Shown: piece after piece, positions 1 to 44,438 of the stretch
How the letters are laid out: each line of letters starts with the position of its first letter
Position numbering within the stretch: position 1 is the first letter of the stretch
IMG/VR virus record: IMGVR_UViG_3300030419_000175
Location: 1 to 44,438 of that record
Direction: 5' to 3' (one strand)
Length of the DNA stretch: 44,438 nt
Source: a virus
The notes under the pieces: model-generated
The model's database searches: none
What the model saw: only the letters and a program-made list of their open reading frames with translations
What the model was told of the DNA's origin: nothing
Made by a program: the position numbers and the translations under genes

Positions 1-2
1 AT

Positions 3-449
3 AAACTTGTACAAGTGATGTACGACCCACAACAAGATAGAGTTGTATTCATGGTCAAGTCTGATGGGGTCACTTACGATGCCATAGGAAGAAGTTTAAA
101 GAAAGATATAAAACCTAAATGGTATAGATACGGCAAATCTAACAAATTATTTACGTGTGGTAAAAATAACACAGCTATACTTGTTGAAGATGCCGCTAGT
201 GCTTGTGCTGTTTCACATGTTGCAACAGGAGTTGCCCTAATGGGTACGCATATGAAAGATGCCGACTTGACTTTTTTAAAAAAATTTAAAGAAGTAAAAA
301 TATGTCTAGACCCAGATGCAACTCGTAAGGCACTTGACATGCAAAAGTATTTAGCATATATTGTTAATTGTAATATACTAAGAATAAATGATGACTTAAA
401 ATATTATAACGCAGAGGAGATAAGACAATTAGTATTGAACAGCAATTAA
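3..449 (+). CDS. DNA primase, TOPRIM domain (5' truncated)
   Basis: This is the C-terminal part of a primase that would make RNA primers for phage replication. The frame is open to the left edge of the window, so the true start and the expected N-terminal zinc-binding region are missing; the GTG at 15 and ATG at 18 are probably internal. The TOPRIM signature is visible: a Glu in ILVEDAASA, followed about 50 residues later by the Asp-x-Asp of CLDPDA, the metal-binding residues of the fold. The next gene is a separate DnaB-like helicase, so primase and helicase are split here, unlike the fused T7 gene 4 protein. The gene ends with TAA, overlapping the start region of the helicase. The family call is firm; the domain order upstream cannot be seen. 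Confidence 0.8.
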   Translation, partial: KLVQVMYDPQQDRVVFMVKSDGVTYDAIGRSLKKDIKPKWYRYGKSNKLFTCGKNNTAILVEDAASACAVSHVATGVALMGTHMKDADLTFLKKFKEVKICLDPDATRKALDMQKYLAYIVNCNILRINDDLKYYNAEEIRQLVLNSN

Positions 450-1645
450 TTAAGTTGTTGCTTCGTAAAGATTTTTACGACAACAATAAATCTAAAGTTA
501 TTCGCTCTATGTTTCCACAAGAGTTGGCGGATTTGTTTGACACAATCGTAAAAGGTCACAACAAATACGATAGAGATTTAACTGTGCTTGAAGTTAGAGA
601 ACTGTATGGTGTAGATAATCCTACAGCAACTAGAGCACGTAAAGAAATAATACATGACATACTCGATGACATTGATTCGCTACCTCACATTGGTGAGGAT
701 GTAGCTAATGATGTTGTGCGTAGTATATGGCAACAAGAGGTGGGCAGACGCATAGCTGATTTGTCTTTGTCTATTATGGAAGGCTCTACAGAAAAACTAC
801 AAGAGATAAAATCAATTGTAGAAAAGTCAGAGGATGGTTTTGTACCTGATGATGAAACTGAGCCTGTGCCTACAGACTTAGATACTTTACTAGACTATGT
901 TCAGACAGAGGATTGCTGGCAGTTTAATATCCCCAGCTTATCTAAGTTAGTTCGTGGTGGTAAGGGTGGCGAGTTCATGATTGCTTTTGCCAGACCTGAG
1001 ATTGGTAAAACTGCATTTTATGTATCGCTAGCTGCATCTCCAAATGGTTTCTGTTGTCAAGGTGCTGATGTTCACATTATTACAAACGAAGAGCCTGCTA
1101 GAAGAACTATGCTTAGAGCGGCATCTGCATACACAGGGTATACACAAGATGAACTGTTTATGAAAAAAGGAGAAGCTAAGAAAGTATTTTCAGAAATAGC
1201 ACCTAACCTTACAATGATTGACAACGTGGATGCATCTATAGAGTGGCTCAATGTGTATTGTGAAACTAAAAAGCCAGATATATTAATCATTGACCAACTA
1301 GATAAGATTAATGTGATGGGTTCATTTGCTAGAACTGATGAGAAACTTCGTGCTATATACACTAAATTTAGAGAGGTTTGTAAACGTCACAATCTTTTTG
1401 GTATTGGTATTAGTCAAGCATCTGCAGACGCAGAAAGTAAAACTAATGTCACTTATGCTATGATGGAGAATAGTAAAACTGGTAAAGCCGCTGAAGCTGA
1501 TTTAATTGTTGGCATCGGTAAATCTGATATAACTGACAATAAAGATGAGAGAAGATATCTTACAATATCTAAAAATAAATTGACAGGCTTTCATGGTAAT
1601 ATAGTATGTAACTTAGACATATCAAGAAGTAGGTTCACAGCATGA
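428..1645 (+). CDS. Replicative DNA helicase, DnaB/gp4 type
   Basis: RecA-fold hexameric helicase that unwinds the phage replication fork. Numbered from the TTG at 455, a Walker A motif (ARPEIGKT) lies at residues 179-186 after a GGEF strand, and Walker B is DILIIDQLD about 95 residues later. About 150 N-terminal residues are helical and probably oligomerise the protein or bind the primase. The start is unusual. The first conventional start is TTG at 455 with no Shine-Dalgarno, whereas AGGAG at 415-419 sits 8 nt before an in-frame ATT at 428, giving (M)SIEQQLIKLL before the TTG. I chose 428; 455 is the conservative alternative. The frame is closed by TAA at 407. The end overlaps the polymerase start as ATGA. 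Confidence 0.85.
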   Translation: MSIEQQLIKLLLRKDFYDNNKSKVIRSMFPQELADLFDTIVKGHNKYDRDLTVLEVRELYGVDNPTATRARKEIIHDILDDIDSLPHIGEDVANDVVRSIWQQEVGRRIADLSLSIMEGSTEKLQEIKSIVEKSEDGFVPDDETEPVPTDLDTLLDYVQTEDCWQFNIPSLSKLVRGGKGGEFMIAFARPEIGKTAFYVSLAASPNGFCCQGADVHIITNEEPARRTMLRAASAYTGYTQDELFMKKGEAKKVFSEIAPNLTMIDNVDASIEWLNVYCETKKPDILIIDQLDKINVMGSFARTDEKLRAIYTKFREVCKRHNLFGIGISQASADAESKTNVTYAMMENSKTGKAAEADLIVGIGKSDITDNKDERRYLTISKNKLTGFHGNIVCNLDISRSRFTA

Positions 1646-3750
1646 TTACAACATTAGATGTAGAAACAACATTTCAAAAAGATGCCTCTAGAAGAACTGA
1701 CCCTACACCATTTCATCATGATAATTACCTAGTATCAGTACAATATAACACATGTTCTGACAATAAGCCTAAGTTTGTTTGGTTTAATCATGAGGAAAAG
1801 GACACTGATGTAAAAATATCACACTCACAAGTGCAATCAGTGCTGGATAATACAGATTTACTTGTAGGTCACAACATAAAGTTTGACCTTGTTTGGCTGT
1901 GGGAGAGTGGATTTAAGTACAATAAACGTGTCTATGACACCATGATTGGTGAATATTTACTGATGCGTGGGCAAAAATGGGGCGTTAGTCTTGAAGAATC
2001 ATGCAAAAGACGTAAAGTTTCTCTAAAAAAGAGTGATTTAGTTATAGATTATCTTGCAAAAGGTATGGGATTTAATAAAATGCCGCCAGAAGTTGTTGAA
2101 GAGTATGGTTGTGCTGATATTTTATCTACAAGAGAGCTGTACAACTCACAAGTTGACCTATTTAAGAAGCCTGTAAACTCTGATATGTCTAAACAATTGA
2201 AGTTGATGAACAGTTTTTTGTATATATTAGCTATTATAGAGAGAAACGGCATAAAAATTGATTCACAACAGTTGACAAAAGTTAAACGTGACTACGAAAA
2301 TGAGAAAAAATCTCTTGAAAGTAAAATGGAAGAGATAATGTATGAGGTCATGGGCGATACTCGTGTCAATTTTGCGTCACCAGAACAGTTGAGCCAGATG
2401 ATTTACTCTCGTAAAGTCATCAATAAAAAGAAATGGGCTGAGGTTTTTAACATAGGTTTGAATGAAAAAGGCAAGCCTTTGTATAGACCCAGGATGAGCA
2501 CTAGTGTTTTTGCTAATAATATCAAGGCTTTAACTCAAAGAGTTCACAAGACTAGAGCTAGTCACTGCAAAAGTTGTAAAGGTATTGGTACATATACTAA
2601 AGTAAAAAAAGATGGCAAGCCTTATAAAAAACCTACCAAGTGTTCTGTTTGCGTTGGTAAGGGGTATGTTCTAGATAATCTGCCTAAGATTGGTGGTTTG
2701 ACCATGAACCCTAGAGATATATTAGATGTATCTGCTAATGGTTTTGCTACTGATAAGTCCACTATGTTACGTTTATTAAGTGTAGCTAGACGAAAAGGCA
2801 ACAAAGATGCTGAAACATTTTTAGGTTGTGTTACTAGACTTAACGCAGTAGATGTTTATCTTAATAGTTTTGTGGGAGGTATAGAAAGAAACACACGTAT
2901 CAATGGTGTATTACACCCTAAATACAATCAGTGTGTAACTAGAACAACTAGATTGTCATCATCTGACCCAAACTTCCAGAATCAACCTAGAGGTAATACC
3001 TTTCCTGTACGTGCAGTTGTTGTATCTAGATTTGAAAATGGTAAGATATTGCAGGCAGATTATAGTCAGCTAGAGTTTAGAGTAGCCGCACAACTATGTG
3101 GTGATGAAAATATGTTGAAAGATATATTAGATGGTAGTGATGTACATAGATACACTGCATCAATTATATTTGACAAACCAGAAAAAGATGTTACAAAGGA
3201 AGAAAGGACTATGGCAAAGGCCCATACATTTAAACCCTTGTATGGGGGTGTTACAGGTTCACCAAATGAAACAGCATATTACAAAGCTTTTGTAGAAAAA
3301 TATCCAAAGTTAGGAGAATGGCATGAAAATATACAAACTGAAGCTATATCGACAGGTGTTGTTGCTCTGTATACTGGTCAGCAATTTGCTTTTCCAGATA
3401 CTAGACGGCTTGCTAGTGGTGTTGCGTCGAATGCCCCTGCAATCAAAAACTACCCTGTACAAGGTCTTGCAGGGGGTTGCATTATGCCGTTGGCACTTAT
3501 TAAATTACAATATCAGATTAACCACAAAAAGTTACGCTCTCTCATTATTAATACGGTCCATGACTCCGTTGTAATTGATGTATTTCCTGGTGAAGAAGAT
3601 ACAGTAGCTAAAATCGCATACGACTCTATGACAGGTGTAACTGATTTGTTTGAGAATATGTACAATGTAAAGTGGACAGTGCCATTAGAAGTTGACATAG
3701 AGATTGGAAAAGATTGGCTAAACATGAAAGAAAAAAATATATTATGTTGA
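1642..3750 (+). CDS. polA: DNA polymerase I (family A) with DnaJ-like zinc finger insert
   Basis: Replicative DNA polymerase of the phage, 702 residues. The N-terminal 3'-5' exonuclease is shown by TLDVET (Exo I, DxE), LVGHNIKFDLVW (Exo II) and YGCADI (Exo III). Residues 309-340 hold two CxxCxGxG-type motifs (CKSCKGIG and CSVCVGKG, Cys309, 312, 334 and 337), a DnaJ-central-domain-like zinc finger not found in ordinary Pol I. The polymerase domain follows with motif A (ADYSQLEFR), motif B (RTMAKAHTFKPLYGG) and motif C (VHDS). This exo, DnaJ-like finger, pol order is, as I recall, a hallmark of HMO-2011-type marine phages. The start overlaps the helicase stop by 4 nt. The last codon lies inside the promoter of the next gene. 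Confidence 0.96.
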   Translation: MITTLDVETTFQKDASRRTDPTPFHHDNYLVSVQYNTCSDNKPKFVWFNHEEKDTDVKISHSQVQSVLDNTDLLVGHNIKFDLVWLWESGFKYNKRVYDTMIGEYLLMRGQKWGVSLEESCKRRKVSLKKSDLVIDYLAKGMGFNKMPPEVVEEYGCADILSTRELYNSQVDLFKKPVNSDMSKQLKLMNSFLYILAIIERNGIKIDSQQLTKVKRDYENEKKSLESKMEEIMYEVMGDTRVNFASPEQLSQMIYSRKVINKKKWAEVFNIGLNEKGKPLYRPRMSTSVFANNIKALTQRVHKTRASHCKSCKGIGTYTKVKKDGKPYKKPTKCSVCVGKGYVLDNLPKIGGLTMNPRDILDVSANGFATDKSTMLRLLSVARRKGNKDAETFLGCVTRLNAVDVYLNSFVGGIERNTRINGVLHPKYNQCVTRTTRLSSSDPNFQNQPRGNTFPVRAVVVSRFENGKILQADYSQLEFRVAAQLCGDENMLKDILDGSDVHRYTASIIFDKPEKDVTKEERTMAKAHTFKPLYGGVTGSPNETAYYKAFVEKYPKLGEWHENIQTEAISTGVVALYTGQQFAFPDTRRLASGVASNAPAIKNYPVQGLAGGCIMPLALIKLQYQINHKKLRSLIINTVHDSVVIDVFPGEEDTVAKIAYDSMTGVTDLFENMYNVKWTVPLEVDIEIGKDWLNMKEKNILC

Positions 3751-3782
3751 CACCCTTGACATTATCGTGTACAACATATAAA
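3747..3782 (+). promoter_or_regulatory. Sigma70-like promoter before the ssDNA-binding gene
   Basis: A perfect -35 hexamer TTGACA at 3756-3761 is followed after 15 bp by TATAAA at 3777-3782; a second TTGACA lies at 3747-3752 and overlaps the polymerase stop codon. A good ribosome site (AAAGGAG, 3798-3804) and ATG follow at 3813. This fits separate, strong expression of a protein needed in quantity. The 15-bp spacer is shorter than the usual 17. Confidence 0.6.
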
Positions 3783-3812
3783 TCTAAATGTAGTAGAAAA
3801 GGAGAAACCTAT

Positions 3813-4706
3813 ATGAATAGTTTACCTACAATAAAAAAAGATATAAATTTCAATGACATAGCAGATGTTATTGGTCAAACTACAGTTGATGGGCCAAGTA
3901 TGGCTCACTCTATTTTAAAAATAAATAGAGACCACGAAGATGATGATGGAAGACAAATTCCTGCAGGCTCTTGGACAACTATGGATATGGATGGAAACGT
4001 CATATATTCTAGAGATGTCAAGTTACAAATATTCTTGCAGAGATTCCAATATCAACAATATGACCCTGACGCAGGTGAAACAGTTAACAAGTCAATCATG
4101 GCCAAGAATCTTTTTCCTAACACAGAGATTCCAGATTGTCTTGGCACTATGCGTTGTGGTTCTGTCCCTCTCGCAAAGAGGGATTCACTAACTGGAGATG
4201 ATGCCATTCGCCAAAAGCAGACATCATGTTACAGGATGCTATATGGTAAGGCATCCCTAGCAAATACGGTCGATGCTGATGGTAAAGATGTTGGGGATGT
4301 CATCGTTCCTGTTCTCTGGAGAGCTAGGGGAGCAAATTTTATGCCTCTGTCAGAAACACTGGACTCTTTGTCATCACAGAAAAAACCTTTTATCTTTTAT
4401 AATTTAAGTGCTACACTTACTAAGAAGAAGAAAGGTAGTAATGTGTACTACGTAGCGGAGTTTGCTGTAGACAAGCAGGCATTGGAGTTTACCCCTGCCG
4501 ACCAAGAACTACTTCACTATTTCTCTGATTTAGTGGATAAAGAGAACAAATATGTCATGGGACAGCATGATAAAGCACTACAAAGTAAAGGTATCATTGT
4601 TGATGCGTCAATGAGTGATGATACAATCGTAGACGATGCAATCACTGACATAGACAGTGCTCTTGATGATGATTTGAACAACCCTGAGTTGATGGTCAGC
4701 GGATGA
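3813..4706 (+). CDS. Probable single-stranded DNA-binding protein
   Basis: 297 residues. I chose the ATG at 3813 because AAAGGAGAAACCTAT precedes it; an in-frame ATG at 3714 lies inside the polymerase gene and would give a spurious leader. There is no recognisable catalytic motif. The body is soluble and mixed alpha/beta, with a basic stretch (TKKKKGSN) in a probable beta region, and the last 40 residues are strongly acidic (DDTIVDDAITDIDSALDDD), as in the C-terminal tails of T7 gp2.5 and bacterial SSB that recruit replication partners. It sits between the polymerase and exonuclease genes and has its own promoter. The SSB call rests on position, length and the acidic tail, not on a clear fold match; a recombination mediator is an alternative. 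Confidence 0.55.
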   Translation: MNSLPTIKKDINFNDIADVIGQTTVDGPSMAHSILKINRDHEDDDGRQIPAGSWTTMDMDGNVIYSRDVKLQIFLQRFQYQQYDPDAGETVNKSIMAKNLFPNTEIPDCLGTMRCGSVPLAKRDSLTGDDAIRQKQTSCYRMLYGKASLANTVDADGKDVGDVIVPVLWRARGANFMPLSETLDSLSSQKKPFIFYNLSATLTKKKKGSNVYYVAEFAVDKQALEFTPADQELLHYFSDLVDKENKYVMGQHDKALQSKGIIVDASMSDDTIVDDAITDIDSALDDDLNNPELMVSG

Positions 4707-5590
4707 ACATTCATCAAGCCAAATTGCTTTCATTCTTATCCAAAGCAGCAAATGGGGGGGCAGAAATGCCCTCTCAACTTCTAGAGGAGTTTGGGGATTT
4801 AGCTAAGAAAGCCTTGCAGAAGCATTTCACTAAGCAAGATATATTAGATGAAGGTTTTAGATTAAGAATGAGCAATATTGGCAAACCTCTTTGTCAATTA
4901 CAGATGCAAGCACGAGGGGAGGAAGAAGAACCCAATGATTATAGTTTTAAAATGCGTATGATTATTGGTGATATTCTAGAAGCAGTGCTTATAACTTTAA
5001 TTAAGGCATCTGACATAGAGGTAAAAAATATTCACAAAAAAGTTGAGTTACAAGACAAAGATATAGATGTCAAAGGTGAGTTCGATATAGAATTATCTGA
5101 TGGCATCTATGATATTAAAACTGTGTCACCGTATGCGTTCGACCATAAGTTTAGTGTGGACAATGCATTTGAAAGTATAAAAAACAGTGACACCTTTGGT
5201 TATGTATCTCAAGGTTATGGTTATGGAGTTGCGGCAGGCAGACCATTTAAAGGGTGGATAGCTCTTAACAAATCTACAGGTCAAATAGCTTTTGCAGAAG
5301 CTCCAGATGATAAGAAGCAAAAGAAAGAGGTTGTAGATGCTATCAAAAAAACTCATAGGACCATTCATAATGGAGAACCTTTTAAAAGATGTTTCACCGA
5401 CGTTGAAGAGACTTATTATTCAAAACCTACAGGAAACAGAATCTTGGGATTTGAATGCTCTTACTGCCCATACAAATTTTCCTGTTGGGAGAACCTCGAA
5501 TATAGACGGCAACTCCCCAGCAAAGGAAAAAATCCAAAGTGGACTTGGTATACAACAATATCTGATGAGTGGCGTAACACTGCAGATTAA
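4703..5590 (+). CDS. Cas4/RecB-like PD-(D/E)XK exonuclease with Fe-S cysteines
   Basis: 295-residue exonuclease, probably degrading host DNA or processing phage DNA ends during replication and recombination. The nuclease core is visible as GEFD at 125-128 followed by DIKT at 137-140 (the D...D/ExK pattern). Four cysteines fit a Cas4/AddB-type 4Fe-4S cluster: Cys64 (IGKPLCQLQ) and the C-terminal group Cys252, Cys255 and Cys261 (CSYCPYKFSC). There is no cas1 or cas2 gene nearby, so this is a phage replication nuclease rather than part of a CRISPR system. The ATG overlaps the stop of the preceding gene (ATGA), suggesting translational coupling. It is co-oriented with a second PD-(D/E)XK gene just downstream. 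Confidence 0.85.
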   Translation: MNIHQAKLLSFLSKAANGGAEMPSQLLEEFGDLAKKALQKHFTKQDILDEGFRLRMSNIGKPLCQLQMQARGEEEEPNDYSFKMRMIIGDILEAVLITLIKASDIEVKNIHKKVELQDKDIDVKGEFDIELSDGIYDIKTVSPYAFDHKFSVDNAFESIKNSDTFGYVSQGYGYGVAAGRPFKGWIALNKSTGQIAFAEAPDDKKQKKEVVDAIKKTHRTIHNGEPFKRCFTDVEETYYSKPTGNRILGFECSYCPYKFSCWENLEYRRQLPSKGKNPKWTWYTTISDEWRNTAD

Positions 5591-5786
5591 GTATGGGGAT
5601 GACAATGTCAAAAACTTTAAACTCAAGAGGTACGAAGCAGAAGATTTCATACAACAAATCCAGAGTGGTGAGGCGTTCCCCTGTATCAGAAGCGAAGAAA
5701 CCTCAACGTACATCCCTATCAAAACCGTCAAAGAGATACGTATTGAAGAAGAAAATGTCACCGAGGACGTCAAAAGCAAAAGGTAG
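5565..5786 (+). CDS. Small conserved-looking protein, function unknown
   Basis: 73 residues, starting inside the end of the exonuclease gene (26 nt overlap) and ending inside the next endonuclease gene (32 nt overlap). The translation has normal composition and reads like a small alpha/beta domain: LQIKYGDDNVKNFKLKRYEA, then FIQQIQSGEAFPCI, then TYIPIKTVKEIRIEEE. The competing frame over the same DNA gives a Lys/Arg/Ser-rich low-complexity peptide, which looks like the shadow. No Shine-Dalgarno is visible at this ATG, so translation would depend on coupling to the upstream gene. I do not recognise the family. Confidence 0.55.
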   Translation: MSGVTLQIKYGDDNVKNFKLKRYEAEDFIQQIQSGEAFPCIRSEETSTYIPIKTVKEIRIEEENVTEDVKSKR

Positions 5787-6108
5787 AAGATTACAAACCT
5801 GGGTAGCAGATAAACTACTTTCTGTGTTTAAAAACTTAACTAGCTTAGATGTTAGGTCAACTCCAATGGGAGTCAATGGAGTAGATGTGCAATTATCTAC
5901 TGCCGCCTTTAAAAAATTTTCTTATGACATAGAATGCAAGAATACGGAAAGAACAAAAACAATTTATAATTACTATGAACAAGCAATTTCACATAATAAT
6001 AAGGGCGAACCTTTGTTAATAATAAAAATGAATAGACAAAAACCCTTGGCAATCGTAGATGCCGAACATTTTATAGAGATGGTCTCATGCAAAAACTTAA
6101 AACAATAA
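5755..6108 (+). CDS. Small PD-(D/E)XK endonuclease (resolvase-like)
   Basis: 117 residues from the ATG at 5755. It carries RRLQTWVADKLL, then GVDVQL, then DIECKN: the Asp and ExK pattern of a PD-(D/E)XK nuclease, with a C-terminal QAISH...PLLIIKMNRQ segment as in phage endonucleases that cut branched or host DNA. An in-frame ATG at 5593 would add 54 residues of low-complexity basic sequence that overlaps another credible gene, so I prefer the shorter form. It overlaps the next gene by 22 nt. By position it should act with the Cas4-like exonuclease in DNA breakdown or branch resolution; holding it to one of these would be a guess. Confidence 0.7.
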   Translation: MSPRTSKAKGRRLQTWVADKLLSVFKNLTSLDVRSTPMGVNGVDVQLSTAAFKKFSYDIECKNTERTKTIYNYYEQAISHNNKGEPLLIIKMNRQKPLAIVDAEHFIEMVSCKNLKQ

Positions 6109-6347
6109 CATTAGCTGAAGGAGATTCAGCGTTAATAATTAGAACTATTAAAGAAGAGGAAGCGTATGATGTAGAGATACTTCATCACTTCCCAAATAAG
6201 AAAGATATCAGTGATGATGAAGCAGCTTTTTATACTTTACTATTGCGTGGCATGGCAGATTATGCTATGAATAATCCAGAGGCATTAATAGAACAAGGAC
6301 AGTTAAGTTTTTCAAGAGATTTTAATCAATTACATACCATACACTAA
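6087..6347 (+). CDS. Hypothetical small acidic protein
   Basis: 86 residues, starting within the end of the endonuclease gene. The sequence opens with a short strand (KLKTITLAEGDSALIIRTI), then a helical acidic part with DISDDEAAFYTLLLRGMADYAMNNPEALIEQG. There is no membrane segment, cysteine cluster or catalytic motif. It is followed by a strong AGGAGG ribosome site serving the next gene. Function unknown; its place between the nuclease and nucleotide genes suggests an early accessory role. Confidence 0.65.
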   Translation: MQKLKTITLAEGDSALIIRTIKEEEAYDVEILHHFPNKKDISDDEAAFYTLLLRGMADYAMNNPEALIEQGQLSFSRDFNQLHTIH

Positions 6348-6357
6348 AGGAGGAAGT

Positions 6358-6642
6358 ATGTCAGAGCAATTACATTTTAATGGTATATACAATCAAGAGG
6401 ATGGAGATGAGGTCAATAGTCCATTCCATTATCGACAAGGAAATATAGAGTGTATAGAAGCAATGAAAGCAATGTTAGGGGATGGTTTTGAATATTATTT
6501 ACAAGGTGCTATATTAAAGTACCTGTGGAGATATCACTACAAAGGTAAGCCTGAGCAAGACTTACAAAAAGCACATTGGTATCTTGAATTATTACAAGAA
6601 ACTGTTAGGTCTAATAATGTCAACTCAAACGGTAAAGGTTAA
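6358..6642 (+). CDS. DUF3310 family protein
   Basis: 94 residues preceded by AGGAGG. It matches the DUF3310 pattern found in many phages: VNSPFHYRQGNIECIEAM, then YYLQGAILKYLWRYHYKGKPEQDLQKAHWYLELL. The N-x-P-x-HY and KYLWR...K...DL..A..YL signatures are clear. The family is often mislabelled as a nucleotide kinase; no P-loop is present, and the helical part recalls MazG-like folds. Placed directly upstream of the ribonucleotide reductase cluster, a role in nucleotide metabolism is plausible but not shown. The next gene overlaps its end by 26 nt. Confidence 0.8.
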   Translation: MSEQLHFNGIYNQEDGDEVNSPFHYRQGNIECIEAMKAMLGDGFEYYLQGAILKYLWRYHYKGKPEQDLQKAHWYLELLQETVRSNNVNSNGKG

Positions 6643-6784
6643 AATAAGTATTATAGCTAATGTGGATGTGGAGGAGTTCACACCAGATAGAGAAGAACTG
6701 CCAATTATGTTAGAAGAAGCAGTAGAAGATTTAATACATGAATTTTCTGGAATAGATGCAAAAGATGTAAGCGTAAGTTATTAA
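6617..6784 (+). CDS. Hypothetical small acidic protein
   Basis: 55 residues from ATG 6617 (MSTQTVKVKISIIANVD). An upstream in-frame ATG at 6584 lies deeper in the DUF3310 gene and adds only a shadow peptide. The protein has a beta-rich start and an acidic helical middle (EELPIMLEEAVEDLIHEFSGI) and ends with a strand (KDVSVSY), suggesting a small compact alpha/beta fold. Eleven bases and a strong AAAGGAG site separate it from the reductase gene. Function unknown. Confidence 0.55.
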   Translation: MSTQTVKVKISIIANVDVEEFTPDREELPIMLEEAVEDLIHEFSGIDAKDVSVSY

Positions 6785-6795
6785 AGGAGAAAAGT

Positions 6796-8784
6796 ATGAA
6801 TAACGCATTACCAACTGATTATCAAAATTTTATAGCTATCTCACGTTATGCACGTTGGATGGATGACCAACAACGTAGAGAAACATGGAGCGAAACTGTA
6901 ACTCGATATGTAGACTTTATATCTAATAAAGCTAACATAGATTACGATATCAAAGAGCAGATATGGGATGCTATATATAGTCTACAAGTGATGCCAAGTA
7001 TGAGAGCTTTGATGACCGCTGGAGCTGCATTAGAAAGAGATAATACTGCAGGCTATAACTGTGCTTATCTTCCTGTTGATGATATGAAATCATTTGATGA
7101 AGCTATGTATGTACTATTATGTGGAACTGGTGTAGGGTTTTCTGTAGAAAGAGACAAGATAAATAAACTACCAGAGATACCACATACCTTATACGACAGT
7201 GATGACATTATTAGTGTACACGATAGCAAAGAGGGATGGGCAAAAGCTTTACGTAAATTAATAGCCTTATTATATGCAGGAGAGATACCGTCTTGGGATT
7301 TATCTAAAGTAAGACCTGCGGGTGCTAGACTAAAGATATTTGGTGGTAGAGCATCTGGACCAGGCCCACTAAATAATCTATTCACATTTACTGTAAATTT
7401 ATTTAAAGAAAATAAAGGTAAAAAACTCTCTAGCTATGATTGTCACAGTTTAATGTGTAAGATTGGTGAAGTAGTTGTATCTGGGGGTGTGCGTAGAAGT
7501 GCCATGATATCTTTATCTAATTTATCTGATATACGAATGAGACATGCTAAAACAGGTAATTGGTGGGAAACTGCACCTCACATGGCATTGTCTAATAATA
7601 GTGTTGCGTATACAGATAAGCCAGATTCTGAAACCTTTTTAAGAGAATGGACTTCACTTGTAGAGTCTCGCTCTGGAGAAAGAGGTATATTCAATAGAGT
7701 AGCCGCACGTAAGCAGGCCATGAGTTATGGTCGTAGAGACCCACAACACGATTTTGGATGTAACCCCTGCAGTGAAATCATCTTGCGTCCCTATCAGTTC
7801 TGTAACCTCACTGAGGTGGTAATTAGAGAGGGAGATGACTATAATGCTATTTGTCAGAAAGTAAAGATAGCCACCATACTTGGAACAGCACAAGCTACAC
7901 TTACCAACTTCCCATATTTAAGAAAGATATGGAAAAAGAATACTGAAGAAGAAAGATTACTTGGTGTATCTTTGACAGGTATTATGGATAACATTATGAT
8001 GAGTGGGCAAAACCCAGAAGCTAGAAAAAAGTTACCTAGTATTCTTGAAAGTCTTAGAATGACAGCAGTAGAAACTAATATAGAATATGCTAAAAAGTTT
8101 AACATTCCTGCAAGCACTGCTATAACTTGTGTTAAGCCAAGTGGTACAGTGTCACAATTATGCAACAGTGCATCAGGTATCCATGCTAGACATAGTAGAT
8201 TTTACGTGCGTACAGTTCGTGGAGACAACAAAGACCCACTTACACAGTTCATGCAAAATCAAGGCATACCTAATGAGCCTTGTGTTATGAAACCAGAGAC
8301 AACAACTGTATTTAGTTTTCCAATGAAGTCACCAGACTCTTGTGTTACTAGGCATCATATGTCTGCTATAGAACAACTAGAGATGTGGCTAATATATCAA
8401 AGAAATTGGTGTGAGCATAAGCCATCTGTAACTGTATCTGTTAAACCTGACGAATGGGTTGATGTAGGTGCATTCGTGTACAAAAACTTTGATGAGATGT
8501 CTGGTGTATCTTTTTTACCTTATGATGACCATGTGTATCAACAAGCACCATATCAAGATATGATATCAGCAGAACAATCTTGGGAACTTGGTGTATCTAC
8601 ACATGCACCGACAGGAAAAGATGTACCGTTTACAGTTGAGCACTACAATGCTATGAAAAGAAATATGCCTGCCTCAATTGATTGGACTAAGCTAGCTGAC
8701 TTTGAAAAAGAAGACACTACAAAGTCATCCCAGACTTTTGCTTGTAGTGGAGATTCATGTGAGATTGTTGATATAGGAGCTTGA
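6796..8784 (+). CDS. nrdJ: Adenosylcobalamin-dependent class II ribonucleotide reductase (monomeric)
   Basis: 662 residues; reduces ribonucleotides to deoxyribonucleotides for phage DNA synthesis, using B12 to generate the thiyl radical. The active site is complete: Cys89 (YNCAYLPV), the radical-site motif GCNPCSE with Asn323, Cys325 and Glu327, the partner Cys336 eleven residues on (same 11-residue spacing as Cys408/Cys419 in the Lactobacillus enzyme), and a C-terminal redox pair Cys650/Cys655 (CSGDSC). Other family blocks are LLCGTGVGFSVER, RPAGARLKIFGGRASGPGPL, GGVRRSAMISL and CVKPSGTVSQL. The length fits the small monomeric type rather than the larger bacterial NrdJ. Such enzymes are common in marine phages and need no NrdB or oxygen, but they depend on cobalamin from the host. 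A strong ribosome site precedes the ATG. Confidence 0.96.
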   Translation: MNNALPTDYQNFIAISRYARWMDDQQRRETWSETVTRYVDFISNKANIDYDIKEQIWDAIYSLQVMPSMRALMTAGAALERDNTAGYNCAYLPVDDMKSFDEAMYVLLCGTGVGFSVERDKINKLPEIPHTLYDSDDIISVHDSKEGWAKALRKLIALLYAGEIPSWDLSKVRPAGARLKIFGGRASGPGPLNNLFTFTVNLFKENKGKKLSSYDCHSLMCKIGEVVVSGGVRRSAMISLSNLSDIRMRHAKTGNWWETAPHMALSNNSVAYTDKPDSETFLREWTSLVESRSGERGIFNRVAARKQAMSYGRRDPQHDFGCNPCSEIILRPYQFCNLTEVVIREGDDYNAICQKVKIATILGTAQATLTNFPYLRKIWKKNTEEERLLGVSLTGIMDNIMMSGQNPEARKKLPSILESLRMTAVETNIEYAKKFNIPASTAITCVKPSGTVSQLCNSASGIHARHSRFYVRTVRGDNKDPLTQFMQNQGIPNEPCVMKPETTTVFSFPMKSPDSCVTRHHMSAIEQLEMWLIYQRNWCEHKPSVTVSVKPDEWVDVGAFVYKNFDEMSGVSFLPYDDHVYQQAPYQDMISAEQSWELGVSTHAPTGKDVPFTVEHYNAMKRNMPASIDWTKLADFEKEDTTKSSQTFACSGDSCEIVDIGA

Positions 8785-8785
8785 C

Positions 8786-8992
8786 ATGATAAAGAAAAAC
8801 ATTAAGTTCTTTTATAGAGGTCGTAAAGACTTTTACAAAGTAGAAGAAATAGGAAACAGAAAACACCATGTGTCTAATCCTTTTCCTGCAGAATCAGATA
8901 AAGGAAAAGAATGGCAACGTGGATTTAATAACAGTTATTTTATAAATTTAAAAAGGCAGAAAGCTCATGAGCAAAATAGAAAGACCAAGTAA
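8786..8992 (+). CDS. Small basic protein with an RMF/CrpP-like motif
   Basis: 68 residues, starting one base after the reductase stop codon. It is very basic, with a central motif NPFP...KGKEWQRGFNNSYF. The pattern N-P-[FY]...W-x-x-G-[FW] resembles ribosome modulation factor and the small RMF-like/CrpP-like proteins found on phages and plasmids, where the core is NPY...W..GW. This is motif-level resemblance only. It overlaps the following gene by 26 nt, so the two are probably coupled. If the resemblance is real it could bind ribosomes or another RNA. Confidence 0.6.
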   Translation: MIKKNIKFFYRGRKDFYKVEEIGNRKHHVSNPFPAESDKGKEWQRGFNNSYFINLKRQKAHEQNRKTK

Positions 8993-9365
8993 AGAAGACA
9001 GAAGTAAATGGGATATTAAGTTTACTGATGATTTAAAATTTGGAGAAAAAGGCGAGAATGATTTATATAACATAATACGCAATTCTACTATGGAAGTTAA
9101 ATCTGATAGGATATGGAAGTCCACAGGTAATATTGCTATTGAGTTTGAGTGTAATGGAAAACCATCAGGAATAGCTAAAACAGAAGCTGATTATTACGCC
9201 ATAAATTTATGTTACGGAGATGCATATTGGGGGCATCTTATTTTTCCAACAGATAGAATGCGTGTATTGGCTAGCAAATGTGAACAACGATATGGTGGCG
9301 ATGGTGGAAGAGCCAAAATGTATTTAGTAAAACTTTCAAAATTATTTGATGTGAATAAAAAATAA
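8967..9365 (+). CDS. PD-(D/E)XK nuclease-like protein
   Basis: 132 residues. The middle contains MEVKSD, then TGNIAIEFECNGKPSGI, then TEADYYAI. Putative phage nucleases with this arrangement have an ExK/DxK followed by a strand ending in an acidic residue and a KPSGI..T.ADY block, similar to VSR/Holliday-junction-resolvase-like restriction folds. The catalytic set would be Glu/Lys of EVK plus Glu of IEFE, with an upstream Asp in the GEND region. This is the third PD-(D/E)XK-like gene of the early block. Substrate unknown. It ends at TAATG, shared with the next gene. Confidence 0.55.
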   Translation: MSKIERPSKEDRSKWDIKFTDDLKFGEKGENDLYNIIRNSTMEVKSDRIWKSTGNIAIEFECNGKPSGIAKTEADYYAINLCYGDAYWGHLIFPTDRMRVLASKCEQRYGGDGGRAKMYLVKLSKLFDVNKK

Positions 9366-9574
9366 TGTTAACAGATAGAGAGGTAAAAGAGATATGTCAA
9401 AAGCAATCAGAGGAAGCTTACGGTATGTTCTTATGGTTTTGCAAGTGGTTTTCGTATTACTGCTTGTTTATTCTTATTGTACTAGCGTCCTGTAATTTTG
9501 GTGTAGATGGCACAGGTGGAACAGGTAACTCTGCTCTGCACGAAGAATATAAAGATAGGATGGGATTAAAATGA
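9365..9574 (+). CDS. Small membrane protein with a lipobox-like sequence
   Basis: 69 residues, beginning on the preceding stop codon (TAATG). An N-terminal soluble part of about 20 residues is followed by an aromatic hydrophobic stretch (FLWFCKWFSYYCLFILIVLASC) ending in LASC, which fits the signal peptidase II lipobox [LVI][ASTVI][GAS]C. The tail after Cys is Gly-rich (NFGVDGTGGTGNSALHEEY). It could be a lipoprotein, or simply a single-pass protein with a chance Cys; the N-region is longer than normal for a lipoprotein unless translation begins at the internal Met21. The next gene also encodes a membrane protein and overlaps by 4 nt. Confidence 0.5.
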   Translation: MLTDREVKEICQKQSEEAYGMFLWFCKWFSYYCLFILIVLASCNFGVDGTGGTGNSALHEEYKDRMGLK

Positions 9575-9759
9575 AACCGTACAACAACGAGGGTTTTGGT
9601 CTAGCTTTTTTAACGATAATATTTTTTATGTTAGTTTTTCCTGCAATGATTCTTTTTACATCGCTAGGCACATGGGATATGTTTTGGAAAATGCATTTAC
9701 CTGATGGTGATTGTTGGGAAAACAATAAACACGAAAGGGTTTGTAAAGATGCCAAGTAA
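9571..9759 (+). CDS. Small single-pass membrane protein, unknown function
   Basis: 62 residues with one long hydrophobic segment (FGLAFLTIIFFMLVFPAMILFTSLG, about residues 9-33) and a hydrophilic C-terminus with two cysteines (DGDCWENNKHERVC). It overlaps its upstream neighbour by ATGA and its downstream neighbour by 11 nt. The pair of small envelope-type proteins at the end of the early operon may be involved in host takeover, superinfection exclusion or lysis. No family is recognised. Confidence 0.5.
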   Translation: MKPYNNEGFGLAFLTIIFFMLVFPAMILFTSLGTWDMFWKMHLPDGDCWENNKHERVCKDAK

Positions 9760-10045
9760 AATGCTTGAATTAAAAAGTGAATTAGAGGTGCATCTATCTC
9801 CTACCCCTAGAGGTATTGGAGTAACTTTAGCACCTGAAACGCCAGGAAAGGCGGCTTCTTACGCAGAATATAATTGGGCGGAGCTTATAGGGGGATTGTG
9901 TGAAGCTCATACAATACCAGTGTTACATGATAAAGATGTACGAATTACTGAAGACAGTTACAAATATCTCCTCGAAGTAGTTCTTATAATGAAACAGCAA
10001 TCTGATTTACTGTTAAAGAAAGCTAAATCATTTACTGTAGTTTAA
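9749..10045 (+). CDS. Hypothetical protein, last gene of the + strand block
   Basis: 98 residues from ATG 9749 (MPSKMLELKS); the in-frame ATG at 9704 would run deep inside the previous gene. It has strands at the N-terminus (SELEVHLSPTPRGIGVTLA), an Ala-rich middle and a helical C-terminus (YKYLLEVVLIMKQQSDLLLKKA). There is no known motif. Its TAA shares the bases TTAA with the stop codon of the opposing large virion gene, so the two transcription blocks converge without any spacer. Confidence 0.55.
   Translation: MPSKMLELKSELEVHLSPTPRGIGVTLAPETPGKAASYAEYNWAELIGGLCEAHTIPVLHDKDVRITEDSYKYLLEVVLIMKQQSDLLLKKAKSFTVV
10042..10045. other. Shared TTAA: overlapping stop codons of convergent genes
   Basis: The self-complementary TTAA gives TAA on + (10043-10045) to the 98-residue gene and TAA on - (10042-10044) to the 1039-residue gene. 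There is no intergenic base and no stem plus T-run between the two convergent blocks. Confidence 0.9.
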
Positions 10046-13000
10046 TCCTCTAATAAGACATCAAAAGGACTCTTTATTTTTGCATCACCTTGCTCGCCAA
10101 ACAGTTCTTGTGATTGCACCATTTCATCTGTTCTATACATTTCTAATACAGCATCTGCCATAGCCGCTCCAATATATCCTTCTGTAGATATCATATTTTT
10201 TATAAGAGAATCTTTACCAGATTCAGCAATTTTTAATTTTCCCAACACTGCATCCGCAAGAGTTTCTTTAACTAAAATCTTAGAGAATAATTTCTGAGCA
10301 CCTAATCGTGATACAACTCCTATAAATTTAGCTGGGTCTAAAGTATATAAGTTAGATATAAGTTGAGCACCTGACAAAGCAGAACCTGCGTCTGCTCCAG
10401 TGGCTTGTATAACTTGTGCATAATTTTGTATACCATCCATTATCTTTAATGTATCGTTATCAAAGAATCCTTTCAAAGTTTTATTTTCTTTTATTAATCT
10501 TATTAGTTCCCCCATTTTTTTAGAGTCAATGGTGTAATCTCCTACTTCTCCGTAGGCACTATTTTTACTAACTGGAACTACAACCCCACTGCCTTGTGAG
10601 AATACATAATCAATTAATCCTCTTTTAATATTTTCTATAGCTTGTCCTTGATTTTGTATCCCCTCTCTTCTTGCAACTTGAAGTAAACTTTTAGCTGCAC
10701 CCTCAATATCTACAGGGTCTGCAAATATTTCTCCTATAGCTACACCTAATTGTGTTGTATCGGGTCGTTCTGCTATTTCTCTAGCTAAAGTATTCTCTAA
10801 TCTCACAACTTCTGATGCTTCTCTTCTCAATAATTTTTCATCTATATCAGAGATGCCCAATAACTCTAGCTCTTTTCTAGAGAAAGAATCTAAATATTCT
10901 CCTACTGCTGTTATTGAACCTTTCTCAGATAAATCTGTGGTGGCTATCTTATTTAATTTACTTGCTAGTTGTATACGAAATGCATTTTTGAGAGCTGTCA
11001 TTCCTTCAAAATCTTCTGAACCTAGTTCTTTGCCTCTGGTAGCTCTTAGTTTTCCCTTTATAGCAAAAGCTTCATCTGTTTGAGTTTTTGTAGTTCTTAT
11101 AGTTTTTAATCTATTAACTATATAGTTTTGAATTTTATTTAAATCTTCTAGTGCTATATCAGGAACTTCAGCACTTGGTGTACCAATTTGTCTACCTATT
11201 GTTGCAGTAGGAATGTCTTTAAGAGTTGATTGTATATTACCAGTGGCTTTGCTTAATGTAGTTACTAATAGTTCCTGAGATGTTAAGTCTTCAGTTTCCT
11301 TAAAGAATGAATTAGCTACATTTAAATCATTTTTTATGGAATCTAATAAATTTTTATCAGCTCCTACTGGATTTTTTATAGTTTCTTGTATAATTCTTCT
11401 AAGAGAATTTAATTCAGTTATTCTTTGTTTTACCCCAGGTTTCATATTTTTACCACCAGGGAATGCCTCTATGAGGTCGGTAGCCATCTCTCCCAGTTTC
11501 ATAGAATATAAATGGAGTAACTTTGCAGGAGACTTATAATACTCTTGTTTGACAGCATCAATTCCCTCTACATTGTCAACAAAGTTTTTCATCCCTGCAA
11601 CTACTTGTTGTCTATTGAGTGTATTATTTTTTCCTAATATAGCTAATTGTTCTTTGATAATATTAAAAGAGCCATCATCCCAATCAGCTGTAGATTGTAC
11701 ACCTTTTATCTTATCAGCCTCTGATGTAGGAACAATAACTTTTGGACTAATTTGCACAGAGTTTTTAATTGCAGTTAAATCCATTGGTTTAAAACCAATT
11801 TTATCATGTGCTATTCTATATAATTCTTGTGCTTCAAGTCTTCTTAAATCTTTAAACAATAAAAGCATCTCTGCATTTACTCTTCCTGCTTCTCCTAAAT
11901 CTAATCGACTAAAATCTTTTTTAAATTTAGCAAAAGAGTTTTGAAATTGTTTTATATCTCCTTGACCTTTTCCAGCTCGCACATTTTCCACGTACTCATA
12001 CAAAGCTCTATTTTGTTTACGAAACTCATAAGCTATTATGTTGGTAACTTGGTCAGCAAGCCCCACCATACGATTTAAAATTTTGTTTGCTGAAATTTGA
12101 GAAGGCAAAAGCTTTTCTAACTTATGCAATCTTCTAAAATTATCTGCCTCCACAGCTGACCTAAATGTATCATCGTTAATGGCTACCTCTTCAAACTTTT
12201 TTCTAAGCTTATCAGATATTTGACGAGATACATATGTTACAGTTTGCTTAGTTACAGGAAGTCCTCCAAATAGCATCTCTAGTCTTCCAGATAACTTTTC
12301 CTGTTCTGTTAAATTAAAATCAAAAGGTGCGGCCATAGAATCGCCAAACATTTTTAAAGCATTAAAAAATTCATTTTTATCATCATCAGTTTTTAGTCCT
12401 AGCCCCTCTGCAGCTTCATTACGTAATTTTTCAGTAAATACGCCACCTGAATATAGCGTAGCAAGAGTTACAAATGGTGAAGCTACTTTTCCTGCAACAC
12501 CAAGCTTTGATGTAAGTGCTCCTGCAGTTAAAGCAGTAGATACAACTGCTGCACTCGCTCCTGTTTCAGCTGCTAGAAAAGGTACAAGACTTTGCGTGTA
12601 GTCAATAAATCCTGCAGTGGGTCTTCCATAAGGGGTAAATGTGCCATCATCTCTTTCCACACTCATAAGTAATGAACCTTCAAATAAAAGAGGATTTGCC
12701 CCCTCGTCATAAATAAAGGTTACTTCTCTCTTTGAACCATCTGATTTTTCAGTAACACCACTTTTGTATGCTTCTTCTACTTGTTCTTTTTCTAAACCAA
12801 AGCCACTTTTTAATTGTCCAAGTCCAGTGACATACGTAGCGGCCTCTGGGTCTTTTCCTTCATAACCAACGTCACCAGCTAGCTCTTCTCTGCGGGCTTT
12901 AGTAATGGGTTCTGCCTCTTCGATTTGTTTTACATATTCTTTTCCCGCTACTGCCCCAGGTAAGAAGACTTGTTCCATTATTGCAGAACTTTCTTTTATG

Positions 13001-13161
13001 GCATCTAATAAATTAAATGATTTCTTTTGAGGTTCAACAGGAGCTTCAGGAGGCATTGCCTCTACAAAATCTGGTCTTGTAGAAACAACAGGAGGTTCTT
13101 CTACTTGTGTTTCTTGCTTTTCATCTTCCTCTAGTAATATATCAAAGGGACTAGTTGTCAT
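10042..13161 (-). CDS. Large internal virion / DNA-ejection-type protein with twin terminal tags
   Basis: 1039 residues, the most promoter-distal gene of the structural block. Mostly alpha-helical, with one long small-residue hydrophobic region at 191-243 (LVPFLAAETGASAAVV onward) that could insert into a membrane. Size, helical content and position next to another 1068-residue protein fit the internal core or ejection proteins of podoviruses (T7 gp15/gp16 analogues), but I see no lytic transglycosylase motif, so this is a contextual call. The N-terminus reads SPFDILLEED (residues 4-13) and the last nine residues read SPFDVLLED (1031-1039), a near-identical tag at both ends. A good ribosome site (AAGGAAAA) precedes the ATG. 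Confidence 0.6.
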   Translation of the reverse strand: MTTSPFDILLEEDEKQETQVEEPPVVSTRPDFVEAMPPEAPVEPQKKSFNLLDAIKESSAIMEQVFLPGAVAGKEYVKQIEEAEPITKARREELAGDVGYEGKDPEAATYVTGLGQLKSGFGLEKEQVEEAYKSGVTEKSDGSKREVTFIYDEGANPLLFEGSLLMSVERDDGTFTPYGRPTAGFIDYTQSLVPFLAAETGASAAVVSTALTAGALTSKLGVAGKVASPFVTLATLYSGGVFTEKLRNEAAEGLGLKTDDDKNEFFNALKMFGDSMAAPFDFNLTEQEKLSGRLEMLFGGLPVTKQTVTYVSRQISDKLRKKFEEVAINDDTFRSAVEADNFRRLHKLEKLLPSQISANKILNRMVGLADQVTNIIAYEFRKQNRALYEYVENVRAGKGQGDIKQFQNSFAKFKKDFSRLDLGEAGRVNAEMLLLFKDLRRLEAQELYRIAHDKIGFKPMDLTAIKNSVQISPKVIVPTSEADKIKGVQSTADWDDGSFNIIKEQLAILGKNNTLNRQQVVAGMKNFVDNVEGIDAVKQEYYKSPAKLLHLYSMKLGEMATDLIEAFPGGKNMKPGVKQRITELNSLRRIIQETIKNPVGADKNLLDSIKNDLNVANSFFKETEDLTSQELLVTTLSKATGNIQSTLKDIPTATIGRQIGTPSAEVPDIALEDLNKIQNYIVNRLKTIRTTKTQTDEAFAIKGKLRATRGKELGSEDFEGMTALKNAFRIQLASKLNKIATTDLSEKGSITAVGEYLDSFSRKELELLGISDIDEKLLRREASEVVRLENTLAREIAERPDTTQLGVAIGEIFADPVDIEGAAKSLLQVARREGIQNQGQAIENIKRGLIDYVFSQGSGVVVPVSKNSAYGEVGDYTIDSKKMGELIRLIKENKTLKGFFDNDTLKIMDGIQNYAQVIQATGADAGSALSGAQLISNLYTLDPAKFIGVVSRLGAQKLFSKILVKETLADAVLGKLKIAESGKDSLIKNMISTEGYIGAAMADAVLEMYRTDEMVQSQELFGEQGDAKIKSPFDVLLED

Positions 13162-13170
13162 TTATTTTCC

Positions 13171-16100
13171 TTATTCTTTTAAATCTGGATAACTTTGTAA
13201 GAATTGATTAATAACGTCATTCTTATTAATTTTACCTTTAGTGGAGTAAACATAAATGTCAGACATTACAAATTGCATTTGTTGAGTAGCCATCTTTAAT
13301 TTTAGTCTAAGCACATCTCTGTCAGACTCAGACATTGCTTTAAATTCTTTTCCACTAGGAAATTTTTGTAATCCATAACTTCTTAATAAATCATAGAAAC
13401 CTTCCCTAGCTAACGTAGGTTTGTCATTTTTACCTATTTTGAAACCAAGTTGTTTTTCTATATCATATATCAGTTTATTTTCTACTTTTAATCCAGCATA
13501 CTCTGTATCTGTTAAAGGTGTATATGATTCTGATATTGGAGTTGTGTTATCAAAATCTGCATCATTTTTTCTAAGCATGACATCTTTTAGCATAGCTGCT
13601 TGAACAACCATTAGTGCTGCTTGACCTCTTGTAGTTCCTAGTAAACTTGTATCTTCTAGAACTGCTACATATTGTCTAACTATTTTTAAATCTTGGTCAG
13701 ATAATCTTGGGTCTTCAAAAATAGCATTTTTAGCTGTTCCAAGTAGTCTAATACCTTCTGCTCTTGCTTGTTGTATTGCTTGTATACCATCAGGACTCTT
13801 TCCAAACAGTGGTTGAGTTTTTCCTCCCATACTGTTAAGTAAATCTGATATATTTGCACCAAATAATTGAAGTGTGCCAGTTATATTAAAGGCATTAGGA
13901 TGATTAATAAAAGTCTTTAATATTTTTCCTGTAGTTAATACACTATCCGTTGATGCTCTTATTTGTTTTTTATTTTTTTCTAAGTCGTCTAAATCCATAG
14001 TTATTTTATTTCCAAGAGCAGTCAAAGATGGAACTTGTACAAGCACAGGTTTACCAGTGTCAAAATCCATATCAACTAAAAAGTTTCCATTTTTAGTAGT
14101 TCTAATGTTTCCTTGAGCTAGCATTCCTGCATAGATTGTTCTAGCATCACTTTCTTGTTTTTTAGTCATATTAGGATTTTTTAATTTTTCAGCTTCTATA
14201 ATAGCATTTACTTTTTCTTCTAGTGTAGTTGGTGGAGGTAATCCTGCTTTTCGTCCTACTTTCACCAATTGTACAGCAATAGCATTTAATTTCTTTAAGT
14301 TTTCTTCTCTTTGTTTACTTTCAAGCATTGGGAGATTAGCCAATGTTTCAAAGTTTGTTATTAAATCTATTGCCTTTGCGTGTTCATCACTAGTAAAATC
14401 AGAAGAGTTTTCCTGTAGTTTTTTTCTTGCCGCTTTAATTTCTTCAGATAAAGTTTTTACGTTAGCATCATATTGTGCATCAGAAAAATTAGAAGCCTTA
14501 AAAGCAAGATTAGCCAAATCCGCTCTTTCTGCACTATGCTTGAGGATTTCTTCTTTTATTTTTTCAGGAGTATACACAGCATTTCCATCGGCATCTTTTT
14601 GATTAGTCAAAAGTCTTAACTTATTGTCTTTATCAACAATTTCATCAAAAACAGTCTGAACCATTTCTTGTTGTGTACCATTTAGTTTGTCAAATTTTGA
14701 CCTTACTTGATTTAAAGTGCCTTCAGAAGATTTTACTGAAGTATTAAAAGTACTTAATATCTCAAGACCATCATCATCTTCTTCTTTTTCAAGTCCAGAA
14801 CTTAAGATAGCAGCTTGTGCAAATCTTATAGCGGAATCATCAACTTGTTTTCCAGTTTTATATGCCTCATACAAAGGAAGATAATTATTTACTGCATAAT
14901 CTTTCAGAGATTTTTTTACTATGACTTCAGGGTCATCATCACTAGGAACATCAATCTCTCCACTAAGTTCACTTAATTTTTTCACTATTATATCATGAGT
15001 TTCTTGCATAGTTTCAGGTATTTTAATAGGTTTAACTCCTATAATTTTATGTATTTTTGTTAATAGATTAGTTTCTTTTTCTCGAATATCTTTAGTGTCT
15101 AGTTTTCTTACGCTTTTCTGTAAATTAGCATACTCTGTCTGTAAATCTACCAAATGTTGTATACCAGTTTTACCATCAATATATTGACCTGGACTAAGTG
15201 TTTCTATTTTTTGTTTTAATCCATCTAAAGCTATTTTAATTTCAGGAGATAGAACATCTATTTCTCTACCTATAATTAATTTTAACTCTGCTTTTGTTAG
15301 TTGTATCTCTTCTCTTAAAAGTATGAGTTCATTACCTGATATGTTAGGATTGCCTGCTTGTGCAATGAGTTTGTTCAATTGCGTATAGTGTTTTCTAGCA
15401 TCTGCTTTTGCTATTATATTTTGCTTTGGGTTATTAATAAATTTAATAGTAGAATCAAATAGAGGTTCTAAATTTTTTGATAATGTACCTATGCCCTGCC
15501 TATCTAAAAGCATACCATTTAACATAGTTTCTATTTGTAGTGCTCTTTCGCTATTTGGTTCTTCTTCAATTATTTCTAAAAATTCTTGACTAACAGCTCC
15601 TACAGTCATATTTTTATTATCATTATTTTTTATATTTGTTTCAGTTGCGTGGCCTAGTGTTGAAGCTGTGCTAATTAAACTTTTACTTCTGTCTAATGTC
15701 AATGCTTCCACTAAAGGATTAGTTTTATTTTTTATAGCTAATTTTATAGCAGATTGACCTATATTTAGTTTTTTCATAACTGGAGGACTAGACAAGGCTT
15801 CAAATTCTTTTCTAGTCATACCCATTTCTGAAAGTGCAGAATCTTCAATAGCACGTTGCCCTTGACCATGTAGTAGTATTTGAAAAACACTGCGGTCTTC
15901 TGCTTCAGGAGTAGTAGCAGATGTTGTACCGCCTCCTGTCATTAATTTAGAAGTCTGTTGAGATTCATCTGTAGTTTCAGTAGGTGTCTTCTTTTTGGTT
16001 GCATCAAGTTCAGTGGTATCTTTTATGGTGTAATCACTTTTATTATTTATTAAATAATCTATAGCACCTTTATCTCCAGCTAATCCTGCATCTTCAATCA

Positions 16101-16377
16101 TTTGAATAGTTTGCATTAAATTTTCTATGGGTTGATTTTCAAATCCTTCTACATTTTTTAAGATTCCAGCTTGTGATAATAGTTTGGAGCGTCTTGCATT
16201 ACCAGTAGCTAAGCTTGCATTATAGCTTTTCTTTTTTTGAGCAACTAATGCTTTAAAACTCTCTTTAGCTTTTTCATCTCTTGGTAAAACATTATTCCAA
16301 TAATTATCTGTTAATCTGTCCATACCTCCAGCAATAACTGTTGCTATAGGTGATGATAAAAAACTACCCAATCCCAT
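13171..16377 (-). CDS. Very large coiled-coil-rich virion protein (probable internal/ejection protein)
   Basis: 1068 residues. After a short hydrophobic start (MGLGSFLSSPIATVIAGGM) the protein is almost entirely charged and helical, with many Lys/Glu/Leu-rich stretches suggesting long coiled coils. There is no enzymatic signature. With the adjacent 1039-residue product it has the size and pairing of podoviral internal core proteins that leave the head with the DNA and build a channel across the envelope. The Shine-Dalgarno GGAGG lies inside the last codons of the upstream gene, so the two are coupled. The intervals on both sides are only 1 and 9 bp. Function is inferred from context. Confidence 0.6.
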   Translation of the reverse strand: MGLGSFLSSPIATVIAGGMDRLTDNYWNNVLPRDEKAKESFKALVAQKKKSYNASLATGNARRSKLLSQAGILKNVEGFENQPIENLMQTIQMIEDAGLAGDKGAIDYLINNKSDYTIKDTTELDATKKKTPTETTDESQQTSKLMTGGGTTSATTPEAEDRSVFQILLHGQGQRAIEDSALSEMGMTRKEFEALSSPPVMKKLNIGQSAIKLAIKNKTNPLVEALTLDRSKSLISTASTLGHATETNIKNNDNKNMTVGAVSQEFLEIIEEEPNSERALQIETMLNGMLLDRQGIGTLSKNLEPLFDSTIKFINNPKQNIIAKADARKHYTQLNKLIAQAGNPNISGNELILLREEIQLTKAELKLIIGREIDVLSPEIKIALDGLKQKIETLSPGQYIDGKTGIQHLVDLQTEYANLQKSVRKLDTKDIREKETNLLTKIHKIIGVKPIKIPETMQETHDIIVKKLSELSGEIDVPSDDDPEVIVKKSLKDYAVNNYLPLYEAYKTGKQVDDSAIRFAQAAILSSGLEKEEDDDGLEILSTFNTSVKSSEGTLNQVRSKFDKLNGTQQEMVQTVFDEIVDKDNKLRLLTNQKDADGNAVYTPEKIKEEILKHSAERADLANLAFKASNFSDAQYDANVKTLSEEIKAARKKLQENSSDFTSDEHAKAIDLITNFETLANLPMLESKQREENLKKLNAIAVQLVKVGRKAGLPPPTTLEEKVNAIIEAEKLKNPNMTKKQESDARTIYAGMLAQGNIRTTKNGNFLVDMDFDTGKPVLVQVPSLTALGNKITMDLDDLEKNKKQIRASTDSVLTTGKILKTFINHPNAFNITGTLQLFGANISDLLNSMGGKTQPLFGKSPDGIQAIQQARAEGIRLLGTAKNAIFEDPRLSDQDLKIVRQYVAVLEDTSLLGTTRGQAALMVVQAAMLKDVMLRKNDADFDNTTPISESYTPLTDTEYAGLKVENKLIYDIEKQLGFKIGKNDKPTLAREGFYDLLRSYGLQKFPSGKEFKAMSESDRDVLRLKLKMATQQMQFVMSDIYVYSTKGKINKNDVINQFLQSYPDLKE

Positions 16378-16378
16378 A

Positions 16379-16912
16379 TTATTCCTCCATAGTAGCAGGC
16401 TTACTCATAAGTCCTCCTGCATCTTCTTTTTGTAATTCTTTTTCTACTACTTCTTGACCAGCTTCTATTTTTTCTGGTCCAACACCTTTAAGGTCTTCTA
16501 CAGATTTTGCAAGTTTAATCATATTTCTTTCTGCTTCTCTTTCATACCCATGTACAAATTCTATATCTGCCGCTTTTGCTATGTTAACAATTAACATAAC
16601 TAATTCATCCATAATAAGTAGAGCTACATCAGGAGAATATAACCCCTCTCCTATGCCTTGTAAAACCATGCCTTGCACTATTTGTGCAACAGGTATTCTT
16701 GCTTCTAGCATACTAAACAAACCAAACATAGTGCCTTCGTCAAGAATAGTTTCCATGTACATACGCATCACATCATTTACATCTGTATACTGTGGTGGAT
16801 TTTCCCACGGATACTTTCCTGGTTCTTCTGTTAAAGATTGACCTGGTATACGTGACTCAAACATACTACGTGTTTTACCTGATGGCATTACCAATTCTTC
16901 ATCAAAATCCAT
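16379..16912 (-). CDS. Conserved virion-cluster protein, unknown function
   Basis: 177 residues. The N-terminus contains IPGQSLTEEPGKYPWENPPQY, a Pro-rich block that I recall from hypothetical proteins of other marine phages, followed by long amphipathic helices (MRMYMETILDEGTMFGLFSML; VALLIMDELVMLIVNIA). The C-terminus is charged. There is no membrane signal strong enough to call, because the hydrophobic helix carries acidic residues. It lies directly upstream of the 1068-residue protein and its stop region supplies that gene's ribosome site. It is probably a minor structural or assembly protein. Confidence 0.55.
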   Translation of the reverse strand: MDFDEELVMPSGKTRSMFESRIPGQSLTEEPGKYPWENPPQYTDVNDVMRMYMETILDEGTMFGLFSMLEARIPVAQIVQGMVLQGIGEGLYSPDVALLIMDELVMLIVNIAKAADIEFVHGYEREAERNMIKLAKSVEDLKGVGPEKIEAGQEVVEKELQKEDAGGLMSKPATMEE

Positions 16913-16914
16913 TA

Positions 16915-17139
16915 TTATGTCCTCATTAATGATTCTAAAAATCTAAAATATTTAGAAGTTGCTTGTGTATCTGGGGGTCTAACTGCACTTTGTACTTGTG
17001 AAGTTTGTACATTTGGATTATCTACAAAATATTTAGAAAAATTTACCTCTGGTAAATACACATCAGCTTGACTTGCAGATGAGCTTTTACCTGCTCCCAA
17101 TCTACTTAATATAACAGATTTTATTATATCACCAAACAT
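16915..17139 (-). CDS. Hypothetical small protein
   Basis: 74 residues; its ATG overlaps the stop of the preceding 611-residue gene (TAATG), with GGAG just upstream. It starts with a short hydrophobic stretch (MFGDIIKSVILSRLGAG) and then has Ser/Gln-rich linker-like sequence. There is no recognised domain. The tight coupling on both sides makes it a real gene of the late operon. Confidence 0.55.
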   Translation of the reverse strand: MFGDIIKSVILSRLGAGKSSSASQADVYLPEVNFSKYFVDNPNVQTSQVQSAVRPPDTQATSKYFRFLESLMRT

Positions 17140-18974
17140 TACGTATCTCCTTCGTCTTCTGTTGTAGCTTTAGGTTTGCTTGTAGCCGCAGCTATAAGAG
17201 TTGCCAAAAAGTCTCCTAACGAAGTAGCATTCTTTTGTGCAACTTGTTTATCAAACATATCCTGTGTTGTTTCTGCTTCTAATACAGCCATAGAATAATT
17301 AAATGCTCTATCTAAATTATTTTGTGAACTTTGATATACAAAAGATGCTTCATCTCTATACTCTTGCCAAATATTACTTAAAGCAGAATTGGATAGATTA
17401 AAATAATTTTGAGCATTAATTTGATTAGCTGCATTTTGTGCGGCAGTATTTGCTGTATTTACATTTCTACGCCATTGTACGTTACTTTGTGCAATAACCA
17501 TAGCATTCTGTGCGTTAAATTGTTCTGTCTGTGCTGTTAAGTTAGCTTGAAATGTAGCCATAGAGTTTAACTGTCCAGCATTGAATTGATTTGATGCATT
17601 CTCTGATGCCGCATTTGATGTATTAATAGTATTTTGTAAATTAGCAAAAAACTGGTCAGTTTGATTTTGTGATGTAGCATTAAACTGTGCGGCTGCATTG
17701 TTAGCTGCTTGATTACTTAACATAGCTTGTTGTTGAGCTGCTTGATTAATTGTTTTAGCTTGTTGTGCATTGGTAAGATTAGCCATGTCCATAGCCAAAA
17801 AGTTTTGAGCATTTTGTATTTCTGCTTGTTGTTGATTACTCAAATTAGCCATATCCATGTTAGCTACTGTAGCAGCATTTGCTAATGCCATAGCTTGCTC
17901 ATTAGATAAATTCTGTAGATTCAGTGTTTCAATCATTTTAGAATTAGCAAACACTCTGTTTTGTTCTTGTGTAAACGTCATGTTTGCTGCTTCTGAGAAC
18001 TTATTAGCATTGAGGATGTTGACTTGCTGTTGATTACTAAGTTCTTGACCTGTTAAAGACGCTTCTACTTGCATCTTAGCTAAACTAACTTGTTGTTTAT
18101 TAGATAAGTTAGCCATTTCTATTTGTAAATTATTTTGTGTATTAGTTAAGTTAGCCTGTTGTTGATTATTCATAATGGCTTTTGCAGTGTCAAAGTAAGT
18201 AGCCGCATCACGAGTAGCAATAGGTAATGCCGCTTCTAGTGCTGCTTGTGTTACAGCCGCTCCTGCCATTGATGATGCAGATAATCCTCTAGCCGCCATT
18301 TGTTGATTAGCAGAACGAATGATACCTGCCGCCCATCCAGGTACTTTGCCATCATCAAATTGTTTTCCTATATTCTCCAACTGTCCTTGAACAGTCATAT
18401 CTTCTGTAACTTCCATAGTAGCCGCTTGCATATCAGATTTATAATCTGTTGTAGCGGCATCATAGTCACCTAGAAAACTTTTATCTGCTTTGGCTGCTCC
18501 TGCTATTTCTTCTTTGCCTACAGTTCTACCTGCCATAGGGTCAATCAAGCCCTGTACTTGTCCTGTAGCCGCTGTTCCTTGTGAAGCTACACCAGTTTGT
18601 GCTTGTATAGTATCGGATACTGTGCCTTGTGCCGCATCCATAGTAGCGGCTGTTGCTTGGTCTGCAGTTACAACATTAGCAGCTGTCTTAGTAGTATCCG
18701 CAATCTTAGCTGTGTCTGCTGTAGCCGTATCACCTACAGTAGGTGTAGTAATTTGACCTGTTCCTTCGGCTATTTGTTCGTTAGGTTGTACTGTTTGTGT
18801 TTGAGTTTTATATACAGCTTGTTGTGGCATTAATGGGTTCACCACATTTTGCCCCATAATATCAGTTACACTAACAGCATTCTGTTGTGCTTGTTCCTCA
18901 TCAGCTTTTACATTTTGATTTGGATTAGTGTTTGGAGTGCTGTCTATTGGTGTAGGTTGTACTAAACTTGCCAT
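17139..18974 (-). CDS. Ala/Asn/Gln-rich fibrous virion protein with 22-residue repeats
   Basis: 611 residues. Residues 1-200 are a Thr/Ala/Gln-rich, probably disordered region. From residue 268 the sequence carries seven consecutive units of exactly 22 residues, each opening with L-[ST]-N-x-Q-Q (for example LSNQQQAEIQNAQNFLAM). The spacing continues further on as [Q]-[FI]-N at 430, 463, 485 and 518, all multiples of 11 apart. Eleven-residue periodicity is typical of right-handed or shallow coiled coils and amphipathic helices. The last 80 residues are more globular. It is probably a long internal rod, tail needle or ejection component, as it lies among the putative internal proteins. No enzymatic motif. 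The start has AAAGG upstream. Confidence 0.6.
   Translation of the reverse strand: MASLVQPTPIDSTPNTNPNQNVKADEEQAQQNAVSVTDIMGQNVVNPLMPQQAVYKTQTQTVQPNEQIAEGTGQITTPTVGDTATADTAKIADTTKTAANVVTADQATAATMDAAQGTVSDTIQAQTGVASQGTAATGQVQGLIDPMAGRTVGKEEIAGAAKADKSFLGDYDAATTDYKSDMQAATMEVTEDMTVQGQLENIGKQFDDGKVPGWAAGIIRSANQQMAARGLSASSMAGAAVTQAALEAALPIATRDAATYFDTAKAIMNNQQQANLTNTQNNLQIEMANLSNKQQVSLAKMQVEASLTGQELSNQQQVNILNANKFSEAANMTFTQEQNRVFANSKMIETLNLQNLSNEQAMALANAATVANMDMANLSNQQQAEIQNAQNFLAMDMANLTNAQQAKTINQAAQQQAMLSNQAANNAAAQFNATSQNQTDQFFANLQNTINTSNAASENASNQFNAGQLNSMATFQANLTAQTEQFNAQNAMVIAQSNVQWRRNVNTANTAAQNAANQINAQNYFNLSNSALSNIWQEYRDEASFVYQSSQNNLDRAFNYSMAVLEAETTQDMFDKQVAQKNATSLGDFLATLIAAATSKPKATTEDEGDT
17712..18173 (-). 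repeat. 22-residue (66-bp) tandem repeat region
   Basis: Seven in-register units encode residues 268-421 of the 611-residue protein. Unit starts fall at residues 268, 290, 312, 334, 356, 378 and 400. The third from last and second from last are most alike; the unit at 334 is degenerate (FTQEQN). Repeat length is exact at the protein level while codons differ. Confidence 0.8.
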
Positions 18975-18985
18975 GCTATATACCT

Positions 18986-19216
18986 TTACGTCTTGCTAAG
19001 AACTCTGTCTAATTTATCTTCTACTCTGTGTAATGCGTCCATTACAGCTTGTGTAGAATCTTTTAATTCTCCACGAGTTACATATTCTTCTCGTGTTTTA
19101 TTTAATAATATATCTATACGTTTTACTTCCTGTACAAGCCCTCTGAATGCCCATACAGCAGGAGCTATTACTAATGTTAATATAATATTCCAAAACATCC
19201 ATGCACTAATTTCCAT
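18986..19216 (-). CDS. Small N-anchored membrane protein with coiled coil
   Basis: 76 residues: one N-terminal transmembrane segment (WMFWNIILTLVIAPAVWAF, about 6-24) and a charged helix likely to form a coiled coil (VQEVKRIDILLNKTREEY...MDALHRVEDKLDRVL). AGGAG precedes the ATG. The topology would suit a pinholin, an inner-membrane spanin or a tail-associated membrane factor. The likely holin and endolysin are encoded 23 kb upstream, and no partner outer-membrane lipoprotein lies next to it, so its function stays open. Confidence 0.6.
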   Translation of the reverse strand: MEISAWMFWNIILTLVIAPAVWAFRGLVQEVKRIDILLNKTREEYVTRGELKDSTQAVMDALHRVEDKLDRVLSKT

Positions 19217-19219
19217 GTG

Positions 19220-19696
19220 CTACTCCTGTATTGATTTTAGATACCAAACAAGCCAACCAAGTCCTATCACTGTGCATATTAAAAATAATATAAATACTCC
19301 CTCTATACATCTATCTTTAAATTCTTGTCTTCTATACAATTGCTCTTGTCTAGCTTTTCTAATTTTACCTTCCATTGCTAACAATTGGTCCCAAGCTTTA
19401 TGACCATGTGTAAATTGAATGAAAGTTTTAAGTTCGTATCTTTGTTCTTCTAGTTTTTTCTTAGCAGCAAATGCTTCAAGTGCTTCTTGTTCTACTGACC
19501 CAAATACTTTACGAAAGATAGGTGGGTTCTTTGCAGATTTTTCTTTTTGTTCTATATCTGATACTGCACCCATCCACCTAGATAAATCACCTGTCATAGA
19601 TTCTATATCACGACCTGCTTGAAATGCTTTCTTTAGACCTGCAAATGCTGTGCTTGCTGTTGTTAGTGCAGCTCCAATAGTAATAGGGTCAAACAT
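19220..19696 (-). CDS. Conserved marine phage protein with C-terminal membrane segment
   Basis: 158 residues. It starts MFDPITIGAALTTASTAFAG, followed by RDIESMTGDLSRWMGAVSDI, then KNPPIFRKVFGSVEQEALEAF and a charged helix; these blocks are familiar from hypothetical proteins of cyanophages and other ocean phages. A hydrophobic segment near the end (FILFLICTVIGLGWLVWYL) anchors the C-terminus. It is adjacent to the previous membrane protein (3 bp gap) and to an S74-type fibre. Role unknown, probably structural or entry-related. Confidence 0.6.
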   Translation of the reverse strand: MFDPITIGAALTTASTAFAGLKKAFQAGRDIESMTGDLSRWMGAVSDIEQKEKSAKNPPIFRKVFGSVEQEALEAFAAKKKLEEQRYELKTFIQFTHGHKAWDQLLAMEGKIRKARQEQLYRRQEFKDRCIEGVFILFLICTVIGLGWLVWYLKSIQE

Positions 19697-19697
19697 G

Positions 19698-21197
19698 TTA
19701 CCCTTCTAGTTTAGCTACTTTAGCTTCTAATGCTTCTATTTTTTCATTTGCTTCTTGCAATGCTTTAATCATAGGTGCAATTAATTCTGTATACCTAAGA
19801 CCATAACGATAATTACTACCATCTTGATTTTCACTAATATCACTTTTAATTAAACCTGCAAAATCAGTGTTTGATTTACTTATGTCAGATAACACAGTTT
19901 CAACATCTTGAGCAATTAATCCATAATGAGTTCTAGTTTTATTATTAAATTTATAACTTTTTGGAGAAAGTCTTTTAACAAAATCTAAACCTAAATCACT
20001 GTCTACTATAGTATTTTTTTCTTTTTCATCTGACGTTTGAATTGTTCCATTAGTAGCAAAAATATCGTCAAAACGAGCATTAGATAAACCTAAATCAACT
20101 GCATCATCATTTGCTGTTCCACTTTCATTTGCAGGAACTATAACATCAGAACCATTAGAAAATTGCAAACAAACATTACCTTGACCAATTTGAAGTTCTG
20201 CACCACGATAAGAAATAAATCCTTTTGAAACTCCATCTATAAAAAAATCTATAAATTTTCCATCACTTGTATTACGTCCAATATTTACAGAAGCTCCTAC
20301 ACTTGTTGATGAAGCGTTTCTTGTAAATTCTGCATATCCATCTGCAGCTAATGTGTGACCTGTATTTGCAATACCTAAAGAAGTTCTAGCCACCATTAAG
20401 TTTTGACTAGTATCTATCCTCATAGCTTCATTAGAAGAACCATTAGTAGAAAATGTCATGTTAGATGCGTCACTTGTAATTAAACGCATTGGATTAGTTG
20501 TTGAAATAATATCAATACCAGAGCCACTTGGAGCAATTTGTAAATTTCTTCCAGAACCATCATCTACTTGTAATGTTGCACCTGGACTATCTGTGCCAAT
20601 CCCAACATTACCACTATTATTAAATGAAGCTATCTCAGTGACGTTGCTACTGCTACCAGTGTTAGACCCATCACCATAAACAACTCCTAATCTTGAGCCA
20701 TTAGCAACTATAAAGTAATCTTTAGATTGACCTGTATCACTAATGGCAATAGCAGGATTTGTAGTATCTTCTATAAATAAAGTAGCTTGAGCATTTGCAT
20801 AAGAAATAGGACTAGCATTTATACCTATATTTCCAGAACCTTGTACAAATACTTTTTCTACACCAACATTTCCAATAGTCATTAAATCATCAGTGTCTGC
20901 TAATGCTTGTTCCCCTGTACCATCTTTTTTAGAAGCACGAAAACGAAACACTGCTCCATTTCCATCAGTACTTGGTGTAGTGCTAGTTGCTGTTACAGAA
21001 TAAGCAGTAGCTCCTTCAGTAGCTGTTGTTATTCTTACACCGCCCTCTGTGCCACTTTCAGGTGCTAATTGACCATAGGTTGCAGTTGGCAAAATGCCTG
21101 TCATACCATGTGCAACATCAGAATCAGTTAAGGAAATGGTACTACTAAACTCTACTGCACCACTTTGTAAATCAGCAACGTCTCTAGCTCTAGTCAT
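19698..21197 (-). CDS. Tail fibre with C-terminal S74 intramolecular chaperone
   Basis: 499 residues. The body is low-complexity Gly/Ser/Thr/Asn beta sequence with fibre repeats such as NSGNVGIGTDSPGATLQV. The C-terminus is a Peptidase_S74 domain: TSDEKEKNTI (Ser389 and Lys392/Lys394), then FVKRLSPKSYKF, then HYGLIAQDVE, and a terminal coiled coil (MIKALQEANEKIEALEAKV). In this family the domain trimerises the beta-helical shaft and then cuts itself off at the Ser. The protein should be a trimeric host-recognition fibre. An AAAGGA site precedes the ATG. It is the last of four fibre genes in the operon and the only one with the self-cleaving domain. Confidence 0.85.
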   Translation of the reverse strand: MTRARDVADLQSGAVEFSSTISLTDSDVAHGMTGILPTATYGQLAPESGTEGGVRITTATEGATAYSVTATSTTPSTDGNGAVFRFRASKKDGTGEQALADTDDLMTIGNVGVEKVFVQGSGNIGINASPISYANAQATLFIEDTTNPAIAISDTGQSKDYFIVANGSRLGVVYGDGSNTGSSSNVTEIASFNNSGNVGIGTDSPGATLQVDDGSGRNLQIAPSGSGIDIISTTNPMRLITSDASNMTFSTNGSSNEAMRIDTSQNLMVARTSLGIANTGHTLAADGYAEFTRNASSTSVGASVNIGRNTSDGKFIDFFIDGVSKGFISYRGAELQIGQGNVCLQFSNGSDVIVPANESGTANDDAVDLGLSNARFDDIFATNGTIQTSDEKEKNTIVDSDLGLDFVKRLSPKSYKFNNKTRTHYGLIAQDVETVLSDISKSNTDFAGLIKSDISENQDGSNYRYGLRYTELIAPMIKALQEANEKIEALEAKVAKLEG

Positions 21198-21214
21198 ATT
21201 ATTATCCTTTTATT

Positions 21215-21526
21215 TTACCAAGGTTTTCCACTGCCTTGTGTAGGTGCTTTACTTAATGCAATCTGATTAGCTACGTTATCTTCATAAGCTTTGACTTCAT
21301 CATCACCCATAATAGCTTTACACCAAGTTACACAGTTTTCATGTGTTACTTTTGCATATTCTATAAATGTACCTGATGGTTCAGGTATACCTATTGAACC
21401 ATAAACTCTACCAGAATGGTCTCCATCTTTATCAGTACATTCCCAATGTAATGTAGTTATTTGATTATCACCTTTTGACCCTTTGATGTCATATTCAGTG
21501 CTTGTAATTGTCCATGTTGCTGCCAT
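21215..21526 (-). CDS. Small fibre-associated protein, tandem paralogue A
   Basis: 103 residues, MAATWTITSTEYD to GSGKPW. It belongs with the next gene to a family of small proteins that accompany tail fibre genes in marine phages: an N-terminal MAATW strand, a WECTDKDGDHSG turn, FIEYAKVTHENCVTWCKA and a C-terminal ...PW. Pairing with the next gene suggests an ancient duplication. It may be a virion decoration or a fibre assembly factor; none is proven. AAAGGAG precedes the start. Confidence 0.6.
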   Translation of the reverse strand: MAATWTITSTEYDIKGSKGDNQITTLHWECTDKDGDHSGRVYGSIGIPEPSGTFIEYAKVTHENCVTWCKAIMGDDEVKAYEDNVANQIALSKAPTQGSGKPW

Positions 21527-21541
21527 AATATTCTCCTTTTA

Positions 21542-21874
21542 TTACCACGGTATTCCAGTTGATTTAGTCTTAGCCTTTTCTATTTGAGCTGCACACTTTT
21601 CTGTCAGCCTTTTTTCAATAGCATCTACTTTCATTCTTTCATCAGACTGTGCATCACAAGCTGATTTAACCCACCCTATAACGTCACTTTCTTTCAAGTC
21701 ATCATATTTAATGAAACTACTCGCTGAAGCATCATAGGTACAAGTATACTTACCTGCTTCTACTGCTCTTGCATCTCCATCTACGCCAGAACATTCCCAT
21801 CTGACTTCTGTTACACCACCATCAGCAGTTGTTCTCTGCATCTGATTTATCTTCCAAGTTATTGTTGCTGCCAT
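21542..21874 (-). CDS. Small fibre-associated protein, tandem paralogue B
   Basis: 110 residues, MAATITWKINQMQR to TKSTGIPW. It shares with its neighbour the MAAT start, a WECSGVDGD block, SFIKYDDLKESDVIGWVKSA and the terminal PW, so the two are diverged tandem copies. It has three cysteines (SGVD region Cys, YTCTYD and SACD) plus KCAAQ near the end. AGGAG lies upstream. Function unknown; position indicates the fibre cassette. Confidence 0.6.
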   Translation of the reverse strand: MAATITWKINQMQRTTADGGVTEVRWECSGVDGDARAVEAGKYTCTYDASASSFIKYDDLKESDVIGWVKSACDAQSDERMKVDAIEKRLTEKCAAQIEKAKTKSTGIPW

Positions 21875-21875
21875 G

Positions 21876-22130
21876 TTATACTCCTGATTGGCTTTCTAAG
21901 TGTTTCTTATAAGCTTCTTTAACTGCATCTGTATGCACTACATTACAAATAGCTTTTACTTCATCAGACTGTCCTGATGTATCATCTGTTGGATTTACAA
22001 CATGACGATGAAAGCTACGGCTAATTTCTTTGCCATCTTTCTTAATAACAGTTGCAGTTCTTACTTGAACTAATTTGTAATCTCCAACTATTTCTATTTT
22101 ATCTTCTATTGTTTCTTCTGTTAATGCCAT
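21876..22130 (-). CDS. Small conserved fibre-cluster protein
   Basis: 84 residues: a beta-rich core (KIEIVGDYKLVQVRTATVIK, then GKEISRSFHRHVVNP) and a helical C-terminus (AVKEAYKKHLESQ). The IEIVG..K.VQVRTATVI...G.E.SRSFHRHV pattern is one I associate with small proteins next to cyanophage tail fibres. It is separated by 1 bp from paralogue B and preceded by AAAGGA. Function unknown. Confidence 0.6.
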   Translation of the reverse strand: MALTEETIEDKIEIVGDYKLVQVRTATVIKKDGKEISRSFHRHVVNPTDDTSGQSDEVKAICNVVHTDAVKEAYKKHLESQSGV

Positions 22131-22141
22131 ATTTTTATCCT

Positions 22142-23932
22142 TTAATTGGTTACGTAACTTATAGTTACTGCAAATTGTGAATTATTATTAATGTTTGTAT
22201 CAGCTGTTAAATCACTTCCACTACTAGTATGAAATAAAGCTCCTTGAGCAAGATTTGTTTCTGGTGCAAAACCTACATTACCATCTGTTAAAGAAGAAAA
22301 ATTAAATAAATAATAAACTGCTGCTGCTCCATGTTGAACACTAGCATTTTGACAACCAAAAGGTAAAGTTGCTGTAATTCTACCTGAGTTTGAACCTTTA
22401 CTGTCTAAATTTATTCTAAGTGTAACAACAACAAGTCTACCTATTTTTGTATATGTACCATTACTAGCATTAATACTTATACCTGATGTTGAACCACTTA
22501 TTGATAATGAAGGTGTGTATGTACCTTCTTCATAATCGTCTAAAGCATTAGCAGTTGCAGTATCTCCATTAAAAGTTAAACCACCTCCAGACAATATTCT
22601 CATGCGTTCTGTAGGACTAGCAGAACCTCCATTAGTAGAAAAAATTAAATCTGTTGGCATATCATTAGCAGCAGGTGTGCCATTAACTTTAGCAAAAATT
22701 AACGCTCCATAAGTATCTAAATCAGTGCCATCATCTCCTATAAAAAGTATAGAACCAAGTGTGTCACTATCTTGCACTATTGTAAAATTATCTGCTGTGG
22801 TATTTCGACTTTTTGCAAGCATAAGTCCTGAACCAAATGCACCATTATCTCTTCTGACAGCAGATAAAAATCCATCAAATGCAGAACCTGTTACTTGAAG
22901 TCCGGGTTGTCCACCTGAAATTGTTGTATCTGTTCCAACTTGGCTAATTGTAACTCTTCCAGAGCTATCTATAATGACTGTATCAGAAGCACTTGTACCA
23001 AAGGTAAGTTTATCACCATTATGATTATATTGAATATATCCTCTATATCTAGCAGTTCCTGATGTTGCATCTCCAAAGTGAATAGTGTTAACACCATCAG
23101 TAGCAGACAAAAATTGTGCAATAGTGCTTGCAGTTGATGTGCTTCCAATTTGCAGAGGGCCGTATCCTGCATCTGTGCTAGAACCCAAAAGTAAATCACC
23201 ATCACTGTTGAGCCTCATATACTCAGTAGAACCATCAGCATTATCAAATGTTTGAACGCCACCTCTAAAGGTAAGATTGGTATTAGCATCAATAGTAAAT
23301 GTTCCACTGTTGTTTGTAAATCTCCCTTTTTCACTGCCACCATCTTTAAAAATTACATCACCACCATCAGCATCAAGAGTTATATCACCTGCTGCATCTA
23401 TAGTAATACCACCACTAGCTGTTTTATTTGTAAGAGTATCTGCTGCAACACCAAAACTACCAATTTGTACTGTTTCAGTTCCACCAGCAGTAAATCCAAT
23501 TGTGTTTGCAGCGGTTCTAAATATTCCAGTATCTGTGTCACCACTAAAAGTAAAACTAGGAGATGCACTACCTCCTGTAGTACCAGCTAAAGCTCCAGTC
23601 ATTGTGTCGCCATCTATGTTTACATAACGACTATCTGAATCTGTTCTATTGTAGAAGTTAGCTACTGCAAATGTATCATACACAATTATCTCAACTATGT
23701 CATCAGCAGCTGCACCTGATGCTAATACTACTGATGTACCTGATGTAGCTGTGTAATCTGTTCCTGTTTTAAGAAGTACACCATTTAAATATACATCAAC
23801 AAAATTACTGTCTGTGTAAGTCAATGTAAGGTTCTGTGTATCTGTTCCACTAAAGGTTGTTTGACTTGCCGTAGCAGTATACATATACCTTTGTCTAACA
23901 CCTATCGTAGTAGATTTTCCTATATATGGCAT
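22142..23932 (-). CDS. Tail fibre protein (YTATA.QTTFSG-type N-terminus)
   Basis: 596 residues. The N-terminal domain (residues 1-100) is MPYIGK...GVRQRYMYTATASQTTFSG, then DVYLNGVLLKTGTDYT and VYDTFAVANFY, a fibre attachment module widespread in marine phages. The middle is Gly/Thr/Asp-rich beta-helical shaft with a GGVQTFDNADGSTEYMRL-type unit. The C-terminal domain starts at DDYEEGTYTPSLSISG and ends in a compact beta sandwich (IGRLVVVTLRINL...FAVTISYVTN), a likely host-binding tip. No S74 domain. AAAGGGG precedes the ATG. Confidence 0.8.
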   Translation of the reverse strand: MPYIGKSTTIGVRQRYMYTATASQTTFSGTDTQNLTLTYTDSNFVDVYLNGVLLKTGTDYTATSGTSVVLASGAAADDIVEIIVYDTFAVANFYNRTDSDSRYVNIDGDTMTGALAGTTGGSASPSFTFSGDTDTGIFRTAANTIGFTAGGTETVQIGSFGVAADTLTNKTASGGITIDAAGDITLDADGGDVIFKDGGSEKGRFTNNSGTFTIDANTNLTFRGGVQTFDNADGSTEYMRLNSDGDLLLGSSTDAGYGPLQIGSTSTASTIAQFLSATDGVNTIHFGDATSGTARYRGYIQYNHNGDKLTFGTSASDTVIIDSSGRVTISQVGTDTTISGGQPGLQVTGSAFDGFLSAVRRDNGAFGSGLMLAKSRNTTADNFTIVQDSDTLGSILFIGDDGTDLDTYGALIFAKVNGTPAANDMPTDLIFSTNGGSASPTERMRILSGGGLTFNGDTATANALDDYEEGTYTPSLSISGSTSGISINASNGTYTKIGRLVVVTLRINLDSKGSNSGRITATLPFGCQNASVQHGAAAVYYLFNFSSLTDGNVGFAPETNLAQGALFHTSSGSDLTADTNINNNSQFAVTISYVTN

Positions 23933-23945
23933 GTTTTATTCCCCT

Positions 23946-25841
23946 TTATCCACAATATAATACGCAAGATACAAGTTTTACTTCTTCACTGCTATTACCT
24001 ATGGTTACTTTACCTATTGTTTTACTTCTTATAATATCATCAGACTGAACTTTAGCTGTGCCATCACCATTACTTTCAAGTAAATCACCTTTATTACAAG
24101 CTCCAGTTACTAATATAGAGCCAATACCTACAGAGGTAACAATAAGTTTACCATCATTATCAAACTCTGATACAACACCATAAACACAAGTATCTCCAGA
24201 AGAGTTTGAAATTTCTACTTTTGCGTGGTCTGCCCTTGTTTGTCCTGCTTTTTTGTGAGTAACAGTATTTCCTTCCGTATCCGTAGTAGTGTTGGGATAA
24301 ACGTCAAGCTCATCTATAGTGCTAACAACTGTTCCAACAGGGGTGTTTGTTGGAATGCCTGAACTTTCATGTCTACCAGAAAAACCATTATAACTAACTG
24401 TAGAGCCAGATACCGAAATACTACCTTCTGAAGAGTCCTCATGCCTAAATTGCATTAAAGCACCATCTGATTGTTGTCTGTTTAAGAAAACTAATGCTAA
24501 TGAATTACTAGTTTCTGTATTTGCAACAACAAGATGAGCTTTATTATTAGCTGTTGATAAAGAAAAATATGCTCCGTTAGCAGTTGTATCTGGTGAACTT
24601 TGACCAAATAAAACAGCCCCTACTCCACTGTTTGCACCTGCATCAACTCTAAAAGCGTTATCGTTTGCATCTGCTTCTACACGAAAATCTACATTACCAC
24701 CTGCTTCATTAAATACCACTTCAGTTTCATCTGCTTCTAAAAATGCATTACTTCCATTTGAGCTATTTGTAACATACGCCTTAAATACCCCTGCTGCGTT
24801 ACCACTTGAAGAATTTAACTTAACTGCTTGTATTGCTCCAAAATGGTACATTGTACCACCTGACGTATACTTACCACCCAAAGTAATACTACCACCTTTA
24901 TCTGCTGCCATACTATCTGTTGAGTTAACAAGAAGATTACCTGCAGTAGTTCCGGGAGGATTTACACTAGCTCCATAAATATTTACGCTATTAGATATAA
25001 AACCACTAGAATCACCTCCTATTTTAATTACATCATTACCTGCATCAACAAAGAACATATTGGCATTGCCATTACTCTCAATACGAAAGTCATAATCTGT
25101 GCTATCGTCATTAAATACTGCTTCTGATGTAGTAATTGTAAGTGGGGTTGTACTCTGACTTGCATTATTTAATGTTAAAGATGTTCCACTATTTCCAAGA
25201 GTATAAGCTTGTGTTCCTGTATCTACAAACCTCATTCTTGCACCAGAAGAAGCTTCTAGATGTAGTAAATTTTGAGGACTACTTGAACCAATTCCAACTT
25301 TACCATCACCTTGTATCAACATTGCAGTGTCACTTGTATTTTTACGTACTTCAAATGCTTTTTCATTTGAAGTTGAACCAGCAGTAACAGCTAAAACACC
25401 ATAACCACCACTATTTGTATTTGTGAACTTACCTGCCCATTGATCATTTTTAGAACCTGTTGCTTCAAAAACAGTAGCTGTTGAGCTTGCACCAATAACT
25501 ACGCCATCAGCAGTAATAACCATATCTCCATCAGCAACTAAATTTAAAACACCATCAGAAGATTGACGTATATAAGTACCACTATCTCCAAACTGTAGCT
25601 GTTTACTTGAGTTAAGTAATATTCCAGTATCATGAACATGAGTAAGTGTTACATCATTATCTGCACCAAAATTAATTACAGTTGCGTCTGTGTTGAAAAA
25701 TAAATCATCAGTGAGAACAAGGTCATCACCTATGGTAACATCAGCACTAAGTGTAACATTATTGCTAACATCTAAAGTACCAGATACAACAGCATTACCA
25801 TCTGCAAGACCACCATTTACTTTATTTCCTATGTAAGCCAT
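23946..25841 (-). CDS. Tail fibre protein with conserved C-terminal beta domain
   Basis: 631 residues. It begins MAYIGNKVNGGLADGNAVV, followed by shaft repeats with VTIGDDL, FGADNDVTLTHVHDTGILL and NDVIKIGGDSSG-type strands. The last 140 residues form a separate domain: VSTIDELDVYP, DTCVYGVVSEF, VGIGSILVTGACNKGDLLES, DGTAKVQSDDIIRSKTIGKV and a terminal SCVLYCG. This domain is common at the ends of cyanophage fibre and structural proteins and may be a tip or a trimerisation cap. Start at TAATG of the upstream gene with GGAG nearby. Long fibre by length. Confidence 0.78.
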   Translation of the reverse strand: MAYIGNKVNGGLADGNAVVSGTLDVSNNVTLSADVTIGDDLVLTDDLFFNTDATVINFGADNDVTLTHVHDTGILLNSSKQLQFGDSGTYIRQSSDGVLNLVADGDMVITADGVVIGASSTATVFEATGSKNDQWAGKFTNTNSGGYGVLAVTAGSTSNEKAFEVRKNTSDTAMLIQGDGKVGIGSSSPQNLLHLEASSGARMRFVDTGTQAYTLGNSGTSLTLNNASQSTTPLTITTSEAVFNDDSTDYDFRIESNGNANMFFVDAGNDVIKIGGDSSGFISNSVNIYGASVNPPGTTAGNLLVNSTDSMAADKGGSITLGGKYTSGGTMYHFGAIQAVKLNSSSGNAAGVFKAYVTNSSNGSNAFLEADETEVVFNEAGGNVDFRVEADANDNAFRVDAGANSGVGAVLFGQSSPDTTANGAYFSLSTANNKAHLVVANTETSNSLALVFLNRQQSDGALMQFRHEDSSEGSISVSGSTVSYNGFSGRHESSGIPTNTPVGTVVSTIDELDVYPNTTTDTEGNTVTHKKAGQTRADHAKVEISNSSGDTCVYGVVSEFDNDGKLIVTSVGIGSILVTGACNKGDLLESNGDGTAKVQSDDIIRSKTIGKVTIGNSSEEVKLVSCVLYCG

Positions 25842-26197
25842 TAAGTAATCTCCATATAACTCATAATTACAGATACTTTGTCTGCTACTGAGCAGTCTAC
25901 TTTTATAATATCACCCTCATTTAAATTAATCTTATTACCTGACATTATTTCTAATGAACTACCTACTGGAATAGGTGCATCTTTAATAATGTGGGCTGTA
26001 GTATTTTGTGTTTGTGAAGTTTGTGTTGTTGTACTTACAAGTGTAACACTTGCTGAAACTTGTGATGTATGTACGTTTGCAAGTGTCAATCCTAATATAA
26101 CAACTGTGCTACCTGACTGCACAGTATATAATGTTTCAGGACTACCTGAACTTGCAGGTGCAACATCCCTTGTTATTACTTTAAATGTATTTGCCAT
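25841..26197 (-). CDS. Small beta-rich virion protein, paralogue of the 41348-41692 protein
   Basis: 118 residues: LYTVQSGSTVVILGLTLANV, then SASVTLVST, then HIIKDAPIPVGSSLEIMSG, then INLNEGDIIKVDCS and VIMSYMEIT. The alternating strands suggest a small beta sandwich of the type found among phage decoration and fibre-accessory proteins. The order YTV.SG/AK...ILGL..., S.S..., I..A.....LEI/LLS, L.EGD/ASEI.KV resembles the 114-residue protein encoded 15 kb upstream. GGAG 7 nt before the ATG overlaps a promoter-like sequence. Confidence 0.6.
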   Translation of the reverse strand: MANTFKVITRDVAPASSGSPETLYTVQSGSTVVILGLTLANVHTSQVSASVTLVSTTTQTSQTQNTTAHIIKDAPIPVGSSLEIMSGNKINLNEGDIIKVDCSVADKVSVIMSYMEIT

Positions 26198-26207
26198 CTA
26201 TATCTCC

Positions 26208-26236
26208 ATTATATCATAGTAATTAGCCTAGTGCAA
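26208..26236 (-). promoter_or_regulatory. Extended -10 promoter-like site inside the fibre cluster
   Basis: On the - strand TGATATAAT (26216-26208) matches the extended -10 consensus TGnTATAAT exactly. A weak -35 TTGCAC (26236-26231) lies 17 bp upstream, inside the last codons of the first fibre gene. The GGAG and ATG of the small beta-rich gene follow at once, so a transcript starting here would have a very short leader. Confidence 0.4.
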
Positions 26237-28385
26237 TCGCTAAAGCTGTTGCATCGTCAACTGTTGCTACTGTGCCTGTAGCACTTGGTAAAGTTAAAGT
26301 AGTATCTCCTGTTGAAGAAGGACCAACTAGTGTCACTTTATTAGTCCCATTGTCAGAATCCTCAAAAAACTCTATAAATCCTGCTCCTGTGCTACCGTTT
26401 TTAATAGATATTCCTGCATCAAATACAGGCTTACCACTAACAGTTAAACCTGTAAGTGTTCCTAATGATGTAACATTAGTTTGAGCTGCAGTTTGTAATG
26501 TGCCTGCAAGTTGTGTAGCTGTTAGTTTACCTGTGCTTGGATTGTAAGTTAAGTTACCATCCATCTCTAGACCAACATTACCTGTGCTAGAAGTAGCGTT
26601 TTCTACAAAAGTAATTAAATTATCTTCATCTGTGCTTTCATTATCAGTAACTAAAACATGTGCAGAGTTAGTAGCGTTAGTAGCATTAGTAACAGTAGTT
26701 CCTGCGATAACAGTTGCCAGAGCTGTGCCATTTACAGTAATAGCATCAGCCTCTAGTGTTCCATCAATGTCGGCATCACCACTAATATCAAGACTTGTAG
26801 CATCAAGTTCTCCTGCTACTGTAACAACTCCACTAGATAATGTAATTAAATCAGTATCACTAGTGTGACCTATTGTTGCACCATCAATATTTACGTTATC
26901 AATAACAGCTTGTGTAATAGCACTATTTGTACCTAGTGTAGCACCATCAATACTTCCACCATCTATATTAGCAGTATCTGCTACAAGAGCATCTGTTGTA
27001 ACTGTGCCATCAAAGAAAGCATCTTTAAATTCTACAGAGCTTGTTCCCAAATCTATATTATTGTCTGTAGACGGAACAATTGCACCGTCTGTAAAGGTAA
27101 CTTGATTTTCCCCTCCAGCGGCTATTGTTATAACATTAGAACCACTAAATGTAATACTTGTGTCAGTGTCACCATCACCAGTAATGCTATCTAATTGTAT
27201 GTCACCTGCATTTGTAAAATTGGAGTCACTTAAATCAAATGTACCTGTTACGTCAAGATTACCATCTACAGTTACGTTACCTGCAAAAGTAGCATTAGCT
27301 CCACTACCTGTAAGCATAGTAGTAGAACCAGATTTAATAATTAGATTACCTGATGAATTTGTAAATGCAGCATACTGTGTGCCATCATCTTTAAGAACAA
27401 TATCTGCATCACCTGCATCTAATGTAATGTCAGCTACAGCATCAACAGTAAGATTATTAGCAGAGATAGTCAGGTCTGTACCATCTCCCTCAATCTTTTC
27501 ACTATCTCCACCAAACACAATACCTACATTATTAGGCACATGTATATCAGATGTAGCTGTAAGATTAATCTTAGCTCCTGATGTAATTGTTAAATCAGTG
27601 TTGTCGCCCTCTATCTTTTCTCCAGTGCCAAAAGTTATACCAACATCTGCAGGTACAACTATATCAGCTACAGCAGTAAGATTAATATTATTACCACTAA
27701 TAGTTAAATCAGTACCATCACCCTCAATTTTTTCGCCATCATTACCAAAAGTTAAACCAATATTAGCAGGTATATTAATATCACCGCCAGAACCAACAGT
27801 TATAGTTAAATCTGTTCCATCAGACTCTATTTTTTCTGCAGTAGCAAAAGTAAGTCCAACACCTGATGGAATATTAACATCAGCTACAGCAGTAAGATTA
27901 ATGTTATTACCAGATATAGTTAGGTCTGTTCCATCACCTTCAATCTTCTCTCCGTCATCACCAAACGTCAAACCAATGTTTGCTGGAATGTTTATATCTG
28001 CACTCGCAACAAGATTTAAATCTGTGCCATCACCGTGAATATATTCTCCACCCTCATCAAAGAAATATAATCTTTTAGTGCTATCAATTACAATGTCATC
28101 AGAAAATTTAAAGTGGTCTTCATCTTCCATCCATATAAGAACACCATCATTTGTTTCACCATCGAAAGTAATTGTAACATCTGTTCCTGCAGTTCCTGCA
28201 CCAAAAGTAATAGTGTTACCTAAAAGCTTTGTAATAGGTCCGCCTTCTCCTGTAGTGCCATCGTGCGTATGTCCAGATGATGAATTAAATACTGCTAATA
28301 TTTGGTCAAATTCGTCATTAGTATCAGCCGCATTAATAACGTCACCGTCTGTGTAAGTTGATTGTCTTGAGTATGCTGCTCCCAT
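26223..28385 (-). CDS. Repeat-rich tail fibre, first of the fibre cluster
   Basis: 720 residues. The N-terminus (MGAAYSRQSTYTDGDVINAA, then NDEFDQILAVFNSSSGHTHDG) is the virion-anchoring module familiar from marine podovirus fibres. Residues 130-318 are five units of 33-39 residues built on DINIPANIGLTFG, EKIEGDGTDLTI and NNINLTAVA, predicting a regular beta solenoid. Further shaft modules follow (VPSTDNNIDLGTS, DGNLDVTGTFDLS). The C-terminus is VTLVGPSSTGDTTLTLPSAT, with no self-cleaving domain. It lies directly after the beta-propeller-like tail gene, with stop and start overlapping as TAATG. Its position and N-terminus make it the most likely fibre to attach directly to the tail. Confidence 0.82.
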   Translation of the reverse strand: MGAAYSRQSTYTDGDVINAADTNDEFDQILAVFNSSSGHTHDGTTGEGGPITKLLGNTITFGAGTAGTDVTITFDGETNDGVLIWMEDEDHFKFSDDIVIDSTKRLYFFDEGGEYIHGDGTDLNLVASADINIPANIGLTFGDDGEKIEGDGTDLTISGNNINLTAVADVNIPSGVGLTFATAEKIESDGTDLTITVGSGGDINIPANIGLTFGNDGEKIEGDGTDLTISGNNINLTAVADIVVPADVGITFGTGEKIEGDNTDLTITSGAKINLTATSDIHVPNNVGIVFGGDSEKIEGDGTDLTISANNLTVDAVADITLDAGDADIVLKDDGTQYAAFTNSSGNLIIKSGSTTMLTGSGANATFAGNVTVDGNLDVTGTFDLSDSNFTNAGDIQLDSITGDGDTDTSITFSGSNVITIAAGGENQVTFTDGAIVPSTDNNIDLGTSSVEFKDAFFDGTVTTDALVADTANIDGGSIDGATLGTNSAITQAVIDNVNIDGATIGHTSDTDLITLSSGVVTVAGELDATSLDISGDADIDGTLEADAITVNGTALATVIAGTTVTNATNATNSAHVLVTDNESTDEDNLITFVENATSSTGNVGLEMDGNLTYNPSTGKLTATQLAGTLQTAAQTNVTSLGTLTGLTVSGKPVFDAGISIKNGSTGAGFIEFFEDSDNGTNKVTLVGPSSTGDTTLTLPSATGTVATVDDATALAIALG
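27432..27998 (-). repeat. Five tandem 33-39-residue solenoid repeats in the fibre
   Basis: Units start at residues 130, 169, 202, 241 and 280; four are 39 residues (117 bp) and one is 33. Core EKIE[GS]D[GN]TDLTI is present in every unit. A degenerate half unit (GGEYIHGDGTDLNLVAS) precedes them. DNA similarity between units is high enough for slippage or recombination. Confidence 0.8.
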
Positions 28386-29884
28386 TATCTTCTAGCTCCT
28401 GCATCAAATTCTAATTGGAATCCCTTCAATGAATATGGAGAAGAAACCCCGCTGTCCACCACACGAAGAGCAACGGCAAAGCCACTGCCCTCTATGGACT
28501 GTCTTACTAATGGATTGGATTGACCACCATAAGTTGCCGTTCCGTATATTGATGACCCGTACAACGCCACAACACTTGTGCTATCAAAAGGATAAGCTGC
28601 TGGTCTCGGCACTTGTGGGTCTTCATAGTCATATCTAACAAACAAATCTGAGTTTACTGTTCCTGTAGGTGCGTAACTTATGATAACTCTTTGAAAGTTT
28701 TTACGTATACCTGCATCTCCCATTGTTAAATCTGGAGAACGGTATCTACCAGTTATAGTTGTACCATCAAAAGTGTTGCCTTGTTCTTGTCTAAATACAA
28801 ACCCATCATATCCTCCATGTAAAATATAACTTACACCATTAAATATATTTGAGTCTGTGCAAGAGGGACGTATTCCTATAAATTCAGAGAACTCATATCT
28901 GTCTGCTTTTTTTGAACATATAACTCCTTTTTTGTCATCTCCTGCAGACTTAGTAAAGAATATTCTATATTGTGTTTTTTCTGGTATTACTAAGCTGTCA
29001 AAATCACTAACATCTGTTTCATCTAAAAACAATTGTTGCACTGGAGTTGACAATGTTCCTAATTCTACGTCACCTATTTTCTCAGTACCAGCTACAGTAC
29101 GTAGTCCATCTGGACCAAGAAATATAATGTTACCTGCAAATTCTCGTATCGTGTGTCCATTTTTACATCCTAATTCTCTTGTAACAGGCTGTAGTTGAAA
29201 ATCTGCAGAAGTGTTACCTACTAATTTATATATTCTTTCATCAGCAAATATGTATAAAACTTCACGAAATGGAATTAGTCCTGTTATAGTTCCGTCTATG
29301 GAAAATGAACCAGCCCCATTTGCTGCACTAAAATCTGTGTCACTATAAGGTGCAGTAAAAACAATCTCTTGCGGTGTTGCTGACATTCCTGCAAAAAATA
29401 AAGAGTTTTTAAATCCTGCTACAAATTTAGGATTAGCAGGTGCTCCTGTAGCATTTAAATCAGTTACAGTGCTGTTGTCATATTTTGATGCATGATTTGC
29501 ACCATCTGCCCACACTATAAAATCTGTTCCTGCAAGATTGTATCTAAAAAATGTATATTTTCCTGCACTAGTTCTGCCTGTGTCAATTTCAGTCCATGAA
29601 CCTGATGTGCCACCTTTAAATACTTTTTCTCCACGAGCTGCTATTACATTACCTTTATACATAGCTGTCATCAAAACAGGTTCTGTACTAGCAGAAGTTT
29701 GAGGAACTATATTACTGTTCCATTTAGTAAATCCGTTTATTCTTCTATAACCGCCTTGGGTGTCTGGCTCAAAGTTTTGTAACTCATACGCCATACCTGG
29801 GTCCATTGTAAAAGTTGATTGGTCTAGAACTAATCCGCCCTGCAATGGAAAAACAAAAGGGCTTAACTGTGATTCATCTGCCAT
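28385..29884 (-). CDS. Tail hub/nozzle-type protein (beta-propeller-like)
   Basis: 499 residues. It opens with FPLQGGLVLDQSTFTMDPGMAYELQNF, a common start of tail proteins that stabilise packaged DNA. It continues as a series of short four-strand units with repeated turns such as GNVIAARGEKVFKGG, FIVWADGANHASKY, NSLFFAGM, LYIFADERIYKLVG and NIIFLGPDGLRTVAG, as in a beta propeller. Length is close to P22 gp10 (about 470) and below T7 gp12 (about 790). It lies immediately downstream of the gp11-like adaptor and upstream of the first fibre, which is where the nozzle gene lies in podoviruses. A short AAGG precedes the ATG. Confidence 0.7.
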   Translation of the reverse strand: MADESQLSPFVFPLQGGLVLDQSTFTMDPGMAYELQNFEPDTQGGYRRINGFTKWNSNIVPQTSASTEPVLMTAMYKGNVIAARGEKVFKGGTSGSWTEIDTGRTSAGKYTFFRYNLAGTDFIVWADGANHASKYDNSTVTDLNATGAPANPKFVAGFKNSLFFAGMSATPQEIVFTAPYSDTDFSAANGAGSFSIDGTITGLIPFREVLYIFADERIYKLVGNTSADFQLQPVTRELGCKNGHTIREFAGNIIFLGPDGLRTVAGTEKIGDVELGTLSTPVQQLFLDETDVSDFDSLVIPEKTQYRIFFTKSAGDDKKGVICSKKADRYEFSEFIGIRPSCTDSNIFNGVSYILHGGYDGFVFRQEQGNTFDGTTITGRYRSPDLTMGDAGIRKNFQRVIISYAPTGTVNSDLFVRYDYEDPQVPRPAAYPFDSTSVVALYGSSIYGTATYGGQSNPLVRQSIEGSGFAVALRVVDSGVSSPYSLKGFQLEFDAGARR

Positions 29885-29893
29885 TATATAACC

Positions 29894-30820
29894 TTAAAAG
29901 AAAGCGGCTGAAGCTGATGAGGATGCTCTCTGTATAAATGTTGACCGTAAATATTCTGTTCTATTTAACAGGATACTTTGCATATGTTTAATGCCTTCTT
30001 CAAATCTAGCAAAATTTAATTGGTATTGCTGTGCTTCTCCACGATACTGATATCCATAAGCAGTCGCTCCATCAACTATAACTTGTTGAAATTGTTCTGG
30101 TATAGCAGGTACATCTGTAGCCGCTGATAAAGTAGTAGGTATTTTAAAAAATTCAAATTTTAATTCATATGCTTTATCAGGATAAGGAAACAATAAAAAA
30201 TTATTATCTGCTGTTCTAACAACGTGTCTAGGAGTAGCTCCTGAATCAAATTGTGCTACTCGGACATCATCTGAATGTGATGCCGCAGTTGTAGAATTAG
30301 CTCCTCTTGTGCATCCTGTAAAAGTAGTTGAGCTAGTCCCTGTGTATGTTATTTGTTCGCTTTCAATATATAATGTGCCTGTAGAAGAAAATCCTGTAGT
30401 GCTATCAACAGTTATTGTTGTTGCAGAACTATTAAGAGAGCCATCTAGTAATGTGGCTGTTACATCATCTTCTTGAGTGACATGTAAATCTAAATACTCT
30501 TTGTAGTCCATAACAGTTAATGCACCACCTGCTGTTCCTAAATCACTGTCTTTACTTACTCTAAATGTTTCATAATCAACATGCTTAGCATTTGTAGGAA
30601 TACTATAACGTATAGTTCCTGGAACTAACGTAGTAGTTTGCGTATCATGATTAAAACCCCATCCAAATTCTCTTTGGTTGATATAATTAATTGAGTCATT
30701 GACTGCGTTTTTACATTGTGTCTGAAAACCTCTAGCACTTGTAAAACCAGCAGAGGTCAAAGCAACCTCATTAAATCTTGCAATCACTAAATTAGTTATA
30801 CCTAAATAATCGTAAGCCAT
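29894..30820 (-). CDS. Tail tubular / head-tail adaptor protein (gp11-like) with inserted beta domain
   Basis: 308 residues. The N-terminal part (YLGITNLVIARFNEVAL, then CKNAVNDSINYINQREFGWGF) and the C-terminal part (DKAYELKFEFFKIPTTL, then EQFQQVIVDGATAYGYQYRG) match the adaptor family of podoviral tails (T7 gp11). Between them, residues about 121-190 form an insert: TITVDSTTGFSSTGTLYIES, EQITYTG, FTGCTRGANSTTAA. That GF..SGTL.I..E.ITYTG...F.GCTRG unit recurs in unrelated phage structural proteins and is probably a surface beta domain. AGGAG stands 6 nt before the ATG, right after a strong hairpin. Confidence 0.75.
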   Translation of the reverse strand: MAYDYLGITNLVIARFNEVALTSAGFTSARGFQTQCKNAVNDSINYINQREFGWGFNHDTQTTTLVPGTIRYSIPTNAKHVDYETFRVSKDSDLGTAGGALTVMDYKEYLDLHVTQEDDVTATLLDGSLNSSATTITVDSTTGFSSTGTLYIESEQITYTGTSSTTFTGCTRGANSTTAASHSDDVRVAQFDSGATPRHVVRTADNNFLLFPYPDKAYELKFEFFKIPTTLSAATDVPAIPEQFQQVIVDGATAYGYQYRGEAQQYQLNFARFEEGIKHMQSILLNRTEYLRSTFIQRASSSASAAFF

Positions 30821-30836
30821 AATACTCCTATGTAAA

Positions 30837-30862
30837 GAGAGGGCAAGTTTCCCTGCCCCCTC
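30837..30862 (-). terminator. Hairpin between head and tail genes (terminator-like)
   Basis: On the - strand GAGGGGGCA and TGCCCTCTC form a 9-bp stem (one G-T pair) with an 8-nt loop GGGAAACT. Only TTT follows, so it is a weak terminator or an RNA processing/attenuation stem. It lies after the capsid and head protein genes and before the gp11-like gene, the position occupied by the T-phi terminator in T7. The AGGAG of the adaptor gene begins a few bases after the stem. Confidence 0.5.
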
Positions 30863-30872
30863 AATAACTCAA

Positions 30873-31403
30873 TTATGCTAATTGGTCTCTATCGACTTCA
30901 TCAGCTAATTGTTGATGCTCACCGTTACAATCAATAACACAAGCGTACACTCGTATTTTTCCTGATGTAACGTCAGCAGAACCTGCAATCAATTTTACAT
31001 CAATTGTATCAGTAGCTGACACAAACTGTGTAAATGTTGAAGCTGCACCTGTTACAACGTCATTTGCCTGTCCATTTGTTCCTTCTGCTAGAAAACCAGC
31101 GGAAGATACGTCACCACCATCAATGATGTCGTCACCTGCTGCAAAATCAATATCTACAGTTGGTGATGTACCATTAAAAGCAGTAAGTACTTCTGCTCCT
31201 GCAAAGAGAACCAAAGTTCCTGCAGGAATTTCTAGAAGTTGAAAAATGTCACCGTCTGTACATGAGTAATCAGTTATTTTAGAAATATCTAAAATAGACT
31301 CAATCATTCTCATGCTAGTTCCAGGTCTACTACCAGGTAATACTGCTATGGAATCAGAACTAACACCAGCGGTTGTGCTGGCGGTCATATCAAAAGTTGC
31401 CAT
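30873..31403 (-). CDS. Head-associated protein next to the capsid gene
   Basis: 176 residues, Gly/Ala/Thr/Asp-rich, with alternating short strands: DMTASTTAGVSSDSIAVLPG, then ISKITDYSCTDGDIFQLLEI, TLVLFAGAEVLTAF, TVDIDFAAGDD and GKIRVYACVID. It is a probable beta-structured decoration or head-completion protein; the exact family is not recognised. It follows the capsid gene by 13 bp and has a clear AGGGGG site. The transcript is expected to be as abundant as that of the capsid gene because no terminator separates them. Confidence 0.6.
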   Translation of the reverse strand: MATFDMTASTTAGVSSDSIAVLPGSRPGTSMRMIESILDISKITDYSCTDGDIFQLLEIPAGTLVLFAGAEVLTAFNGTSPTVDIDFAAGDDIIDGGDVSSAGFLAEGTNGQANDVVTGAASTFTQFVSATDTIDVKLIAGSADVTSGKIRVYACVIDCNGEHQQLADEVDRDQLA

Positions 31404-31416
31404 TTGTTATACCCCC

Positions 31417-32493
31417 TTACGCTGCGTTATACTTAGCGGTAACAATAGCTTCTGGACGAAGTATCTTTCTACCGTATAAGTGCATTCCACGGACGATGTC
31501 TGCGAACGAATCAGGGTCACGATATGACTCTGTCTTCGTAATTTGTGAAGCTGAAGCTATAGCTGAAGAATGACCAGCAACAATTAATCCATAGTTACTG
31601 TTTTGGTTGCCTGTTCCAGATGTTCCTGGACCAGTTCCTACTGCTGGTAAGTTGTTTGACATATAAACGTCAAAGCCATGAATTTTACCAACGGTTAAAC
31701 CATTCTTCAATCCTGTTTGGTCTCCACCAAAATCGGCATCCATAAGACGAGAATCCTCATCTTTTAAGATTTCGATAAATACAGGGTGTAAAACCAACCA
31801 TCTACCATCAGTGTCAACAAACTGGGTGTCAAGCAATCTTCCCATTCTTGCAATTACTTGCAATGGTGAGGCAGTTGCTGTGGCTAGAGCTGTTGCTCCA
31901 CCAGTTCTTGCCTGAATTGGAATAGAGTGGTCGCCAGCACTACCTGTAGTAATGTTACCGAAGTCACCCTTTTTCAACTTCATAGATGTTAAGAGTTCAT
32001 CTGAACCTGCAGTTGTAACTGCTTTTGAACCTGAAACGGTGTCATTAGCTGTTCCTGCAACAGTATTCAGAGAGGATTGTTTAAATCCTGAAAGATAACC
32101 AAGAACTTCCTGGTCGTGTTGGTCACGTAGTCTATACCCTGCACGGTCAGCGGCCATAGATTCAAAGTTCACATGAGAGTGAGCTTCTTCAATATCGTCT
32201 ACTTTAAATGCAAAGTAATTAGCTTTGTCCACCACGAGTGAGAAATCTTCGTCATCTAAGTCTTGTGGAGTAATCTGAGTTCCCCTAGCGTACTCCTTTA
32301 CAGTGATTTCTGGTTCTTTAATAATTTTAACAGTATCACCGTAATTCGCAATTTCTCCGAAGTAGTCATTATTAGTAATGCTATCTACAACAGAGCTTTT
32401 ACGAAAGGCTTGCTGGACTTTTTGCGAGTAGATTACGGGGCTAAAATTGCCATTAGGTAAGCTACTGTAACCAGCTGCTGTCTTAAATGCCAT
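31417..32493 (-). CDS. Major capsid protein
   Basis: 358 residues from the ATG at 32493, which follows GGGAG; an in-frame TTG at 32508 lies upstream of that site and would include it, so it is unlikely. The N-terminus (MAFKTAAGYSSLPNGNFSPV, then YSQKVQQAFRKSSVVDSITN) and features such as EIANYGDTVKIIKEPEITVK and FKVDDIEEAHSHVNFES with WLVLHPVFIEILKDEDSRLM and GKIHGFDVYMSNNLP are those of P22-type/HK97-fold coat proteins of marine podoviruses. It forms the icosahedral shell, assembled around the scaffold encoded just upstream. A 252-bp leader with two hairpins precedes it. Confidence 0.88.
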   Translation of the reverse strand: MAFKTAAGYSSLPNGNFSPVIYSQKVQQAFRKSSVVDSITNNDYFGEIANYGDTVKIIKEPEITVKEYARGTQITPQDLDDEDFSLVVDKANYFAFKVDDIEEAHSHVNFESMAADRAGYRLRDQHDQEVLGYLSGFKQSSLNTVAGTANDTVSGSKAVTTAGSDELLTSMKLKKGDFGNITTGSAGDHSIPIQARTGGATALATATASPLQVIARMGRLLDTQFVDTDGRWLVLHPVFIEILKDEDSRLMDADFGGDQTGLKNGLTVGKIHGFDVYMSNNLPAVGTGPGTSGTGNQNSNYGLIVAGHSSAIASASQITKTESYRDPDSFADIVRGMHLYGRKILRPEAIVTAKYNAA

Positions 32494-32598
32494 TGTATTG
32501 TCTCCCAATAGGCTATACCGATTCTCTAAACACTAATAAGACCAGTGCTCTAAAGGTGTCCAAAAGGGGCTATAGATTTCTGGGTGGTTAATAGGTAT

Positions 32599-32631
32599 AA
32601 AAAAATCAGAAACTCTGCTACACTCAGAGTT
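32599..32631 (-). terminator. Rho-independent terminator-like hairpin before the capsid gene
   Basis: On the - strand AACTCTG, loop AGTGTAG, CAGAGTT (7-bp perfect stem, 32631-32611) is followed by TCTGA and a run of seven T (32605-32599). The stem is of modest GC and the T-run is 5 nt away, so partial read-through is expected; it could limit scaffold-to-capsid read-through or protect the capsid mRNA. Confidence 0.55.
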
Positions 32632-32645
32632 CAAAAAAACGTATT

Positions 32646-32667
32646 AAGTGTTGATGTGTAGACACTT
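32646..32667 (-). terminator. Second hairpin upstream of the capsid gene
   Basis: AAGTGT and ACACTT form a 6-bp stem with a 10-nt loop, followed on the - strand by AATACG and seven T (32638-32632). It stands directly in front of the first hairpin, giving a tandem pair. Low stem stability makes it less convincing alone. Confidence 0.35.
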
Positions 32668-32745
32668 TTTGGCAAGTAGTCCTATAAGGGGTTGCCATAA
32701 ATATATAATTTTTACCACAAAAATTAACAAATGTAAAGAAAAAAA

Positions 32746-33618
32746 TTATCTTTGTGGTCTTGATACATCATATATAAAGTTGCCAGACTGGATAGCTTCC
32801 ATAATTGCTTTCTCATTTTTTTCATATTCATGAGGTTTCATTTGTGCAACATCAGACTCTCTCCATTGATTGCTTTGACTTTCTTTGTTATTAGCAACAT
32901 TATTCTGACCTCTAGTTGTTACAGCTTTTGCGGCATCACTAGAATTAGTTTTTTTCTTTTTAGTGTTGGCAATACCTGTATCAACTTTATATAAATCAAT
33001 AGCTCTAGAAGCTGCGTGTGCATCTGACTCATTTTCATATAAAGCTTGCTGAACCCATTTAGGTTGAGTGTTTACCCATTCATGAAATTTATCGTCTGCC
33101 CTAATTTCTTCAAAGTCAGGGTGCTGTGCTATTAATTCAGCCTCTGCTCTTTTTCTAGCCGCATCTGCCTCTTTTTCGGCAATAGCTTGTAATCTTTTTT
33201 CAATACCAGAGTCAAACTCTTTTGCTTTTTTAGCGGCAATTGTTTCAATAATTTTAGCTACGTCAGGATATTCTTTTGACCAAGCTGCTAACTCCTCATC
33301 TGTTTTAGGAAGTTTAATAGCTTTTTGTGTAGCAGAACTTAACTGTGCTTGCAGTTCTTGTATTTTCTTTTTACTTTCTTCTTCACGCTGACTCATATGT
33401 CTACGTAAATCACCATAGCGTTTTTTAAAAGTTTTTTCCTCTGCAGAAAGATTTGCAGTTTCTTCAGCATCTGCTTTATCATCTTGTTCTTTTTTTACAG
33501 CTTGAGCACGTTCTTCTTCCAGTCTTTGTAACTCGGAATCTTCATGTGAAGTATCTCTGCTATATCGCATAGGAACTTTTTTAATATCTTGCTTTACAGC
33601 ACCAATTGCTTGACTCAT
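32746..33618 (-). CDS. Scaffolding protein
   Basis: 290 residues, highly charged and helical. The N-terminal half is a Glu/Lys/Gln-rich coiled coil (ELQRLEEERAQAVKKEQDD, then RHMSQREEESKKKIQELQAQ), the middle has KEYPDVAKIIETIAAKKAKE and a second helical part, and the C-terminus is WRESDVAQMKPHEYEKNEKA, then EAIQSGNFIYDVS, an ending typical of podoviral scaffold proteins that binds the coat protein. Directly upstream of the capsid gene, as expected. AAGGAG stands 6 nt before the ATG. It would be lost from the mature head. Confidence 0.82.
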   Translation of the reverse strand: MSQAIGAVKQDIKKVPMRYSRDTSHEDSELQRLEEERAQAVKKEQDDKADAEETANLSAEEKTFKKRYGDLRRHMSQREEESKKKIQELQAQLSSATQKAIKLPKTDEELAAWSKEYPDVAKIIETIAAKKAKEFDSGIEKRLQAIAEKEADAARKRAEAELIAQHPDFEEIRADDKFHEWVNTQPKWVQQALYENESDAHAASRAIDLYKVDTGIANTKKKKTNSSDAAKAVTTRGQNNVANNKESQSNQWRESDVAQMKPHEYEKNEKAIMEAIQSGNFIYDVSRPQR

Positions 33619-33650
33619 TCATTTCTCCTTATAAATGTCCTGCCATTTCT

Positions 33651-33680
33651 ATTATATCACAAAGTGTGACTAGTTTGCAA
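33651..33680 (-). promoter_or_regulatory. Extended -10 promoter before the scaffold gene
   Basis: On the - strand TGATATAAT (33659-33651) is a perfect extended -10, with a -35-like TTGCAA (33680-33675) 18 bp upstream. It lies in the 70-bp gap between the 954-residue gene and the scaffold gene. It would drive scaffold, capsid and downstream tail genes independently of the upstream packaging transcript, using host sigma70. Confidence 0.6.
33657..33669 (-). promoter_or_regulatory. Operator-like palindrome in the scaffold promoter spacer
   Basis: TCACA-CTT-TGTGA is a perfect 5-bp inverted repeat with a 3-nt centre (33657-33669). It fills the spacer and overlaps the extended -10 TGA, where a bound regulator would block RNA polymerase. 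Confidence 0.4.
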
Positions 33681-33688
33681 CAGTTTTT

Positions 33689-36553
33689 TTAGCCTACCTC
33701 TACACCTAATTCTTTGGCTTTCTTTTTACCTTCTTCAGATTGCCAATACGCTAATGGACTTACTTCGTTTCCTTCTTTAGCGTCAGCAGGTTTGTATTGT
33801 TTATCTGCTTGTATTTCATATTTGTCATCTCTGATAGCGTTAGCATCATTAGAACTATTCATAGCATCAAAAGCCGCAGTTGTGCCTTGTTTCATAGATT
33901 CTATAACCCAAGGTTCTACAGTATCTCCAGTTCTAGCTGCAGCGTAAAACGATTGCTCTGCTCTAGATAATTTAAAAAAGTCTTTCATTTGTAATCCAGT
34001 CTTTTTAAAATCTGTATATTGTTCTGCATTCATTAAACCATTAGGGTCAAATTTTCCATCATTTAATGCGGTGTTTATTTTACCGTACGCATCAGCCTCT
34101 TGCGGACTAACTTTTGTAACACCATATTGTGTAAATCCTAAGTCTTTAGCATTTTTAGCAGCTCTCTCACTTCTTCTTTCGCTAGCAGCTTCTCTTCTTG
34201 ATTTTTCTGCTAATTCAAATTTACTTAGTTCAGAAAGTTTTTTACCTGTAATAGGGTCTATTTCTGCGTAAGTTCCAAACTCTTGTACAATAGGCTGTCC
34301 CTTAGAATCATATCCAGTGACTAAATTCATAGTCTGAGGGTTTTCTAGATTATATCCAGCGGCACTTAATTCTGCAGAAGTTAAATTGTTAACATCATAC
34401 GTTCCCTCTTTAGCTCCAGGTTTATTTAAAGCAACTGCTATATCAGCTTTACTTGGATTATAGTTTGCATTTCGTAAAGCTGCCTTTTGAGGATTAGTAA
34501 TACTTTCATAAAAAGCTGAAGGTATGTTAGCAAGAGGCATATCACTATATTTTCCAGTTGGTGATGTAGGGTCACCTAAAGCTCTAGGTGGACCAAACAA
34601 TTTAGCGGCATCGGTTTTAACGTCCTCTCCAATTTTTTTCAATTGTTTTTTCGCATCTTTTTCTGTAAATTGACTTATTGTTTTTACATCATCTTTAAAT
34701 TGACCAAAATTAAATCCAGGATTTTGTTCTGGGTCTAGGTATTGTAAAACATCAGGTCTATTTCTATCTTCTCTAGATTGCTCCGATTCTTGTAGTGCTT
34801 TTTCTAGATTTGACAATTCTGTTTGTCCTGTTCCTTCTTTAAGATAATCTTTTGCCTCTTCACTCATAACAGGAGGAGCAGGTAAAGCTGGACCACCTAT
34901 AATTGGGCCTGGGAACTCAGGTGGAGGTATAATAGGTGTAATAGGAGTAGGGTCAATTCCAGGTCCAGGTACAACACCTCCAGGAGGTTCATCAGGACTC
35001 ATCCAAGGTTTTCTTTGGTCTTCTGGTAAATAATGTCCTATATTTGGAGCAACTACTTTTGGTGCAGAATATCCATACGGTGTTTGAGTATACGTAGGAG
35101 TATAAGCTGGGTTATACGTAGGAGTTGGTCCTGGAGCAGGAAGAGGATTAGGTAATACAGGCATTACTGGAGGATAAAAATCCAAAAAATCCTGAAAATT
35201 ACCTCCCCTTGTATTTTGGTCAGAATAAAAACCTGGAGGACTACCCCCTCTTGTAAGCGGTGGAGAATTGTAAGTATATTGACTAGAGGCTGCTTGTGCC
35301 ATAGGTATAACTCCTGCTTGTGCTTTCATTATGCCACCTTGTCGAGTCTTCTTTGTCTTTCCCTCATCAATATAGGATATCTGCCCATCCATTTCCATTT
35401 CTTGTAATCCGCCTAATGCTTCTCTTCGCATTCCTTCATACGTTGCTAAACCGTGGTATCTTACAACATTTGCAGGAACAACTAACTCTCCCTCACTCAT
35501 AAGAACTAATTGGTCATCTGCAACTTCTTTTTTAGTAGCACCTGGTGGAGGATTGCCTTCTTCTGCTTTACTATAATCTATTTCAGGAGCACCAAGTCCA
35601 ATCATAACAGCCATACCTGTAGATTCCTTTGGTTCTTTATCAACTTTAACAGTACCCTTTTTAGCCATAGTAGGCATTGCAGGTGTTTTTGCTTTAGCCT
35701 CCGCTAACTCATTCTCTAATTCTGCAATAGCAATGTCTCTAGGGTCATTAGATGCAGGTTGTTTTTTAGGTCTACCTAAAGGTCTTGCTGGAGGTTGTAA
35801 TTGTGCATCTTTTGGTCCGCCTCCTGTAGGTGCTGAAGTTGCTTGTGTCATTGGCATAGTTCCCTGTTTTGCTTTCATAATACCACCTTTTCTTTGAGTA
35901 ACAGTATAATCATCTGTAGATTTCATGGGGTCTGGCTCTGGCATATTTTGAGGAATAGGTGCAGGAGCAGGGGTAGAAGCTGTTCCACCTTGTTCAGGTG
36001 GTGTCATTGGACCTTGCATTTCAGGAACAGGATTGTTACCAAAGCTTTTTATTCCTTTCCTTCCATTTACTTCTTCTGCTTCTTTACCTTGTCCTATTAA
36101 AAGAGCATTATCAATAGCCTTTTTAATAAAATCATCTCTATTAGGGTATTTTTCTCGTAAAGCTTTACCATATAAATTATTGTTGTGGTCAATTTTACTT
36201 TCTGCGTCATCCCCCTCTCGTCCAGCAATAAAAGCTTGTCCTTGCACAGATTCTACAAGTCCGCCTAATAATATATGTCGTATCGTGTCTTCTGTTGCAT
36301 CCTTGTCTTGAAATTGATACTCTTCTGCAATATCTTTGGCTATTTGAAACGCATCCATTACAGCATCATTGTCTTGTAATACAAGTGCTCCTAATTTATT
36401 TATGCCAGCTTTTATTTTTGTTCCAAGAGAGGAATCCTCTCTAGCACCATAAGGAATTAATCCTAATCTTTCTACTAATGATTTTTTATTTTGACCAGTA
36501 AACTCTGTATCTGTGTAGTCATCCATTGATAAGGGTCTCATGTCTTCAGCCAT
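33689..36553 (-). CDS. Large protein between portal and scaffold, DUF6973-like head, duplicated GGIMKA motif
   Basis: 954 residues, not a family with a known function. Residues 85-150 read as a small domain with DTIRHILLGG, E118 and a DHNNNLYG block (D122-N126), close to the R-H...E...D-x-x-NN-x-x-G pattern of DUF6973 domains. Two copies of [RK]-x-GGIMKA-x-x-G-x-x-PM-x-QA lie at about 222-239 and 405-422. Between them, residues 345-390 hold DDQLVLMSEGELVVPANVVR and ALGGLQEMEMDG, a block frequent in uncultured marine phage proteins. A long Pro/Gly-rich linker (440-560) follows, then a helical C-terminus. Position between portal and scaffold suggests a head-internal or morphogenesis protein. 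GGAGG stands before the ATG. Confidence 0.6.
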   Translation of the reverse strand: MAEDMRPLSMDDYTDTEFTGQNKKSLVERLGLIPYGAREDSSLGTKIKAGINKLGALVLQDNDAVMDAFQIAKDIAEEYQFQDKDATEDTIRHILLGGLVESVQGQAFIAGREGDDAESKIDHNNNLYGKALREKYPNRDDFIKKAIDNALLIGQGKEAEEVNGRKGIKSFGNNPVPEMQGPMTPPEQGGTASTPAPAPIPQNMPEPDPMKSTDDYTVTQRKGGIMKAKQGTMPMTQATSAPTGGGPKDAQLQPPARPLGRPKKQPASNDPRDIAIAELENELAEAKAKTPAMPTMAKKGTVKVDKEPKESTGMAVMIGLGAPEIDYSKAEEGNPPPGATKKEVADDQLVLMSEGELVVPANVVRYHGLATYEGMRREALGGLQEMEMDGQISYIDEGKTKKTRQGGIMKAQAGVIPMAQAASSQYTYNSPPLTRGGSPPGFYSDQNTRGGNFQDFLDFYPPVMPVLPNPLPAPGPTPTYNPAYTPTYTQTPYGYSAPKVVAPNIGHYLPEDQRKPWMSPDEPPGGVVPGPGIDPTPITPIIPPPEFPGPIIGGPALPAPPVMSEEAKDYLKEGTGQTELSNLEKALQESEQSREDRNRPDVLQYLDPEQNPGFNFGQFKDDVKTISQFTEKDAKKQLKKIGEDVKTDAAKLFGPPRALGDPTSPTGKYSDMPLANIPSAFYESITNPQKAALRNANYNPSKADIAVALNKPGAKEGTYDVNNLTSAELSAAGYNLENPQTMNLVTGYDSKGQPIVQEFGTYAEIDPITGKKLSELSKFELAEKSRREAASERRSERAAKNAKDLGFTQYGVTKVSPQEADAYGKINTALNDGKFDPNGLMNAEQYTDFKKTGLQMKDFFKLSRAEQSFYAAARTGDTVEPWVIESMKQGTTAAFDAMNSSNDANAIRDDKYEIQADKQYKPADAKEGNEVSPLAYWQSEEGKKKAKELGVEVG

Positions 36554-36773
36554 TTTTGTCCTCCGCAGCTTGCATTACTTCATCACGTAATGTTTTTAGT
36601 CTTCTAATTTCTTTTATTGCCCCTTGTGCTTGATACCAATCCTTAGGGTCTGTAGCTTGTTCCATAATTAAATGAGCAGCTAAAGTTCTTTCGTGCATAT
36701 ATTCTTCTAATGCATCTATATGTTTTTTTGTATTGACTAAACTTAATAATTTTTTTGCGACGATAGGTGTCAC
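36546..36773 (-). CDS. Small helical protein between portal and the 954-residue gene
   Basis: 75 residues, nearly all helix: LLSLVNTKKHIDALEEYMHE, then LAAHLIMEQATDPKDWYQAQ and IKEIRRLKTLRDEVMQA. It overlaps the portal gene by 4 nt (ATGA) and the next gene by 8 nt, so it is translated in a coupled run. Its location suggests a portal-associated or head assembly role; no family is recognised. Confidence 0.6.
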   Translation of the reverse strand: MTPIVAKKLLSLVNTKKHIDALEEYMHERTLAAHLIMEQATDPKDWYQAQGAIKEIRRLKTLRDEVMQAAEDKNG

Positions 36774-38851
36774 TGCATTCCTCCAAGGTCAGGTGGTGTA
36801 TCTGGGGTTTGTTGTTGTGTACCACTAAATCCTTGTTCTTCTGGTAATGGAGCTGAACCTACACCAATATTACCTGCTCCTCCTCCAGATGGGTCTTGTG
36901 GATTTACCCCTTGGGCATTTTGTTGTTGCCCTTGCATACCCTCTCCTGTAGCTTTAATTATTTCAGCCTGTATAAACGCTTCTCTTTCGTCGTTAATTAA
37001 TTTATCTGCATCTAAGTCCATAGACTTTGCTAACTCTCGTAATACAACTGGCATTTTTACAAATGCAGCTAAATTAGGATTATTAGATATTTGCAACAAT
37101 TGTAGTAATCTCTGTGACCGAACCTCATTTTTCATTAACGATTCAGTGCCTCTTGATTTAACTTCTAAGTCACCTTTTACTTTTGGGTCATAATTAAATT
37201 GCATATTAAAAGCATAAAATGCTTCACCAAGTGGTTGTAATAAATAATCATCTATATTTTTAACTACACTTTTAATACTTAACTGTGCCGCTCCCATAAG
37301 CATAGATATACCTGCCGCAGTTCTACCTGTGCCTTGTACTCCTGTCTGCCCATGAGAAAAGGATGGTATGCCTGTAGCATCATCTGCTATCTGTCTAGCT
37401 TTGTCAAACATCATCATATTTTCTTGTGATACATTCGGATACTTAGTACCAAATAACGCTTGCCCAGGAGCACCGCCTTGTCTTCTAAATACTTTTCCAG
37501 GATATAGACTCAAGTCCTGCCCAGGAACTAAATTTGTTTCATCAATTTCAAATATAAGATTACCAGACAACACAGCGTTATCAACGGCCATTCTCATAAA
37601 ACCATTCATAAGTTGTTGAGTGTCTGACATATTTTCTGCTAGACCTACACCAAAAAAACTATATGGATTCAACTCAAATGGTGATGCACAATAAGGAATG
37701 CGTTTTGGTGTAAAAGGATTAATTACTAAACGTAGTATAATATTATGACAAACCCAGCAGTTGATTTGTATAGTGTCTACATCATTAAATTCATCTGGTA
37801 TTTCTAATCCAGCTTCTTCTGCCATGTCTTTATCAATGTTACCCCAATACTCTAGTATTTCAAATCGGTCAACATTGTAAGAGTTTCTATAATCTTCTAA
37901 GTCTGTTTCCCACCACTTACGTACATAATTAGTTCCCATATTTATACAATCGTCAATGGCTTCTTCTCTAAAGTATGGGCGTTTTTTAAGTCCTCGTAAC
38001 TCAGAATGACTAAGTCTATGACGTTGTATAATATATTCACACTCATCCATGTTCTTAGCATCAGAGTCTGGGTAAAAATTCCAAATAGATACATTCTCTA
38101 CTTTAGGAACTGTTTTAATTACAGGAGAATATTCTCCCTCTTCATTCCAATTAGCGTATTCTTTTTCTAAAGCAAATGGGCCTTTCAAGATACCAGTGCC
38201 AAATAATGCCATTTCAAAAGCAGTAGACCTAAGATGTTTAGATGCACTAGATTCTTCTAGCTGGTCTAGTATAAGTTTTTCCATTTCTTTAGCCGCTTCT
38301 TGAGCTGGACTAATAGTTTGTGCTGTAGGAGTTTTACCGTATCCAGGTTTTAGTTTGTCTTCTATAGGTTCTAACTCATCTTTAAGTGTTCCTACATACA
38401 AATCTCTCATAGTTTGTTCAGTTGCCCCTGGAGGTACTTCTTTACCATCTCCTGCAAAACCGTAAGTTTTACTTAATTCATCAATTAACTCTTCTGGAGC
38501 TTTGGGGTCAAAGTGTACAGCTTCTTCTACGCCTTCAGGTATACGAGTTGGTTCAATGCCAATTGGGAATCTTTGCCCTGCAAAGAGGACGTCTGTGATT
38601 TGCCCATAGGCCGCAAGGACTTTTGTCTTTGTAACTTTGATAAATACTTGAGATTTTTCCGTTGATGTAAATTGTGTCTCAGGTCCATACAAGCCCCTAT
38701 ACTGACGATACGCATCTAACCACCTCTCTTCTTCATCTCGACGACTACTTTCTACGTCATCAAACTTTTTTTGTACATACCCAGCTAGATAATCAGATTC
38801 ACTATCTGGTTCTACCATAAAGCCTTCTACGTTGTTATCTTCTTCTGCCAT
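36770..38851 (-). CDS. Portal protein (head-tail connector)
   Basis: 693 residues. N-terminal features are DYLAGYVQKKFDDVESSRRD, then RWLDAYRQYRGLYG and VFIKVTKTKVLAAYGQITDV, typical of podoviral portals. In the middle are HRLSHSELRGLKKRPYF, CASPFELNPYSFFGVGLAEN and MSDTQQLMNGFMRMAVDN; the stem/C-terminal helices include TAAGISMLMGAAQLSIKSVV. The last 60 residues are Gly/Gln/Pro-rich. It forms the dodecameric ring through which DNA is packaged. The gene follows the large terminase by 2 bp, the usual order. Confidence 0.88.
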   Translation of the reverse strand: MAEEDNNVEGFMVEPDSESDYLAGYVQKKFDDVESSRRDEEERWLDAYRQYRGLYGPETQFTSTEKSQVFIKVTKTKVLAAYGQITDVLFAGQRFPIGIEPTRIPEGVEEAVHFDPKAPEELIDELSKTYGFAGDGKEVPPGATEQTMRDLYVGTLKDELEPIEDKLKPGYGKTPTAQTISPAQEAAKEMEKLILDQLEESSASKHLRSTAFEMALFGTGILKGPFALEKEYANWNEEGEYSPVIKTVPKVENVSIWNFYPDSDAKNMDECEYIIQRHRLSHSELRGLKKRPYFREEAIDDCINMGTNYVRKWWETDLEDYRNSYNVDRFEILEYWGNIDKDMAEEAGLEIPDEFNDVDTIQINCWVCHNIILRLVINPFTPKRIPYCASPFELNPYSFFGVGLAENMSDTQQLMNGFMRMAVDNAVLSGNLIFEIDETNLVPGQDLSLYPGKVFRRQGGAPGQALFGTKYPNVSQENMMMFDKARQIADDATGIPSFSHGQTGVQGTGRTAAGISMLMGAAQLSIKSVVKNIDDYLLQPLGEAFYAFNMQFNYDPKVKGDLEVKSRGTESLMKNEVRSQRLLQLLQISNNPNLAAFVKMPVVLRELAKSMDLDADKLINDEREAFIQAEIIKATGEGMQGQQQNAQGVNPQDPSGGGAGNIGVGSAPLPEEQGFSGTQQQTPDTPPDLGGMQ

Positions 38852-38853
38852 GT

Positions 38854-40461
38854 TTAATACCCAAATGTTGCGTCAGCAGGTGACCACTTTGCTGCTTCTG
38901 TTGCAGGAGTGTAATCAAATATAGACCTACTAACTGGTCGTGACATTATACCATATCTTAACGCATCATACAAATGGTCTTCTGCTTTTGTATCAACATC
39001 CTCTGGATTTTGTTTACTCAATGGTAAAACAGGAAGTTGAGCTATAAGATTAGTACAGCTGTCAAATATTTCCAGACCTGCACGGTCTGTTTCGTCATTT
39101 ATTTTAAGTCTTCTATGCACTTCGTTTTTTCCAGCAACACGACTACCTCTGCTTCTATCTGATGGTCGCCATCTACATCCCTCGACAATCATTTGTTCAG
39201 CCAAAGATGGACCAGTATCGCCACGCTTATGCCAAAGGCTAGAGTCCAGCACACCGTAAGAAAGATTACCATCATCTACTTCTGCCTGCATAACCATATG
39301 TGCCAATTCTTTTGCTGTAACTTTAGTGACATATAACTCTCGGTACACGATTAAAGTATCTGTAGAGGGGTCTACGGTAAACCAAAGAACCCCAGTATAA
39401 GAAGAATAACCATAGTCGCATGCTCTAAACTTTCTCCACGAACTCGGCACATTAAATGAAGGTATAACGTGCTTATCTCTTCTAAACTCTCCAAATGCAG
39501 CACCCTCTGCTATATCCCAAGAGCCTTCTAGTAATTGTTGTCTTTGCACCTCTGGCAAAGAAAGTAACATTGCTTCGTAATCCCCAGCTTCTGCCAAGTA
39601 AGGATTATCCATCAATTTTGCTGGGATGAATCTCCTCTTAAATAACGACTGCCCTGCTTTAGTGTGTCTATCTGGATATTGTAATATTTTACCCGTTTCG
39701 ATATCCGTCGCTGCAAAAGCCCTATTGGGTACAGAAGGGTCGATAAACATTTTCTTAACCCAGATATGACCAGGACCGCCAGGATTAGTCGTAGCTCGCA
39801 TATAAACAGGTAGCTTCGGGTCTGCAGTCCTAAGACGAGACCTGAGATAATCCCAAGCGTATGGCGTACTGTATTGCGTAAGCTCATCCACCCCGATGTA
39901 AGTAAATGCTTGACCTTGGTAACGTAGTACATCTTTATCTTGCTCCAAATATGTCATCCAGATTCTAGCACCAGATGGAAATGTCCATTGACTTTTTTTC
40001 TCCATCCATTTTGCACCTGGAAAAGCCTTAGGATATATATCCTGACTTTTATGTATTAATTCTCTTAGCTCATCATTTGTACGTCTTAATATTAGTGCGT
40101 TAAAATTATTATTAGTACAATATCTTAGTGGGTCAACTATTAGGGCAAACGACTTGCCACCTCCAGCTGCTCCGCCATATAACACCTCTCGTTCTGGAGC
40201 TGCTAAAAAATCCGTTTGCGGACCTTTATTAGGCTCAAATAAAATATGAGGAGCTTCTTTATTTAATCGAGGTTCTTCGTAATTAGGATTAACCTCTTCA
40301 TATTCTATTTGCTCTTCTTTTTTTTCTAGCTTAGCAATCTTTTTCTGAGCATGAATAAGACTTAACTTAGCTGATTTTAATTTACGTTCCTCAGACGTTA
40401 GCTTGCGTTGTGATGTTACCTTCCGCTTCGGTCTTGGCTTCATAGCGTTTTTGTTTAACAT
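38854..40461 (-). CDS. Terminase large subunit (packaging ATPase-nuclease)
   Basis: 535 residues. The ATPase has Walker A GGAAGGGKS (96-104), Walker B YIGVDEL (D192, E193) and the coupling motif ATTNPGG (222-228). The RNase H-like nuclease has Asp348 (RACDYGYSS), Asp405 (YGVLDSS) and Asp494/498 (DHLYDALRYG). An N-terminal extension of about 70 residues is basic and coiled-coil-like (KLTSEERKLKSAKLSLIHAQ, then KKIAKLEKKEEQIEYEE). It packages DNA into the prohead and cuts it. It overlaps the upstream HTH gene by 71 nt. The start could also be Met7; the ribosome site is poor for both. Confidence 0.95.
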   Translation of the reverse strand: MLNKNAMKPRPKRKVTSQRKLTSEERKLKSAKLSLIHAQKKIAKLEKKEEQIEYEEVNPNYEEPRLNKEAPHILFEPNKGPQTDFLAAPEREVLYGGAAGGGKSFALIVDPLRYCTNNNFNALILRRTNDELRELIHKSQDIYPKAFPGAKWMEKKSQWTFPSGARIWMTYLEQDKDVLRYQGQAFTYIGVDELTQYSTPYAWDYLRSRLRTADPKLPVYMRATTNPGGPGHIWVKKMFIDPSVPNRAFAATDIETGKILQYPDRHTKAGQSLFKRRFIPAKLMDNPYLAEAGDYEAMLLSLPEVQRQQLLEGSWDIAEGAAFGEFRRDKHVIPSFNVPSSWRKFRACDYGYSSYTGVLWFTVDPSTDTLIVYRELYVTKVTAKELAHMVMQAEVDDGNLSYGVLDSSLWHKRGDTGPSLAEQMIVEGCRWRPSDRSRGSRVAGKNEVHRRLKINDETDRAGLEIFDSCTNLIAQLPVLPLSKQNPEDVDTKAEDHLYDALRYGIMSRPVSRSIFDYTPATEAAKWSPADATFGY

Positions 40462-40732
40462 ACTTTTGTTTATCCGCTTTATCAGTCTTTACACGTTTCC
40501 ATAATCCCATACCTGTAATTTTTCTACCTGTATATTCTGTAAGCCAACGTGCTACTTCTTCATAAGAAGAATGTTTTAAATATCTATACGCTTCATCTAA
40601 TGCTTCCAGTTGTTCTTCAATTGGAATAAGTAAGTAAGGGTCGTAATCACTAACTTCGTATCCCCAAGGAACTTTGGGTCCACTCATTCGGTCATATCTA
40701 TTTGTAGGATTCAACTTCTTCGATATCGTCAT
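40391..40732 (-). CDS. HTH protein upstream of large terminase
   Basis: 113 residues. The core VPWGYEVSDYDPYLLIPIEE, then LDEAYRYLKHSSYEEVARWL and TEYTGRKITGMGLWKRVK has the spacing of a recombinase- or resolvase-type helix-turn-helix (SYEEVARWLTEYTG..ITGMGLWKRV). It ends in a Lys-rich tail. Its position before the large terminase suggests DNA recognition in packaging, or regulation of the late operon. The start is uncertain: the ATG at 40732 overlaps the small terminase by 35 nt, and an alternative ATG at 40687 (MSGPKVPWGY) reduces the overlap to none; neither has a good ribosome site. Confidence 0.7.
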   Translation of the reverse strand: MTISKKLNPTNRYDRMSGPKVPWGYEVSDYDPYLLIPIEEQLEALDEAYRYLKHSSYEEVARWLTEYTGRKITGMGLWKRVKTDKADKQKYVKQKRYEAKTEAEGNITTQANV

Positions 40733-41096
40733 TATTTTTCTTTTCTGGTAATATAAATAATCCTATGGGTTTATCAGATGATACATTTAATTTTTCTACT
40801 TTAGATAATCCTACACGGTCTAACAACTGTTGTGATGCACTTAGTATCTCTCTGTTTCCTATTGCAGTTGGGTCATCTAAGACACCAACCATAGACATTA
40901 CAGCTTTTGGTGCATTAGCCGCCATTTCTAATTCTGCACGTTCTATAATCTCTGAACGTAAAGATTGTACAATAACATGTGAGTTTGTACTGGAAGCATA
41001 TCCAGCAATACGCATAGCTTTTGCATAGTTGCCTTTTGCTTCTCCAAATAAAGCATTTAAAAACTTTTCTTGTAACTCTGTTAACTCTTTAGGCAT
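40698..41096 (-). CDS. Terminase small subunit
   Basis: 132 residues. The N-terminal helical part LTELQEKFLNALFGEAKGNY, AKAMRIAGYASSTNSHVIVQ is an HTH of the type that recognises packaging sites, and the central helix (RSEIIERAELEMAANAPKAVM, split by a turn) is the usual oligomerisation segment. It ends with a short acidic tail. It starts the terminase-portal run and has a GGAGG upstream, although spaced 15 nt; AGAGGG is nearer. Confidence 0.8.
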   Translation of the reverse strand: MPKELTELQEKFLNALFGEAKGNYAKAMRIAGYASSTNSHVIVQSLRSEIIERAELEMAANAPKAVMSMVGVLDDPTAIGNREILSASQQLLDRVGLSKVEKLNVSSDKPIGLFILPEKKNNDDIEEVESYK

Positions 41097-41346
41097 TTTT
41101 TACCCTCTTTCCTCCAGTTTTAGTTCTAGCAAAAGACCTATTTTTATTTTTACTTTTTACTGATAATCTAGAGTTATTCATTGGATTACCTGTAGTATGA
41201 TGAACATCTTTGCCGTCACCTTTATGAACTAGTCCTTTTTTTGCCATAATTGCTCTAGCTTTATTTCTACTAGCTCTTCTTTTTATTTGATTAGGTTTAC
41301 CCTGATACCTGTCATATTCTTTTCTATAATTTCTTTTAAAAGCCAT
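41089..41346 (-). CDS. Small basic HNH-like protein
   Basis: 85 residues, about one third Lys/Arg. The block KDVHHTTGNPMNNSRLSVKS, then KNRSFARTKTG resembles the D-x-H...G-N-P-x-N-[NS] core of small HNH-type proteins of marine phages. The typical first His/Asp pair is kept (DVHH), but the protein is much shorter than a full HNH nuclease. It lies next to the small terminase; HNH proteins are often required with terminase for cos or pac cleavage. It overlaps the terminase gene by 8 nt. Confidence 0.6.
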   Translation of the reverse strand: MAFKRNYRKEYDRYQGKPNQIKRRASRNKARAIMAKKGLVHKGDGKDVHHTTGNPMNNSRLSVKSKNKNRSFARTKTGGKRVKNA

Positions 41347-41347
41347 G

Positions 41348-41692
41348 TTATGCTATACCTGTATAATATTCTCTCAAAGATACAATTACATGTAGTCTGT
41401 TTGCTGTAGCTGCTTGTACTTTTAATATTTCACTAGCTTTTAAAACTAAATCTCTGGACAATAATTCTGCCGTTGCATTCGCACTAATCGCTTTTGTTTT
41501 AAACACACTAAATGTAGCTGGGCTAGATGCGGCATCTGTAATAGAAACTGTAATCGTATCTGCATTACCAGAGTCCTCCGACACTAAAATTGAACTAATA
41601 ATAGCGTATGATTTTGCTGGAACAGTATATATTGTAGTTAAAGAAGTTCCTGTTAAATCGGCTTTAGCATTTGTATACCGAAAGGTAGCCAT
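41348..41692 (-). CDS. Small beta-rich protein, possible decoration protein
   Basis: 114 residues: FRYTNAKADLTGTSLTTIYT, VPAKSYAIISSILVSEDSGN, TITVSITDAASSPATFSVFK, LLSRDLVLKASEILKVQAAT and RLHVIVSLREYYTGIA. Alternating strands predict a small beta sandwich. It shows the same order of motifs as the 118-residue protein at 25841-26197, suggesting an old duplication. The stop and start are joined with the neighbours (TAATG-type), so it is part of the packaging transcript. Role unknown, probably virion surface. Confidence 0.55.
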   Translation of the reverse strand: MATFRYTNAKADLTGTSLTTIYTVPAKSYAIISSILVSEDSGNADTITVSITDAASSPATFSVFKTKAISANATAELLSRDLVLKASEILKVQAATANRLHVIVSLREYYTGIA

Positions 41693-41904
41693 TAAATATC
41701 TACCTTATCTGGTTGTTCTGTCCCTGGTATAACCTGACAAAAAGGTTTTGCTTGATGTACTTGTGGATAGGTAACAGCTTTGTTTGCTTTAGCGATAGAA
41801 TCTTCAAAACATTTCTCTTTACTTGTATGTAGTTCATTACCTGTTATTACCATACATGATGTTGCATTCATGTTAGCACACAGTATCATTATAGACATCC
41901 ACAT
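41692..41904 (-). CDS. Small secreted-type cysteine protein
   Basis: 70 residues. A short hydrophobic N-terminus (MWMSIMILCANMNATSC) resembles an atypical signal sequence or a truncated membrane anchor; there are four Cys at 9, 17, 32 and 56 and a Pro-rich end (PFCQVIPGTEQPDKV). The start is joined with the endolysin stop (TAATG). Small periplasmic proteins with paired cysteines near endolysin genes could support lysis, but there is no family match. Confidence 0.45.
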   Translation of the reverse strand: MWMSIMILCANMNATSCMVITGNELHTSKEKCFEDSIAKANKAVTYPQVHQAKPFCQVIPGTEQPDKVDI

Positions 41905-42356
41905 TATGAAAGCTCAAAGTGAGGACCATCAATAAATGGTCGTCTGCCTTGACTCCTTCTGATATCTATATAACTATTCATAGCCTCTTCCATTGTGCCT
42001 TCCCATTGTCTAATGTCTTCAATATTCCAGGAAGCTCCCCATTTTATACTAACGCCCTCTTGAATAGCTGCTTCTTTCATAGCGTCAGCAATGTCATCGT
42101 AAAACGAAATTTCCCATGATGCTCTGCCATTAAGATACGCCATTAAATCGACGGCATCACCAGTAAGGTGTTTTGATTTAAGGGTCTGGCTCGCCCCACT
42201 ATCGTATAAGGCTTTTTGTTCTTCGTGTGTTCTCATGCCACATATTACACCGAAATCAACTTTACTAATTTTGATAGCTTTACAGACTACCGAGTGTAAT
42301 TCGTTTTTTACGCCATCTAGCCTTCCTAGACTTCTTTGTGATAACATAAAAGTCAT
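41904..42356 (-). CDS. Endolysin, peptidase M15 (L-alanyl-D-glutamate type)
   Basis: 150 residues. The zinc ligands of the M15 family are visible: His63 and Asp70 (SKHLTGDAVDLMAY) and His146 (GPHFEL). Other family marks are FGVICGMRTHEEQKALYDSG and the Trp-rich substrate region (SIKWGASW). It cleaves peptide cross-links of peptidoglycan at lysis. No signal peptide is present, so it needs the holin encoded just upstream. The C-terminus ends at the zinc-binding His block, as in compact phage enzymes. Confidence 0.9.
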   Translation of the reverse strand: MTFMLSQRSLGRLDGVKNELHSVVCKAIKISKVDFGVICGMRTHEEQKALYDSGASQTLKSKHLTGDAVDLMAYLNGRASWEISFYDDIADAMKEAAIQEGVSIKWGASWNIEDIRQWEGTMEEAMNSYIDIRRSQGRRPFIDGPHFELS

Positions 42357-42460
42357 GTCGCTCTTTCCTTTCTTTTGCCCACTTGTTGTGGTATTTAAAT
42401 CTTGTTATGGGATATCTCCGCTCCCCTATAAATCGTACCTCGTACGGAATATGCTCTAGT
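42357..42460 (-). other. Gap between holin and endolysin genes, with a short palindrome
   Basis: 104 bp without a gene. On the - strand it holds CGTAC-GAG-GTACG (42434-42446), a perfect 5-bp inverted repeat, and a GGAAAGA ribosome site for the endolysin. No convincing promoter or T-run terminator is seen. Confidence 0.4.
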
Positions 42461-42832
42461 TTATTTCCTATTCTTCATTCCAAAAAATTTACTGACAGAC
42501 CGTATCCCAAACGATGCGGCCACTATCGCACCCAAACTTATCTGATACCAATCTGGCATATTCTGCAAAGCGATAAACCCATCAGTCACGACCTGTCGTC
42601 CCCAATCACCGCAGAAACAGAGCACCATAGGAAGTGTAAAAATTATGGTTAGCCATTCGTCTTTCCATGAACTCTGTGTGGCTCTAATAGCAGCAAGCTC
42701 CCAATCAATCTCGCCTGTTGCTTCTTTCATACGAATCTGTGCTTCAGCTTTTTGAACTGCTGTTTTACCGTCTATCCAAGATGTTGCTAGTCCACCAACC
42801 GAGCTTAATAACTGTGTTATTCCTGCTACCAT
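42461..42832 (-). CDS. Holin (3-TM, gene transfer agent type)
   Basis: 123 residues. After an amphipathic start (MVAGITQLLSSVGGLATSW) and a charged helix (AVQKAEAQIRMKEATGEIDW), the block RATQSSWKDEWLTIIFTLPM is the signature I associate with the 3TM holin family of gene transfer agents, followed by hydrophobic segments TIIFTLPMVLCFCG and YQISLGAIVAASFGI. It should make membrane lesions that release the endolysin encoded next. The start overlaps the preceding gene by 7 nt. Confidence 0.8.
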   Translation of the reverse strand: MVAGITQLLSSVGGLATSWIDGKTAVQKAEAQIRMKEATGEIDWELAAIRATQSSWKDEWLTIIFTLPMVLCFCGDWGRQVVTDGFIALQNMPDWYQISLGAIVAASFGIRSVSKFFGMKNRK

Positions 42833-43083
42833 GCTTTACATGACCAATATCTAGCGGATGTTTTAGGTCCAGGATTATCACAGTTGTGTCTGGCTCTAAA
42901 ACTTTTTCTGGCTTCTGGATTGTTTTTGCGTATCGGCATATTAGGGTCACCAAACATAACTCTTTTTACTTTGCCCCCATCACTAACAAATACAACAGAT
43001 TTCTTTCTTCCGTATCCAGGTTCACCTTTACGTATTGGTCTAGGTTTATTAAGTGTAACTTTTTTTCCCTGATACTCAGCCAT
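42826..43083 (-). CDS. Conserved phage protein with RARHNC...YWSC motif
   Basis: 85 residues from ATG 43083 (MAEYQGKKVTLNKPRPIRKG), just after the upstream stop and AGGAC; a longer start at 43116 would overlap that gene. The second half GDPNMPIRKNNPEARKSFRA, then RHNCDNPGPKTSARYWSCKAW is a sharp conserved block, with Cys, His and Trp residues that could bind metal. It also ends many marine phage head-maturation and unknown proteins. Function unknown. Confidence 0.65.
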   Translation of the reverse strand: MAEYQGKKVTLNKPRPIRKGEPGYGRKKSVVFVSDGGKVKRVMFGDPNMPIRKNNPEARKSFRARHNCDNPGPKTSARYWSCKAW

Positions 43084-43084
43084 A

Positions 43085-43324
43085 CTATGTCCTATATGCT
43101 CTAGTTTTTTTAGCAATGTTTTTAGGTTGTTTTACAAACTGTTTACCTTTACGATTGCCTGCAGCTTTGGCTCTGTTAGTCGCAGCTTTTTCGCCAGGAC
43201 TTAGAGCTTTCCAAGCAGCGTCAGGGAGATACCTCCTCTTACCTTTAGAGGGTTTACCAGAAGAGGTTCTCCATTTTTGTTTACCCCAATTTTTTAGGGA
43301 TTGTTGTGGTGCTTTAAGAGACAT
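43085..43324 (-). CDS. Small basic protein, DUF5872-like
   Basis: 79 residues with KWRTSSGKPSKGKRRYLPDA, AWKALSPGEKAATNRAKAAG, then KGKQFVKQPKNIAKKTRAYR. The W..T..GKPS......RYLP..AW..LS..E...T pattern fits DUF5872 as I know it. Very basic (over 25 percent Lys/Arg), so nucleic acid binding is likely. Start and stop are joined with both neighbours (TAATG; stop 1 bp before next ATG). Confidence 0.65.
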   Translation of the reverse strand: MSLKAPQQSLKNWGKQKWRTSSGKPSKGKRRYLPDAAWKALSPGEKAATNRAKAAGNRKGKQFVKQPKNIAKKTRAYRT

Positions 43325-43641
43325 TATTTTCTTCTAGTAGTGCCGCCTCTAGCGTAACCTTTTTTCTTCATAGTTCCGCCACCCATCATTTTCTTGACGC
43401 CACCACGAGCCATGCCTTTTTTCTTCATCATGCCTCCGTTCATCATCTTCTTCATGCCGCCACGAGCCATGCCTTTTTTCTTCATAGTGCCACCAGCTCT
43501 CATTTTACCTTTGCCGTCCATCGCAAAAGTTGGAACCATCTTTCCAGTTTTAGGGTCTTTAGCCATAGGCATCTTTCCACCGCCTGCTCTCATTTTTGTC
43601 ATTTTTGCTCCACCACGAGCATATCCTTTTTTCTTCATCAT
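43324..43641 (-). CDS. Lys/Gly/Met repeat protein
   Basis: 105 residues made almost only of Lys, Gly, Met, Arg and Ala. Three unit heads MKKKG[MY]ARGG are spaced 19 residues apart with KKMM(N/G)GG[MT] between; an earlier unit begins at residue 2 (MKKKGYARGG). A short central stretch (MPMAKDPKTGKMVPTFAMDG) is not repeated. The composition predicts a flexible polycation that could bind DNA or RNA, in the head or during packaging. The GG-[IT]-MK motif resembles the GGIMKA element of the 954-residue protein. Overlaps its upstream gene by 4 nt. Confidence 0.6.
   Translation of the reverse strand: MMKKKGYARGGAKMTKMRAGGGKMPMAKDPKTGKMVPTFAMDGKGKMRAGGTMKKKGMARGGMKKMMNGGMMKKKGMARGGVKKMMGGGTMKKKGYARGGTTRRK
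43403..43485 (-). repeat. 57-bp tandem repeat in the Lys/Gly/Met gene
   Basis: An identical 26-nt block occurs at 43403-43428 and 43460-43485, 57 bp apart, equal to the 19-residue protein period. Partial copies extend to 43360 and 43641. Confidence 0.8.
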
Positions 43642-44318
43642 TTGCCAGTCTCCTTTGCATATAGGTTATCAAATGTAACTGCAGGGTCTAAATAACTATT
43701 ATGTATTTCTGCAGCGTGGGCGTATTGACTAGGTTTAAAGTCTGGCGGACCATCACCTGTCTCCCATAAAGCAGGACTTGTTGCCCTTACTCTATTATTA
43801 GGCAAGGCAACTATGTTACCTGTCCATTTATCTGCGTCAGTTAGCTGAAGTACGTGACTCTGCTTATGTTGAGCTGGGTCATCAGCTATGTCGCTTTCTG
43901 TATAATCAACTGTGAATAAATATTTACCTTGATAAAATTCACCGTCAATTTTACATATCCAAGGACTTGAACTTACTCTTTCCATTCTAACAATCGAATG
44001 GTGATGAGAACTACAGTCCCAAGGTTGTGCTAGATGAGTTGCCATAGTTTCAGGCCATTCTTCATACATCTCATCTGCTACTAGTGCCGTGATTGGCATC
44101 CTTGCCCACATTGCACCACCGTGTACATTTTCACTATCGTCAAAGTCGCTTTCGCATCCTGTAAATATAACCTGAAAACTAAGACATCTGTCTGGTATTG
44201 TATTTACTGCTATTGCCATACCATGTATAAATTCACCGTGGTATTGTTCATGATTACAAGTGTATTCTTTACGCACCCAACATTTAAAATGCGGGATGTC
44301 ACTAATTAGATAGGGCAT
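43638..44318 (-). CDS. Conserved marine phage protein, unknown function
   Basis: 226 residues starting MPYLISDIPHFKCWVRKEYT. It has many aromatic and Cys/His residues (CNHEQYHGEF, then FTGCESDFDD, PWDCSSHHHSIVRMERV, PWICKIDGEFYQGKYLFTVD) and ends with SYLDPAVTFDNLYAKE. The opening block and the HG.FIHG pattern are ones I recall in hypothetical proteins of other marine phages. No membrane segment or known catalytic motif; a metal-binding or virion role is possible. The ATG overlaps the preceding stop (TAATG). Confidence 0.55.
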   Translation of the reverse strand: MPYLISDIPHFKCWVRKEYTCNHEQYHGEFIHGMAIAVNTIPDRCLSFQVIFTGCESDFDDSENVHGGAMWARMPITALVADEMYEEWPETMATHLAQPWDCSSHHHSIVRMERVSSSPWICKIDGEFYQGKYLFTVDYTESDIADDPAQHKQSHVLQLTDADKWTGNIVALPNNRVRATSPALWETGDGPPDFKPSQYAHAAEIHNSYLDPAVTFDNLYAKETGK

Positions 44319-44438
44319 TAAGTTTTCGCTTTCTCCTTTTGTCGTTTGAGTTTTAGTTTAGCTGCTTTTGCTAATCTAACAACTTCAGTCTTCCCCATCA
44401 CTTTAGCTCTTTGTTCCATAACTGTTAGAATCTGTATT
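44318..44438 (-). CDS. C-terminal end of a small basic protein (partial)
   Basis: The frame is open to the right edge. The visible end is ILTVMEQRAKVMGKTEVVRL, then AKAAKLKLKRQKEKAKT and TAA (44320-44318), which shares bases with the next ATG. It is basic and helical. The upstream part, and so the true start, lies outside the window. Confidence 0.5.
   Translation of the reverse strand, partial: IQILTVMEQRAKVMGKTEVVRLAKAAKLKLKRQKEKAKT

Follow-up and report, generated by a model that had tools for sequence, protein, structure and literature searches.

What kind of protein is built from consecutive units of exactly 22 residues, and what could it do for a short-tailed phage? The locus that raises this question lies in a 44,438-base virus record, here called the window, which covers part of the genome of a short-tailed phage of the HMO-2011 type with marine bacterial hosts; phages of this type are also its closest named relatives. 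The open reading frame (ORF), at 17139–18974 on the minus strand, encodes a protein of 611 amino acids, which we denote the rod protein. Its homologues include HMO-2011 gp25 and proteins of CRP and HTVC phages and, more distantly related, proteins of the Vibrio phage CHOED, the Aeromonas phage MQM1, the Pseudoalteromonas phage Slicky01, the Sinorhizobium phage phiM6 and Rhizobium RHph phages. In the phage records examined these homologues are annotated as hypothetical proteins, except for one "huntingtin" and one without annotation. The rod protein matches no family in Pfam, PHROG or NCBIfam and no PDB sequence at E-values up to 1, and a scan of a genome collection matched 10 loci, all on metagenome-assembled contigs. 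The accessible parts of the literature (mainly open papers) on phage hendecads, on 22-residue or tape-measure repeats and on HMO-2011 virions do not describe the family, and no virion proteomics covering the rod protein was found in those on HMO-2011-type phages.

The protein opens with a Thr/Ala/Gln-rich part (residues 1–165, positions 18480–18974, minus strand as for all segments of this ORF) that is predicted to be disordered, with pLDDT mostly below 50. A small helical domain, the N-flank, occupies residues 192–256 (18207–18401; pLDDT block means of 79–91) and has the family consensus TVQGQL...PxWAAGA...RGLGASS...ALPIA. On the other side of the repeats lies a proline-free C-flank (residues 486–556, 17307–17519; ..IAQSNxQWRR..NLWQxYxD..), which is ungapped among the homologues for which gaps were listed. 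Between these two anchors stretches a proline-free repeat region of 229 residues (257–485, 17520–18206), which contains the seven 22-residue units (268–421, 17712–18173) and a C-terminal part made of 11-residue units with QFN marks (422–485, 17520–17711). The window protein carries both flank domains of the family, at a spacing that falls on the 11-residue grid described below. A separate N-terminal domain (MGYxGP..) opens 120 of the 300 homologous ORFs, including that of locus L089, and is nearly exclusive to the rod family, with one match in any other ORF; the window protein does not have it.

An earlier note on this DNA had described seven gapless units of exactly 22 residues, and the ORF translation bears this out. 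Pairs of units share a mean identity of 0.28, compared with a mean of 0.11 and a maximum of 0.169 in shuffles (none of 5000 reached 0.28), and the autocorrelation has maxima at lags 22, 44 and 33. The motif L-[ST]-N-x-Q-Q, given as the start of every unit, holds for four of the seven (those beginning at residues 290, 312, 378 and 400) but not for the other three, which begin MNNQQQ, FTQEQN and LSNEQA. Unit position 3 is Asn in six of the seven, position 5 is Gln in all seven and position 6 is Gln in five. The QFN/QIN marks at residues 430, 463, 485 and 518 do share a single phase modulo 11, as had been proposed. Asn and Gln together make up 36% of the window repeats. Recent DNA duplication of the units was ruled out, as their pairwise DNA identity averages 0.45 and reaches at most 0.67.

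Is this register a property of the whole family? Among 72 aligned sequences (the collected proteins after those with identical C-ends were dropped), length differences inside the repeat region are only 22 and 66 residues; one extra 22-residue unit (residues 260–281, 18132–18197) is present in the window protein and one relative and absent from the other 70. In order to avoid alignment bias, length was taken as the flank-to-flank distance between two non-repeat HMM anchors (residues 192–256 and 486–556). Across 310 loci, 300 ORFs contained the N-anchor, 306 the C-anchor and 298 both, yielding 264 distinct repeat regions. These span 97 to 757 residues and fall into 19 length classes, of which 18, holding 263 of the 264 regions, leave the same remainder when divided by 11; for 239 regions this is also true of division by 22. 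The sole off-grid region, at L205, differs from its 218-class relatives by a gap of 4 residues, about one helical turn. All 15 later-fetched loci, which lay outside the building of the anchors, were on the grid, including one of a new class (515). As controls from the same proteins, the lengths of the C-tails (42 classes) and of the N-parts (179 classes) are scattered over all residues modulo 11. The homologues thus keep the phase, whose loss the earlier note had named as one of two outcomes that would refute its reading.

The long versions step by 110 residues (317, 427, 537, 647 and 757). In the 757-class protein of L154:2243-7252 we observed a super-repeat of 110 residues, made of five 22-residue units with 50% self-identity at lag 110, which would explain this series. 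Recombination between units, by adding blocks, can account for steps of 22 or 110, and since unequal recombination between repeats preserves their period anyway, the grid alone is no proof of selection. The near absence of other indels among divergent homologues, however, suggests constraint. That the register of the 11-residue modules is locked, and that rod length shifts by whole modules, is strongly supported by these data.

Several lines of evidence point to a helix. Not one proline occurs among the 62,421 residues of the repeat regions or the 18,744 residues of the C-flanks, compared with 6.59% in the N-parts and 3.93% in the N-flanks. An AlphaFold monomer model of the window protein, computed with 80 sequences, is mostly disordered over residues 1–165 and then consists of helices only, although at modest confidence (mean pLDDT 64.4, pTM 0.31); a monomer model of a short homologue gives the same picture (mean pLDDT 69.3, pTM 0.32). 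The alignments A2 and A3 held 79 homologues of 124 candidates and 80 of 105, and both models, being monomers, have no bearing on oligomers. The non-helical structure raised as a counter-case in the earlier note thus appears in neither model, weak as these are. In helix propensity the window repeats (0.39) closely match the phiX174 H tube (0.41). Taken together, the grid, the absence of proline and the helical models therefore indicate a continuous alpha-helical rod with a locked register. We regard it as strongly supported that the chain beyond the disordered N-part and the small helical domain forms one proline-free helical rod, and that its modules are 11 residues (three turns) long and mostly occur as 22-residue pairs. 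We take it for a helical phage rod whose length rule is unusually strict.

The high Asn/Gln content could instead mark a disordered, prion-like linker, or a beta-solenoid with coils of 22 residues. AlphaFold can overpredict helix in Asn/Gln-rich sequences, and the strongest hydrophobic period of the window repeats, 2.75, is non-helical. Such a structure is nevertheless very improbable, given that the repeat regions have no proline, that a single indel in the family departs from the 11-residue grid, that neither model contains a strand and that the repeats match the H tube in helix propensity.

How might such a helix pack? In a coiled coil or a surface helix with 11-residue repeats, hydrophobic residues are expected to recur with a period of 3.667. 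Hydrophobic power at 11/3 is only 1.2 in the window repeats, which is background (95% level of shuffles, 5.0), and the family median is 0.4 (249 regions, each 140 residues or longer). The same 249 regions show a hydrophobic power of 12.1 at 2.75 and 7.4 at 2.2. The simple hendecad coiled coil suggested by the earlier note thus lacks the single hydrophobic core stripe on which it depends, and its Asn/Gln stripe dissolves on the helix wheel, where Asn and Gln positions spread over several sides. With the signal at 3.667 absent, a one-stripe hendecad helix or a membrane-surface helix was rejected.

Proline-free 11-residue repeats are also what an amphipathic helix lying on a membrane would offer, in the manner of the 11-mers of apolipoproteins or synuclein. 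For the rod protein this is hardly credible, for besides the missing amphipathic signal, Asn and Gln occupy several sides of the helix, basic residues are few in residues 268–421 (6 K+R against 10 D+E), and mean hydropathy over 19 residues never exceeds 1.17 anywhere in the protein. The lack of a strong transmembrane stretch is in itself uninformative, because T7 gp14 and P22 gp7 score 1.31 each, compared with 1.17 for the rod.

The helix wheel places hydrophobic positions 8/11 opposite position 6 of the 11-mer, with charges clustered at 3 and 7. A Gln is conserved at position 5, which seldom carries a charge. Two hydrophobic faces would suit a helix packed between two others in a sleeve or bundle. 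The second harmonic is only a hint of two packing faces, because it is also seen in the P22 gp26 needle, included as a control, and is absent from the phiX174 H tube.

The length rule recalls tape-measure proteins, for which gain and loss of blocks is described in the accessible text of Belcaid et al. (PMC3271669). Could the rod be a tape-measure-like ruler or scaffold for an internal core or an extended nozzle? The 11-residue tape-measure proteins of siphophages (TP901-1 and those of Bacillus and Staphylococcus phages) share with it the 11-residue units, the Phe marks and the gain or loss of whole blocks, which here measure 22 and 110 residues. Runs of five or more consecutive [FW]-x10 steps occur in 114 of the 264 proteins, compared with 0 of 264 shuffled ones. 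In the window protein, however, at most two such steps follow one another, although TP901-1 itself, whose repeats are a mix of 11 and 18 residues, likewise has two. TP901-1 differs in a dominant hydrophobic power of its repeats of 44.3 at 3.667 (family median of the rod, 0.4), and in an Asn+Gln content of 11% over the whole protein, compared with 36% in the rod repeats. The 20 window ORFs scanned include no tail-tube or tape-measure PHROG, and isolated relatives (CRP phages) have short tails according to the available portion of PMC6918029. We therefore consider a ruler of this kind improbable. As a separate observation, Phe recurs every 11 residues (QFNA) in the C-terminal part of the window repeats (17520–17711) and in the same part of homologues, resembling tape-measure markers.

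The gene neighbourhood bears on the role of the rod from both sides. Upstream, the rod ORF is preceded by tail-fibre genes at 19698–21197 (an S74 chaperone fibre) and 22142–23932. Downstream, on the minus strand, follow a gene for a partner protein of 177 amino acids with a net charge of −18 (16379–16912) and two large genes that by position may encode ejection proteins, of 1068 (13171–16377) and 1039 amino acids (10042–13161). None of these three has a meaningful match in Pfam, PHROGs or NCBIfam. The partner gene co-occurs with the rod gene: BLAST against the ORFs gathered from downstream of rod genes gave 237 matches to it, and its relatives are found in 27 phage records, which belong to the phage groups that also carry the rod gene. 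A 19-residue stretch of the partner, at about residues 96–114, reaches transmembrane strength (mean hydropathy 1.90). BLAST relatives of the pair of large proteins were found only at L005. Two near-identical short motifs frame the 1039-residue protein, SPFDILLEEDE close to its N-terminus and SPFDVLLED at the C-terminus. Elsewhere in the window, a 954-residue protein without a PHROG match is encoded upstream of the capsid gene (33689–36553, minus strand).

The order of rod gene, gene of about 170 residues and larger genes recurs in HMO-2011, CRP-1, HTVC, CHOED, MQM1, phiM6, Slicky01 and ctYwJ313, with two larger genes in most named relatives and sometimes one or more ORFs inserted between the first two. 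We noted insertions at this site at L003, L087 and L092; the inserts comprise a 416-residue ORF in HTVC103P, an annotated toxin-activating lysine-acyltransferase in HTVC115P and a cell wall hydrolase in CRP-603. Products of the gp14/gp15/gp16 block of podoviruses measure about 200, 430–980 and 610–1340 amino acids according to the accessible part of PMC8954989. The downstream genes of most named relatives resemble this block in size, and the rod gene is then an extra gene before the trio, with an 11/22 repeat of its own. The window block (177, 1068 and 1039 residues) has a second gene above the quoted range, and further outliers are HTVC103P, which ends with 1671 residues, and CRP-1, with 399.

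With tail-fibre genes next to its gene, the rod might be the shaft of a fibre, needle or whisker on the outside of the particle: a helical homo-oligomer attached to the tail, free to drift in length by whole modules. The wide range of lengths fits such a shaft, and the N-terminal domain common to 120 of 300 homologues could serve to dock it. Two- or three-stranded rods, however, would be expected to have the one-stripe hydrophobic period that is absent here; moreover, no receptor-binding or trimerisation domain was recognised with Pfam, PHROG or NCBIfam, and the C-tails are short, averaging about 49 residues (12,964 in total for 264 proteins). An external shaft is thus a possible but unlikely reading.

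We propose instead that the rod serves its short-tailed phage as an accessory ejection (pilot) protein, resembling in function the phiX174 H tube, a reading to which we give slightly less than an even chance (roughly 0.45). It is favoured by the position of the gene and by the likeness to H, and a place in the virion is likewise suggested by gene position and analogy. According to the accessible text of PMC7354561, the H tube is helical, contains three hendecads, and 18 of its 23 inward residues are Asn, Gln or Arg. Both proteins have a proline-poor helical stretch with 11-residue units, many Asn and Gln and similar helix propensity. They differ in that the three hendecads of H give way to heptads, as that text has it, whereas hendecads are numerous in the rod, most of them paired into 22 residues, and we saw no heptads there; H belongs to a single-stranded DNA microvirus and the rod to a double-stranded DNA podovirus, and neither sequence nor profile comparison shows homology between the two (no more than 1.5 bits by HMM and a probability no higher than 0.2% by hhalign). 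The ejection proteins of podoviruses (T7 gp14/15/16, P22 gp7/20/16, N4 gp51/52 and DEV gp72/73) are like the rod in neighbourhood, gene sizes and helicity, but those of T7, P22 and N4 have no detectable homology to it. HMO-2011 gp25 and its relatives are orthologous and have the same flanks and grid; the window protein has one extra 22-residue unit relative to most of them.

In a pilot role, several copies of the rod would be packed in the virion and expelled ahead of the DNA. They might then align side by side, neighbouring helices packing through their two faces into a sleeve or bundle whose remaining faces would be rich in neutral amides. Such a sleeve could aid the DNA in crossing the cell envelope, in concert with the two large proteins encoded downstream and with the 177-residue partner, which may anchor in the membrane; the rod would in this way act like the H tube without being homologous to it.

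Other findings weigh against a pilot role. HMM searches detected no homology to T7 gp14, gp15 or gp16, P22 gp7, gp20, gp16 or gp26, N4 gp51 or gp52, or phiX174 H, and hhalign against the same proteins except T7 gp16 (the N4 gp52, P22 gp7 and T7 gp14 families and single sequences of the other ejection and tail proteins) gave probabilities of at most 1.6%. The two-face signal is weak, and PDB fold searches with both models returned nothing above noise. The best match (VIA, Z 6.0) is helical noise, and the weak lookalikes are V1-ATPase, augmin, a DEV neck chain, ESCRT-III, VIPP1 and a crAss001 vertex protein; the DEV neck-and-tail chain 9bgm_A (Z 4.6, rmsd 6.0, 100 aligned) has a Z inside the stated noise range of the tool. 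A fold search of BFVD gave its best matches among phage proteins, some of them evidently members of the rod family. The rod gene adjoins tail-fibre genes, not only the putative ejection genes. Finally, the eightfold length range, together with the twofold difference among SAR11 phages (141 residues in HTVC033P, 295 in HTVC103P and HTVC115P), is a poor fit to a tube that spans a fixed envelope; as a straight helix at 1.5 Å per residue, the 757 class would extend over 100 nm.

It is doubtful, but conceivable, that the rod forms a new type of DNA-delivery conduit, an amide-rich alpha-helical tube with a locked 11-residue register, of an origin independent of the H tube and adjusted in length by whole modules. 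If it did, there would be two amide-rich helical tubes of separate origin, allowing a test of whether lining a tube with amides is a general way of moving DNA. The strict length rule of this large, unnamed protein offers a direct handle, since whole-module changes can be compared with breaks of the register, with infectivity as the readout. Were the rod such a conduit, the tubes or rods within one abundant group of marine phages would differ up to eightfold in length.
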